From Candidatus Kapaibacterium sp. (lineage in GTDB: Bacteria > Bacteroidota > Ignavibacteria > Kapaibacteriales > UBA2268), in the NCBI GenBank assembly GCA_026418625.1, contig JAOABA010000005.1, forward strand, positions 1 to 51,214: a DNA stretch of 51,214 nt, written 5' to 3'. The position numbers and the translations under genes were made by a program. Position 1 is the stretch's first letter. The number at the start of each line of letters is the position of its first letter. This document shows, piece after piece, positions 1-51,214 of the stretch. Below the pieces are notes generated by a model. It saw only the letters and a program-made list of their open reading frames with translations. It was not told the origin of the DNA and searched no databases.

Positions 1-73
1 CTTTTAGTCCTTGTTCAAGAACTAATCTTACTGCTCGTTCTTTGAATTCTGTTGTGTATTTCGTTGCTCTCAT
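1..73 (-). CDS. IS3-family transposase OrfA, N-terminal fragment
   Basis: The frame is open from ATG at 73 to the window edge and reads MRATKYTTEFKERAVRLVL followed by EQGLK. This is the beginning of the helix-turn-helix protein OrfA (HTH_Tnp_1) of IS3-family elements, which binds the terminal repeats. In this family OrfA is normally joined to the DDE integrase OrfB by programmed -1 frameshifting, but that part is outside the window. GGGAG lies about 7 bases upstream of the ATG. Only 24 codons are visible; the family call rests on this N-terminus plus the inverted repeat. Confidence 0.8.
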   Translation of the reverse strand, partial: MRATKYTTEFKERAVRLVLEQGLK

Positions 74-135
74 AATTTTTCTCCCTTGTTTGTTTACAAA
101 AATAATATTTATTTTTGTCTACTTTTCGGGGTCCA
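1..135 (-). mobile_element. IS3-family insertion sequence, left end (truncated by window edge)
   Basis: The first 135 bases are the 5' end of an insertion sequence read leftwards. On the minus strand it opens at 135 with TGGACCCCGAAAAGTAGACA, a typical IS3-family terminal inverted repeat that begins TGGACC. A ribosome binding site (GGGAG) and the start of OrfA follow. The other end and the orfB (DDE) frame lie outside the window, so copy integrity and the target duplication cannot be judged. The element ends only 80 bases before the start codon of the lipoprotein gene at 215, so it may have displaced or supplied that gene's promoter. Confidence 0.8.
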
Positions 136-214
136 CTTCACTTCGGCAAAAGATTATATCAATAATTTTATTAAATTTACATTATATTTTTTCATTTTCA
201 AGGAGATTGTTTAT

Positions 215-1300
215 ATGGAAAAAGTGAAAAAAGTCATCTCGCTATTTACTAACTCTATATTTAATATTTTAACAATACTTTTTTTATTTTCCTTCAGCAG
301 TTGTGATTTAATGAACACAAAAGATTTAACTGAATTGGACAAAATTCAAGCTGCTATTGAGACTTTTCGAGCAGATGTTTCAATTAGCCTTACCGAAGCT
401 GCTAAAATAGCAAATATGGATATTGAAGAAAAAAGTTTCGTATTCGTTAGCCCTTATGGCACTTATACGTCTCCAATAGTTCTCTCAAAAGGTCTTGAAA
501 GGTTTACAACGGAAGATTTTGCTTCAGGCAAAAATGTTTTGCTCTCATTTTTTAATCTTCCCGAAAAATCTGACATTCCCTCAGGTTTTTATAAAGTTTA
601 TCTTTATAAAGATGATAAATTAAATCGCTGGAAATTTAACTTGACTGATTTAAATAATAATGTAATATTCAATAGTTTGACAGCCTTTCGCGAAGCTCAA
701 TTCAATGTTCAGAATAATTTAGCTAATCGTTGGATTTGTTTTGAAAATAATAAAATTTTAGTAAACTTTGGCTTTACAACAAAAAATCATACTTTATCAA
801 ATTTACTTACTTTAAGCATAGGAACACCCTCCGATGATTCATCCAAAGATGGACGGAAAAAATTAAAATCATTAAAATTACTTAGAGAGCAAGTAGAACC
901 TGTTTTATCCTCAACAACTATAGAGAAACTTTCCAAACAAGTATTAATAATAACAAGAGATGACAAAACAGCTATTGTTTCTGCGTTTGAAAACACAACA
1001 TCTAATCCGGATACGAGTATTAATACTTTGTATTTATATCTGAAAAGCAGAAAAATTCCTGCTGGTTTTTATACTATTGCCATCAAAAATTCAAATGAAA
1101 AATATATTGGATACTTGCTAAATGAGAAAAAAGAAAAAGTATCCGAATTGAATGCATCTGTCAATTTTGACTGGAAGGGCGATGATATGGGAGTCGTGGG
1201 TGGGATTCTTGAAAATCAGATTCATTTATCATTTGTTAGACAAATATCATCAGAGAAAAAAGTCGCCGTCAGAATCATAATAAATGATTTGAATGACTGA
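215..1300 (+). CDS. lipoprotein of unknown function with an internal duplication
   Basis: Predicted 361-residue lipoprotein. ATG at 215 is chosen because AAGGAG precedes it and a signal peptide follows: charged MEKVKK, hydrophobic residues 12-27 and a lipobox ending FSSC with acylatable C30. The frame is open upstream to 86, but that part lies inside the insertion sequence and is artefactual. Residues about 75-170 and 255-340 resemble each other: SDIPSGFYKVYLYKD in the first half and RKIPAGFYTIAIKNS in the second, each followed by a similar strand pattern. This suggests two copies of one beta-rich domain. No enzyme motif or known family is recognised. The upstream IS end at 135 leaves only about 80 bases of native leader. 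Confidence 0.75.
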   Translation: MEKVKKVISLFTNSIFNILTILFLFSFSSCDLMNTKDLTELDKIQAAIETFRADVSISLTEAAKIANMDIEEKSFVFVSPYGTYTSPIVLSKGLERFTTEDFASGKNVLLSFFNLPEKSDIPSGFYKVYLYKDDKLNRWKFNLTDLNNNVIFNSLTAFREAQFNVQNNLANRWICFENNKILVNFGFTTKNHTLSNLLTLSIGTPSDDSSKDGRKKLKSLKLLREQVEPVLSSTTIEKLSKQVLIITRDDKTAIVSAFENTTSNPDTSINTLYLYLKSRKIPAGFYTIAIKNSNEKYIGYLLNEKKEKVSELNASVNFDWKGDDMGVVGGILENQIHLSFVRQISSEKKVAVRIIINDLND

Positions 1301-1375
1301 TTTTTTCTTTGTGATTAAATTGAACAAAGGAGAATTTAAAATTAATAAGTGATTACACATCATATTGATAAGAAT

Positions 1376-1415
1376 CTCTGCGTTCTTTGCGAATTCTATG
1401 CGTTCTCTGCGAGAA
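1376..1415. repeat. short tandem TGCGTTCTYTGCGA repeat in an intergenic region
   Basis: Between the lipoprotein stop (1300) and queC (stop at 1586) are two near-identical copies of TGCGTTCTTTGCGA (1379-1392) and TGCGTTCTCTGCGA (1399-1412), exactly 20 bases apart. Their base composition is much less AT-rich than the surrounding DNA. The rest of this 285-base gap shows nothing else convincing. The unit resembles dispersed intergenic repeats seen in some environmental genomes, but only this one instance is visible here. Confidence 0.5.
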
Positions 1416-1574
1416 ATTAATCAACCATATTTAATTCTAAAAAAATGAATAGATGAAATATTTTATTTGATTTTTGACAACCAGATGTTTAAATTTTTTG
1501 CTTTTAGCTCGGTTATTGATTTTCAAATTTTATTGTTACTGGTTTCAGATTCAGGTTTTGAAAACTTCTTAAAG

Positions 1575-1598
1575 TTATAACAATTTCATCTGTTATAA
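1575..1598. other. inverted repeat straddling the queC stop codon
   Basis: TTATAACA at 1575-1582 and TGTTATAA at 1591-1598 form a perfect 8-base inverted repeat with an 8-base loop. The loop includes the queC stop codon. It could be a weak transcript-end hairpin for the minus-strand operon, but no clear U-run follows on that strand, so it is reported only as a structure. Confidence 0.3.
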
Positions 1599-2272
1599 AT
1601 TATTGGGTCTATCAGGTTTGCTTCTGAAAAGCCTTTTAGCCTCAATTGGCAGGAATCACAAACTCCGCAAGCTTTATCCGAATTTTTATAACAGCTCCAA
1701 GTCAGTTCAAATGGCACTCCTAACTGATGACCCTTCAAAACTATATCTTTCTTGGACATATTTATTAATGGTGTTACTATTCTAATATTTGTTTCCGGCT
1801 TAGTTCCGAGATTGATAACATTTTGATAAGCATCATAAAATTCCTGCCGGCAGTCAGGGTAACCGCTGCTATCTAACTGATTAGCACCAATAAAAATAGA
1901 GTCAGCTCCAATTGTCTCAGCCCAAGCAACTGCAATACCTAATATATTAGCATTTCTGAATGGAACATAACTTGATGGAATCGTCTCACCCGGTTTCTGA
2001 TTAACAGGAACCTCAATATTTTTGTCAGTTAGGCTTGAACCACCTATTTGTGCAAAATAGCTAACATCAACAATTAATTTGCTTTTGATATGATAAAAAT
2101 CAAGCAGTTTATTAAATGATTCTAATTCCTTTTTTTCGGTTCGTTGAGCATAATTCAAATGTAGTGCATTAATTTGAGATATACCCATATCCTTTGCTAT
2201 TGCAAGGCAAACGGCAGAATCCATACCCCCGCTTACCAACACTACTGCCGATTTAAAATTAATTTGATTCAT
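1586..2272 (-). CDS. queC: 7-cyano-7-deazaguanine synthase QueC
   Basis: Converts 7-carboxy-7-deazaguanine to preQ0 with ATP and ammonia in the queuosine tRNA-modification pathway (cytoplasm). The 228-residue protein has the usual family length. An N-terminal PP-loop SGGMDS sits at residues 14-19, and the C-terminal zinc site is formed by C194, C202, C205 and C208 (the CGVCDSC segment). Its ATG overlaps the stop of yjbQ by one base (TAATG), so translational coupling is likely. No other queuosine gene is in the window. A hairpin-capable repeat, TTATAACA/TGTTATAA, flanks the stop codon (1575-1598). Confidence 0.96.
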   Translation of the reverse strand: MNQINFKSAVVLVSGGMDSAVCLAIAKDMGISQINALHLNYAQRTEKKELESFNKLLDFYHIKSKLIVDVSYFAQIGGSSLTDKNIEVPVNQKPGETIPSSYVPFRNANILGIAVAWAETIGADSIFIGANQLDSSGYPDCRQEFYDAYQNVINLGTKPETNIRIVTPLINMSKKDIVLKGHQLGVPFELTWSCYKNSDKACGVCDSCQLRLKGFSEANLIDPIIYNR

Positions 2273-2694
2273 TATATCCCCATCAAAGTAACAATAATTT
2301 TTCTACCGCTGGTATGATTTCTGAACTCACATAGATAAATACCCTGCCAAGTCCCTAAATTGAGACGTCCATCGGTAATTGGAATAACAAGAGAATTTCC
2401 AAAAATTGATGTTTTAAGGTGTGCAGTTATATCATCTCTTCCTTCAAATGTATGAGTATATTTGTTATAATCTTCTGGGACCAGATCATCAAAAAATCTA
2501 TCAAAATCAACCCTAACCGATGGATCCGCATTTTCATTGATTGACAATGCTGCACTTGTGTGTTGAATAAATATATTTGCTATTCCTGTTTTAATTTCTT
2601 TCAAATTCTCACATTTAGCAAGTATTTCATCAGTTATCAGATGATAGCCTCTTCTCTTTGCCGGTAAATTGATTTTATATTGAAAAACTTTCAT
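2272..2694 (-). CDS. yjbQ: YjbQ / UPF0047 family protein
   Basis: A 140-residue protein of the YjbQ (UPF0047) family, which is small trimeric proteins with weak thiamine-phosphate synthase activity in some members. Conserved family segments are visible: FIQHTSAALSINENADPSV (residues about 43-61), HTFEGRDDITAHLK (about 81-94), the PITDGRLNLGTWQGIYLCEF region, and a C-terminus ending in VTLMGI. The family histidines (HTSA, AHLK) are present. The start overlaps the stop of the upstream secreted protein gene by four bases (ATGA), and the gene overlaps queC by one base. The three genes are therefore one transcription unit, although their functions seem unrelated. Confidence 0.92.
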   Translation of the reverse strand: MKVFQYKINLPAKRRGYHLITDEILAKCENLKEIKTGIANIFIQHTSAALSINENADPSVRVDFDRFFDDLVPEDYNKYTHTFEGRDDITAHLKTSIFGNSLVIPITDGRLNLGTWQGIYLCEFRNHTSGRKIIVTLMGI

Positions 2695-5564
2695 TTTATG
2701 ATAATAAATTTCTTTGTTTTGATAATTTGATAACCATTGTTAACCTGAAGATAATATATACCCGAATTGAAATCTCTTAAATCCAGTTTCAAATTATTAT
2801 TTATTTCAACTTCATTCAAATCAAAGTCTATTTTCTCTCCCAATTGGTCATTAATTGTTAATTTAATACCTGAAGACCTCTCAGGAAATGCACCGAAATC
2901 TATTATTAAATAATCCTTAGCCGGATTTGGATATATCAGAATATCATTATTTGAACTAATTTCATCATCAATATTTAATATGCTCACAAATTCTATATCA
3001 TCAATATACCATCCATCATCGTTCCCAACAATATCAGTAGTTAGCCTAAATCTAAGATAGACAGTATCACCAGTGACAGCAGGCTCTCTAAAAATTTCTG
3101 TAATCCAATCATCCTTGGATAAATTATTATCCTGCCATTGTGGATAAGTATTTCGGTTGTATTTTCCTAATATTTTCCAAGTTTTCATTTTGTCGAATGA
3201 AAGCTCAACATAAGCAGTGTCAGTCCTGTGAACAATTGCCACGTGTTTGAATTTCAAGACAGATGATTTATTTGAACTAAATGGATATACTACAAATTTT
3301 GTTGTGGTATTGTTCATATACCTTCCATGTGGTGAATCGGTAAATGAGTATTCAGAACTGAAGTAAAAATCCTTTGTTTTAGCCCAATTACCATCAATAA
3401 TATATTTTTTTGTCCCTGCATAGTCGAAATTATCAAAGTAATCGCTATAAATTTCTCCTACGTAACCATACATTGATTGGCTTTTCTGGCTTGAGTTTCC
3501 ATCAGAATCAAATACTTCAACTTCATAATTATAAAAACCTTCCTCATTAGGACTATCAATAATTTCAATAATCTTACCAGTATCAGCTTTTTGTAATTGT
3601 TGGGTTTTAAGTTCCGAACCGTCCCTAAAAAGTTTGATTCCTGCTAAATTGACTAACTTTGTGGTGCTATCAGACCTTAATGTTGGAATTTCAATAATCA
3701 ACTTTACTGATTTTTTATCGCTTTGTGTTATAATATCAATGATTTTTGCTGAAGATGGTAATTTTGATCCACCGGCAAAGGCTCCTGCCTTGCGTCCAAT
3801 ACTCGAATCGGATCCAGCAACTGTAAATATCTCGTAATTATAAAAGTTATATGGTGTTAAATTATCATCAATATAAGATATTTCTGATGAGTTTATTTCA
3901 GTTAGTAATTTGCCATCTCTGAACAAAGCATATTTAAATTCATTGAGATTAAGTGGCTGATTAAAAGCTCTTTTTTGAGGGGTTTCCCATTTTAATTTAA
4001 GTTTTGCGGGTTCATCATCAATAATTTGAACTTGAAAATTCTTTGGTGGTTCTGGTGCTTTGATATTGATAGGAGCAGTAAAGACATCACTATCAAAAAT
4101 ATTCTTTGCTGCAAATCTCATATCAATCCAAGAAGGATAAATCATACCATCATAAAAAGCATTACCGCTATAATCACCTGCAAAAGAATTTCCACGAAAT
4201 GGATTATTTCTGAGATCTCCGCCAATATCACTGACTTTCCTGTCAATCCAAGTTTCTCCACCATCACTTGAATAACTGACATAAGTTTCAACAAGCATAT
4301 TATTCGGGTCATCACGGCTATCAAAATACATTACGGCAATATCCCCATTCTTTGGATCTAAACTTATCCACTGCCAGAATTGGTCATTAGTGGTGTCTGA
4401 ATGAATTATTTTAGGTTGACTCCAAGTTAAACCCTTATCTGTTGATCTCGAAAAATAAATGTTTGGAATGTTGTCACCTGCCCAAGTCAGATAAAGCCAA
4501 CCACGTCTTGGACCATTGGTTAAATCACACACAATCGAAGGATAAGTTTCAGCTCTTACTTTTTCTTTGACACTATGCCTCCACCCTTGTCCCTCGAGTA
4601 ATCTTGTTATGCCGAAAATATTATATCTTTGAATTATTCTCGGCTCACTGAAAGTTTTTCCTCCGTCGGTTGATAAGCAAAAACCAACACCATGTTCAAT
4701 ACCGTGATTCCATACCACATAAACCTCGCCATTTGGACCAGTTATTGCGAGAGGAAAGCTTTGACCATAAGTTGTATCTTCGGATGTATTTGGCAAACGA
4801 TAACTAACGGGAACAGGTTCGCTCCAAGTTTCACCAAAGTCGGTTGATTTTGAGATTACAATCTGTGTAGCTGAGTCCCTTGGAGTAACTCGTTTCCAAG
4901 GAACATAAAGATGTCTGTAATATGGTGAAACAGGGGAATTATCTACAGAAATATAGTATTTATCCTCAAAAGTTGAATCGGGTGTTTGAGGTCCAAGATG
5001 AACAATAATCGGAATATGTGATTTCCAAGTTTTGCCATTGTCTGTTGTTTTTGAAATAAATACACCATTTTCACCAAATAGAACCCCCGTTGAATCAGAA
5101 ATTGTTCCGAAACCACCATAAACAAGATAACCTATTCCCTCATTATCAAATGCTACTGATGGATCATTTGTAGAACGCCATCCGGAATATGGTCTTCCAA
5201 GATTAATATTTTTCCAACTTTTACCTCCATCCGTTGAGAGGTAAACCCAAGTTGCCGAATTATCGCGATAATCAACAGCTGAAGCAATCAACACTTTTGG
5301 ATTTTTAGGATTTATAGCTATTGAAGACTCATTCTGCATCTGAAATTGCTCAGTCTCGGGTTCAATAGTATTCACATTTAGGAAAATATAAGAACTTGAT
5401 TCATTGCTCAGAAGATTAGGGTTAATCACCTTTGCATCCCTTTCAGGTGTAGGATGAGCATATTCCATCAATTTTTTATGGTAATCAGAACCATTTAGAC
5501 TTAATATTGAAGTAAGACTGATAATTAAAGGAACTATTAAAAAATATTTGTAAATAATTTTCAT
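2691..5564 (-). CDS. secreted BNR-repeat (sialidase-fold) protein with type IX secretion tail
   Basis: A 957-residue exported protein. It has an N-terminal signal segment (residues 5-23) and then a sialidase-like propeller region with at least six Asp-box motifs. Examples are STDGGKSW near 110, TTDNGKTW near 173, STDFGETW near 240, STDGGKTF near 298, STDKGLTW near 374 and SSDGGETW near 435. Next are one or two fibronectin-III-like modules (about 500-700), a carbohydrate-binding-like beta region, and a C-terminal Por/T9SS sorting domain beginning IYPNPAKDYLIIDFG and ending in a lysine-rich strand. Asp boxes are structural and do not prove sialidase activity; no FRIP motif or arginine triad was identified. 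It is the first gene of the yjbQ-queC unit. AAGG precedes the ATG. Confidence 0.85.
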   Translation of the reverse strand: MKIIYKYFLIVPLIISLTSILSLNGSDYHKKLMEYAHPTPERDAKVINPNLLSNESSSYIFLNVNTIEPETEQFQMQNESSIAINPKNPKVLIASAVDYRDNSATWVYLSTDGGKSWKNINLGRPYSGWRSTNDPSVAFDNEGIGYLVYGGFGTISDSTGVLFGENGVFISKTTDNGKTWKSHIPIIVHLGPQTPDSTFEDKYYISVDNSPVSPYYRHLYVPWKRVTPRDSATQIVISKSTDFGETWSEPVPVSYRLPNTSEDTTYGQSFPLAITGPNGEVYVVWNHGIEHGVGFCLSTDGGKTFSEPRIIQRYNIFGITRLLEGQGWRHSVKEKVRAETYPSIVCDLTNGPRRGWLYLTWAGDNIPNIYFSRSTDKGLTWSQPKIIHSDTTNDQFWQWISLDPKNGDIAVMYFDSRDDPNNMLVETYVSYSSDGGETWIDRKVSDIGGDLRNNPFRGNSFAGDYSGNAFYDGMIYPSWIDMRFAAKNIFDSDVFTAPINIKAPEPPKNFQVQIIDDEPAKLKLKWETPQKRAFNQPLNLNEFKYALFRDGKLLTEINSSEISYIDDNLTPYNFYNYEIFTVAGSDSSIGRKAGAFAGGSKLPSSAKIIDIITQSDKKSVKLIIEIPTLRSDSTTKLVNLAGIKLFRDGSELKTQQLQKADTGKIIEIIDSPNEEGFYNYEVEVFDSDGNSSQKSQSMYGYVGEIYSDYFDNFDYAGTKKYIIDGNWAKTKDFYFSSEYSFTDSPHGRYMNNTTTKFVVYPFSSNKSSVLKFKHVAIVHRTDTAYVELSFDKMKTWKILGKYNRNTYPQWQDNNLSKDDWITEIFREPAVTGDTVYLRFRLTTDIVGNDDGWYIDDIEFVSILNIDDEISSNNDILIYPNPAKDYLIIDFGAFPERSSGIKLTINDQLGEKIDFDLNEVEINNNLKLDLRDFNSGIYYLQVNNGYQIIKTKKFIIIK

Positions 5565-5642
5565 TTTATTGCCTTATTTTTCACTGAGAATACATTTAAA
5601 AATAATAAAAATAAAGATGTTAAACACTGTTATTTATTATTA

Positions 5643-5673
5643 TTTGTTGAACTAACAGAAATTATTATTTTAG
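5643..5673 (+). promoter_or_regulatory. candidate Bacteroidota-type promoter for the DUF3109-rpoN operon
   Basis: TTTG at 5643-5646 is followed by 19 bases and TATTTTAG at 5666-5673. This is close to the Bacteroidota housekeeping promoter pattern TTTG-N19-TAnnTTTG. The predicted transcript would start roughly 20-25 bases before the ATG at 5704. It is a visual match only, in very AT-rich DNA. Confidence 0.3.
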
Positions 5674-5703
5674 TAGTGGATTTTTCAGTGATTTACGAAA
5701 TTA

Positions 5704-6294
5704 ATGATTTTAATCGGCAACATATTAGTTGATAATGAAATAACTAAATTGAAATTTTTATGCAATACAGATAAATGCAAAGGAGCTTGCTGCACTTTTC
5801 CGGGGGAAGTTGGAGCCCCCCTACTGGATTCTGAAATAGAACTAATTAATAATTCAATAAAACCAGCTTCTGAATTTTTATCTGAGCGATCAAAGTCAGT
5901 GATTAAAGAAGAAGGTGCAGTTCAAGGAGCACCGGGAGATTATTCTACCAACTGCATTGATAAAAAGGATTGTGTCTTTGTATATTATGAAGGCGATGTG
6001 GCAAAATGTAGTATTGAAAAGGCTTATTTTTCTGGAAAAACAAATTATAGAAAACCAATTTCTTGCCATCTATTTCCAATAAGAGTCTCGAATTTCGGTG
6101 GAACTTATCTTTATTTTTCAAAATATGAAGAATGTGAACCTGCATTTTCTAATGGAGAGGAACAGAACGTTCATTTAATCGAAATGCTAAAGGATGCTCT
6201 TGTTAGGGCTTATGGAAATGATTGGTATGAATACCTTTTTAACTATATTATGCACAAAAATAATGGTCAGAAAATTAGCAAGGTGAAAAAATGA
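5704..6294 (+). CDS. DUF3109 family Cys-rich protein
   Basis: A 196-residue protein matching the DUF3109 family, which is common in Bacteroidota and related to YkgJ-type cysteine cluster proteins. The N-terminal cluster C20-x4-C25-x3-C29-C30 (CKGACC) and further cysteines (CIDKKDC, KCSIEKA, SCHLFPIR, EECEP) suggest a bound metal or iron-sulfur site. No reaction is established for the family. It starts at ATG 5704 and its stop overlaps the rpoN ATG by four bases (ATGA), so the two are translationally coupled. No signal peptide is visible, so it is probably cytoplasmic. Confidence 0.88.
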   Translation: MILIGNILVDNEITKLKFLCNTDKCKGACCTFPGEVGAPLLDSEIELINNSIKPASEFLSERSKSVIKEEGAVQGAPGDYSTNCIDKKDCVFVYYEGDVAKCSIEKAYFSGKTNYRKPISCHLFPIRVSNFGGTYLYFSKYEECEPAFSNGEEQNVHLIEMLKDALVRAYGNDWYEYLFNYIMHKNNGQKISKVKK

Positions 6295-7967
6295 AGCTTG
6301 GTCTGGGTTTAAAAACCACTCTAACTCAAACTCTAACTCCACAGCAAATACAGTATCTAAAACTGCTTCAATTACCTGTGCTTCAACTTGAACATCAGGT
6401 TATGCAAGAACTTGAGCAGAACCCAATGCTTGATGAAGTCAGTTTCGAAGACAGTCTTCAAGATAACGAAATAGAATTTAACGAAACACCCGAAACTGAT
6501 TCACCCGAAATTTTCACTGAATCAGATACTGCTTACGAGACCGAAGATTTTTCTGAAGTTCCGCAATCCAAGCTCATTGATGACTCTGGTGATCCTTTTG
6601 AATTTTATAAACTTATTTGGCAGGATGATAGTGAACACAGTTCCTCATTATCGAAGCAATACGATTCCGAAGATGATGAACCATTCCAAATCAAAGATAA
6701 CACAACATTGATCGAGGATTTAACCCAACAGGTAAGAATGCTTGATTTGACTGATGAGGAATTTTTAATAGCTACACACATTTTGGGTAATATTGATAAC
6801 GACGGATATCTCCGAAGAGACTTAGTGGAAATAGTTGAAGAGGTAAATACTTCCATTGCTGAAACTAACCTCCTTAAAATAAATGAATTCAAAAAAATAA
6901 ATCTAAATCAAGATAATCATAAAGAAAATCCAGCGCGTCAATTCGCTTTAAATAATCATTACTCAATAGATAGTAATTCGACAAAAAATGAAACTTACAA
7001 AGAATTAGGTCTTTTGAATGAAGTTAATATTGAGCAGGCTGAAAAAGTATTAAAAATTATACAAAATCTCGATCCGCCCGGAATAGCATCAAGAACAGTT
7101 CAGGAATGCCTCATTGCTCAATGTAAAGCATTACCAAAAAATAATGCTGCAAAAAAGCTTGCTCTCGAAATTTTGGAAAATGCTTATGATGCCTTCTCGA
7201 AAAAGCATTTCCACGTTATCAAAAAACAATTTGAAGTGGGTGATGAATACCTTAGGGAAGCTCTCGATTTAATAAGGAGGCTTAATCCAAAACCCGGTGG
7301 AACCGATTCTTCAACTGGCACCAATACTGTTATCCCTGATTTCATTATTGATCAAGATGAAGAAACTGGTGAACTGCTTATTACAGTTAATGACAGCAGG
7401 ATTCCTGTCCTTCGATTAAGTCAAGCTTATGACAAATTAAAGAAAGAAGCAAGGTTCAAACATTTCAATAAAGAAACCAAAGAGTGGCTTAAAACCAAAT
7501 ATGAAGATGCTAAATTTTTGATTCAGGCAATTAGGCAACGAAAAAACACTATGCTAAAAGTAATGACTGCCATCGCTGGAAGACAAAGAGAGTTTTTCAA
7601 TAAAGGGCAGGTGGCTCTTAAACCACTCATTTATAAAGATATTTCTGACGAAACCGGGCTTGACATTTCAACCGTTTGCAGAATAGTAAATGGTAAATAT
7701 GTTCAAACAAGGTTTGGAACTTTTGAACTTAAATATTTCTTTAGCGAATCTCTGCCAAATGAAGATGGAGAAGAAGTTTCCACAAGTGTAATCAAACAAA
7801 TAATTAAAGAAATAATCGACAGCGAACCTAAAAACAAACCATATAGCGATGACAAAATTGCTGAAGAATTAAAAAAGCGTGGTTACCTTGTAGCCCGAAG
7901 AACTGTCGCAAAATATCGTGAACAACTCAAGATTCCTGTTGCCCGTTTAAGAAAAGATATTGTATAA
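6291..7967 (+). CDS. rpoN: RNA polymerase sigma-54 factor RpoN
   Basis: Sigma-54 directs RNA polymerase to -24/-12 promoters and needs AAA+ activators. Region I is clear at the N-terminus (Q-rich, LTPQQIQYLKLLQLPVLQLE near 15-35, then EQNPML). An acidic region II follows, then core-binding segments, the helix-turn-helix zone (DISTVCRIVNGKYVQTRFG near 460-478) and the RpoN box ARRTVAKYRE at 535-544, near the C-terminus as expected. At 558 residues it is longer than the usual 430-500. The excess is a long acidic region II plus a polar insert at about 190-240. It overlaps DUF3109 upstream and the next gene downstream. A matching activator (48380-49624) and a -24/-12 promoter (9984-9999) are also in the window. 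Confidence 0.97.
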   Translation: MKLGLGLKTTLTQTLTPQQIQYLKLLQLPVLQLEHQVMQELEQNPMLDEVSFEDSLQDNEIEFNETPETDSPEIFTESDTAYETEDFSEVPQSKLIDDSGDPFEFYKLIWQDDSEHSSSLSKQYDSEDDEPFQIKDNTTLIEDLTQQVRMLDLTDEEFLIATHILGNIDNDGYLRRDLVEIVEEVNTSIAETNLLKINEFKKINLNQDNHKENPARQFALNNHYSIDSNSTKNETYKELGLLNEVNIEQAEKVLKIIQNLDPPGIASRTVQECLIAQCKALPKNNAAKKLALEILENAYDAFSKKHFHVIKKQFEVGDEYLREALDLIRRLNPKPGGTDSSTGTNTVIPDFIIDQDEETGELLITVNDSRIPVLRLSQAYDKLKKEARFKHFNKETKEWLKTKYEDAKFLIQAIRQRKNTMLKVMTAIAGRQREFFNKGQVALKPLIYKDISDETGLDISTVCRIVNGKYVQTRFGTFELKYFFSESLPNEDGEEVSTSVIKQIIKEIIDSEPKNKPYSDDKIAEELKKRGYLVARRTVAKYREQLKIPVARLRKDIV

Positions 7968-9120
7968 TTTTGTTTATTTTCAATTTATCAAATTGACATT
8001 TGCCGAGACAATAGCCAGATTAGAAAAGAAAACAAGGATATTACTCCCAAAAATCAACCCTTCTTTGGCTTCAAGAATATTTTCATCAGGAAGAAAATAT
8101 TTCTTAAAACTTTTTTATTCTGATGACATAAATTTTAAAATCGAACCTCCGGAATCCTTAAAAAAGAAGCTTTGGGATATTGAATTCCGAAGTGGTCTGT
8201 TCAATGCGGCAGGGATGTTCAAAAATGGAGAAGCTTATTATCTAACATATAAACAGGGTGCTGGTGCATATCTTGCCGGGACCACTACTTCGAATGAAAG
8301 AATTGGTAATATAAAAAATAATATTCTTCATCCATTTGTTGCTTACCCTAATTCCGGTGCTGCTTCAAATTGGATGGGACTCCCAAACTTGGGGAACGAA
8401 AAGGTTGCAAAAGTTATCAGTCAATTTGAAAAATTTCAAGGTTTTCCCATTGGTATTAGTTTATCTCTTGCTCCTCAGATACCTTTTGATTTAGCAATGA
8501 ATGATTTAATAGCTGGAATGGAAATGTTTGATAAAGCAGGGGTGGACTTTATCGAACTTAATGAAAGCTGTCCTAATGTCCCTCATTCTAGTTCTAATAA
8601 ATTTCCTTTGCTTGACTCTCAGATGATTGACAGACTTAGCTTTGTCAGTGAACGCTTTTTGAAAAAAAGGAATAGAAACCTCCCAGTTATCGTAAAATTC
8701 TCTTGCGATACATCTCTCGAACTTTTGCCTGAGCTATTAAGAGTAATTATTGATTCTCATTTCGACGGCGTTAACTTCGGAAACACTTCAACTGATTATG
8801 ATAATTCGAGAGAAATAATATCACTAAAAGATTCTAAACTTTTTGACTACTTTACGACAATATTCGGTGGTGGTATCAGCGGAAAACCTTTAAAAGAAAA
8901 ATCTCTTGCTCTGTCTGCTTTCGCTACTGATTTTGTTTCAAAAATGAATACCAAAAGTGAATTCCACGTAATCAGAACCGGTGGAATATTTGATGAAAAT
9001 GATATTAAAATCTCTTCCAGCTATAATATATTATTGAATCAATGGTTCACCGGATATTTCGAAGCATTCTCTAAATTTGGTCATCATCTTTATGATAAAA
9101 TCTATAAGAAAATTACTTAA
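7960..9120 (+). CDS. dihydroorotate dehydrogenase-like flavoprotein
   Basis: TIM-barrel protein of the dihydroorotate dehydrogenase family. Dihydroorotate dehydrogenase oxidises dihydroorotate to orotate with FMN in pyrimidine synthesis. Visible motifs are FNAAGMFKNG (residues 81-90), PNSGAASNWMGLPNLG (130-145), the active-site loop NESCPNVPH (201-209), VIVKFS with a likely FMN lysine K246, VNFGNTS (271-277), a GGGISGKPL phosphate-loop segment and TGGI near the end. C204 in NESCPN matches the class-1-type catalytic cysteine, yet the roughly 60-residue N-terminal extension looks more like class 2. Translation probably starts at TTG 7960, overlapping the rpoN stop by 8 bases; no in-frame ATG precedes the conserved core. 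It may be the true PyrD or a paralogue. Confidence 0.75.
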   Translation: MYNFVYFQFIKLTFAETIARLEKKTRILLPKINPSLASRIFSSGRKYFLKLFYSDDINFKIEPPESLKKKLWDIEFRSGLFNAAGMFKNGEAYYLTYKQGAGAYLAGTTTSNERIGNIKNNILHPFVAYPNSGAASNWMGLPNLGNEKVAKVISQFEKFQGFPIGISLSLAPQIPFDLAMNDLIAGMEMFDKAGVDFIELNESCPNVPHSSSNKFPLLDSQMIDRLSFVSERFLKKRNRNLPVIVKFSCDTSLELLPELLRVIIDSHFDGVNFGNTSTDYDNSREIISLKDSKLFDYFTTIFGGGISGKPLKEKSLALSAFATDFVSKMNTKSEFHVIRTGGIFDENDIKISSSYNILLNQWFTGYFEAFSKFGHHLYDKIYKKIT

Positions 9121-9192
9121 AAATATTAACTTATGATTAAATAATAACATAAAAATCTTTTTTTCAACGTCTCACATCTTTTATATTGAATA

Positions 9193-9807
9193 ATGAAACC
9201 AATAATATTAATCTTATTTCTTCTAATTTTTAATTCTTCCTTTGCACAAAGGCTTCCGGGTGGGGTTTCTCCTGATGGAGAATATCAAACCGAGAAAAAA
9301 AGAAATAATTTTTATGCCGGTTTTGTAGCAAAAGGAGCTAACTTTTTGAATGACTGGGGACTCGAAATCGGTGGTAAAGTTGGTGCTAATTTAAACAATT
9401 CTGTGGTTTTGGGTATTGGTTTCTATTCACTTCTAACAAGGAATCTAAAGGTTTGGGATAGTTTCAGGTCCCGAAATAACATACTTGTCCTTGGGTATGG
9501 CACTATTGAAACAGAATTTTCACATAAAATTTCTGATAATTTGAGAATCTCATTTAATTTTGCTCCCGGGTTAGGTCGTGCTGATTATCAAAATTTTTCC
9601 GCTTATGGTATTGATAATACATCTTCCGGTGATTGGTTTTTCTTTGTCGAACCCGGTTTAGTTTTGAATTGGAAAGTTTCTGATATATTCTGGCTTGGGA
9701 TTGGTTATCATTATCGGAGCACTTTCGGAGTAAACCTAACAGGTTTGAAAAATTCAGATATTAGCGGCTCCATCCTATCTTTATCAATATCTACTGGTAA
9801 TTTTTAA
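9193..9807 (+). CDS. outer-membrane beta-barrel protein, function unknown
   Basis: A 204-residue exported protein. The signal peptide is MKPIILILFLLIFNSSFAQ, with cleavage after the AQ region. The mature part alternates polar and hydrophobic/aromatic residues in strand-length blocks (NFYAGFVAKG, VVLGIGFYSLL, LRISFNFAPGLG, IFWLGIGYHYRS) and ends in a strand finishing STGNF with a C-terminal aromatic. This suggests a small eight-stranded barrel. No substrate can be named. It stands alone, with a 72-base gap before it and the flagellar promoter region after it. Confidence 0.7.
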   Translation: MKPIILILFLLIFNSSFAQRLPGGVSPDGEYQTEKKRNNFYAGFVAKGANFLNDWGLEIGGKVGANLNNSVVLGIGFYSLLTRNLKVWDSFRSRNNILVLGYGTIETEFSHKISDNLRISFNFAPGLGRADYQNFSAYGIDNTSSGDWFFFVEPGLVLNWKVSDIFWLGIGYHYRSTFGVNLTGLKNSDISGSILSLSISTGNF

Positions 9808-9832
9808 AATAAACCAATCTTTGAAATTAATT

Positions 9833-9851
9833 GACAATATTAACCATTGTC
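9833..9851. promoter_or_regulatory. inverted repeat, candidate activator site upstream of the flagellar promoter
   Basis: GACAAT (9833-9838) and ATTGTC (9846-9851) form a perfect inverted repeat with a 7-base spacer. It lies about 150 bases upstream of the -24/-12 promoter at 9984-9999, a distance normal for sigma-54 enhancer sites. This is the only feature noticed in the 225-base gap besides the promoter. Its function is inferred from position only. Confidence 0.35.
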
Positions 9852-9983
9852 CAAAATTAGTCATTTATTTTTACCTCAATCTTTCTTCTAAATTATCCTT
9901 AAAAAATTAACCCTTTTACTAATTCCATATAAACCAATATATTACAAGATGTCCTCTAAACTTTTGATTACCTAAATTATTAA

Positions 9984-9999
9984 TGGCACATTCATTGTA
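9984..9999 (+). promoter_or_regulatory. sigma-54 (-24/-12) promoter of the flagellar operon
   Basis: TGGCAC (9984-9989), five bases, then TTGTA (9995-9999) matches the sigma-54 consensus TGGCAC-N5-TTGCW with correct spacing. The only core deviation is T for C in the -12 dinucleotide. Transcription would begin near 10010, giving a leader of about 23 bases that contains GAGG (10023-10026) before the ATG at 10033. This fits the presence of rpoN a few kilobases upstream. Confidence 0.65.
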
Positions 10000-10032
10000 A
10001 TAGGACTTTTGTCAAAAAAATCGAGGCTAAAT

Positions 10033-10266
10033 ATGAACGAGTTAACATATTCCCATCTTAGGGATTATAGAAATTACGGCAATTTCTCGGAAGAGAATCA
10101 GATTGATAAGTTGGTTAGACTGGCATTAGAAAGCAATGTCCCTTTTTATAAAAACCCGGTATTGCATAAACAGCTTTCTCAATTCGATTTTTCCGAATCA
10201 ACTGATGATGCTATGAAATTAGTAATTAACGAGATAATCGAATTTGTAAAACTCAAAGACGAATAG
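10033..10266 (+). CDS. small protein of unknown function leading the flagellar operon
   Basis: A 77-residue acidic protein, the first gene after the sigma-54 type promoter and one base before flgF. ATG 10033 is preferred over an in-frame TTG at 10009. GAGG lies 7 bases before the ATG, and the TTG coincides with the predicted transcription start. There is no signal peptide and no cysteine. Predicted helical segments are around residues 18-36 and 53-75. It does not show the C-terminal sigma-28-binding pattern of FlgM, and no family is recognised. Its position suggests a flagellar regulatory or assembly role, which is inference only. Confidence 0.65.
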   Translation: MNELTYSHLRDYRNYGNFSEENQIDKLVRLALESNVPFYKNPVLHKQLSQFDFSESTDDAMKLVINEIIEFVKLKDE

Positions 10267-10267
10267 A

Positions 10268-11050
10268 ATGATTAAGGAAATTTATACGGCTGCGATGGGA
10301 ATGCTGCCCCAACAAACAAAGTTGGAGGTAACGGCTAATAATATTGCTAATGCTTCTACCCCCGGTTTCAAACGTGAATCTGTCTTTGAACGAAACCTAA
10401 TTGATGCTCGTGCTAATTTCTATAATGTTCAGGGCGATGCCGAACAAAATGACCCGCCAATTGGTTCATATACTGATTTCGCACAAGGTGGTTTTACTAA
10501 GACTGATAATCCTCTTGATATTGCTATTGATAATAAAAACGGATTCTTTGTTCTTCAGGACGAGCAAGGTCACGAGTATTTAACAAAATCTGGAAAATTT
10601 CGAATCACAACAGAAGGTCTAGTAGTTACTTCTGATGATAAAATGCTAATGGGAACAAACGGACCTATTAATCTTCAAAATGCTTTAACCAATTCAAAAG
10701 GAGATTATGAAGAGTCCAATAAAATTAACCTTGTAATCACTCAAAATGGCGAAATACAGCTAAATCAAGCTTCGTTGGGAAATCTTAGAATAGTAGAAGT
10801 AAATAATCTCCAATCTTTAGAAAGAGTTTCTAATTCCTGTTTTATTACAACTGATGGAACTGATTTTCGGAACCTCGATAAGGAAGAAATATCAATTAAA
10901 CAAGGTTGGATTGAAGGTTCAAATGTTAACGTTATCAAAGAAATGGTTGAAATGATTGAGGTCCAGCGTATGTTCGAACTTGGTAGCAAGGTTATTCACA
11001 CAAATAACGAAACTTTGGAAATTTCACTAAGAATGTCAAAATTCTATTAA
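10268..11050 (+). CDS. flgF: flagellar basal-body rod protein FlgF
   Basis: A 260-residue axial protein of the rod. The N-terminal Flg_bb_rod motif reads LEVTANNIANASTPGFKRES (about residues 21-40). The central hook-domain segment is NPLDIAIDNKNGFFVL (about 79-94), and the C-terminal helix VIKEMVEMIEVQRMFELGSKVIHTNNE matches the family coiled coil. Adjacent flgG has the same architecture. The more divergent, first-placed paralogue is called FlgF, as in the usual flgF-flgG order. It has no cleavable signal, since export is by the flagellar type III apparatus. Confidence 0.88.
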   Translation: MIKEIYTAAMGMLPQQTKLEVTANNIANASTPGFKRESVFERNLIDARANFYNVQGDAEQNDPPIGSYTDFAQGGFTKTDNPLDIAIDNKNGFFVLQDEQGHEYLTKSGKFRITTEGLVVTSDDKMLMGTNGPINLQNALTNSKGDYEESNKINLVITQNGEIQLNQASLGNLRIVEVNNLQSLERVSNSCFITTDGTDFRNLDKEEISIKQGWIEGSNVNVIKEMVEMIEVQRMFELGSKVIHTNNETLEISLRMSKFY

Positions 11051-11072
11051 AATAAGCAATGAAAGGTCAATT

Positions 11073-11861
11073 ATGGATAAAACATTAAGAACGGCTTCAA
11101 CAGGACTAACTGCTCAACAAAGGTATGTTGAAATAATTGCCAACAACATATCAAACGTTAATACGAGCGGTTTTAAAAAAGTCAGACCTGAATTTCAAGA
11201 TTTACTTTATGAAACATTGATGCCGGCAGGTAACACTCAATATTCTCAATCGCCTCCATTAAATGAAGTCCAAATTGGCTCGGGAACTGAACTAACAGCT
11301 ACAACAAAGATTTTTTCTCAGGGTGACATCAAGCAAACTAACAATCCCCTTGACATTGCAATCAATGGTGATGGTTTCTTTGTTGTAAGAAAGCCAGATA
11401 ATAGTTATGCATTCACTCGTGATGGTTCGTTTCAGCTTGATAGTAAAGGACAGATAGTTACTTCTCAAGGTTACATTCTCGAGCCCGGATTCAATATTCC
11501 TCAGGATGCAGTTGGTATTTCAATCACAAGAGATGGCATCATAAACGCAATTGTTGGTACCAATAATGAAGAGCAACCACTTGGTCAAATTGAATTAGCC
11601 CGATTTGTTAATCCTGCAGGTCTTAAATCCATTGGGGACAACCTTTATGTCGAAACCCCTGCTTCAGGTAGAATGACATTGGAAACACCCGGTTTCAATA
11701 ACACAGGGGAATTAATTCAATCCCATATTGAATCATCCAATGTTGATATTGTAGAAGAGATGATTAATATGATTATTGCCCAACGTTCTTATGAACTAAA
11801 TTCTAAATCAGTCAGAACCGCTGACGAAATTCTTGCTACTGCTGTTAATTTAAGAAGGTGA
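11073..11861 (+). CDS. flgG: flagellar distal rod protein FlgG
   Basis: A 262-residue distal rod protein, exactly the usual FlgG size. It has N-terminal STGLTAQQRYVEIIANNISN with NVNTSGFKK (residues 9-33), the FlgG-type segment ELTATTKIFSQGDIKQTNNP (about 73-92), DIAINGDGFFVV, and C-terminal ESSNVDIVEEMINMIIAQRS before EL. The rod built from it passes through the P and L rings encoded directly downstream. It is 22 bases after flgF and 4 bases before flgA. Confidence 0.95.
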   Translation: MDKTLRTASTGLTAQQRYVEIIANNISNVNTSGFKKVRPEFQDLLYETLMPAGNTQYSQSPPLNEVQIGSGTELTATTKIFSQGDIKQTNNPLDIAINGDGFFVVRKPDNSYAFTRDGSFQLDSKGQIVTSQGYILEPGFNIPQDAVGISITRDGIINAIVGTNNEEQPLGQIELARFVNPAGLKSIGDNLYVETPASGRMTLETPGFNNTGELIQSHIESSNVDIVEEMINMIIAQRSYELNSKSVRTADEILATAVNLRR

Positions 11862-11865
11862 TAAT

Positions 11866-12588
11866 ATGATGAGAAATTTTAAATCAATATTATTTAATTT
11901 AATTTTTGCTTGTATTCTTTCATTAAATACTACTGATTTATTTTCCCGTTCATTTTTCTCAGGTGATAACATTAAAACTGCCTGTATTAACTATGTTTAT
12001 TCTATTATCAACGATGAGATTGAAATCAAGGTAACAGATAAAATTCCCAATCAAAATTTTGAAGAAGATAAAGTTTACGCCAGATTTCAAGGTGATAGGA
12101 ATTCTCTAAAGGGAAACACACATATTATCGTTGAATTTTTAAAAGATGAAAAAATTCTCAAAAGAATTACTGTTCCAGTTAATATAAAAGTTTACAAAAA
12201 ACTACCCGTTGCTGTTAGAAATATTTTTTCTGGCAAACAGATAAAAAATGGGGATTTCGAATTAAAAAAGATTGATGCAACAAATTTAAATTCTGAGGAT
12301 TTAGTTGGCGAAGATGAGATTATCGGTGCAATAGCCAAAAGAAACATCACAAAAGACAATGTCATCCTGAAATCATTCATCCAATCAGGAAACCAAATTA
12401 ATAGAGGCCAAAAAGTTGAGATTAATGTTATATCCGGTGCAGTAAGAATAAGAACTACCGGAACAGCTCTGCAAGATGGTTTAGCCGGTTCAGAAATACG
12501 AGTCAGAAAAGATGACTCAAATGTTATTCTGAATGGTGTTGTTTCGGAAGAAGGGACTGTAGTAATCAATTTATCTGAAAATAAATAA
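11866..12588 (+). CDS. flgA: flagellar P-ring assembly chaperone FlgA
   Basis: Periplasmic chaperone for P-ring polymerisation. The 240-residue protein has a hydrophobic signal segment (residues 7-22). The C-terminal SAF-type domain carries typical FlgA signatures: RNITKDNVILKSF, NRGQKVEINVISGAVRI and TGTALQDGLAGSEIRVR. ATG 11866 is followed at once by a second ATG (11869), so the exact start is uncertain by one codon. It lies between flgG and flgH, as in many flagellar operons. Confidence 0.92.
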   Translation: MMRNFKSILFNLIFACILSLNTTDLFSRSFFSGDNIKTACINYVYSIINDEIEIKVTDKIPNQNFEEDKVYARFQGDRNSLKGNTHIIVEFLKDEKILKRITVPVNIKVYKKLPVAVRNIFSGKQIKNGDFELKKIDATNLNSEDLVGEDEIIGAIAKRNITKDNVILKSFIQSGNQINRGQKVEINVISGAVRIRTTGTALQDGLAGSEIRVRKDDSNVILNGVVSEEGTVVINLSENK

Positions 12589-12597
12589 GTTTATAAA

Positions 12598-13185
12598 ATG
12601 AAAATTAAATTTACTGGCATATTGATATTAGGGATTTTTCTAACATTCGGCACGGAAGCCGGATATGCCCAGTTTCTTCTGAACTCTTCAAGGTCGCTGT
12701 TTTCTGATGTTAAAGCCTTTAAAGCAGGGGATGCTATTATGGTTTATATTATGGAAGATACACAAGCGGATAATTCCGCTTCAACTCAGGAAAACAGGAC
12801 CTCGGAGATTTCAGGTAGTGTTTCGGGTGGTGCCGGTTCAGCAGGTTTCAAAGGCAACGTTGGTTTAGGAACCGGCAATAATTTTCAAGGTAGCGGCTCG
12901 ACCACCCGCAAAGAAAGAATTCGATCGAGGCTTAGTGCAAGGGTTGTCGAACTCGATAGCGTAAGCGGCAATCTGATTATCGAAGGCACAAGAACAACCA
13001 AGATAAATGGTGAAACTCAAAAGATTATTATCAAGGGTTATGTCCGCCCGGTTGATGTTATGCCCGATAATTCAGTATATTCTTATAGCATACTCGATTT
13101 GTCACTCTTCATCGAGGGTGATGGCTCTGTCTCAAAAATTCAGGAACCCGGATTAATTACAAAATTCTTTAGGTTGTTGTTTTAA
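12598..13185 (+). CDS. flgH: flagellar L-ring protein FlgH, non-lipoprotein variant
   Basis: Forms the outer-membrane L ring around the rod. The 195-residue protein has a signal peptide ending AGYAQ and the FlgH core (LFSDVKAFKAGDAIMVYIMED near 34-54, then RLSARVVELDSVSGNLIIEG, RPVDVMPDNSV and LFIEGDGSVS). It ends in a short segment finishing KFFRLLF. In enterobacteria FlgH is a lipoprotein; here the whole protein contains no cysteine, so it cannot be lipidated by the usual route and is probably cleaved by signal peptidase I. It is one base before flgI. Confidence 0.94.
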   Translation: MKIKFTGILILGIFLTFGTEAGYAQFLLNSSRSLFSDVKAFKAGDAIMVYIMEDTQADNSASTQENRTSEISGSVSGGAGSAGFKGNVGLGTGNNFQGSGSTTRKERIRSRLSARVVELDSVSGNLIIEGTRTTKINGETQKIIIKGYVRPVDVMPDNSVYSYSILDLSLFIEGDGSVSKIQEPGLITKFFRLLF

Positions 13186-13186
13186 T

Positions 13187-14299
13187 ATGAAATTAAAGTT
13201 GATAAAAATATTATTTTTCCTCTTTATTTTTTCATTTTCAATCAATATTCTTTATTCTGCAAGAATAAAGGATATAGCCAATATCGAAGGAGTCTCAGGA
13301 GTTCAGGTAATCGGTTATGGTCTTGTAACCGGTTTGAACAACACAGGTGATAACCAGATGAATTCTTTCACCGTTCAATCTGTTTCAAATATGCTGAAAC
13401 GATTTGGACTTACTATTCCACAATCAAATCCGAGGATCCGAAATGTTGCCGCAGTTATGGTAACTGCAACAATACCATCTTTTTCAAAAAGAGGCAGCAA
13501 AATTGATGTTCAGGTTTCTTCGATTGGTGATGCAACCTCTCTTCAAGGTGGCATTCTCTTGATGACTCCCATTGCAACTCAAACAGGTGATATTGTTGGA
13601 ATGGCACAAGGAGCCATTTCAGTAGGTGGTTATGATTATCAGGCGATGGGCTCTAGGGTCTCAAGAAATTTTGTAACAAGCGGTCGAATTCCAAACGGAC
13701 TCATCCTTGAAAAAGCAGTTGATACAGAATTTTTCGGAAATCAGATGCTTCGTGTCATATTAAGGGAGCCTGATTTTACTACCTCAGACCGTGTGGCTGA
13801 AGCAATTAATAAAATAACAGGCTTGGAAAATTCAGCTTTTGCTATTGATGCAGGAACAATTCAGGTGAAATTACCTGCTTCGCTAAAAGATGGCGAATTA
13901 ATACAATATATTTCTAAAATTGAGGCTCAAACAGTTGTTTCTGACCCAACTTCGAAAATCGTAATTAACGAAAGAACCGGAACAGTTGTAGTTGGAGGAA
14001 ATGTTCAATTGCTTCCTTCGGTTGTTGCTCACGGCGGACTTGAAATCACAATTCAAAAGCAGTATATTGTGCCACAACCTGCTCCCTTTACTATTAGACC
14101 GCCAAGACCGGTTGCAACTGCTGAAATTAATACAAATGAACAATTTAATCCTTCTACTCCATTAGTTGTTCAGGGTGCTACAGTTCAAGATATTGCAAAT
14201 GCTCTTAACGCTCTTAGGGTTTCACCAAGAGATTTAATAGCAATTTTTCAAGCATTAAAAGAAGCAGGTTCTATTCAGGGAGAATTAATAATTCAATAG
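13187..14299 (+). CDS. flgI: flagellar P-ring protein FlgI
   Basis: Periplasmic P-ring subunit, 370 residues, the usual length. It has a signal peptide (ending LYSA), then the highly conserved start RIKDIANIEGVSGVQVIGYG with GLVTGLNNTGD (residues 26-57), TIPSFSKRGSKIDVQVSSIGDA, the GGILLMTP region, SKIVINERTGTVVVGG (about 257-272) and the C-terminal VVQGATVQDIANALNALRVS with PRDLIAIFQALKEAGSIQGEL. All landmarks are intact. Confidence 0.97.
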   Translation: MKLKLIKILFFLFIFSFSINILYSARIKDIANIEGVSGVQVIGYGLVTGLNNTGDNQMNSFTVQSVSNMLKRFGLTIPQSNPRIRNVAAVMVTATIPSFSKRGSKIDVQVSSIGDATSLQGGILLMTPIATQTGDIVGMAQGAISVGGYDYQAMGSRVSRNFVTSGRIPNGLILEKAVDTEFFGNQMLRVILREPDFTTSDRVAEAINKITGLENSAFAIDAGTIQVKLPASLKDGELIQYISKIEAQTVVSDPTSKIVINERTGTVVVGGNVQLLPSVVAHGGLEITIQKQYIVPQPAPFTIRPPRPVATAEINTNEQFNPSTPLVVQGATVQDIANALNALRVSPRDLIAIFQALKEAGSIQGELIIQ

Positions 14300-14300
14300 T

Positions 14301-15203
14301 ATGGTGGATTTAATAAATAGCGAAAAGATAAATGTTCAAGAGGGTCTTCTTGAAACAAAATTGAGCAAGCTAAAAAATCTTGCCGATAAAAAGGTTGAAA
14401 ATCTTTCACCAGAGGATAAAGCAAAATTTGCTCAAGCTGCTCGTGGATTCGAGTCTATGTTTATTAATCTTCTCTGGAAAGAAATGAAAAACGCTATGCT
14501 CGATAAAGATTCTGAGGATAGCGAATCATTATCTTTTGGTTCTGATACTTTAGAAACATATACTGATTTATCCTTCTCGGAAGAACTTTCAAAAATTGGT
14601 TCAGGAATTGGTATAGCAGATAAAATTTATGAATTTCTTACTGGAGGTGATAAACTAAGCCCATTAACGGTTACAGTTCCTGATAATTTCCGCAAGGCAA
14701 TTGAAAACAAAATAATGCCTGAGGGAATTGATAACCTTAAAAAAAGCAAAAATTTTGAAAAAATTGAAAAAATTGCAGGAAACTTTATTGAAAGGCTCAA
14801 TACAAGATTGAGCAGTTATGCAAATGCAATAGATAGGGCATCTCAGATTTATAACATTGACAAAAATTTGATTAAGGCTGTAATTGCCGCTGAATCTGCC
14901 GGAAGGAAAGATGCAGTTTCAAAAGCCGGTGCCAAAGGTTTAATGCAACTGATGGATGGAACGGCTTCGGACCTTGGTGTTCGAAATTCATTCGACCCAA
15001 TCGAGAATATTATGGGGGGAGCAAAATACCTTAAAATGATGCTTGATAAATTTGATGACAATGTTGATTTAGCTCTTGCTGCATATAATGCTGGTCCCGG
15101 TAATGTTATAAAACATAAAGGCATTCCGCCATTCGAAGAAACAAGAGCTTATGTTTCGAGAGTGAAGAGATACCACAATATGTTTAATTCTCAATCAGTT
15201 TAA
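14301..15203 (+). CDS. flgJ: FlgJ-type rod-binding protein fused to a lytic transglycosylase
   Basis: A 300-residue bifunctional protein. The N-terminal part (about 35-115) is a rod-binding FlgJ domain, with AKFAQAARGFESMFINLLWK followed by EMKNAM and the SLSFGSDT...YTDL pattern. The C-terminal part (about 175-295) is an SLT goose-lysozyme-like transglycosylase. It has catalytic E198 in AAES, GLMQLM at 213-218, and AAYNAGPGNV at 260-269. It would cap the rod and open peptidoglycan for it. In enterobacterial FlgJ the C-terminal domain is instead an N-acetylglucosaminidase, so this is an alternative domain combination. No signal peptide is seen, consistent with export through the flagellar apparatus. 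Confidence 0.92.
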   Translation: MVDLINSEKINVQEGLLETKLSKLKNLADKKVENLSPEDKAKFAQAARGFESMFINLLWKEMKNAMLDKDSEDSESLSFGSDTLETYTDLSFSEELSKIGSGIGIADKIYEFLTGGDKLSPLTVTVPDNFRKAIENKIMPEGIDNLKKSKNFEKIEKIAGNFIERLNTRLSSYANAIDRASQIYNIDKNLIKAVIAAESAGRKDAVSKAGAKGLMQLMDGTASDLGVRNSFDPIENIMGGAKYLKMMLDKFDDNVDLALAAYNAGPGNVIKHKGIPPFEETRAYVSRVKRYHNMFNSQSV

Positions 15204-15219
15204 TTTTTATGAGATACTT

Positions 15220-15657
15220 ATGGATAATAAATTAATTACATTCTTAGAATACGAAATGAATCACCTTAATGAGCTTCTTGCCTTGGCTGAAAAACAGCAG
15301 GAAGCTTTATTGAAATTTGATATAAATTCTCTGGAAAATATCACATTGAAACAAAATGAAATTTCAAAGAATCTAAAATTGATTGAAGACCAAAGATTAA
15401 ACTACTTGATGGTTAAATTTGGATTGACAAAGAAACAAGCTGCTTCGACTACTATGACTTCACTCGAAAAAATGATTGATTTCGAAAGCTCAGAAAAATT
15501 GAAATTCTTTAAAAAGACAATTAATAATTTATTAGCAAAGTTAAATCAATTCAACTCATTAAATAGAGTATTGGCTCACAGAGCCTTAAATAACGTAACG
15601 TTTATTTTATCCAATTTCTCAAATGGTTCAAGTTTTGTCTGTAATGTTAAAGTATAA
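15220..15657 (+). CDS. flgN: FlgN-like flagellar export chaperone
   Basis: A 145-residue, largely helical protein in the position expected of FlgN, the cytoplasmic chaperone for the hook-filament junction proteins FlgK and FlgL encoded just downstream. The N-terminal pattern ITFLEYEMNHLNELLALAEK, with QQEALLKFDINSLENITLKQ after it, matches the FlgN coiled-coil family: a long helix followed by acidic DxxxLE and the KQ/N pattern. The C-terminal tail is divergent. The assignment rests on this pattern plus gene order. Confidence 0.75.
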   Translation: MDNKLITFLEYEMNHLNELLALAEKQQEALLKFDINSLENITLKQNEISKNLKLIEDQRLNYLMVKFGLTKKQAASTTMTSLEKMIDFESSEKLKFFKKTINNLLAKLNQFNSLNRVLAHRALNNVTFILSNFSNGSSFVCNVKV

Positions 15658-15669
15658 ATAAAGGAATCT

Positions 15670-16008
15670 ATGAATTATCAAGCTTTGCAAAAATCTGAAG
15701 AATTAGTTTTAACTCTAAAAAATTTCAGCGATAACCTGCCTGATGCAGGAATTTACAATATCAGGTCAAAATTAAGTGATTGCCTTAATGATGTTCCCGA
15801 CAAAATAAAAAATGGGTTGAGCCAGACCAAAAAAACTGAAAAAATCAGAAATCTTGTTGGGGTTTTTTCGGCTCTCTCTGAATGTAGAGATTATCTTGAG
15901 TTAATTGATTCTTTAAGATATGCAAACACTGAATCTTTGAAAAAGGAAGTTGACGCTCTCGGTCGTTTGCTTTCAAATGAAAGCCATCCATTAAGATATG
16001 AATATTAG
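15670..16008 (+). CDS. small four-helix-bundle (S23-like) protein in the flagellar operon
   Basis: A 112-residue helical protein between flgN and flgK, where many operons have flgM. It lacks the FlgM sigma-28-binding C-terminus. Its spacing instead resembles the four-helix-bundle S23/TIGR02436 family. A region like LR.QLR.A..SVP.NIAEG is represented by YNIRSKLSDCLNDVPDKIKN (about residues 33-52), and the SL.E....LELA..L segment by FSALSECRDYLELIDSLRY (about 73-91), followed by a final helix. The match is distant and made by eye. Position suggests a cytoplasmic chaperone or regulator of late flagellar export. No function is established. Confidence 0.6.
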   Translation: MNYQALQKSEELVLTLKNFSDNLPDAGIYNIRSKLSDCLNDVPDKIKNGLSQTKKTEKIRNLVGVFSALSECRDYLELIDSLRYANTESLKKEVDALGRLLSNESHPLRYEY

Positions 16009-16022
16009 TAACTGATAAGATT

Positions 16023-17465
16023 ATGTCAAGTTTTACATCATTAGAGGTTGGAAAAAGAGCTTTAGCGGCTCAGAGACTTGGTCTGGACGTAACAGGCAAT
16101 AACATTGCTAACGTCAATACACCAAATTATTCAAGAAGGGTTGCAAATCTTTCTGAAACAGACCCAAAGCTCACCGCAACAGGATATATCGGGACAGGTG
16201 TCCTTGTTGATACCCTTAGAACTTTCAGGGAAGAGTTCTTCGACAAGGAAATCAGAAAAAATATAGCCAAAAAAGCTGCCTATGAAAATGAAGAAAAGGC
16301 AGTAAGTAAAATCGAAGCTATTTTGGGAGAGCCTTCTGAAAACGGTCTTAGCGAATTAATGACAGAGTTTTTCAATTCATTCGAAAATCTTTCTGTTAAA
16401 CCTGATGATATTGGATTAAGGAGTAATGTCCTTGCAAAAGCTGAGTCGTTAGTTGAGAGATTTCATACTATTTCCTCCCAATTGACTGAAATGAGGAAGC
16501 AGACAATTTCAGAACTCAGCCAGTCAGTTAATGATATAAATAAATTATTGAATGAAATAGCTGATTTGAATGTTAAGATAGTTTCTGCAAAAGCTCAGAC
16601 AGGTACTGATGTCCAATCTCTTATTGATAAAAGAGTAGAAAAGCTCGAAAATTTATCTTCATTAGTAGGAATTCACACTACAGCAAATGACTCAGGAAGT
16701 ATAAATGTCTTTATCAATGGGATTAATGTTGTTACAGGAAATGTAGCAGAGAGATTAAGATTAGTTGAATATGTCAATCCATTTTCGGGCGAGCAGACAT
16801 TAAGATTAGCCACTGTTGACCAAAATGATTCGATTAAAAACTATGTTTCACCTCAAGACGGTGTTGTTTATAGCAATTTAAAGATCTATAATGTTTTATT
16901 GGATGATCTTGAATCAAGCAACTCATTTTCAGTTGCCAAGCAATTAGATGAATTGGCATCAGCTTTTGTTCAGAAGTTCAATTCAATTTCCGTTACCGGT
17001 TGGGGGCTTGACGATAATGATTTGTTGCCACCGGGCAGGTATTTCTTTGAACCCGCTCTTGGGACAGTTAAAGCGTCAAATATAAGATTATCCGATGATA
17101 TTAAGAATAATCCGAGAAATATTCCAACTTCTGACGCTCCTGCTGAACCCGGTAATAACAATATTTGCCTAAAATTCGCAAGATTATCAACTGATTCTAC
17201 CTTTGTTGACTCAAAGACGGCTATTGATTACTATGCTAATTTTTTGGCTTCAATCGGTTCTATTGGCAGCGAGTCAACAAGCGGAAGAAAAACCACAAGT
17301 CTGATTTCCCAACAGTTATCAAGCCAAAGAGAAGCAGTTATTGGAGTAAATCTTGACGAAGAAGCAGTTAACCTTATCAAATACCAGAAAGCTTTCGAGG
17401 CATCTTCAAGGGTAATAAATATGACAAATGAAATACTATCAACCATTGTTAATCTTGGAAGATAA
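16023..17465 (+). CDS. flgK: flagellar hook-filament junction protein FlgK (HAP1)
   Basis: A 480-residue hook-associated protein joining hook to filament. The N-terminal helix and motif read GKRALAAQRLGLDVTGNNIA then NVNTPNYSRR (about residues 9-38). The long coiled region with the LSELMTEFFNSFENLSVKP pattern is typical of FlgK. The C-terminal INLDEEAVNL-type segment is visible as GVNLDEEAVNLIKYQKAFEA followed by SSRVINMTNEILSTIVNLGR. It is three bases before flgL. Export is by the flagellar type III system. Confidence 0.95.
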   Translation: MSSFTSLEVGKRALAAQRLGLDVTGNNIANVNTPNYSRRVANLSETDPKLTATGYIGTGVLVDTLRTFREEFFDKEIRKNIAKKAAYENEEKAVSKIEAILGEPSENGLSELMTEFFNSFENLSVKPDDIGLRSNVLAKAESLVERFHTISSQLTEMRKQTISELSQSVNDINKLLNEIADLNVKIVSAKAQTGTDVQSLIDKRVEKLENLSSLVGIHTTANDSGSINVFINGINVVTGNVAERLRLVEYVNPFSGEQTLRLATVDQNDSIKNYVSPQDGVVYSNLKIYNVLLDDLESSNSFSVAKQLDELASAFVQKFNSISVTGWGLDDNDLLPPGRYFFEPALGTVKASNIRLSDDIKNNPRNIPTSDAPAEPGNNNICLKFARLSTDSTFVDSKTAIDYYANFLASIGSIGSESTSGRKTTSLISQQLSSQREAVIGVNLDEEAVNLIKYQKAFEASSRVINMTNEILSTIVNLGR

Positions 17466-17468
17466 GCT

Positions 17469-18464
17469 ATGAGAGTAACGAACAAATCAATATACATACC
17501 ATTTCAAAAATCACTGCAAGATATTCAGGAAAGAAAATTTGCGGAGGAAACAAGACTTACTACCGGAAAAAATCTTAATTCCATTTCTGATAATCCGGCA
17601 AAGCTGGGAAATGTTAAACGACTGACAGATATGATTTCGAGGACTGAACATTATCAGGATAATATTCAATATGCTATCAACGAGCTAAGAGCCGTTAGCG
17701 ATGTTATTGACTCTATGTCCGATAAGCTCCATCAAATCAGGCAACTCGCAATTGATGCATCCAATGTTGGTAATTCAGGCAATTTATCTACTCTTGGAAC
17801 TTACGTTAAAGGATTAATCGAAGATGTTGTTAATACTGCAAATCAAACTTATAACGGTCAATTTCTTTTCAGCGGAACAAAAACAACTGAAAATTCAATT
17901 ATTCCAACTCCTCCGGAAAAAAATAATTTGCCCTTTGAACTAATTAAAATAGACCCCACTCCAGACAACCCATCGGGCTTTGTTGTCTCATTCAAGGGAA
18001 ATTTTGTTGATAGATCTATAAATAAAGATAGCTTAAGTAGTGAAGTTATTAACACAAAAGCCGATGAATTATTTGGTGTAGGTGGCAAAAAAATGTTTGA
18101 ATCTTTGATTAACTTGTATAACCTTTTAGTATATAACGAAAATGGTGAGTTAAGAAAGGATAATGATGTCTTCAAAGCTGATGATATTGCCAGATTGGAC
18201 TTGTATCAAAAGGAAATTGCCGGGTTTAATGAACAAATTAATGGTGTGGCTGCACGAAACGGAATTAGAATGAATAGGTTTGAACTTATTAACGAACAGC
18301 TTAATAATGAAATTATAAGGCTCAAAGGCTATAGGTCTCAAGATGAGGACACAGATTTTGCTGAAACTGTAATGAAATTGAATAAAGAGCAAACAGCTTT
18401 GCAATATACTTTGCAGGTAGGTGCTAAACTTGGAAGTCAGACTCTTTTTGATTTTTTAAGATAA
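17469..18464 (+). CDS. flgL: flagellar hook-filament junction protein FlgL (HAP3)
   Basis: A 331-residue flagellin-like junction protein. The N-terminal D0/D1 helix contains LTTGKNLNSISDNPAKLGNV (about residues 30-49), RTEHYQDNIQYAINELRAVS and the DVVNTANQTYNGQFLFSGTK signature (about 117-136). The C-terminal helix has ETVMKLNKEQTALQYTLQVG before a short final segment ending TLFDFLR. Length, order after flgK and these motifs are typical for FlgL rather than for filament flagellin. Confidence 0.94.
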   Translation: MRVTNKSIYIPFQKSLQDIQERKFAEETRLTTGKNLNSISDNPAKLGNVKRLTDMISRTEHYQDNIQYAINELRAVSDVIDSMSDKLHQIRQLAIDASNVGNSGNLSTLGTYVKGLIEDVVNTANQTYNGQFLFSGTKTTENSIIPTPPEKNNLPFELIKIDPTPDNPSGFVVSFKGNFVDRSINKDSLSSEVINTKADELFGVGGKKMFESLINLYNLLVYNENGELRKDNDVFKADDIARLDLYQKEIAGFNEQINGVAARNGIRMNRFELINEQLNNEIIRLKGYRSQDEDTDFAETVMKLNKEQTALQYTLQVGAKLGSQTLFDFLR

Positions 18465-18478
18465 TTTGAAATTCGATT

Positions 18479-19312
18479 ATGAAAGCAAGCACAGCAATTG
18501 GAATAATATTCGGCTTTTTAGCTATTTTTGGAGCCTTCATTTGGGAAGGCGGACAGATTAATACTCTGATAATGCTCCCCGCAATGTTGATTGTGTTTGG
18601 TGGGACTCTTGCCGCAGGGCTTGCCGGAACATCAATGGAACAAATGCTGAAAATGCCAAAATTAATTTGGCTTTCGTTTTTTCCACCACATTATAATCAA
18701 AGGGAAATAATAGAACAAATTGTTGAATTTGCTACTGTTGCACGTAGAGAAGGTATCCTTGCAGTTGAAGCTAAACTAAATGATGTGAAACATCCATTCC
18801 TTCGTAAACTTTTCACTCTTTGTATTGACGGCATTGACCCTGAGTCGCTGCAAAAAACTGTTGAATCTGAAATCAGCTTCATTTCAAATAGGCATAATAC
18901 AAATATTAATCTTTTTGTTAAGTTAGGTGGTTACTCACCAACTATGGGTATTATAGGCACAGTTATGGGTTTGATTGCAACTCTTGCCGCTGCTGGTTCT
19001 GACCCAAATACACTTATTCACCATATTGCCTCTGCCTTTATTGCCACTATGTGGGGTATTTTTATGGCTAATATTGTCTGGCTACCAATAGGGGACAAGC
19101 TCAAAACAATGCACAACGAGGAGATGAGCCTCTTTCAATTAATGCTCGATGGTGTTATGGCTGTTCAGATTGGAGAAACTCCATCAGTTATTAGAAATAA
19201 ACTTATCGGTTCATTCCCCTTGAAAGAGCAACAGGCAATTTTAGAAGAACAACTGATAAAACAAGCGAGTTTTGCTAAACATCAAGTTTATACACCAGAG
19301 GAAGTTGCCTGA
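18479..19312 (+). CDS. motA: flagellar motor stator protein MotA
   Basis: Inner-membrane stator subunit of the MotA/TolQ/ExbB class; it couples ion flow to torque with MotB. The 277-residue protein has two N-terminal membrane helices (about 5-20 and 29-49). Its cytoplasmic loop carries charged residues in ARREGILAVEAK (88-99). The C-terminal helix pair has the conserved prolines P154 (SPTMGIIGTVMGLI) and P203 (WLPIGDKLK). It is 14 bases after flgL, as the last gene of the operon. motB, its usual immediate partner, is absent: the next gene is convergent and starts its stop codon two bases later. Confidence 0.93.
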   Translation: MKASTAIGIIFGFLAIFGAFIWEGGQINTLIMLPAMLIVFGGTLAAGLAGTSMEQMLKMPKLIWLSFFPPHYNQREIIEQIVEFATVARREGILAVEAKLNDVKHPFLRKLFTLCIDGIDPESLQKTVESEISFISNRHNTNINLFVKLGGYSPTMGIIGTVMGLIATLAAAGSDPNTLIHHIASAFIATMWGIFMANIVWLPIGDKLKTMHNEEMSLFQLMLDGVMAVQIGETPSVIRNKLIGSFPLKEQQAILEEQLIKQASFAKHQVYTPEEVA

Positions 19313-19314
19313 AA

Positions 19315-20439
19315 TTAAAGCCAACTTTCTCGGTCAGTTTTTTTAATTTGCTCAACTATTTTTTTTACTTCTTGAGCTCTGTCTTTAGGACAGACAAGCA
19401 CAGCATCTTCAGTAACTACAACTACAAAATTTTCTAATCCCAATCCCGTAAAAAGTATTTTATTATCTGATTGATTGATAACAGTTGAATTCCCAGAATC
19501 CAACAAGATTATATTTCCATCAAGTATGTTTGAATTTTCATCTGAGTGCCTAAATCTATCGAGTGAGTCCCAAGAACCGATATCGTCCCAATCAAAAAGC
19601 GCCTTTGCAACTACAACCTCTTTGGCTTTCTCCATCAAACCATAATCAATTGATATATCAGGAAATTTTGAAAATACCTCCTTTGCTTCATTAAGTGGCC
19701 CATCCAAGACTAAATCGGTCTTATTTAAATATACATCCTTTAAATCCCGAATTTTTGTTCCAACTTCTGGAAGACTCTCAGTCATATCCTCGATAAATTT
19801 ATCAATTCTCCAAAAAAACATACCACTATTCCATAGAAATCTTCCTGATTCCATAAATTTCTTTGCTTTTTCCTGATCGGGCTTCTCATGAAAACTTTTA
19901 ACTTTTGATATTTCAAAAGTCTGTGATGAATAATCAAAAGCATTTTCTAATTCAATGTATCCAAATCCGGTTTCCGGTCTGCTTGGTTTAATTCCAATAG
20001 TTGCAAGGACTTTATTACCACCAACGTAAATTAATAGATGTTCTATTGTCTTTTGGAAACCATCTATCGGGTTAATCAATTGATCTGCCGTTAGCACTGC
20101 CATAGCAATTTCAGAAGAATCATACTTACCGTCATATTTAGCTAAAGCAATTCCAGCAGCTAATGCGAGGCAGGGAGCAGTGTTTCGTTTATAAGGCTCT
20201 GCTATCACATTTTGAGGAGGAAAATCCTTCAATACCTCTCTGATTGGTTCCAATAGCAATTCTCCAGTAATGATAAAAATATCTTCCTTGGGAATTACCC
20301 CGCTGATTCTCTCGATTGATTCCTCTATCAAGGTTTTCTCAGAATTCAATTTTAATAATTGCTTTGGCTTTCTTTTTCTACTAAGGGGCCAGAATCTCTC
20401 ACCTGAACCACCTGCCATTATAACAGCTATTCTCTTCAT
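19315..20439 (-). CDS. manC: mannose-1-phosphate guanylyltransferase
   Basis: Makes GDP-mannose from mannose-1-phosphate and GTP for surface polysaccharide synthesis. The 374-residue protein has the nucleotidyltransferase signature AVIMAGGSGERFWPLSRKRK with PKQLL after it (residues 5-29). It also has LTADQLI, FGYIE (as GFGYIELE), FHEKPD, SGRFLWNSGMFFWR and the DWDDIGSW metal/sugar segment. It stops after the transferase domain, so it lacks the C-terminal isomerase domain of bifunctional ManC proteins. The gene is convergent with motA and divergent from the metal cassette at 20530. Confidence 0.93.
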   Translation of the reverse strand: MKRIAVIMAGGSGERFWPLSRKRKPKQLLKLNSEKTLIEESIERISGVIPKEDIFIITGELLLEPIREVLKDFPPQNVIAEPYKRNTAPCLALAAGIALAKYDGKYDSSEIAMAVLTADQLINPIDGFQKTIEHLLIYVGGNKVLATIGIKPSRPETGFGYIELENAFDYSSQTFEISKVKSFHEKPDQEKAKKFMESGRFLWNSGMFFWRIDKFIEDMTESLPEVGTKIRDLKDVYLNKTDLVLDGPLNEAKEVFSKFPDISIDYGLMEKAKEVVVAKALFDWDDIGSWDSLDRFRHSDENSNILDGNIILLDSGNSTVINQSDNKILFTGLGLENFVVVVTEDAVLVCPKDRAQEVKKIVEQIKKTDRESWL

Positions 20440-20451
20440 TCTTGATTTAAA

Positions 20452-20464
20452 TTGTTCATAACAA
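20452..20464. promoter_or_regulatory. inverted repeat between manC and the metal-uptake cassette
   Basis: TTGTT-CAT-AACAA forms a perfect 5-base inverted repeat in the 90-base divergent gap. It is a possible operator for either gene, perhaps a metal-responsive repressor of the Fur/Zur type given the neighbouring cassette. It is short and does not match a textbook Fur or Zur box, so confidence is low. Confidence 0.25.
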
Positions 20465-20529
20465 CGAATACAATAATAATAAAAAAAATAAAGTAACGTT
20501 TAAGAGATTGATTTTTTCTAAAGGATAGA

Positions 20530-20877
20530 TTGGCAAGAACAAAGAAAATATTAACTTTTATATTTGGAATTTACTTTTTAAACCTTCTTGCTTTTTCATA
20601 TTTTCCACTTGGTCACACTTGCCATAGCTGTAATTCTGATAATGAATGTTCAATTTCAGAAGAAAGTGAGAATGACAATGATATAAAATTTAATGAGCCT
20701 CATTCTTGCTTGCTTTGCATTCTTATTACAACAGCTCAAAAAACCATTACAATTGTTAAATTTACTTTTGAATCAAACCAAACCTCAATTCTTATAGTAA
20801 CAGATTCTTACATTTATTTTTTCTCAAAAGAATGCTTTAATCAATTATATGTCAGAGGTCCTCCCCTTTTCTCCTAA
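20530..20877 (+). CDS. small exported Cys/His-rich protein, DUF2946-like
   Basis: A 115-residue protein starting at TTG 20530, with AAGGA six bases upstream and no better in-frame start. The N-terminal hydrophobic segment is at residues 7-27. Beyond it lie C31, C34 and C40 (TCHSCN...C), an acidic stretch, then H58, C60 and C63 (HSCLLC), a second hydrophobic patch and a C-terminal RGPPLFS. The layout resembles DUF2946-type small proteins: exported, CxxC pairs, terminal RxPP. Those are often next to TonB receptors for metals. It probably belongs to one transcription unit with the following lipoprotein and receptor. The family call is tentative. Confidence 0.6.
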   Translation: MARTKKILTFIFGIYFLNLLAFSYFPLGHTCHSCNSDNECSISEESENDNDIKFNEPHSCLLCILITTAQKTITIVKFTFESNQTSILIVTDSYIYFFSKECFNQLYVRGPPLFS

Positions 20878-20928
20878 ATTCGATATTTTTTAATTAATTT
20901 GTTTTTTATTCACATTTAGGAGAGAATT

Positions 20929-21396
20929 ATGTTTAATCTTAAATTATTAATTATACTTTTATTTGGTATTTTTGTTGCTCTATTATTTTATTCTTGTTCA
21001 GAAAGCAGTCCTACTGAAAATGATGATCATTATGAAGCAGCGGGTTTGTTGTTAAAACAGGGCAATACTGTATATATGAGAATTTTTCAAGCTAAGATTG
21101 ATAACAATTACAATCAATCAATTTCATTGAAAACCGGTCAGGAATCATTAGTTTTCTCAGTTGTATTTCTTGATGAAGATGGAAAAGAATTGCCTGAACC
21201 AACTGATGTAAATAAATCCTTTGGGTGGGTTATTGATGATAATACAGTAGTAAGTCTTGAATATGACAATAAAAATAAATGGTCATTCAGATTAAAAGGT
21301 CTCAAGGAAGGAACAACAAATCTTGAATTAAGGCTGAATCATAATGATCATCCTGATTTCAAGACTCCAAAAATACCTGTTGTAGTCGGAAAATAA
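20929..21396 (+). CDS. lipoprotein with acidic-histidine motifs, partner of the TonB receptor
   Basis: A 155-residue lipoprotein: signal segment 5-20, then FYSC with C23 as acylation site. The mature start is rich in acid and His (NDDHYEAAGL, H34), and the C-terminus has NHNDHPDFKTP (H138, H141). The body looks like an Ig-type beta domain (SLKTGQESLVFSVVFLDEDG, FRLKGLKEGTTNLELRLNH). A GGAGAG-type ribosome site precedes the ATG. Its stop overlaps the receptor ATG by one base (TAATG), so the two are coupled. The paired histidines near both ends of the mature chain suggest a surface or periplasmic metal-binding accessory protein, which is inference. Confidence 0.7.
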   Translation: MFNLKLLIILLFGIFVALLFYSCSESSPTENDDHYEAAGLLLKQGNTVYMRIFQAKIDNNYNQSISLKTGQESLVFSVVFLDEDGKELPEPTDVNKSFGWVIDDNTVVSLEYDNKNKWSFRLKGLKEGTTNLELRLNHNDHPDFKTPKIPVVVGK

Positions 21397-23609
21397 TGAA
21401 ATTAAAATTAATTGTTATATTTATTCTGATTTTTCAGATTGCCTCAACCAAAGCGGAAGAGACAGATACTTATTCTTTCAGTTTTCTGATTTTAGATGCT
21501 CAAACAAATAAATCTGTCTCTTCCGCTGATATTTTAATATCTGAAAAAAAATCGAGCTATACCACAGATGAAAATGGTGAGCTTATCTTGTCAGATTTTA
21601 AATTAGGCAGGTATCACATTGAAATCAGTAAAATTGGTTATAAAACTTATCATTACGATATAATCATTGATTCTTCTCTTTTTAATACCTGCCTAATTTT
21701 TAGAATAATGCCGATTTCTTTCTCGAAACCGACAGTTATTGTAACAGGAAGCACTTTCAGCTCAAAATATGATGAAATTTTTTCTAATATCGCTAATCTT
21801 GAAGGAAAAGAACTTCAAAGAGAAATGGGTATGTCCTTAGCTTCTACTCTGAAAAATGAAGTTGGTGTTTCAATAAGATCTATGGGGCCGGCTCCTGCCC
21901 GTCCGGTTATTCGTGGACTTGGAGGCAATAGAATTATGATATCTCAGGATGGCAACGATATTAGCGATTTATCCGGAACTTCGCCCGATCATTCAGTAAC
22001 CCTCGAACCTTTTAATGTAGAACGCATTGAAGTAATCAGAGGTCCTAAAGTCCTTCTTTACACTCCAATAACTATCGGTGGAGTTGTTAACGTAGTCAAA
22101 AATGATTTGCCCTACCAAAGAAGCGAAAAAACTACTGGAATGGTCAGTTCCTTTTTAGAGTCTGCCAACAGAGGATTTCTTGGAGCTTATAATATAACCG
22201 TTCCTTTCGAACCATATTACCTTTTCAGCAATTTGAGTTATAAAAAAGCAAACGATATCCGAATGCCCGACAGTATTCTGAAGAACACATCACTTAACAC
22301 CCTCGATTATACCTTCGGAACAGCTCTGAATATTGATTCTGTCTTTGCCTCAGTTAGTTATTCAGAGTTTGATTCTAAATATGGAATTCCGGGCGGTTTT
22401 GTCGGCGGACATCCCAAAGGAGTTAATATTGAAATGTTCAAAAGAACTATCGGTATAAAAAATGTAACTCATCTTCATTATGATCTAATAGATAATATTG
22501 AGCTTCAATTCGGCAGAGTTTATTATAATCACAAGGAATTTGAATCGAATAATTCATTGGGAGCTGAATTTGTATTTACGAATTACAATGGCAGTGTAAT
22601 ATTTAATCAGAACCGAACAAAACTTTTTGACAATGGTTCTTTCGGTGCTTCATTCAACATAAGAGATTTGAAAATGGGGGGATATGTCTTTACTCCACCC
22701 ACTACCTCATCGAATTTTTCATTTTATACATATCAAAATATTTCTTTTGATAATATTCACTTATATTTCGGACTTCGCTATGATTATACGGGCATTCAGC
22801 CAAAACCAAAAAGTTTTGATTCAAAAATTGGCAGGATTGAGCAAAGAAATTTTAATACAATTTCTGCATCTGCTTCAATTTTAACCGAGATAACAGATGA
22901 ATTTGCCTTAGCTTTCAATCTTTCGAGGTCAAATCGTCCTCCGACTATTGAGGAACTTTTTTCCGAAGGTCCTCATCTTGCTGCTTATTCTTTTGATATT
23001 GGAAATCCTAATTTAAAATCAGAATATGGTTATGGCTTGGAACTGACCTCATACTATAAACAAACTGATTTTAAATTTTCATTCTCAACTTTTGCATATT
23101 TAATGCCATATTATATTATTCCACGAAACACCGGCAAAATTAACTATGCTCAGATTCTGCCTATTTACCAGACTGAGGGAGTTCCTGCAAACCTATTTGG
23201 AGCAGAAATAATAATTGATTATTTCTTAAATAGAAATTTAAACCTTAATACGAATTTCAGCTATACCTATGGTGAACTGGCTGAAAGCAGAAAACCTTTG
23301 CCAATGATTCCTCCCCTTAAATCAATTACAACTTTGGAATGGAAAAATACCAAGTTTAATCTTGGTCTAAGAATTACTGCAGCGCTCTCTCAAAAAAGAG
23401 TGGATGAATTTGAAGAACCGACTAATGGTTATATCATTTTCGGAGCTTTCGCCCAATACACCTTCCCCCTATTTGATTTTGTCAGCAATATTTCACTTAT
23501 CGGTGAAAATCTTACAGATAAAGTATATAGAAATCACCTCTCAAGAATCAAATCCGTTTATCCCGAAGCAGGAATTAATATTAAATTAGCTTATAAAGCT
23601 TATTTCTGA
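21396..23609 (+). CDS. TonB-dependent outer-membrane receptor, ZnuD-like
   Basis: A 737-residue gated barrel for active uptake. It has a signal peptide (about 1-20), a carboxypeptidase-regulatory-like domain at 25-110 (TNKSVSSADILISEKKSS, SKIGYKTYHYDI), and a plug with GPAPARPVIRGLGGNRIMIS, SPDHSVTLEPFNVERIEVIR and GGVVNVV. The long barrel ends GINIKLAYKAYF with a terminal aromatic. The plug text with DLSGTSPDHSV closely follows ZnuD-type receptors, so zinc or another transition metal is the best guess for substrate. Translation is coupled to the His-containing lipoprotein upstream. It converges with the HNH gene 17 bases later. Confidence 0.85.
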   Translation: MKLKLIVIFILIFQIASTKAEETDTYSFSFLILDAQTNKSVSSADILISEKKSSYTTDENGELILSDFKLGRYHIEISKIGYKTYHYDIIIDSSLFNTCLIFRIMPISFSKPTVIVTGSTFSSKYDEIFSNIANLEGKELQREMGMSLASTLKNEVGVSIRSMGPAPARPVIRGLGGNRIMISQDGNDISDLSGTSPDHSVTLEPFNVERIEVIRGPKVLLYTPITIGGVVNVVKNDLPYQRSEKTTGMVSSFLESANRGFLGAYNITVPFEPYYLFSNLSYKKANDIRMPDSILKNTSLNTLDYTFGTALNIDSVFASVSYSEFDSKYGIPGGFVGGHPKGVNIEMFKRTIGIKNVTHLHYDLIDNIELQFGRVYYNHKEFESNNSLGAEFVFTNYNGSVIFNQNRTKLFDNGSFGASFNIRDLKMGGYVFTPPTTSSNFSFYTYQNISFDNIHLYFGLRYDYTGIQPKPKSFDSKIGRIEQRNFNTISASASILTEITDEFALAFNLSRSNRPPTIEELFSEGPHLAAYSFDIGNPNLKSEYGYGLELTSYYKQTDFKFSFSTFAYLMPYYIIPRNTGKINYAQILPIYQTEGVPANLFGAEIIIDYFLNRNLNLNTNFSYTYGELAESRKPLPMIPPLKSITTLEWKNTKFNLGLRITAALSQKRVDEFEEPTNGYIIFGAFAQYTFPLFDFVSNISLIGENLTDKVYRNHLSRIKSVYPEAGINIKLAYKAYF

Positions 23610-23626
23610 GAAAATATAAATCTCTT

Positions 23627-24139
23627 TCATTCCATAAACAAAAAAGGTTTCCAGTTTTCTTCAATTTTACCCATATATTGCTTAATGAATAAGATATGAT
23701 GAGGTTTTCTGGGTTTATTCAGCAAGGTCATATTAGCTTCTTCGGGGGTTCGATTACCTTTTCTATTGTTGCATTTATGACAAGCAGCAACAAGGTTTTC
23801 CCAATTATCAGTGCCTCCTCTTGATTTGGGGATGACATGGTCAACTGTTAAATCAGTTCCTTTATGACCACAATACTGGCACCTAAAACCATCACGCTTG
23901 AGAATATTTTTTCTTGAAAGCTCAATTTTTTTGAAAGGCATTTTTAAAAATCTGGAGAGTCTTATCACACTTGGGTGAGGAAAAACTTCCTTAACAGACC
24001 TGACTATTTTTCCATCCCGCTTGGCTATTAATTCTGCCTTTGTAAGATAGAGGAGTATAATCGCTTTTTTTGCTGAGCAGATACTAACCGGTTCATAGCT
24101 TTGATTAAGAACTAAAACTTTTCCGTTTAGTCCGGGCAA
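23627..24139 (-). CDS. HNH endonuclease family protein
   Basis: A 170-residue protein of a widespread stand-alone HNH family, with cellular role unclear (DNA repair or processing). The zinc/nuclease module has C87-x2-C90, DH at 100-101 in LTVDHVIPKSRGGTDNWENL, N115, and C120-x2-C123 followed by NRKGNRTPEEA. The N-terminus GKVLVLNQSYEPVSICSAKK is the family norm. The start is uncertain. TTG 24139 is the first standard start in frame, but the only strong ribosome site (AGGAGG, 24206-24211 on the minus strand) lies 66 bases further upstream. The frame is open from there without an ATG, GTG or TTG. Confidence 0.85.
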   Translation of the reverse strand: MPGLNGKVLVLNQSYEPVSICSAKKAIILLYLTKAELIAKRDGKIVRSVKEVFPHPSVIRLSRFLKMPFKKIELSRKNILKRDGFRCQYCGHKGTDLTVDHVIPKSRGGTDNWENLVAACHKCNNRKGNRTPEEANMTLLNKPRKPHHILFIKQYMGKIEENWKPFLFME

Positions 24140-24317
24140 TAACCCAGTGTTTTCTTCAATTTCCTCTTCTTTATAATAATACTTTTCAGTATAACTGAAG
24201 ACTAACCTCCTATTATTTAAGTTAAAAAACTAATACAAAATTTTAAACGGTCAAATTTAAAAAAATATTGTTAATAAATGCTTTATAAAAAATAAAAGTT
24301 ATCCACAGGTCAAATTT

Positions 24318-26837
24318 CTACAAAGATCTGTAAGAATCAATATCAACTATCATTTTAACTGATTTACTTGAGTATTGTTTATTATATTTTTCAATGCTCA
24401 TTTTTAATACTTCTATTATTTTTTTCCCTGATGGGTCAATATTCTTAGAATCCTTAATAATAATCTGGCGACGGTAGTTGTTTCTGATTTTAAAAATAGT
24501 AGGTGCAACCGGTCCATATATTTCAGCAAAATTTAGCTTATTTGGAAGAAGATTTCTGAATATTTCAGCTTGTTTTAAGACCATTTTTTCATTTGAACCA
24601 AGAAACTCAACGACAATAAATCTTGAGAAAGGAGGATAATTAGCCAATTTACGATTTTCTAATTCTTCAGTAAAAAACTTAAGATAATTACTTTCAACAG
24701 AGCATAAAATTGAATGAGCTTTTGGTGAAGATGTTTGGATAATTACTTCTCCGGGCTTGTCACTTTTTCTTCCCGCTCTTCCTGCTACCTGAGTAATAAG
24801 TTGAAAAGTCCTTTCTGAAGCCCTGAAATCAGGAAGATAGAGTTGTATGTCTGGATTTACAACACCAACAAGTGTTACGATATCAAAATCAAGACCTTTC
24901 GCTAACAACTGTGTCCCAATTAAAATATTAATTTTCCCTTTGTAAAAATCAAACAATTTTTTTCTTAGTAAGCCTTTCTTGGTTGTGCTATCTAAATCAA
25001 CCCTATCAATTTCAGCAGAAATACTTTTACTTTCAAGAATTAACTTAAGTTCATCTTCAATTTTTTGGGTTCCGGTGCCAATTTCATTTAGCTCGGGGAA
25101 GCCACAAACCGGACAGGATTTATAAGCTTCAATCGAAAAGCCACAATAATGACATCTTAAATAGTTTCTAACTTTATGATAAGTTAATGTTACGCTACAG
25201 TGTTTACACATTGGCACATTTCCACAATCTGGGCAAAACAGGAATGAAGCAAATCCTCGCCGATTAAGAAACAAAATGACTCCTTCCTTTTTCTCTAACC
25301 TATCAATAATTTTTTCGATTAGAAGAGATGAAAAAGAACCTGTTACTGCTTTGTTTTTTCTTTCGACTAACATATTTACGATATCAATTTTAGGTAGCAT
25401 AGCTTGATCAGCTCTTTTCTCTATTTTTAGCAGCTCATATTTTCCATTTTGGGCATTATACATACTTTCAAGCGATGGTGTAGCACTGCCAAGTAAAACA
25501 ATAGCATTTTCGTATTTAGCCCTAACAATAGCTAAATCTCTGGCATTGTATCTTGGTGCGGGGTCATCTTGTTTGTAAGTTGGTTCGTGTTCTTCATCAA
25601 CGATGATGGCTCCAATGTTTTCAAGAGGAGCAAAAATAGCTGAACGTGCCCCGATAACAAGTTTTGATTTACCTTCAGAAATTGAACGCCAGTTATCATA
25701 TCTCTCACCTTCGCTCATTTTACTATGCTGAACTGAAAGTTGGTCGCCAAAAATCCTTTCAAATCTGTCAATTAACTGTGGTGTCAATGAAATTTCTGGG
25801 ACAAGTAGTAGTGCTGTTCTGTTTCTGGACAATACTTTTTTTATAGTATGAATATATATTAGGGTTTTGCCACTTCCAGTTACTCCATACAAAAGAAAGG
25901 GTTGAAATTTTTCCTCTTCAATCGCTTTTTCAATAAAGTTCAAAGCTGTTTTTTGCTCCTCAGTTAGTGGAAGCAATGCTTCATTTGTTTCAGAAAAATT
26001 CTCTTTTCTTTCGAATTTAACCCTTGAAAATTCTAATTCTGTTTCTATTATAAACTTATTTTTCAGAAGATAATCAATACTATATTGACTGAACAATTTC
26101 TCTTTTTTAAGGTCAATTGATGATATAGGTTGATTAAATTTTTTGAAGTAAGTAAATATTTTCAAAAAAATCTCTTTTTGTTTTCCTTTTGATTTATCAA
26201 GAATATCAAAAATTCTTTTTAATTCCTTCTCATTAGCTAAAATTTCTTTCGGAACAGCATAAGCTTTTAGCTTTTTACCCTTAACAGCTTTGTCCAAATA
26301 GGTATGAATATTTATTAAACCTTCTCTTTCAAGTGATTCAATCTGGTATGTTATACTGCCCATATTAAGTTCATTTTGTAAATATTTAATACTTAAAGGA
26401 TTCTTATGTTTCATTAAAAAAGCAATTAATTCTGCTTTTTTGGGTGCTTTTTTAGCTATTTTATTAATTTCATCTGAGTCCGGTATTCTTGTCAATTCGA
26501 TTTTTAGTAAACTTTTGGGTGAGAAACTTTGTGGTAATGTTGCTTTAATAGCTTCACCAAAAGAACACATATAATATTCAGAAATCCATTTAGTCAATCT
26601 GATTAAATTTTCAGAGAGAACCGGCTTCTCATCAATTATTTCTTCAACATATTTGATATTATCTAATTCACAATCTTTGTCTATTTCCACAATATAACCT
26701 GTGAGTTTCTTTTTCCCAAGTTCAGCAAGCACTCTTCTGCCAACCAAAGGATATTCATTTAGATTACCGTCATCTAATTTATAGCTGAAGTATAAATTAG
26801 TAGGCAAAGGAAAAACAACTTTAACAATAATATCCAT
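24318..26837 (-). CDS. priA: primosomal replication helicase PriA
   Basis: 3'-to-5' helicase that restarts stalled replication forks. The 839-residue protein has an N-terminal DNA-binding region, Walker A GVTGSGKT (318-325), DEEH box (414-417) and the motif GSATPSLES (450-458). Its two zinc ions are held by eight cysteines at 535, 538, 544, 547, 562, 565, 575 and 578. GTGTQKIEDEL and QVAGRAGR are in the C-terminal helicase lobe. A lysine-rich winged-helix-like insert occupies about 120-280, making it longer than the 730-residue E. coli protein. It is divergent from the htrA gene, 93 bases away. Confidence 0.96.
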   Translation of the reverse strand: MDIIVKVVFPLPTNLYFSYKLDDGNLNEYPLVGRRVLAELGKKKLTGYIVEIDKDCELDNIKYVEEIIDEKPVLSENLIRLTKWISEYYMCSFGEAIKATLPQSFSPKSLLKIELTRIPDSDEINKIAKKAPKKAELIAFLMKHKNPLSIKYLQNELNMGSITYQIESLEREGLINIHTYLDKAVKGKKLKAYAVPKEILANEKELKRIFDILDKSKGKQKEIFLKIFTYFKKFNQPISSIDLKKEKLFSQYSIDYLLKNKFIIETELEFSRVKFERKENFSETNEALLPLTEEQKTALNFIEKAIEEEKFQPFLLYGVTGSGKTLIYIHTIKKVLSRNRTALLLVPEISLTPQLIDRFERIFGDQLSVQHSKMSEGERYDNWRSISEGKSKLVIGARSAIFAPLENIGAIIVDEEHEPTYKQDDPAPRYNARDLAIVRAKYENAIVLLGSATPSLESMYNAQNGKYELLKIEKRADQAMLPKIDIVNMLVERKNKAVTGSFSSLLIEKIIDRLEKKEGVILFLNRRGFASFLFCPDCGNVPMCKHCSVTLTYHKVRNYLRCHYCGFSIEAYKSCPVCGFPELNEIGTGTQKIEDELKLILESKSISAEIDRVDLDSTTKKGLLRKKLFDFYKGKINILIGTQLLAKGLDFDIVTLVGVVNPDIQLYLPDFRASERTFQLITQVAGRAGRKSDKPGEVIIQTSSPKAHSILCSVESNYLKFFTEELENRKLANYPPFSRFIVVEFLGSNEKMVLKQAEIFRNLLPNKLNFAEIYGPVAPTIFKIRNNYRRQIIIKDSKNIDPSGKKIIEVLKMSIEKYNKQYSSKSVKMIVDIDSYRSL

Positions 26838-26930
26838 TTAAGTAATTATTTTCTTTAAAGAAAGTAAATTAAATAAATTCATTTTAAACTTATTCGTCAA
26901 TTTTGAGGTTTTTTGTTATAAGGCTAAATT

Positions 26931-28130
26931 ATGAAGATTATAAAAATAATTATTATTGCTTTGTATGGAATTTTTACCGCCCAAAGTTGTAACTCTCAAG
27001 AACCCAAAAAAGTTTATGTCAATTCAGATGAAGTAAAAACAAATCAACAAAATCAAAGTAATCAAAGCATTAATTTAACCAGAGAGAATGCTATTACTAC
27101 AGCTGTTAAAATTGCGAGTCCAACGATTGTAGGTATTAATGTAACTGAAGTAAGAACAGTGGAATATCGCGATCCATTTGACATTTTTTTTGATGATCCT
27201 TGGTTTCAACGTTATTTTGGTGAGAGAAGACAAAGAAGAACTAAACAATACGAAGTTCAGGGTTTAGGATCTGGTTTTATAATTTCTCCTGATGGTTATA
27301 TCCTCACTAATCATCACGTTGCTGGAAATGCAACCAAAATTGTTGTTACAACTACTGATGGAAAAAAATATGACGCTGAAATAATTGGCTCTGACAGAAC
27401 CACTGACGTTGCCCTTCTAAAAATAGATGCAAAAAATCTTCCTTACTTAATTTTAAGTAATTCAGATAATATTATTATTGGAGAATGGGTTATTGCATTG
27501 GGTAATCCATTTGGATTATTCGATTTAAATGCAAAACCCACGGTAACCGTTGGAGTTGTTTCAAATACCGGTGTTAATTTTACTCAGGATGGTAGGATTT
27601 ATAAAGGTATGATTCAAACTGATGCTGCTATTAGTTCAGGAAATTCGGGAGGTCCTTTGGTTAATGCACTCGGAGAAGTTATTGGAATGAATACAATTAT
27701 TTTTTCAACTGCTCAATCAGGCAGGGGTGCTGGTAGCATTGGTATTGGTTGGGCAATACCCATAAACAGAGTGAAAAAAATTGTTGACAAAATAATTGCC
27801 AACAAAGAAATAAACCGTAATTTTAATATTGGGATGGAGGTTAGAGAGCTTGATGAACAATTAGCAAGATATTTAGGTCTTGAAATAAACGAGGGAGTTG
27901 TTGTAACAGCGGTTGAAAGAAACGGAGCTGCTGATATTGCTAAAATCGAGCCCGGTGATGTTATTCTCGAAGCAAACGGACAAAAAATCACTAAGTTTGA
28001 TGATTATGTTATAGTAGTAAATGATTTAATGTTAGGCGATAAAGTTGAATTTTTAATTCTCCGTGACGGTAAAGAATTAAAAAGAACAGTTGATTTAAAT
28101 ATTCAAAGAAGGCGAAATGATAGAAGATAA
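26931..28130 (+). CDS. HtrA/DegP-type serine protease, probable lipoprotein
   Basis: Periplasmic quality-control protease. The catalytic triad is visible: H129 (ILTNHHVAG), D159 (TTDVALLKI) and S239 (SSGNSGGPL). One PDZ domain follows (about 290-390, with [20 protein letters not shown] and [10 protein letters not shown]), and the protein ends soon after. The N-terminus has a signal segment ending TAQSC, so C20 may be lipidated, unlike soluble DegP. A single PDZ domain resembles DegS or short HtrA forms. It overlaps lptB by 14 bases. Confidence 0.93.
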
Positions 28131-28866
28131 AATCGTTGCTCTACGTTCGGTTGATTTAGTAAAAAAATACAAAAAACGCGCAGTTGTCAAAGACGTTTCC
28201 ATTTACGTTCGACAAGGTGAAGTTGTTGGATTACTTGGTCCCAATGGTGCTGGTAAAACTACAACTTTCTATATGATTGTAGGTATGATTAAACCAAATT
28301 CAGGCAAAGTTTTCCTTGATGATCAGGAAATTACTAATAAACCTATGTATAAGAGAGCAAGAGCCGGTATCTGCTACCTACCTCAAGAACCTTCAATTTT
28401 CAGAAAAATGTCAGTCGAAAATAATATTAAAGCAATTCTCCAATTACAACCTATCACAAAAACACAAAGAAAAGAAAGGTTAGAAGAATTATTGACTAAC
28501 TTTGGTTTGACTACAATAAGAAAAAATAATGGTTTTATGCTTTCTGGAGGTGAAAGAAGGCGGTGCGAAATTGCTCGAACACTTGCTGCTAATCCAAAGT
28601 TTATACTTCTTGATGAACCATTTGCTGGTATTGATCCCCTCGCTGTCGAAGACATTATGAAAATGGTCAGAAAGTTAAAAGACCAAGGAATTGGAGTTTT
28701 AATCACAGATCACAATGTCCACGAAACACTATCAATCACTGACCGTGCTTATATTTTAATTGATGGAAATATTTTTACATCAGGGACTGCTGAAGAAATA
28801 GCTTCCAATGCTGAAGTTCGAAAAAGATATTTAGGAGAATCCTTCAATTTAGAGAGGTATCAATAA
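28117..28866 (+). CDS. lptB: LPS transport ABC ATPase LptB
   Basis: ATPase that powers lipopolysaccharide extraction from the inner membrane with LptF/LptG. At 249 residues it is near the usual length. Walker [10 protein letters not shown] is at 41-49, the Q-loop is at [18 protein letters not shown] (88-105), the signature [15 protein letters not shown] begins at 142, and Walker B FILLDEP is at 162-168 with DPLAVEDI. The conserved LptB phrase YLPQE.SIFR.LSV.EN supports this over other ABC ATPases. It overlaps the protease gene, so the two share a transcript. LptF, LptG, LptA and LptC are not here. Confidence 0.94.
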
Positions 28867-29014
28867 TTTTTTTCTCTTTTTAGAAACCATTCTCTTTTAA
28901 CTACACATTCATTTTTAGCTTAGTGGCTTATGATAATTTTGTTTTTATTTGTAGGTTTAGATGACTGATACTCTCACTAATAATTTTTAATTTTTTAAAT
29001 TTGGATAATGAAGG

Positions 29015-29035
29015 ACTAAATCCTTTTAGTTTTTT
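29015..29035 (+). terminator. possible weak terminator after lptB
   Basis: ACTAAA (29015-29020), loop TCCT, TTTAGT (29025-29030), followed by TTTTT up to 29035, about 150 bases after the lptB stop. The stem is only six pairs and AT-rich, so it would be weak. It is the only hairpin with a U-run seen in the 184-base convergent gap. Confidence 0.3.
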
Positions 29036-29050
29036 CAATCTTTGAAGTTA

Positions 29051-30154
29051 TTAATTTATGACTGTATCAATGACTCCTCCGGCAACTAAATCATCTCCTT
29101 CATAAACTACTACACTTTGCCCCGGAGTTATTGATTTTTTGGGTGAAACAAATTCCACAACTAAATTTCCATTATCATCTATTTTGCAAAAACCATCAGA
29201 TCCTTTATCCCGATACCTAACTTTAATGTTAAAGATTTTTGTTCCGTCCAGATCAGAATATTTCATTAAGTTAACATTTTTAGCTATCAACCCCCTATTA
29301 AATATATCTTCTTCAGTTGCAACCTCAATAGTATTTGTTTCAGGAATAATTTTTTTTACGAACAATGGCTTGTGATAACTTATTCCCAAGCCTTTTCTTT
29401 GACCTATTGTATAAAAAGGATAGCCTTTGTGCTTTCCGACAACCATTCCATCAAAAACAATATCCCCACCGTTGAATTTAGAATCAAGTTCTGGGACTGC
29501 TTTCTTCAAAAAATCCTGATAGTCATTGTTAGTAACAAAGCATATCTCTTGGGATTCAATTTTGTTAAATACAGGTAGTTTAAATTCTTGTGCTAATTTT
29601 CTGACTTCTGGTTTAATTAAGTCACCTAAAGGAAAAATTGTTCTTTCAAGATGTTCCTGCTTTAAACCCCAAAGAAAATAGGACTGATCTTTTAAATTAT
29701 CTTTTCCTTTCGATACAAAATATCTTGATGTTTCAGGGTTAAACTTGATATTCGCGTAATGCCCGGTAGCGTAATAATAGCACCCATATTGATCTGCCTT
29801 TTTGAGAACTTCACCCCACTTTATTAGTGGATTGCATATAGTGCAAGGATTTGGTGTTCTGCCACTTAAATATTCATTGATAAAATTGTCAATAATTTCT
29901 TCTTTGAATATCTCAGTTAGATCAACAAGCTTGTGTGGAATCTGAAGAATGTCGCATACATTACCAGCATCAATAACAGCAGAATAACCGCAGCAACCTG
30001 ATTCATTTGAGTCTGGTCTGCAAGAATCATCAGATTTTATCGAAGTAATTGTAATTCCTAATACATCATATCCGTTTTTCTTTAAAATAGATGCAGCAAC
30101 TGAAGAATCAACACCTCCAGACATTCCAACTAAAACTTTGTTTTTATCAAGCAT
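29051..30154 (-). CDS. mnmA: tRNA-specific 2-thiouridylase MnmA
   Basis: Thiolates U34 of Lys, Glu and Gln tRNAs. The 367-residue protein has the PP-loop SGGVDSS beginning at residue 12, the catalytic C104 in TPNPCTICNPLIKW and the partner C205 in SQEICFV. It also has TGHYANI, LKDQSYFLWGL and the C-terminal YYTIGQRKGLGI-like segment. A Cys-rich insert (SCRPDSNESGCC, 44-55) occurs in several FCB-type MnmA proteins. It lies downstream of the DnaJ-like gene on the same strand with an 81-base gap. Confidence 0.96.
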   Translation of the reverse strand: MLDKNKVLVGMSGGVDSSVAASILKKNGYDVLGITITSIKSDDSCRPDSNESGCCGYSAVIDAGNVCDILQIPHKLVDLTEIFKEEIIDNFINEYLSGRTPNPCTICNPLIKWGEVLKKADQYGCYYYATGHYANIKFNPETSRYFVSKGKDNLKDQSYFLWGLKQEHLERTIFPLGDLIKPEVRKLAQEFKLPVFNKIESQEICFVTNNDYQDFLKKAVPELDSKFNGGDIVFDGMVVGKHKGYPFYTIGQRKGLGISYHKPLFVKKIIPETNTIEVATEEDIFNRGLIAKNVNLMKYSDLDGTKIFNIKVRYRDKGSDGFCKIDDNGNLVVEFVSPKKSITPGQSVVVYEGDDLVAGGVIDTVIN

Positions 30155-30235
30155 AGAAAAATCAATAATTGTAAAACTTTAGTTTTGACTAAATTTTTGC
30201 AATTTTATTTTTTTTTTGGATTAATAGCAATTAAA

Positions 30236-31174
30236 TTAAATTCCACCTCTTAGAGATTTGAGCTGTTTGAATAGCTCAACTTCTGTCGAAGTTAGCTTTT
30301 CTGGAAGTCTTACTTGTATAGTAACGTATAAATTTCCCCTTTCTTCAGGATTAGAATATTTGGGCATCCCTTGATTTTTGAGTAATAATTGTTTGCCGGG
30401 CTGAGTTTCAGGATTTATCTTAATTTTTAATTTACTGCCGAAAACATCAATCTGACTTGTGCCTCCAAGAATCGCTTTATATAAATCGATAACAACGGTC
30501 GTATATAAATCATCTCCCCGCCTTTCGAAAACGGGATGGGGATGAATAGATATCGTTATTAATAAATCTCCATTTGGTCCACCTCTTTTACCCGGAAATC
30601 CCTTACCGGTAACTTTTAAAACTTGACCATCAGCTATACCGGGCTTAATTTTCAATGCAATTTTTTGATTATTAATATCAAGTGTTTTTGTGGTGCCGTG
30701 AAATGCTTCCTCTAAGGTAATCTCGAGAGTGGTTTTTAAATCCTGCCCTTTTTTAGCAAAAATTTCTGATGTTTTTTGTGAAAAACCCCCACCAAAAATT
30801 TTCTCGAAAAATTCAGAAACTCCTCCACCTGAGTCAAAAATATCAGAGAAGCCACCTCCAAAGCCTCTGCCAGTCTGTCTTTCTCTTGTGCCTTGCTGGA
30901 ACCAATCAGTCCAGTCAAAGTCACTGGGGTTACCACCCGTTTGCCTGAATCTATTCCAAGAAGAGCCGAGATTGTCATATTTTTTTCTTTTCTCAGGGTC
31001 ACTAAGCACTTCGTAGGCTTCACTTATTTCCTTGAACTTATTTTCAGCTTCTTTATTGCCGGGATTTTTGTCAGGATGATATTTCTGAGCAAGCTTCCTA
31101 TAAGCTTTTTTTATCTCATCGGTAGTAGCTGTTTTTTCAACACCCAATATTTTATAGTAGTCTTTAAATTCCAT
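30236..31174 (-). CDS. DnaJ/CbpA-type co-chaperone (no zinc finger)
   Basis: Hsp40 that stimulates DnaK. ATG 31174 ([11 protein letters not shown]) is preferred over the adjacent in-frame TTG one codon upstream. The J domain spans residues 1-70 with HPD at 33-35. A Gly/Phe-rich linker follows (about 75-130), and then two C-terminal beta domains with [20 protein letters not shown] and [19 protein letters not shown]. The CxxCxGxG zinc repeats of true DnaJ are missing, so this is a class B protein like CbpA. It lies 18 bases after the phosphofructokinase gene. Confidence 0.93.
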
Positions 31175-31192
31175 CAAAAATAAAAATTAATT

Positions 31193-32404
31193 TTACAAAT
31201 ATCTATGGATCATACCAATTTGCAATGAAAATTTAGGAACATATTCGACAGGTTCTCTACCAAAACAAATACCCATCGATTCATAAAGAGCAATTTCATT
31301 TAAATCAACATATCTTTGTATAATCGCATCACCAACAGGCATATAAGTGATTTCTTCGTGTTCAACTCCAACAACTGTAACACCTGAAATTCCATTTTTT
31401 AGTAATAAAACTGCAGCGGCGCCAGCTTGCTTTCCAAAGGCTACATCATAAGCACTTGTTTCACCAGCTCTAACCAAGTGACCTAAAGAAATCTCTCTTA
31501 TCTCTGGATGAGTGTAAATTCCCTCAACATAGATACCCTCTTTTTTTAGAAATATCTCCCAATCCTTATCTTGATACATATAATTTTCAAGGTTTTTTCT
31601 AACATATTGAGCAGCACCAGAGAGTTTAACGTGACCGAATGAATCTTTACCGTGCATTGGATCAGCAAAATACTTTCCTTCTTTGTCTTTAACACCTTCT
31701 GCAACGATAATTATATAAACCGATCCTTTGACGTCACTATGTTGTAATCTATGCATATAAGTTTTTTTGAAATGGTTATAAACCACTTCGTAATCAACAG
31801 GAATTTCAGGTATTAAAATACAATCAGCGTCGGCTCCAACTCCCCCACGAAATGCTGTATGCCCTGCATATCTGCCAAAAACTTCAATAATCAAAGCTCG
31901 ATTGTGTGTTAAACCTGTTGTTCTTAATTCCTGTGTAAATCTTGAAATCCTGTTAATAGTAGAGTCCCCTCCTACAGAATATGTCTGCAAATCTAAATCC
32001 ATAGTCTTAGGAACGTGAACGCACTTAAGCCCTTGATTTGTTAAATCAACAACGACAGAACCAGTATCATCACCACCAGCTATAATTAAACCATCAATCT
32101 TGTGCTTTTGCAATCCTGCTTTAATCTTTTCATATTTGTTTTCATCTTTTATTTTGCTAATTTTTACTCTCGAGTGTCCAGCTTCTGAACCAGCAACTCC
32201 AGAAGAAATCTTATCAATTCTTTCTAAATCAAAATTTGGAATTTCTAAATCAATTAAATTATATAAACCAGCATAACCATTTGGTATTAGACAAAACTCA
32301 ATGTTGTTGTGGTAAGCCATTCGTGCTGCTCCGGTTATTACTGCATTCAAACCACCACAATCACCACCGCTGGTAATAACACCAAGCTTTTTAATATCTG
32401 ACAT
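31193..32404 (-). CDS. pfkA: 6-phosphofructokinase, predicted pyrophosphate-type
   Basis: Phosphorylates fructose-6-phosphate in glycolysis. The 403-residue protein has GVITSGGDCGGLNAVI (8-23), GGDDTGS (110-116), PKTMDLD (132-138), GRYAGHTAFRGG and the AGETSAYDVAFGKQAGAAAV segment. The donor-determining positions are D113 (G in ATP enzymes, GGDGS) and K133 (G in ATP enzymes, PGTID). Both match pyrophosphate-dependent enzymes. Catalytic D136 is kept, but the usual TIDND reads TMDLD, with L replacing N. AGGAGA precedes the ATG. Donor choice is inferred from family knowledge. Confidence 0.92.
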   Translation of the reverse strand: MSDIKKLGVITSGGDCGGLNAVITGAARMAYHNNIEFCLIPNGYAGLYNLIDLEIPNFDLERIDKISSGVAGSEAGHSRVKISKIKDENKYEKIKAGLQKHKIDGLIIAGGDDTGSVVVDLTNQGLKCVHVPKTMDLDLQTYSVGGDSTINRISRFTQELRTTGLTHNRALIIEVFGRYAGHTAFRGGVGADADCILIPEIPVDYEVVYNHFKKTYMHRLQHSDVKGSVYIIIVAEGVKDKEGKYFADPMHGKDSFGHVKLSGAAQYVRKNLENYMYQDKDWEIFLKKEGIYVEGIYTHPEIREISLGHLVRAGETSAYDVAFGKQAGAAAVLLLKNGISGVTVVGVEHEEITYMPVGDAIIQRYVDLNEIALYESMGICFGREPVEYVPKFSLQIGMIHRYL

Positions 32405-32530
32405 AATATCTCCTATTAATTATCACAATTTTCAAAATTTCAAAAGTTTATAACGAATATTGATTAATTTTTTGCACTAAAATATTATTTATTATTTTAT
32501 GTTTCGATAATTTTAATTATTACATTTTTA

Positions 32531-32546
32531 TTTGTTAACTAACAAA
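32531..32546. promoter_or_regulatory. inverted repeat upstream of murI
   Basis: TTTGTTA (32531-32537) and TAACAAA (32540-32546) form a perfect 7-base inverted repeat around AC, about 38 bases before the murI ATG in the 179-base divergent gap with pfkA. It could be an operator or part of a promoter. A similar half (TTTGTTGAACTAACA) occurs before DUF3109 at 5643-5657. The rest of this gap is featureless AT-rich DNA. Confidence 0.3.
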
Positions 32547-32583
32547 CTTAATAAAAATTGACTAAAATTAAATTTTAAAATAT

Positions 32584-33465
32584 ATGAATGACAAAGAAAA
32601 TCCAATAGGTCTTTTTGATTCTGGTATTGGTGGTCTTAGCGTTTTGAGACAATTCATCAAGTTTCTGCCAAATGAAAATTATATTTACCTTGGTGATACA
32701 GCGAGAGTTCCTTATGGGAACAAATCAGTTGCAACTGTAAAGAGATATGCTTCAGAATGCACCGAATTTCTTCTGTCAAAAAATGTTAAATTAATTGTTG
32801 TAGCTTGTAATACAGTCAGTTCAGTTGCTATTGATATTGTCAGTTCAAAATCAAATGTTCCAGTTATAGGAATGATTATTCCAGCAGCTATAGCTTCAAT
32901 TAGGGCAACTCGAAATGGAAAAATTGGAGTAATAGGAACAAGAGCCACAATAGAAAGCAATGCCTATTCTAAAACAATTTATTCTATCACAAAAAACTAT
33001 ACTTCGGAAACTAATGAATCACAAAATTCACCTGAAGCGATAAATATCAATAATAAATTAATAACAGTATTTAACAAGGCTTGTCCTCTTTTTGTTCCAT
33101 TAGTTGAAGAAGGTTTAGTTAATCATAATGCAACAAGACTTATAGCTCAGGAATATCTTGAACCATTGAAATCCGAAAATATAGATACTCTTGTTCTTGG
33201 TTGCACCCACTATCCTCTATTAGCTCAGCTCATTTCGGAATTAATGCCAAATGTAACATTAATTGATTCAGGAGAACATTCCGCCGTTGCTGCTATAAGA
33301 TTATTAGGTGAAAAGAACTTACTTAATCCTAAATTTGACACAGTTATAAAAATACCATCAGTTCAATTTTATGTTACTGATATCCCCTCAACTTTTCACG
33401 AAATAGCTAAAATGTTTCTTAACTTTGAAATTTCTACCCCAGAAATTGTAAATTTTGGGAATTGA
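32584..33465 (+). CDS. murI: glutamate racemase MurI
   Basis: Supplies D-glutamate for peptidoglycan. The 293-residue protein has IGLFDSGIGGLSVL at 8-21, YLGDTARVPYG (35-45), catalytic C75 in VACNTVSS and catalytic C207 in LVLGCTHYPLL. A polar insert at about 135-158 (rich in Asn, Ser and Thr) makes it slightly longer than typical members of 260-270 residues. The stop TGA lies directly before the ruvA ATG. It heads a plus-strand trio, murI-ruvA-hisA-like. Confidence 0.95.
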   Translation: MNDKENPIGLFDSGIGGLSVLRQFIKFLPNENYIYLGDTARVPYGNKSVATVKRYASECTEFLLSKNVKLIVVACNTVSSVAIDIVSSKSNVPVIGMIIPAAIASIRATRNGKIGVIGTRATIESNAYSKTIYSITKNYTSETNESQNSPEAININNKLITVFNKACPLFVPLVEEGLVNHNATRLIAQEYLEPLKSENIDTLVLGCTHYPLLAQLISELMPNVTLIDSGEHSAVAAIRLLGEKNLLNPKFDTVIKIPSVQFYVTDIPSTFHEIAKMFLNFEISTPEIVNFGN

Positions 33466-33466
33466 T

Positions 33467-34066
33467 ATGATTGAAAGACTTAAAGGAAAAATATTACAGA
33501 AAAAATCCACTGAAATAATTTTAGATTGTAATGGCGTTGGCTTTTCCGCTTTTATTTCAGTTAATTCATCGGAAACATTACCAAACGAAGGTGAAGAAGC
33601 AACTTTATATACAATCTTAATCAATCGTGAAGATTCTTTTGAACTTTATGGTTTCAGCGAAATTTTTGAAAGGGATGTGTTCAAACTTTTGATTTCTATC
33701 AGTGGTATTGGTCCAAAATCTGCAATGTCAATTCTTTCATCGATGTCGGTGCCTGAATTACAGGAAAAAATAATATTGGGGGACTCGATTTCCTTGCAAA
33801 AACTACCGGGAATTGGCAAAAAAACTGCAGAAAGAATTATATTGGAGCTTAAGGACAGAATCCACAAAATTTCAATTCCTGCAGTTTTTGAATTGAAAAA
33901 AGAAAAAAATCTAATTGCAAGAGAAGCTGTTGCTGCACTCGTTACTCTCGGCTATTCAACAGCCTTAGCTGAAAAATTGATAAATAAAGCTCTTTCCGAT
34001 TTTCCAGATAATAATTTTACTGCAGAGCAACTTATTAGAAAAGCCCTAAAATTAGCTTCTTCCTAA
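33467..34066 (+). CDS. ruvA: Holliday junction branch-migration protein RuvA
   Basis: Binds four-way DNA junctions and loads RuvB. ATG 33467 is chosen because it gives the canonical start MIERLKGKIL; an in-frame TTG 12 bases upstream adds four residues of no family likeness. The 199-residue protein has the OB-fold N-terminal domain (1-62), helix-hairpin-helix motifs GIGPKSAMSIL (80-90) and LPGIGKKTAERI (113-124), and a C-terminal RuvB-binding domain (AREAVAALVTLGYSTALAEK). One base separates it from murI; hisA-like follows after 10 bases. Confidence 0.95.
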   Translation: MIERLKGKILQKKSTEIILDCNGVGFSAFISVNSSETLPNEGEEATLYTILINREDSFELYGFSEIFERDVFKLLISISGIGPKSAMSILSSMSVPELQEKIILGDSISLQKLPGIGKKTAERIILELKDRIHKISIPAVFELKKEKNLIAREAVAALVTLGYSTALAEKLINKALSDFPDNNFTAEQLIRKALKLASS

Positions 34067-34076
34067 GGTTTTAATT

Positions 34077-34865
34077 ATGTTAGTTATACCCGAAATAAAA
34101 ATTCGTAATGGAGAAAGCCTATTTACTATTCAAGGTGAAGAAGGAACCGAAGAATTTTATGAAAATCTTAAAAAAAATCCCTTTCAACTTTGTCAATTGC
34201 TAAGAACTGAAAATGCAAAAACAATAATAGTAACAGATTTAGATGGAATAGAACAAGAACAGGTGATTAATTTTGATGTTATGTGTATGTTAACATCAAG
34301 CACCGAAATACCTATTCAAGTTCTTTCTGGTTTTGGTTCTTATATTGAATGTGAATATCTACTTAGTTTTGGCATTAGAATGATTTATCTTACTAATTTA
34401 CCTTTACTTCAACCTGAAACTGTCATTAAGCTAATCAAAAAATACTCTTACGCAAAAATTGGATTTTATATTAATGAATCGGAAGGTTTTATTAATTTTC
34501 ATAACACCAAAAAGGTTATGCCAGTAAATGAATATTTGGAATTTATTATGAGCCTTGGAGGAAAAAGATTTTACTATGAAAATGAAGTCTGGGCAAAAGA
34601 TAAATCTTTAGTCGATTATAACTATTTAATTGATTTAGCTCGGAATACCGACATAAAATTTAATGTTGCCAATTCAGTTGATACAGTTGAGGATTTATGG
34701 AAAATAGCAAAATACGATACAAAAATTATTGGAAGTGCTATTATTTGTGAGCCATTATTTTTTAATCATTTTGCCTGTCAAAAAATCTGGCGAAAAGCCG
34801 AAGCTGACTCAATCAAAAACAAGAATATTTTTAATCTTCAAACAAACTATAATAAAGAGTCATAA
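34077..34865 (+). CDS. HisA-like TIM-barrel protein lacking catalytic aspartates
   Basis: A 262-residue protein with the overall pattern of phosphoribosylformimino-AICAR-P isomerase (HisA). The HisA-like order is LVIPEIKIRNG at the start, VTDLDG (52-57), EIPIQVLSGFGSYIECEYLL (77-96) with FGIRMIYL after it, AKIGFYINESEGF (126-138) and GSAIICEPLF (219-228). The catalytic positions are lost. HisA has IPAID with a catalytic Asp near residue 8, here PEIK with K8. The second catalytic Asp of the GIDxRDG segment is replaced within GFYINESEG. The second phosphate loop (SGGV) reads NVANSV. It is therefore probably not an isomerase but a repurposed paralogue. The context is murI-ruvA, not histidine genes. 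Confidence 0.7.
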   Translation: MLVIPEIKIRNGESLFTIQGEEGTEEFYENLKKNPFQLCQLLRTENAKTIIVTDLDGIEQEQVINFDVMCMLTSSTEIPIQVLSGFGSYIECEYLLSFGIRMIYLTNLPLLQPETVIKLIKKYSYAKIGFYINESEGFINFHNTKKVMPVNEYLEFIMSLGGKRFYYENEVWAKDKSLVDYNYLIDLARNTDIKFNVANSVDTVEDLWKIAKYDTKIIGSAIICEPLFFNHFACQKIWRKAEADSIKNKNIFNLQTNYNKES

Positions 34866-35085
34866 ACTCTATTATTTTACCTTTCAAACATCATCAACGA
34901 AATAGAATTTGAATTCGATAAATCTCTAGATTAAAAGTCCCAAAATTTAGAAGATAAAACAAAAACAAGCCAGAATATATTTGATACTCAAAGATATTGT
35001 TTTCAGTTAATTTTTAAAAGAAGCATTTTTCAGGAGCTAATACAATGAACCCTAATCATAATCTATTAAAATGAAATATTTGTAA

Positions 35086-37527
35086 TCATTTTTGGAAGTA
35101 TATTGTCAATCCAAAAAACATATCCTGATGTTCTTCATAATATTCTTTAGTAAATTCCTTCCCATCACCTTCCCGATAGTAATCAATTACCTTACTTTTA
35201 CTAAAAAATGATAAAACCAAGGATCCATAACCATTTACAGGGAAATTTTTCATTGTTCCTTTTAATTTGAATATATTACCAGTTGTATCGCATCTATAAT
35301 TCTCCATCTTCTTGAATGCATTTGTAGTATCAAAAGTGGTTGCAAATCCTTTGTTCATTACTTCAAATTCATATTCCGATTTATATAATCCATAATACTC
35401 ACCATAAGTTTTTGTAACCTTTCCACTGGTATATTTTATCGATATAGTTAAATCTACATTTATTTCAGTTGGAAATTTACAATTATATGTGTAACTTGGG
35501 AAATTCACGTAACTTATTGTATTTATCAATCTTAGTTCGTTAGCAGTTACAGTTCCTTTAATACTTATTTCAAAAGTAGGTTGCTTATCTGCAAAATACC
35601 ATCCGAGAAATTTAAATTTATAGGTAGTATCAATTATACCAGCTCCAATGATAGCATAAGCAGTGGCAACTGCAAAAAGCTGATTTTTACTATCGTCATA
35701 AAGTTCGAGAATAATTGGGAATATCCCATCATCTTTATATGTATGCTTTACTTCAGTATTATTTTTTACTTTTACTATAGGAGTTTTATCTCCAAAGTTC
35801 CATTCATAACGAGCATTAATAGGTGGATTGTTAATAATTGCTTTCCAAGAATATTCCTTATTCTTTAAGCCATTCATTTTTGCGGGTTCAATTCTCAGTT
35901 CTGAAATCTTTATCCATTTATAATCAATCCAATTTTGGTAGCCGTTAGTCGCTAAGTTCCAAACCCATATTCCTAAATCTGAATTTTTATCTTCTTCATC
36001 AAGTGTATAATCTAATTCGAGCTTTCCTTTTTCTGATCTGGCTAATTCTACATCATTTTTATATAAAGAAATATATGGGTCATTAATACTAAAATTTGAG
36101 CTACCAATTTTGCATTTGATCTGCAGTTGTTTATTCGATTCATACATAATAATATCAGCTAATTCAATTTCCTTACCCTCACTATCTTTTGTAAAGTATT
36201 CGACTTTAGGAAAAACATTTTTGCCAATATTATCGGATAGAGTCTCATCCCAGTAATACCCTATGCTTTCCCAATTAAACAAGGCAGATTTTCCAAAAAA
36301 TGCAAAATTATTATACTGAATACTTGAAGGATCATTAGCATTATCACCTGATATATATGGTTTAAATCTTCCATTTTCAAATTCAATTAAACGTGTTTTT
36401 GATCCCGGAAAATTAGGATCAGCTACATTTATTTTACCATTTGCATAATCAACCGCATACGCTATAATAGCATGAGCTTTAATTTCAGATGATGATGTAG
36501 AAATAATTGTATACAAAGGTTCTCTTGTAACATATATTTGTGCAGCGGCTGCTTTAATTCCCTCTCTTGTATAGGCTTCATAAAAATTCGGTTCATCAGC
36601 ATAAATTGTTCTTACCGAAGAGTAAAAATCATTAAAATATTTTATCCATTGCTTTTCGTTAGTTGATTGAACCATTGAGACAAATTTGATTCCTTTTGGA
36701 TTATCTTGCCAGAATGGGTCAGGTTTTTTCTCTTTGTCAAATTTGTCAAAATAATGATGAATTCCCTTGTTATTTATCTTTTTTTGTGTGGTAAAATACC
36801 AAAGTGCCGATAAACTATGCCCAGAGCAATTTCCTTGTGGTGTTATTATTGAACCCCAGTTTGTAAATTCCCAATCATCAATTCCGGGCTCAAAACCAGT
36901 ACTCATCAAACCGGATTTTTGTAAATCTTCCTCTTTTACTTCTGATAAGACTATGTGGGAGTATAATTCATCGACCAATAACTCTGGTTGGTTAGTTTTA
37001 CCAAATTTTGAATACTGCATTCCATTGCTCATAAAATGTCTTGTTGCTATAACTACTTTCCCACCCGAATATCGAATTACTGGAATAGGTTCTAAAGTGC
37101 CAGTTTTATCATTGTAGAAGAATGCCGCAGCTACAGCTTTATCAGAAATAACAGCAGGTATCTCAAGAGTCATTATCCGCTCAGAGTAACCACCACCATT
37201 AGCTATCTTGATTAAAGGAGAAATTGGCTTGAAGCGATCCCCAAAATTATGACTTTCGATTTTTGCAAAAGATACATTAAAAGTCTTTGTCTGGTCGTAA
37301 CTACCCTCAGGAATGTTTATTTTCATACCCTTGATTTCTTTAGCTTCATCACCAAAGGTAATTATGCCCCCATTAGTGGCAATTGTTTTTGATGGTAAAT
37401 CCTGACGTTCACCTGTTTTGATGTTATTGGTTGAGTCTTTAGGATTATTTACTTCTGGACAGGAGGTTAAAAAAAGAGATAAAAAAGAACATAATACTAA
37501 GAAAAAAATTTGATCTCTCATTTTCAT
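35086..37527 (-). CDS. large lipoprotein with papain-like and PKD domains
   Basis: An 813-residue lipoprotein. The start is placed at MKMRDQ (37527), since AAAGAAAG precedes it; an in-frame codon at 37557 lacks a ribosome site. The lipobox ends LTSC with C23. Parts in order are a ZU5-like beta domain (about 45-160, GGIITFGDEAKEI, NIPEGSYDQTKTF); a papain-like region with QGNCSGHSLSALWYF (Q231, C234), AHAIIAYAVDY (H352) and ADPNFPG (D370/N372); a PKD domain (about 560-630, YEWNFGDKTPIV, HTYKDDGIFPI); and a C-terminal beta-rich region. The Gln-Cys-His-Asp/Asn order matches C1/C39-type cysteine peptidases. It is probably a surface-exposed protease-like lipoprotein. Substrate unknown. Confidence 0.7.
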   Translation of the reverse strand: MKMRDQIFFLVLCSFLSLFLTSCPEVNNPKDSTNNIKTGERQDLPSKTIATNGGIITFGDEAKEIKGMKINIPEGSYDQTKTFNVSFAKIESHNFGDRFKPISPLIKIANGGGYSERIMTLEIPAVISDKAVAAAFFYNDKTGTLEPIPVIRYSGGKVVIATRHFMSNGMQYSKFGKTNQPELLVDELYSHIVLSEVKEEDLQKSGLMSTGFEPGIDDWEFTNWGSIITPQGNCSGHSLSALWYFTTQKKINNKGIHHYFDKFDKEKKPDPFWQDNPKGIKFVSMVQSTNEKQWIKYFNDFYSSVRTIYADEPNFYEAYTREGIKAAAAQIYVTREPLYTIISTSSSEIKAHAIIAYAVDYANGKINVADPNFPGSKTRLIEFENGRFKPYISGDNANDPSSIQYNNFAFFGKSALFNWESIGYYWDETLSDNIGKNVFPKVEYFTKDSEGKEIELADIIMYESNKQLQIKCKIGSSNFSINDPYISLYKNDVELARSEKGKLELDYTLDEEDKNSDLGIWVWNLATNGYQNWIDYKWIKISELRIEPAKMNGLKNKEYSWKAIINNPPINARYEWNFGDKTPIVKVKNNTEVKHTYKDDGIFPIILELYDDSKNQLFAVATAYAIIGAGIIDTTYKFKFLGWYFADKQPTFEISIKGTVTANELRLINTISYVNFPSYTYNCKFPTEINVDLTISIKYTSGKVTKTYGEYYGLYKSEYEFEVMNKGFATTFDTTNAFKKMENYRCDTTGNIFKLKGTMKNFPVNGYGSLVLSFFSKSKVIDYYREGDGKEFTKEYYEEHQDMFFGLTIYFQK

Positions 37528-37801
37528 TTCTTTCTTTATAATATTATTATATAACAATTAAATCAAACTTAGCTAATATTAATTTATAATAAAAATTTTT
37601 TTTTGAAAAATTTCAACTAATATATAGAACTAATAATATTGTTAATTAAAATTTTCGGTCTTATCTTTAAAAATTAAAATTCTTCTTGTTTTATTCTGTA
37701 ACTTAAACTGTTCCATTTGTCTTAATCAACCTTTTAAGAAATTGATTTACAATATTCAATCCAAATTACCGATTTATTAGATTTTTATATCCATTTATCT
37801 A

Positions 37802-39550
37802 ATGAAGGAATTAAAAAGATTTCTACCTTATCTTTATCATTATAGATTCAAAATTATTATTGGTTTTGTTTTCGTTACAATTTCGAACATTTCTTCAACT
37901 ATGATACCAAGGGTTGTTGGAACAACAATAGATACCATCAAGGGAGGCTCTTTCTCGATGGATCAAGTAATCTCTTCCCTTCTTATGATTCTTGGTTTGA
38001 CTTTGGCAAGTGGTCTTTTTATGTTTCTTACCCGTCAAACGATTATTGTTGTTTCAAGATACATTGAATATGACCTTCGGCGAGATTTTCTCTATTCCAT
38101 TGAAAATCAATCAATGGATTTTTTCAATCAACACCCCACCGGCTCAATTATGGCTCATATAACGAATGATATTTCAGCTGCAAGAGAGTTTCTCGGTCCT
38201 GCTATTATGTATGGTGCTAATACTGTAACAACATTCATTTTTGCACTATACTTTATGTTAAATCTTAACCCAACCATTACTTTTATTGCTCTAATTCCAT
38301 TGCCTTTTATAGCTTATACGACATACAAAATTGGCAAAAAGGTTCACTATGCATTCAAAAATGTTCAAGATCAATTTGCTAAACTGACAACTCAAGCACA
38401 AGAGACATTTTCGGGAATAAGAGTTGTAAAATCATACGTCAGAGAGGATTATGAAAGTGATAGATTCTCAGAATATAGCAAAGATTATCTCTTTAAAAAT
38501 CTTAAACTTGCTCGTATTCAGTCATTGATGATGCCAGTTTTGATGATTCTTGTGGGTTCCTCTCAAATTTTAATTCTTGGATACGGAGGATTACAAGTAA
38601 TCAATGGTAATGCTACTCTTGGAGACATCGCTCAATTTTTCATTTATATCAACTTACTTATATGGCCCATAGCTGCTATTGGTTGGGTAACAAATCTTGT
38701 GCAAAGAGCTGCCGCCTCTGCTGGGAGACTCTCAAAAATTTTAGATAGAGAGCCAACAATCAAAGACGGTCATTTGGATAATATCGGCTCTGATTCAAAA
38801 GTTCGGGAAATCAAATTTGAAAATGTTTCACTCAAATACTCAGATGATAGTCCTTATATTCTTCAAAACATTAATCTTACTATCCCTGAAAATTCATCAA
38901 TTGGAATTATTGGTAAGGTTGGAAGTGGAAAAACATCCTTGGTTAACCTTATACCACGACTTTATGATCCTACGACCGGCACTATTACCATAAATGGTAT
39001 TGATATAAAAGAGATTTCTATCAGGACACTAAGAAAACTGATTGGTTACGTTCCTCAAGATTCATTCTTATTTTCAATGACAATTGCTGAGAATATCAAA
39101 TTTGGTAAACCTGATGCAAGCATTGAAGAAATCATCCATTTTGCAAAGATAGCAAATTTACACGATGATATTATGACATTTCCTGAAGGATATAATACTC
39201 TTTTAGGTGAGCGAGGTATAACTCTTTCAGGCGGTCAAAAGCAAAGGCTGGCTATTGCAAGAGCTTTAATAAAAAATCCTGAAATTCTCATTCTTGATGA
39301 TTCACTTTCAGCAGTTGATACACAGACTGAGTCGTTAATTCTTAATGAATTGAAAAAATTTATGAAAGATAGAATATCAATTATTATTTCTCATCGAGTT
39401 TCAACAATTAAGGATTTAGATAATATTATCGTTCTCAAAGACGGCAAAATAGTCGAATCAGGAAATCATAATCAACTTCTTGAATTTAAAGGCATCTATG
39501 CCGACCTTTATCACAAACAGCTACTCGAAGAAGAAATTGAAATGTTATAG
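37802..39550 (+). CDS. ABC exporter half-transporter with a degenerate catalytic site
   Basis: A 582-residue type IV ABC exporter, with six membrane helices (about 15-300) and a C-terminal ATPase. Walker A GKVGSGKTS starts at 371, the Q-loop is GYVPQDSFLFSMTIAENI (415-432), the signature LSGGQKQRLAIARAL starts at 475, and Walker B is ILILDD (495-500). The residue after Walker B is D500 rather than catalytic Glu, followed by SLSAVDTQTE. This is the pattern of the degenerate member in heterodimeric exporters such as TM287/288 and BmrC/D. No partner gene is adjacent: the next gene is convergent and starts its stop one base later. Drug or lipid export is likely. Confidence 0.88.
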   Translation: MKELKRFLPYLYHYRFKIIIGFVFVTISNISSTMIPRVVGTTIDTIKGGSFSMDQVISSLLMILGLTLASGLFMFLTRQTIIVVSRYIEYDLRRDFLYSIENQSMDFFNQHPTGSIMAHITNDISAAREFLGPAIMYGANTVTTFIFALYFMLNLNPTITFIALIPLPFIAYTTYKIGKKVHYAFKNVQDQFAKLTTQAQETFSGIRVVKSYVREDYESDRFSEYSKDYLFKNLKLARIQSLMMPVLMILVGSSQILILGYGGLQVINGNATLGDIAQFFIYINLLIWPIAAIGWVTNLVQRAAASAGRLSKILDREPTIKDGHLDNIGSDSKVREIKFENVSLKYSDDSPYILQNINLTIPENSSIGIIGKVGSGKTSLVNLIPRLYDPTTGTITINGIDIKEISIRTLRKLIGYVPQDSFLFSMTIAENIKFGKPDASIEEIIHFAKIANLHDDIMTFPEGYNTLLGERGITLSGGQKQRLAIARALIKNPEILILDDSLSAVDTQTESLILNELKKFMKDRISIIISHRVSTIKDLDNIIVLKDGKIVESGNHNQLLEFKGIYADLYHKQLLEEEIEML

Positions 39551-39551
39551 T

Positions 39552-41531
39552 CTATTTTTCAACTAAAATTTGAATGAAAAACGGAGTATATTTATCGCTA
39601 ATCTTTATGCCTGAAATACTTTTACTAAAGCTGATATTTATTTTTTGAATAACCCTTTTGTTTAATTCCTTTTGGACAGCACTTGCTAATGGCTCAGCAA
39701 GAGGATTAAAGTATTTAATGGTTACTGATTTGGAATATTCAATGCTTTGTATAATCCTTTGCAAATAATTTCGAAAACTATTTCTCGAATTATGATTAAT
39801 CTCGTCAATTTTATCAGTTAAATCAAAAATATAATAATCATCATAAGTTTTTCCGTCAAGTTCTATTAGCTTCTTGGAATTTGACTCGGAATATGAAATA
39901 TTGAGCAAAGTAGTTTTTGTAACGGGTCTGTCTTTAATATCAATAGCTGAGAATTTCAGCACCAAGGAATCTGATTTGGATAGCAAGTCAGCATAATCCC
40001 TCAAGTTGATTGAGAATTGAACTGGTAAAGAGTCGCCTTCTTTTAATTTTGTTGAATATTTATCATTAATTTTAAGTTCAAGAGTCCACTTTTTTAGTAT
40101 CTCATTTGGACGGCAGGTCAAATAGCAATCAATCGCAGGTGGATCAAGTGAATATTTTATTTCTCCAGCTCTAATTGGATTGAAAAGGAATGGCTCGTCG
40201 GTATCAAAAAATAGTTTTGGTAATGGGTTATTTTTTAACTCTCCCTTGTAGTAGATTGGTTCAGAAATTACAACACGATTCTCATTTATTTTTAAATTAG
40301 AAATAAGTTGATTTTTATAAGATTGGGTTTTTTCAGAAGCTTCTGATTGACTGTCACCCTTAAATAATAAAGGATAAAGGTAAATAGAACTATTAGTCAA
40401 ATTTGATAATCTTTTACTTAAAAGGTTGGTAACCAGAATAAAAAGTGTGTCAATATTATCTGATAAATACTGCACATCATTATCAACTAAAATCAATTTA
40501 TCAGATATTAATCTTATATCAAAATTATTTCCATCATCATTGAACAAATATGGAATGAGTGGATACAGCTTATAAAAGTTTTCCTTTATAATTTTCAGGG
40601 AGCTTACCTGTGTAGCAAAACCAAGCTCAAGCTCCGAAATCTCTTCAGGTTTTTCAAGTATTATAGTTTGGAAACGTGTAGCATATAAATCCAACTTTCC
40701 TAAACCACCGGGTCTGTCGGACGAAAAAATTGCTAAACCTGAGGGAGTTATTACAAAGTCTGACTCATTAAATTTTGTGTTTATATCTGAAAGAGGCATA
40801 GGCTTTTGCCATAATCCTCCAACCCTGACTGAAAAATAAATATCATATCCACCAGGACCATCATAACCATCACTTGCGAAATAGAGAGTATCATCATTAT
40901 GTAGAAAAGGGGTTATTTCATTTCCTGATGTATTCAGTTCTCTAATTGGTGTAAGATTTCCCCAAGTGCCATTGTCCTGCAAATACGCAATCCATAGATC
41001 TGTGTCTTTTCCAGTTGTCAATTTATCAGATGAGAAAATAACATAAGAACCATCTGCAGAAATAGTAAGATGTGAGACAAAAGAATCAAATTGTAAGCTA
41101 TCAAGAAGATATGGCTCTGTCCAAATACCTTTTTTCCTGTCTGATTGATAAATATTTAAATATGATCGCCTCGGAGATTGCCTGAAAGTTGATAAAAAAG
41201 CTTTATTGCTATTATAGAATGATATATAAGCTTGATTATTTCGATTGATGTTAATATCAGCCTTTAATTTTTCAGGTTGTGAAAAATTTAGCGAATCAAT
41301 TAAATTCGCAATGTAAAAATATGAATATCTTTCCTTAGTAGAGTTAAAATATAAGCGGTTTTCAAATTGGTTCCAAGATGGTGCAAACTCATCTTCTATC
41401 GAATTCAGTTGATTTAGATTTAAAGGGTCAGACCATTTTGAGATAATAGTTTGCCCCTTACTCTGCTCGTAATAACTAAGAAATAATAAAAAAATAAATA
41501 TAAATTCTATGACTTTTCTTCTATTCAACAA
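39552..41531 (-). CDS. exported PD40-repeat envelope protein with degenerate OmpA-like regions
   Basis: A 659-residue exported protein. TTG 41531 is the likely start, 2 bases after ktrA; a signal peptide ends near SKGQ. Four PD40/TolB-type beta-propeller repeats are visible: APSWNQFENRLYFNST, TISADGSYVIFSSD, FLHNDDTLYFASDG, and FVITPSGLAIFSSDRPGGLG. Two later stretches (about 355-425 and 555-655) have the helix-strand layout and SYKNQLISNLKI or SAVQKELNKRV phrasing of OmpA-like domains, but lack the usual NRRVE peptidoglycan-binding motif. It is probably periplasmic or outer-membrane associated. It ends one base from the convergent ABC gene. Confidence 0.65.
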   Translation of the reverse strand: MLNRRKVIEFIFIFLLFLSYYEQSKGQTIISKWSDPLNLNQLNSIEDEFAPSWNQFENRLYFNSTKERYSYFYIANLIDSLNFSQPEKLKADININRNNQAYISFYNSNKAFLSTFRQSPRRSYLNIYQSDRKKGIWTEPYLLDSLQFDSFVSHLTISADGSYVIFSSDKLTTGKDTDLWIAYLQDNGTWGNLTPIRELNTSGNEITPFLHNDDTLYFASDGYDGPGGYDIYFSVRVGGLWQKPMPLSDINTKFNESDFVITPSGLAIFSSDRPGGLGKLDLYATRFQTIILEKPEEISELELGFATQVSSLKIIKENFYKLYPLIPYLFNDDGNNFDIRLISDKLILVDNDVQYLSDNIDTLFILVTNLLSKRLSNLTNSSIYLYPLLFKGDSQSEASEKTQSYKNQLISNLKINENRVVISEPIYYKGELKNNPLPKLFFDTDEPFLFNPIRAGEIKYSLDPPAIDCYLTCRPNEILKKWTLELKINDKYSTKLKEGDSLPVQFSINLRDYADLLSKSDSLVLKFSAIDIKDRPVTKTTLLNISYSESNSKKLIELDGKTYDDYYIFDLTDKIDEINHNSRNSFRNYLQRIIQSIEYSKSVTIKYFNPLAEPLASAVQKELNKRVIQKINISFSKSISGIKISDKYTPFFIQILVEK

Positions 41532-41533
41532 TT

Positions 41534-42229
41534 CTAATCTTCAATTAAATTTTTTATATCTTTATCTCTTCCAAACAAAACTAAGACGGCATTTTCGGGT
41601 ATCTTATCATCAGGATTGGGAACACCCACAACTTCGACTTCCTCCCTTTCTCCAATTATAAGCAATCCCCTTTTTTTGATAACCTTTTTAATTGTTATTA
41701 AGTTTACATTATATTTTTGACGTATATTAAGTTCAAGCAAATTTTTTCCAATAAAGGATTTGGGAACGGGTATTTCGTAAATCGCATATTCTTTTGAAAT
41801 CTGAAATGACTCAATCAATCCGGGTATGACTAATCTTTTTACTAAATGGTCAGCTGCTTCTGCTTCAGGAACTAGAAGATCATTTACGTTCATCAGTTTC
41901 AACAATCTTTCGTGCACCACAGAGATAACCCTGCTATAGATTTTTTTAACCCCGATTTCCTGAAGCAATGCAGTAGTCATAATAGAGCTTTCGAAATTCT
42001 CTCCGATTGCGACTATTACAGCGTCCATATCCTCGAGACCGAGCCCTTTCATTGCTTTTGGATCGGTCGAGTCCATACAAATTGCGTGAGTTACTTTTTC
42101 GCTAATCTCATCAATAATTTCCTGATGATTGTCTATGGCTAAGACTTCTGTTCCTAAATCATTTAGTCGTATAGCAAGATTATATCCAAAATAACCCAGC
42201 CCAATAACACAAAATTTTTTTATTGCCAT
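41534..42229 (-). CDS. ktrA: potassium uptake regulatory subunit KtrA/TrkA
   Basis: Cytoplasmic nucleotide-binding gating ring of a Ktr/Trk potassium channel. The 231-residue protein has an RCK-N Rossmann domain (VIGLGYFGYNLAIRL with G10, G12, G15; then AIDNHQEIIDEI and CMDSTDP). An RCK-C domain follows (about 145-225, KSFIGKNLLELNIRQKYNVN and ending VLFGRDKDIKNL). A single RCK pair of this size is KtrA-like rather than the double TrkA of E. coli. It lies 61 bases after ktrB. Confidence 0.93.
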   Translation of the reverse strand: MAIKKFCVIGLGYFGYNLAIRLNDLGTEVLAIDNHQEIIDEISEKVTHAICMDSTDPKAMKGLGLEDMDAVIVAIGENFESSIMTTALLQEIGVKKIYSRVISVVHERLLKLMNVNDLLVPEAEAADHLVKRLVIPGLIESFQISKEYAIYEIPVPKSFIGKNLLELNIRQKYNVNLITIKKVIKKRGLLIIGEREEVEVVGVPNPDDKIPENAVLVLFGRDKDIKNLIED

Positions 42230-42290
42230 AATAATTCAAGATTTATAAAATATTAAATTAAGAATAAATATCTTTATTTAAAAGATTGTG

Positions 42291-44063
42291 TTAACCAACT
42301 ATAACATTTTCCTTTGGTAATCCATATTTTGGATACCTCTCAACTGCAAAAAAGGATATTACGAAAGTCAAAATTCCAATTCTGCCTATAAACATCAACA
42401 AGGTAATTATTAATTTACCACCATCACCTAAATGAAAAGTAACATTTCTTGAGAGTCCCACAGTTCCAAAAGCCGAAACAACCTCGAAAGCCAAATCAAG
42501 TAAATTTTTATCAGGCTCCATCCAACTAATCAATAATAGCGCTAAGATAATTATTGACATCGAGCCAAATATTACTAAATAGGATTTTTGTATAGATTCT
42601 TGAGTTACTGTCCTATTAAAAATGTCTGTTCTGGATTTTCCCTTTATGATATTTAAAAATGACAATACTGCAAGTGAAAAAGTTGTTGTTTTAATTCCTC
42701 CACCCGTCCCACCGGGAGAAGCTCCAATCCACATAAGAATAATGATAATTAAAGCTGTAGGTGCTGTCAGTAATTCAATATTGACCGTATTGAAACCTGC
42801 TGTCCTTGCAGATACTGATTGAAATAGTGAATCATAAATCAATCTGAAAAAATTGCTTGAAATCTTCGGATTATTAATTTCACTGATTAAAATCATTAAC
42901 GCCCCACCAAAAATGAGGATTAAGGTTGTCAGAAGAACAATTTTAGAATGAATGCTAAGTTGATTTCTGATTCGCTTTTTTCTGATAAATTTTGGCCTTA
43001 AATTAAATATATTATTCAGAACAGTAAAACCAAGTCCTCCCAAAATGATTAACAACATAATTGTATTTGTGATAATATAATTATTTATCACTTTTTCATT
43101 CATTGCATTTTCTGAGAAAAGAGAAAACCCTGCGTTACAAAAAGCAGAAACCGAATGAAAAATTGAAACAAAGAGATTTTCAGGATTGTAACTCGAAAAG
43201 CCATTGTTTAAGCCATAATAAATGAGCAAAACACCTATTGCTTCTATTACAAATGTAAAAATCAGGATTCTTATTAAAATGAAAGATACTTTTCCTATGT
43301 TATCTTCGCTCAAAAAATCTTTCATCATTATTTTAAGATAAATACTTGCAGAGCCACCAAAATAAATTGCAAAAAAAGTTGTAAAAGTCATTATACCTAA
43401 TCCACCAACTTGAATCAGGAACAAAATTATCAATTGTCCTTCATAAGTAAATTTTGTTGCCGTGTCAACAACAATTAAACCTGTTACGCATACTGCACTG
43501 GTGGATGTAAATAAGGCATCAATAATACTTATTCTTTGACCTTCATAAGTAGCTTTTGGTAATAATAATAGAACCGTTCCGCATAAAATCAAAATAAAAA
43601 AACTTATTGTAAATATAGCTCCGGGATGTAGCTTTATGTTCCTTAATAAATAATTATATCTCAACGCCTTTAAAATTACTGAAAAGAAAAGCAGGAAATT
43701 AATGATGCTCATACTAATAAGATGAACATAAGGTATATGTAATTTGATTAATAATGTATTTAGAAGATTATGTTGAAACAGATTATCAACTATCAAGAAT
43801 AAGAGCAATATAATTAAAATGATTTCAAATCTGTTAGTTCTTATGTAATTTTTGACTCCACTAACACCAAAAATTTTAATAAGCTCAAGTATTATAAAAA
43901 TGAATGTAAGGAAATAAGTTATAAAGGTTAATGTGTTCTCGATAAAATTTGTTAAATAAAACCCAAAGAAAAAAAGGAAATTACAAAGTGAAACAAGTCC
44001 TAATAGAATAGCAGTAATATCAAGCTTTTGTTTTAACTTTTCCCTTTGTTCCAGATTAAGCAT
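42291..44063 (-). CDS. ktrB: potassium channel/transporter subunit KtrB (TrkH family)
   Basis: Inner-membrane potassium uptake channel. The 590-residue protein has the four pore-loop filter segments: TSAVCVTGLIVVDT (about 188-201), SAFCNAGFSLF, SARTAGFNTVN and SAFGTVGLSRN, each with a filter glycine. The usual KtrB length is about 450. Here roughly 145 N-terminal residues carry four or so extra hydrophobic helices before the first pore unit, as in larger TrkH-type proteins of Bacteroidota. GASPGGTGGGIKTTT is also conserved. The partner ktrA follows on the same strand. Confidence 0.93.
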   Translation of the reverse strand: MLNLEQREKLKQKLDITAILLGLVSLCNFLFFFGFYLTNFIENTLTFITYFLTFIFIILELIKIFGVSGVKNYIRTNRFEIILIILLLFLIVDNLFQHNLLNTLLIKLHIPYVHLISMSIINFLLFFSVILKALRYNYLLRNIKLHPGAIFTISFFILILCGTVLLLLPKATYEGQRISIIDALFTSTSAVCVTGLIVVDTATKFTYEGQLIILFLIQVGGLGIMTFTTFFAIYFGGSASIYLKIMMKDFLSEDNIGKVSFILIRILIFTFVIEAIGVLLIYYGLNNGFSSYNPENLFVSIFHSVSAFCNAGFSLFSENAMNEKVINNYIITNTIMLLIILGGLGFTVLNNIFNLRPKFIRKKRIRNQLSIHSKIVLLTTLILIFGGALMILISEINNPKISSNFFRLIYDSLFQSVSARTAGFNTVNIELLTAPTALIIIILMWIGASPGGTGGGIKTTTFSLAVLSFLNIIKGKSRTDIFNRTVTQESIQKSYLVIFGSMSIIILALLLISWMEPDKNLLDLAFEVVSAFGTVGLSRNVTFHLGDGGKLIITLLMFIGRIGILTFVISFFAVERYPKYGLPKENVIVG

Positions 44064-44172
44064 TTTGTTTTTTTATTTAATTGGAATGACAAATTTACTA
44101 AATATTAACGCATTAATCGAAAACAAAAGGATTTTTGAAAATTCTGTAAGATTTGAATATTTTTGGCGATAA

Positions 44173-45021
44173 TTAAATGGTATTTAGGAAATTACTATCC
44201 CAAAATTTGTCGAGAAGTTTGATTCGCTTATTCAATTTGATAAATAAGTTTTTTCTGCTGTTTATTAAAAATTCGATTACCTGAAGGTATTCTGATTGAT
44301 TTTGAATGTCGTGATTCAAAATCCAATAGTTTAGATTTTCGAGTAAAACTCTGTTATCCTGAATATCTCCGAGAATATCCTGAAATCCTTTTAATTCTTT
44401 AAAATAGGAATCTGGTGGATTTAAGATAGGTTGTAAAAACTCCATAGTATATCTGAATCTTTTGAAAGCGAGCCTTAACTGGTGAAATGAATCTAAGTTG
44501 TTTTTATCAAGCTTTGCTGACCTTTCCAAAACATTCAAATACTCTTCATAACCACTTTTTACAAGGTCGGAAATACCTGTCCTCGATTTTGGTAACTCTT
44601 GTTTAAGTTGTAGTTTGAGAAAAAAGACATCTTCATTTATTTCATCTATAGACCATAAGTTAATTTTTTCCTTTATTGAATTTAATAATTCAAGTTCTTT
44701 AGCTCTTAAGAACTCTAAATAATTCATTAAAATTGGAAATTGTAAAGATAAAGATTCAATTTTTAACATTTGAACTTGATTATCTCTTAATGGATTATAT
44801 AGTTTAAGTTCTTTTTTTAATCTTTTTTTAAGAATAATTAAATAACCAATTGATATATGATGGTTTAAAACATTTAAGATAGCTAAAAATCTTCTAATTG
44901 TAACTCTTAAATCGTGAACAGACTTTTCCGAAAATTTCTTTTTTACATCCTGAAAATTTCGAATATAAAAGTTCAAAACCTTATCAATAGAGTTTAATAT
45001 TATTTCTAATAAATTTGTCAT
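44173..45021 (-). CDS. CHAD domain protein
   Basis: A 282-residue helical CHAD (conserved histidine alpha-helical domain) protein. The first half has KSVHDLRVTIRRFLAILNVL (about 33-52), and the second half repeats the theme with FHQLRLAFKRFRYTMEFLQP. This internal symmetry and basic H-x2-LR-x3-RR/KRFRY signature define the domain. CHAD proteins bind inorganic polyphosphate. No triphosphate tunnel (CYTH) domain is fused or adjacent. Its ATG overlaps the stop of the upstream lipoprotein by four bases, and ktrB follows 109 bases later. Confidence 0.92.
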   Translation of the reverse strand: MTNLLEIILNSIDKVLNFYIRNFQDVKKKFSEKSVHDLRVTIRRFLAILNVLNHHISIGYLIILKKRLKKELKLYNPLRDNQVQMLKIESLSLQFPILMNYLEFLRAKELELLNSIKEKINLWSIDEINEDVFFLKLQLKQELPKSRTGISDLVKSGYEEYLNVLERSAKLDKNNLDSFHQLRLAFKRFRYTMEFLQPILNPPDSYFKELKGFQDILGDIQDNRVLLENLNYWILNHDIQNQSEYLQVIEFLINSRKNLFIKLNKRIKLLDKFWDSNFLNTI

Positions 45022-46745
45022 TCTTTAATCTCAAGTTGATAATTCTCTACTTTCCATCTGGATTTTAGTGTTACTTTATCCTTTAGTATAAAGAATTTTT
45101 CAGAAAATCGGAATTCTACAGCATTCCCGTAAGAGTATTTTCCATCTCCATCTTCATCACAAAATACTTCAAATTCATAGTCTCCGGGTGGCAAATCATC
45201 GAAACTCCATTGCAATTTATTGTTTGCTTTAGTTTTGTAAATTGTTTTAGTCAGTTGATTCTTTATAATAACATAAAAATCACCATTACAGATAAAATTA
45301 CTTTTTAAACTTCCGTTTAATCCTGAATATCCACGAATATCTGCCGTTTTAAACCTAAATGAAAAAGTTGAGTCTGGCATTTTTATATTTTCAAAACTAT
45401 ATATTGAATCCGTTCGAACCGACAGTTCATACCAAACATCACTTAATAATTTTCTTTCTGTTTTAACAATTATTATATTGTCAGTTTTGAATTTTATATT
45501 AATATTTTCTGCTGAACTATCAGAAAGATTAATAAGTTGAAATGAACTGATGTATGACAGTCTTTTCAAAGGAATATTAAAGACAAATTCAAATTCTCTC
45601 ATAGGAAAAACATTTTGGGAACTATCCTTTAAAGGTCCAGAAATAAGAGCTGGAAGAGATTTTAAATCCTTCGATATCGGTTGAAAAACAATCGAATTAG
45701 CAGTGTCCCTAATAATATTTCCGATTGTGTCCCTTATTGCAAGTTCTCTGTCTAATTTACATTTAAAAACATATTTTTTTGAAGTATCTAATTTATCATT
45801 TAAATAAATCAGGAGTTTAAATCTGCTATCGGGTGGAAAGATGACCGAACTGGGAATAATTTCTTCTTTGCCTATAGTATCTGTCAAGTTTGAAACAGCG
45901 AAAGCATTAGTAAATAAAAAATTTGTATCAAGTGGTTCGCTAAAATTTGCTTCAAGTATTTTATTGCCTATTGGATTGACATCATATAAAATTGGACCAA
46001 GTTTATCAATAACAGGTCCAAGTTTAATTTTTACATTAACTACTGAATCTTGCTTAACATAAATATCCTCTGTGTATGCTCCAAATTCATCTTGACCATC
46101 ATCATATATTCCATTTCTAAAAATATCTCTTACTGAAATTAATCTGTAATAACCATCTTTTAAAGCCTTAATTTCGAAAAGTCCGCTTGAACCAACCTGA
46201 ATGTTGTAATTAGGTTTTTCCTTTGTTATATCAAGGTATTTAGTATTTAAACTGTCAAAGGGTAGTTTATAAAGGAAGATTGAGGCTCCAGTTGGATTGG
46301 GAGAAATTAGTTGTCCGGAAATCTTCCCGCTATCTATGACATCACCTGTAGAAAAAATAATTGTAAAAGATTCATTTGGTTTATTGCCCTTCCAATCCTG
46401 AATTTCAGTTCCAAGTGATATAGAATAAGTAGTATTTTCTTTGGGTTTATCTAAAAAATTAATTCTTAATTCTCTCCCACTCCAATCAAAATCAGCATCT
46501 AATGATGGAATAATAGTAGTATTCTGCTGAACAGAATTCTTATTCATATATTTGTCAAATTTAATTTTTACATAGGATTCCTTATAATTTGTTAGACCGC
46601 TCTTTGGAAAATAATCTTTTATTTTTGGAGGGATAGTATCCCGAGGTCCTCCTGAGGGTGGCATTGGATTAGCACATCCTGAAAAGTTAATTAATGAGAG
46701 TATAGTCAAAAAAACTATAAGTGAAACTATTCTAAAATTTTTCAA
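45018..46745 (-). CDS. Ig-like (Big_5) domain lipoprotein
   Basis: A 575-residue lipoprotein: signal segment, then NFSGC with C24 as acylation site. Next comes the characteristic start ANPMPPSGGPRDTIPPKI common in Bacteroidota envelope lipoproteins. An N-terminal Big_5 domain (about 35-135, VKIKFDKYMNKNSV, ELRINFLDKPKENTTYSISL) is followed by further Ig-like strands. A C-terminal region has DLPPGDYEFEVFCDEDGDGK, also a hallmark of this group. Function is unknown, probably envelope related. Translation is coupled to the CHAD gene. Confidence 0.82.
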   Translation of the reverse strand: MKNFRIVSLIVFLTILSLINFSGCANPMPPSGGPRDTIPPKIKDYFPKSGLTNYKESYVKIKFDKYMNKNSVQQNTTIIPSLDADFDWSGRELRINFLDKPKENTTYSISLGTEIQDWKGNKPNESFTIIFSTGDVIDSGKISGQLISPNPTGASIFLYKLPFDSLNTKYLDITKEKPNYNIQVGSSGLFEIKALKDGYYRLISVRDIFRNGIYDDGQDEFGAYTEDIYVKQDSVVNVKIKLGPVIDKLGPILYDVNPIGNKILEANFSEPLDTNFLFTNAFAVSNLTDTIGKEEIIPSSVIFPPDSRFKLLIYLNDKLDTSKKYVFKCKLDRELAIRDTIGNIIRDTANSIVFQPISKDLKSLPALISGPLKDSSQNVFPMREFEFVFNIPLKRLSYISSFQLINLSDSSAENINIKFKTDNIIIVKTERKLLSDVWYELSVRTDSIYSFENIKMPDSTFSFRFKTADIRGYSGLNGSLKSNFICNGDFYVIIKNQLTKTIYKTKANNKLQWSFDDLPPGDYEFEVFCDEDGDGKYSYGNAVEFRFSEKFFILKDKVTLKSRWKVENYQLEIKE

Positions 46746-46799
46746 TATTTATATTCAAATTTTTTAGAGAAATGAATTATCAAGAGCAAAAATAAGAAA

Positions 46800-48383
46800 T
46801 TAGTTTATTTGATAAATTTCAACTCTTCGATTAAGTTCGTGATTTTCAGATTTTGGAGACGTTTTGCCCTTGGCTTCAATAATTAGTTTGGCTTTTGTCA
46901 ATTTATTTTTCTTAATATAATTGAGTGTGTTATCAGCCCTTTTTTTAGAAAGCCGATAATTATATTCATCTGAGCCAGATTCATCAGTATGACCAACAAT
47001 TTTTAATTTTTTGTATTTTGTTGATTTTTTAAAGAAATCTGACAATATTTGTTTAGAGTCAGATGTTAGTTTGTCAGAGTCCAACTCGAAGTATATTGTT
47101 ATCAAAGATTCGTTAAGATTGTTAGTAGTAGAAAAATTTTCCGAAGATTGATTTTCCTTTTTTTCAGTAGATTCAGATTCATATTTACGTAAAATAATAT
47201 CATATTCAAACCATTTTGGAAAATCAAGATTATATGTTGCAATAGAAAAACTTGCCGAAAAATCTTTGTAGTCAATAATAGCAGAAGCTAAAATACCTTT
47301 TCTTACAGCAAAGCTATATGTTCCTGTTTGAGCATCCGACCATACTGTATCAACATTTTGACTATCTTCATAAATTAAAGCGATAGGTATAGATTCATTT
47401 ACTAATAAATTATCATTTTTTGAAGATTTAAAAACTTTACCACTGACTAAAGCATAAGGAAGTGGTCTTAAGCTGTCGGGAATTTCAGCCAAATAAATAC
47501 CTTCCCTTTTGGTAATTGTATCATAACTGACTAAATATGCAGCATTACCCAAAGCAGTCAACCAAAGATTACCATCGTCGGATTGACTATTAATACTTTC
47601 TCCCAAATTAATTGGTTCGCTCCACACTATCCAACTATTATCCAATCTTCTTGTCATAAAAATATCAAGCTTACCATTTCCTTTATGCCCGTTTGAAGAA
47701 AAATAAAGTGTTTTTCCGTCAAGAGCCAAGTGAACTGAAGCTTCCGAACCTTTAGTATTTATTATTGGTCCGAGATTTTTAGGTTCGCTAAATGTATTTG
47801 ATTTTTCATCAAAAAAAGAAACATATAAATCTAAATCTCCAAAGCTATCATCTCTATTTAAAGACATTAATAGCACTCTTTTATCAGATGAGAGACAGCC
47901 ATAAAAATTTTTTGAATTATTATAAAAATTTTGAATCTTTATAGGTTCTGGTGACGAGAAAACACCATTGATTTTTCGGGATATTGAAAAACCACTAGTT
48001 TTGCTTCCGTCGGGCTGATATATGCCATATACTAAAGCGAATTGCCCATCAGGTGTTAAACTAAATAAGACATCGGAGTCTTTAGTATTTAGATTTATTC
48101 CGATATTTTTGGGTTCAGTCCAAGCGTTATTCTCATTCTTTTTTGAATACCAAATATCATCATTATCGTTGATACCATTAATATTTTCAGGGTGAATTTT
48201 TCTATCGAAATAAATAGTTTCTTCTTTCAAATTAGTAACAGGAACAATAGCTGGTTGATAACTATTAATTATTTCTGGAAGTCTTTGCTTTGTTGATTTT
48301 GTTTGTGCATTTGTAATGTAACAGAGAAAATTACCTAAAGTAAAGATTAGCAAAAAAATAAATATTTTCATAGCTTCATTCAT
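46800..48383 (-). CDS. OmpA-family protein with PD40 propeller repeats
   Basis: A 527-residue exported protein. MNEAMKIF starts at 48383, or a second Met four codons on could be used; a signal peptide ends TNAQ. PD40 repeats follow (FSLTPDGQFALVYG, CLSSDKRVLLMSLN, HLALDGKTLYFSSNGHKGNG). The C-terminal OmpA peptidoglycan-binding domain spans about 420-527: ITIYFELDSDKLTSDSKQIL, KLKIVGHTDESGSDEYNYRL, SKKRADN and NRRVEI. This anchors the protein to the wall beneath the outer membrane, a type abundant in gliding and T9SS-bearing Bacteroidota. Its ATG overlaps the stop of the sigma-54 activator (ATGA). Confidence 0.9.
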   Translation of the reverse strand: MNEAMKIFIFLLIFTLGNFLCYITNAQTKSTKQRLPEIINSYQPAIVPVTNLKEETIYFDRKIHPENINGINDNDDIWYSKKNENNAWTEPKNIGINLNTKDSDVLFSLTPDGQFALVYGIYQPDGSKTSGFSISRKINGVFSSPEPIKIQNFYNNSKNFYGCLSSDKRVLLMSLNRDDSFGDLDLYVSFFDEKSNTFSEPKNLGPIINTKGSEASVHLALDGKTLYFSSNGHKGNGKLDIFMTRRLDNSWIVWSEPINLGESINSQSDDGNLWLTALGNAAYLVSYDTITKREGIYLAEIPDSLRPLPYALVSGKVFKSSKNDNLLVNESIPIALIYEDSQNVDTVWSDAQTGTYSFAVRKGILASAIIDYKDFSASFSIATYNLDFPKWFEYDIILRKYESESTEKKENQSSENFSTTNNLNESLITIYFELDSDKLTSDSKQILSDFFKKSTKYKKLKIVGHTDESGSDEYNYRLSKKRADNTLNYIKKNKLTKAKLIIEAKGKTSPKSENHELNRRVEIYQIN

Positions 48384-49624
48384 AAGTCATTGTTGATATT
48401 TAATTCATTTATTTTTCTGTATAATGTTCTTTCACTAATTCCAAGCAGATTAGCAGCAATTCTTCTATTGCCCGATGAACTTTTTAGAGCTTCAATTATT
48501 GCTCTCTTTTCTAATTCATCCAGCTTCAATAAGTTAAAATCAATTTTTTTGTCTGTATCTGCTTTGTTTAAGTCATTATTAGAAATTAAGTAAGTGTTTA
48601 ATTCTTCTATTTCAAGACCAATATCGTCGATTTTATTTTCAAGGGTTCTTAAATATTTGAACATATTGGTAATATCGTGTTTTAATTCAAGTAAAGACCT
48701 GAAAATAATCTCTAATTCGAACTTTTGAGGTTCTTCATAATCAACATACTGAACCAAAGCTTTATCAGCAGGTTGAGGTGCTATATCTTTTGGTGGTAAA
48801 GCCAATGGTATATATCTTTTTAATATATCCTGCGAAATAAATGTTGCCTGCTCCAAGGTAACAAGAGTCTCAATCAAATTCTTCAATTCACGAATGTTTC
48901 CAGTCCAAGGGCGTCTTTCAAGAATAAGCAGAGCATCATTTGAAATTCCGTCATACTTTAAGCCTAATTTAGCACAAGTTTTTTCGGCAAAATAATTGAC
49001 TAAATCTTTGATATCCTCAGGATGTTCTCTTAACGGGGGCAAAGTTATATGGACTGAATTTAATCGAAAAAATAAATCCCTTCGAAAGTTGCCTTTTTCA
49101 ATTTCAGTCTCGAGGTCTCTGTTTGTTGCGGCTATAATCCTGACATCTACTTTTTTTAGAGTAGTTGAGCCTAATCGAGTAAATTCCCCGCTTTCAAGAA
49201 CTCTTAATAGTTTAACTTGAGTTCCAATAGGCATCTCACCAATTTCATCAAGGAAGATAGTTCCTTTGTCAGCAACCTCGAAGAAGCCTTTTCTTTGCTC
49301 AATGGCCCCAGTAAAAGCACCTTTTTCGTTACCAAAAAGTTCAGATTCCAATAATGTTTCAGGGATTGCACCACAATTAACACTAATAAAAGGAAATTTC
49401 TTACGATTGCTCAATCCGTGAATAGCATTAGCAAATACTTCTTTTCCGGTTCCAGTTTCTCCGGTAATAAGCACCGGTAAATCAGTAGGAGCTGCAAGAG
49501 CAACTCTGTTAATAACTTCAAGCATCTTTTTTGATTCACCGATTATGCCAAACTTGTTACGGAGTAACTTGTAGATGTTATCGTCGAAGGCATTCTGTAG
49601 GTTTATTTCATCTTTGATTTCCAT
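48380..49624 (-). CDS. sigma-54-dependent transcriptional activator without a sensor domain
   Basis: AAA+ enhancer-binding protein for RpoN. ATG 49624 (MEIKDEIN) is preferred over an in-frame TTG nine bases upstream; GGGAGGA abuts it. In the 414-residue protein, Walker A GETGTGKE is at 55-62, the sigma-54 contact loop GAFTGA at 102-107 and Walker B GTIFLDEIGE at 121-130. R-finger segments and a Fis-type HTH at the end (NRRIAANLLGISERTLYRKI) follow. Only about 24 residues precede the AAA+ domain, so there is no receiver, GAF or PAS input. About 100 residues of predicted coiled coil separate the AAA+ domain from the HTH. It overlaps the rhodanese gene upstream and the OmpA gene downstream. It may drive the 9984 promoter. 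Confidence 0.94.
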   Translation of the reverse strand: MEIKDEINLQNAFDDNIYKLLRNKFGIIGESKKMLEVINRVALAAPTDLPVLITGETGTGKEVFANAIHGLSNRKKFPFISVNCGAIPETLLESELFGNEKGAFTGAIEQRKGFFEVADKGTIFLDEIGEMPIGTQVKLLRVLESGEFTRLGSTTLKKVDVRIIAATNRDLETEIEKGNFRRDLFFRLNSVHITLPPLREHPEDIKDLVNYFAEKTCAKLGLKYDGISNDALLILERRPWTGNIRELKNLIETLVTLEQATFISQDILKRYIPLALPPKDIAPQPADKALVQYVDYEEPQKFELEIIFRSLLELKHDITNMFKYLRTLENKIDDIGLEIEELNTYLISNNDLNKADTDKKIDFNLLKLDELEKRAIIEALKSSSGNRRIAANLLGISERTLYRKINELNINNDL

Positions 49625-50244
49625 TCCTCCCAACCACCGTAATAAACGAGAACGTTTTTAAATCCAAAACTTAAAATATCTTTCGCAAGCTTTTCACTTG
49701 CATCGCAATTTCCACCACTGCAATATATAATCAAAATTTTGTCCCTTGGGAGCATAGTTATCATTTTGAAATATTCTGTTTGATCCATCATATAGGCATC
49801 TATATTTATAGCATTGCCAATATGACCATTTGCATAATCTATTTCATTCCTTGCATCAATAATCAGAAAAGACGGATCGTTTAAATATTTTTTTATTTGA
49901 TTATAGTTAATAAACTTAAAGCCATCTTCTGTTAATTTTAAATTCTCAAGTAACTCATTTTTGTTTATTGATGCAATCTCAACGCTTTCTTTTTTTACCA
50001 ATGTATCTTTAAGTTTAATATTTTCACTATTTTTTATATTCAAGTCGGTTTGATTCGAGGTATCTTTTTTTTGACCTTCCTGAGCTTGCTTCATTATACC
50101 AACTAATAATGAATCATCAACGAACTCAACTTTTGGGGGTTTTCGGATTAGGGGTATCGGCTTTGCTGAAAACTGGTTATAAATCAGACCAAGTGCAAAA
50201 GAAATCAAAAAAATTCCTAATATTTCATAAACTAATCTTTTCAT
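49603..50244 (-). CDS. membrane-anchored rhodanese-like protein
   Basis: A 213-residue protein with an N-terminal membrane helix (about 8-25), a polar linker rich in Lys, Ser and Asn (about 50-100), and a C-terminal rhodanese domain. It shows FLIIDARNEIDYANGHIGNA (about 125-144) and the active-site loop IIYCSGGNCDAS, with catalytic C175 and a second C180, then LVYYGGWEEWK. This indicates sulfur transfer or a redox-sensing role at the membrane, with the domain probably on the periplasmic face. It is the first gene of the run leading into the sigma-54 activator, which it overlaps. A perfect palindrome lies upstream. Confidence 0.88.
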   Translation of the reverse strand: MKRLVYEILGIFLISFALGLIYNQFSAKPIPLIRKPPKVEFVDDSLLVGIMKQAQEGQKKDTSNQTDLNIKNSENIKLKDTLVKKESVEIASINKNELLENLKLTEDGFKFINYNQIKKYLNDPSFLIIDARNEIDYANGHIGNAINIDAYMMDQTEYFKMITMLPRDKILIIYCSGGNCDASEKLAKDILSFGFKNVLVYYGGWEEWKSKMK

Positions 50245-50298
50245 ATATTTTTATACTTATTATTCTCTCTAATTTTTGTTTGTTCAGTATGTTAAAGA

Positions 50299-50330
50299 AT
50301 TATAAACCTTTTTACCAACGTTGGTAAAAA
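50299..50330 (-). promoter_or_regulatory. promoter with overlapping perfect 22-base palindrome
   Basis: On the minus strand a TATAAT -10 box (50304-50299) lies 5 bases downstream of a perfect 22-base palindrome (50309-50330, left arm TTTTTACCAAC, right arm GTTGGTAAAAA). The palindrome would cover the spacer and -35 region of a promoter for the rhodanese gene (ATG at 50244). Its centre CCAACGTTGG has the central CG of LacI/GalR-type operators, so a repressor binding here would block the promoter. As a hairpin it would need a four-base loop and is not GC-rich, so an operator is preferred over a terminator. Confidence 0.5.
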
Positions 50331-50372
50331 TTTAATATTGTTAAATTAGGTTTGAGAGATTTGATTAGTAGC

Positions 50373-51214
50373 TTAGCACATTTCTTGTTCAATCATTCTA
50401 TAACCAATTAGAATAGCTCCCCTGAGAGCTGTCCCTTTAGGTTCGACTCTAACAAAGTTATTAAGACTTTTAATCCTTTCGTCAAGCATTTTTTCCAAAA
50501 TTGTGTTAGCGTCAATAATTCCACCCATTAAAGCTACTGGAATTTTTTTAAGTTTAAAGTTCTTTTCGAGGGCTGTCAATAATTCTAATAAATGTTCGGA
50601 AGCACGATGAATAATATCAAGGCAAACTTTATCTCCATTTGATGCACATTTCATAACTAAGGGTGATAGCATATGGTATTCAAATGCTCTTTCAGCATAA
50701 GCTTTAACTATTGTTCTTGGTTGATTGACATCAATTGAGGGTGATATTTCTGAAAGAAGCTGAGTTAGTTCCGTTTTTTCGCCTCTTCCATCAAGATCCC
50801 GCACTACTGCAGTTAGACCTTCCCTACCAATCCAAGCTCCGCTTCCTTCATCATCAAGCTCAATACCCCAACCACCACATCTTGTTATCAAGCCCTTTTC
50901 GTTTCGAGCAAGAGCTATTGAGCCTGTTCCAACAATTAGTATTATTCCGGGATCCCCTTCGAATGCTCCTTCAAGAGCCAATTCTGCATCACTTGTAACA
51001 TAAATATCATTTAAAGTTATATTTTGACCTCGTGCCAAGGTCTTTAATAATTGTTTAGATCGTTTCTTTTCTTCATCGAGCCAAACTCCAGCAAGACCAA
51101 TAACAGTTGCATCTATTTCTGCGGAATCAATTTCTGCTTGTTCGCATAAATCAGTTATAACGTTTAATAATCTTTCCGTTGACTCACCAACTCCAACGGC
51201 TCCTATTCTTGTTG
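50373..51214 (-). CDS. BadF/BadG/BcrA/BcrD-type kinase (probable GlcNAc kinase), N-terminus missing
   Basis: The frame runs open to the right edge of the window, so the start lies beyond it; the internal TTG at 51038 is not the start. The visible 280 residues carry the sugar-kinase/actin-fold segments of the BadF family: VIGLAGVW, a second-domain phosphate loop GTGSIALARNEKG, GGWGIELDDEGSGAWIGREGL, and adenosine-site VALMGGIIDAN. This pattern fits eukaryotic-like N-acetylglucosamine kinase rather than CoA-reductase activators, which have a cysteine cluster that is not seen here. A palindromic operator candidate lies 43 bases after its stop. Confidence 0.85.
   Translation of the reverse strand, partial: TRIGAVGVGESTERLLNVITDLCEQAEIDSAEIDATVIGLAGVWLDEEKKRSKQLLKTLARGQNITLNDIYVTSDAELALEGAFEGDPGIILIVGTGSIALARNEKGLITRCGGWGIELDDEGSGAWIGREGLTAVVRDLDGRGEKTELTQLLSEISPSIDVNQPRTIVKAYAERAFEYHMLSPLVMKCASNGDKVCLDIIHRASEHLLELLTALEKNFKLKKIPVALMGGIIDANTILEKMLDERIKSLNNFVRVEPKGTALRGAILIGYRMIEQEMC

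Follow-up and report, generated by a model that had tools for sequence, protein, structure and literature searches.

The gene at positions 34077 to 34865 (plus strand) of the window, the whole 51,214-nucleotide stretch of Candidatus Kapaibacterium sp. DNA that we analyzed, encodes a HisA-derived protein of 262 amino acids that lacks the HisA catalytic residues and is conserved; these are our strongest claims. Overall, we think it probable that the protein belongs to a widespread family of HisA-derived pseudoenzymes kept for a noncatalytic role, and that this role is probably partner binding. The lineage, which we call FPCQ-type after its strict C-terminal motif N-x-F-P-C-Q-x-I-W-R-x-x-E, includes both apparently working HisA copies and what we term orphans, namely copies that have lost at least one catalytic aspartate in a genome that either lacks the histidine pathway or has another hisA; the window protein and its genome show both features. 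The open reading frame (ORF) starts with ATG, has no internal stops and is also open in the window's congener. We considered and rejected frameshift or pseudogene status for it, given the intact ORF and low dN/dS values among its relatives.

A HisA-like barrel had been proposed from the sequence alone in a first-pass annotation, and structure prediction with structural comparison agreed. The AlphaFold2 model (69 sequences) has a mean pLDDT of 93.4 and a pTM of 0.89, and a Foldseek search with it ranked HisA and PriA structures first (top match 4tx9, E = 1.8e-13); the VIA Z was 24.6 to both PriA (1vzw) and HisA (5abt), with HisF tied within 1. From the model and its PDB matches, the predicted fold is the (beta-alpha)8 barrel of the HisA/HisF group, and it is by sequence that we assign it to the HisA side. 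HisF, the HisH-docking cyclase, has the same fold and structural matches as close as those of HisA, but the profile of the window protein is that of HisA (59 versus 17 bits). The protein matches Pfam His_biosynth over residues 3 to 225 (59 bits; cut-off, 23.6) and falls far below the equivalog cut-off of the NCBIfam HisA profile TIGR00007 (59.3 bits versus 228.95); against the HisF, WbuZ, and AglZ profiles it scores 16.8 to 19.2 bits, with cut-offs of 294.55 to 310. Five orphan relatives score 144 to 226 bits with TIGR00007, also below its cut-off, two of them by 3 and 12 bits (226 and 216.7), and the working relative L223 scores 295.6 bits.

We assigned residue equivalences from an alignment with L223, itself aligned with solved PriA/HisA chains. 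By this alignment, K8 (codon 34098 to 34100) replaces the strand-1 catalytic Asp and N133 (34473 to 34475), within YINES, replaces the strand-5 Asp, both as read from the sequence at first pass; A173-K174 (34593 to 34598) lie opposite the loop-6 Asp-Gly, which provides the general acid, although the alignment of this loop is uncertain. HisA has two phosphate sites, at strands 3/4 and 7/8. In the window protein both are lost: at the first, L83-S84-G85 (34323 to 34331) replace the strand-3 GGG and T106-N107 (34392 to 34397) the strand-4 G-S/T (GGG to LSG, GS to TN), and at the second, N199-S200 (34671 to 34676) replace the strand-7 GG and C224-E225 (34746 to 34751) the strand-8 G-K/R (GG to NS, GK to CE). 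The earlier statement that one phosphate loop had been rewritten underestimated the extent of the loss, which covers both phosphate sites and, if the loop alignment is correct, the loop-6 Asp at A173. The final phosphate strand, supposed to be kept, has lost its key residues (IIGKAL in the working relative, IICEPL here); the DLDG segment is retained, as claimed, with both D54 and D56 present. The catalytic Asp is D176 in Salmonella HisA and D175 in Mycobacterium tuberculosis PriA, according to PMC9088769, which mentions the HisA variants D7N, D11N, and D176A; by its title, structure 5a5w is the D7N/D176A variant of HisA with its substrate, ProFAR. Judging by the T-D-I-x-[RK]-D-G motif that the proteins share, we would match D172 of L223 with Salmonella D176. 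Taken together, these replacements suggest that the window protein has no ProFAR isomerase activity.

The particular replacements seen in the window protein are not what its orthologs conserve. Among 50 Kapabacteriales rows, position 8 is D in 26, E in 13, K in only 5, and another residue in 6; the strand-5 position is R in 27, N in 6, D in 1, and another residue in 16. It had been recognized from the start that orthologs retaining the aspartates would point to a decayed copy: Asp8 does persist in 26 of the 50 rows and distant members keep all three aspartates in genomes with HisG, but the strand-5 Asp survives in a single Kapabacteriales row. The phosphate sites are also unevenly kept within the order. 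Sampled rows of the other Kapabacteriales families lack the strand 3/4 site only, and those of families f2, f3, f6, f8, f9, and f10 retain the strand-7 GG and strand-8 G-K/R that make up a monophosphate site; the core Kapabacteriales orphan L064 is one that retains this second site, and the window species lacks both sites.

The host genome (3.3 Mb in 58 contigs; 96% complete) contains no HisA/HisF-type protein other than the window protein by PF00977 search, so the search for a normal hisA came up empty; the first-pass annotation had placed the gene away from histidine genes. The two weaker PF00977 matches, tried as candidates for a hidden hisA or hisF, are Dus (302 bits) and IMPDH (558 bits). 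Family searches, which for histidine covered HisA/HisF, HisB, and HisG, gave no HisB or HisG match in this genome; TrpC and TrpF gave none either, on which ground we rejected a PriA/TrpF role there. Of 35 Kapabacteriales genomes tested, 33 lack TrpC, and the two that have it (G029 and G037) do not carry the HisA-like gene. TrpF matches occur in 7 of the 35, and five carriers of the HisA-like gene (G007, G010, G011, G030, and G038) have a weak TrpF match (64 to 85 bits) and no TrpC. Two Kapabacteriales genomes without HisG encode strong PF00977 matches, L037 (G013:C109:1749-2432; 230 bits) and L038 (G021:C35:8447-9130; 224 bits), which are perhaps WbuZ/AglZ-type proteins. That ProFAR isomerization or TrpF chemistry persists within an unrecognized pathway is suggested by family membership and nothing further; with the triad and both phosphate sites lost, and with no match to HisG, HisB, HisF, TrpC, or TrpF in the genome, we regard this as extremely improbable.

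The gene follows ruvA (33455 to 34066, plus strand) after a gap of 10 bases; ruvA is in turn preceded by a gene at 32584 to 33465 (plus strand) that we, like the first-pass annotation, take by recognition to be murI. A scan of viral sequences with murI gave no match. The name ruvA comes from a Pfam match in L092, a member of the same blastp cluster as the ruvA of the window. The murI-ruvA order noted at first pass is found in the window, and it recurs in the congener (L005). A ruvA match lies within 1,000 bases upstream of the HisA-like gene in 31 of 39 Kapabacteriales genomes (family f9, 0 of 5), and the 38 non-Kapabacteriales loci examined from a motif scan have none there. Depending on the family, the neighbors are ruvA, genes for cNMP-binding and universal stress (Usp) proteins, PorZ, PfkB, or DUF6263; because they vary in this way, the context indicates no single pathway. 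We looked for one conserved operon across the whole lineage and found none, the gene contexts being family specific.

Several of these contexts deserve description. In 10 Ignavibacteria-type loci (L200, L203, L205, L206, and L235 to L240), the orphan is followed on the same strand by genes of about 180 and 160 codons, which in the two loci scanned (L200 and L205) encode a cNMP-binding-domain protein and a universal stress protein, respectively; genes of matching size follow the orphan in families f12, f17, f58, and f21, and they could form a signaling operon with it. Locus L222 has only the gene of about 160 codons beside its orphan. A PorZ-type cluster gene lies directly upstream of the orphan in 18 of 21 loci that hold the cluster (the Ignavibacteria-type loci L106 to L140, and L212); it is of the type IX secretion kind with an N-terminal beta-propeller, as judged from Pfam runs on L121 and L212. 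In L207, from a genome without HisG, a gene for urocanase, an enzyme of histidine breakdown, lies just downstream of the orphan. Elsewhere in the window, positions 10268 to 12585 hold genes for flagellar rod (FlgE/F/G-type) and P-ring chaperone (FlgA) proteins, and positions 35086 to 37557 (minus strand) encode an 823-amino-acid protein for which Pfam gave no match at E 1e-5; by eye, its N terminus resembles a lipoprotein signal.

With the window protein as the query, we found a HisA-like gene in 30 of 40 related genomes, its own included. HisB and HisG are each present in three of the 40 (G029, G032, and G037), and only G032 combines the pathway with a HisA-like gene; its other hisA, with hisF, is on a different contig. 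A second Kapabacteriales genome, G140, also has both pathway and HisA-like gene. Scanning named genomes with the pattern N-x-F-[PA]-C-Q-x-I-W-R gave 174 relatives, of which we kept 80; record titles among them include Kapaibacterium, Ignavibacteria, Melioribacter, Chlorobiota, and plain Bacteroidetes. These 80 loci carry the motif by construction; 29 of them entered the tree, and none entered the residue counts given below. Before the alignments we dropped two partial genes (L032 and L033), and before the tree twelve near-duplicate rows, two of them ordinary HisA proteins. In the resulting tree of 120 rows, FPCQ-type HisA (109 rows) separates from ordinary HisA (11 rows) with an SH-aLRT of 99; the window protein falls within a Kapabacteriales clade of 50 rows (SH-aLRT, 96), itself inside a clade of 52 rows that adds family f16 (SH-aLRT, 100), although the method was a quick one with no bootstrap and long branches make the fine detail in the window's family unsafe. 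By its sequence, the window gene is thus placed in a widespread FPCQ lineage and is not a one-off decayed copy.

Three arrangements recur across this lineage. The FPCQ gene accompanies HisG in genomes of families f14 and f15 and of lineages further away in the phylum, and in several cases it lies beside hisF; in many genomes of f11, f12, f13, and other families, an ordinary hisA sits beside hisF and the FPCQ orphan lies elsewhere; and many genomes have the orphan only, with no HisG. We compared the state of the triad with the presence of HisG in 80 genomes, one row each, having first grouped "working" rows by family and tested HisG status separately. The triad is intact in 18 genomes, all of which have HisG, and broken (at least one Asp lost) in 62, of which 49 lack HisG and 13 have it. 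By coordinates, each of those 13 also carries, at another site, two adjacent PF00977 genes, which we read as hisA and hisF. No second HisA is present in 17 of the 18 intact-triad genomes, and 16 of the 18 have exactly two PF00977 matches; G114 has a third, of HisF2/WbuZ type, and G122, a Bacteroidota-type genome, is the one in which an intact FPCQ copy accompanies another HisA, a eukaryote-type protein (L254; TIGR02129, 361.8 bits; cut-off, 229.3). We then examined 18 more genomes as a check set; none of them has HisG, and all 18 have lost at least one triad Asp. The fewest triad-state changes on the tree is three, so the 80-genome counts are not independent and the independent events are few; HisG absence also depends on genome completeness, which is mostly 90 to 100% but drops to 76% in G013.

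Purifying selection acts on the orphans. Among 25 close pairs listed, the dN/dS ratio is 0.012 to 0.119 in 23, and the other two have saturated dS; just three of the pairs are from Kapabacteriales (0.026, 0.067, and 0.119), and dS exceeds 1 in many pairs overall. The window protein and its congener counterpart are 72% identical, with a dN of 0.19 and saturated dS; for the same pair, dN is 0.14 for ruvA and 0.135 for murI. The suggestion that the gene is a functionless relic on its way out would fit the fast evolution of the window's family, seen as long branches, and the absence of a HisA-like gene from 10 of the 40 close relatives, which does indicate that the gene is dispensable. However, the frame is open in both the window and its congener, dN/dS is low wherever it could be measured, the gene occurs in seven families sampled from the order, and the signature described below has zero entropy, and we give a decaying relic almost no credence. 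The proposal of a conserved pseudoenzyme of the HisA/HisF fold accordingly holds up on its fold, its occurrence in 30 of 40 genomes, its low dN/dS where measurable, and the generality of catalytic loss among orphans; conservation does not lie in the K8 and NES replacements but in a set of 13 residues elsewhere in the protein.

These residues are R43, E45, N46, R164, L207, S220, N230, F232, C234, Q235, W238, R239, and E242, and none of them is a catalytic or phosphate position. Every one of the 57 orphan rows and of the 18 check-set rows has all 13, which makes 75 of 75 rows, none of them fetched by motif, even though relatives share only 24 to 37% identity with the window protein. For the 57 rows we chose among the members (28 from the 40-genome search and 29 from other relatives); rows from L203 to L242 were picked by a C-terminal regular expression, which all matches there other than HisF-type ones passed. 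The check set was fetched after the residue set had been fixed, and no C-terminal filter was applied to it. In the window, R43-x-E45-N46 (34203 to 34214) spans the end of helix 1 and the loop to strand 2, R164 (34566 to 34568) starts strand 6, S220 (34734 to 34736) lies near the start of strand 8, and N230 to E242 (34764 to 34802) form a helix-8 signature. Ten of the residues (R43, E45, N46, N230, F232, C234, Q235, W238, R239, and E242) make up a signature, 10 of 10 in the window protein, whose entropy is 0.00 in both orphan groups, 0.69 in working FPCQ copies, and 2.01 in ordinary HisA.

Eight of the 13 residues (R43, N46, R164, L207, S220, F232, C234, and W238) are already invariant in the 18 working rows as well, and a large part of the set may therefore be needed for folding. 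The other five vary there: position 45 is Q in 12 rows, and N230, Q235, R239, and E242 are present in 10, 16, 6, and 13 rows, respectively. Positions 45 and 239 covary in the working copies, with E45 accompanied by R239 in 6 of 6 and Q45 by a residue other than R in 12 of 12, which suggests an internal salt bridge between E45 and R239. The signature might then be nothing but a clamp that stabilizes the fold across helices 1 and 8, its invariance being structural and any role weak or species specific, a view to which the eight shared residues and the salt bridge-like pair lend some weight. Yet working relatives evidently fold with Q45 and with C, H, or Y at 239, and positions 45, 230, 235, 239, and 242 are fixed in 75 of 75 orphans despite such low overall identity; stability alone seems unlikely to fix so many positions, and we consider a clamp alone rather improbable.

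The distribution of conservation around the barrel is turned over between working copies and orphans. With top and bottom regions set from the secondary structure of the model, mean entropy at the top and bottom is 0.99 and 1.13 in working FPCQ HisA and 1.29 and 1.93 in ordinary HisA; in Ignavibacteria-type orphans it is 1.65 and 1.39, and in Kapabacteriales 2.26 and 1.63 (helices, 2.01). Orphans are thus more conserved at the bottom of the barrel than at the top, and working copies are the opposite; by the region rule, N230 and F232 of the invariant set belong to the top rim and not to the bottom. The bottom, where orphans are the more conserved, is also where HisF docks HisH. This pattern also bears on whether the barrel now catalyzes a different small-molecule reaction, using new catalytic residues in place of the triad. 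For such an enzyme one can cite the monophosphate site of families f2, f3, f6, f8, f9, and f10; D54 (kept in 51 of the 57 orphan rows) and D56 (kept in 50), both at the end of strand 2, together with N230 at the top rim, kept in all 57; and the precedents of PriA/SubTrpF shifts after gene loss (PMC5404923) and AdeK (PMC13055916). However, the top face, where chemistry takes place in this fold, is the least conserved part of the Kapabacteriales proteins, N230 is the only invariant polar residue on that face in the 57 rows, and in the window species the second phosphate site is missing as well. We judge a new enzyme unlikely; the idea suits the Kapabacteriales families with a retained second phosphate site, in which a ligand is possible, better than it suits the window species.

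The noncatalytic role that we favor could have arisen as follows. The gene would descend from the lineage's own FPCQ-type HisA, which apparently still makes histidine in relatives. Loss of the histidine pathway in Kapabacteriales would have freed this copy from ProFAR isomerization, and in several Ignavibacteria-type families the FPCQ copy may likewise have been freed by a different hisA beside hisF. The triad presumably decayed first and the phosphate sites afterwards, since other families have lost the strand 3/4 site alone and the window species has lost both. The protein would have been retained because it already held, or gained, a second, noncatalytic job, most likely that of binding or scaffolding another protein through the surface of helix 1, helix 8, and the barrel bottom; the invariant set would then be a binding surface, for which a partner protein should exist. 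Members of families f14 and f15, which belong to the same class, have HisG and keep the triad, already carry a nearly full signature (E45, N230, R239, and E242 in 5 of 5; Q235 in 3 of 5). This is the basis for a more specific and tentative proposal, to which we give slightly less than an even chance: moonlighting came first, in that HisA in the common ancestor of the Ignavibacteria/Kapabacteria class gained a protein-binding function on its helix 1/helix 8 face while still catalytic. This function would have outlived catalysis, with the barrel persisting as a pseudoenzyme, wherever HisA was no longer needed for histidine because the pathway was lost or another hisA was present.

The closest known system is FPCQ-type HisA itself, the Chlorobi/Rhodothermota-type ProFAR isomerase, which shares lineage, fold, and C-terminal motif with the window protein; it keeps the three aspartates and both phosphate sites and occurs in genomes with HisG, and the orphans differ from it in lacking an intact triad. 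HisA of Chlorobi/Rhodothermota is described as having an extra C-terminal stretch that is missing from HisA of Ignavibacterium album and Melioribacter roseus, for whose his operon horizontal transfer was proposed (PMC8305728). We infer that this stretch is the FPCQ stretch; a displaced FPCQ copy would then be the original hisA of species with an imported operon. Extra copies of hisF and hisH are reported for M. roseus, and a second hisA is not mentioned in the parts of that paper covered (PMC8305728). PriA, SubHisA2, and SubTrpF of Actinomycetaceae are likewise HisA-family proteins kept, with altered active sites, after loss of his or trp genes (PMC5404923). They remain ProFAR or PRA isomerases, however, in contrast to the window protein, which lacks the catalytic and phosphate residues and for which we found no marker of either pathway; a tryptophan pathway without trpF, the setting of PriA and SubTrpF, is not what the host genome presents, since it gave neither a TrpC nor a TrpF match. 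AdeK, a PriA homolog from a nucleoside antibiotic cluster, was also recruited outside histidine synthesis; it differs in that its HisA activity is still detectable and its gene belongs to a biosynthetic cluster (PMC13055916). Among the best 10 to 15 matches listed in our searches of the open-licence PubMed Central literature, none describes the FPCQ orphan family.

HisA, a textbook housekeeping enzyme, also serves as a model for how enzymes evolve. In the comparison cases above, as far as those sources were covered, change in the HisA family after gene loss ends in other isomerases; here, the active site is lost and other residues are strictly kept. Automated annotation is also at stake, because some orphans score only just under the HisA cut-off. 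Working and orphan copies in the 80 genomes and 18 further ones offer a natural comparison for asking why cells keep a dead enzyme, with 13 residues named. If the moonlighting-first proposal is true, a moonlighting function came before the loss of an enzyme, and then replaced that enzyme, across many families of a phylum.
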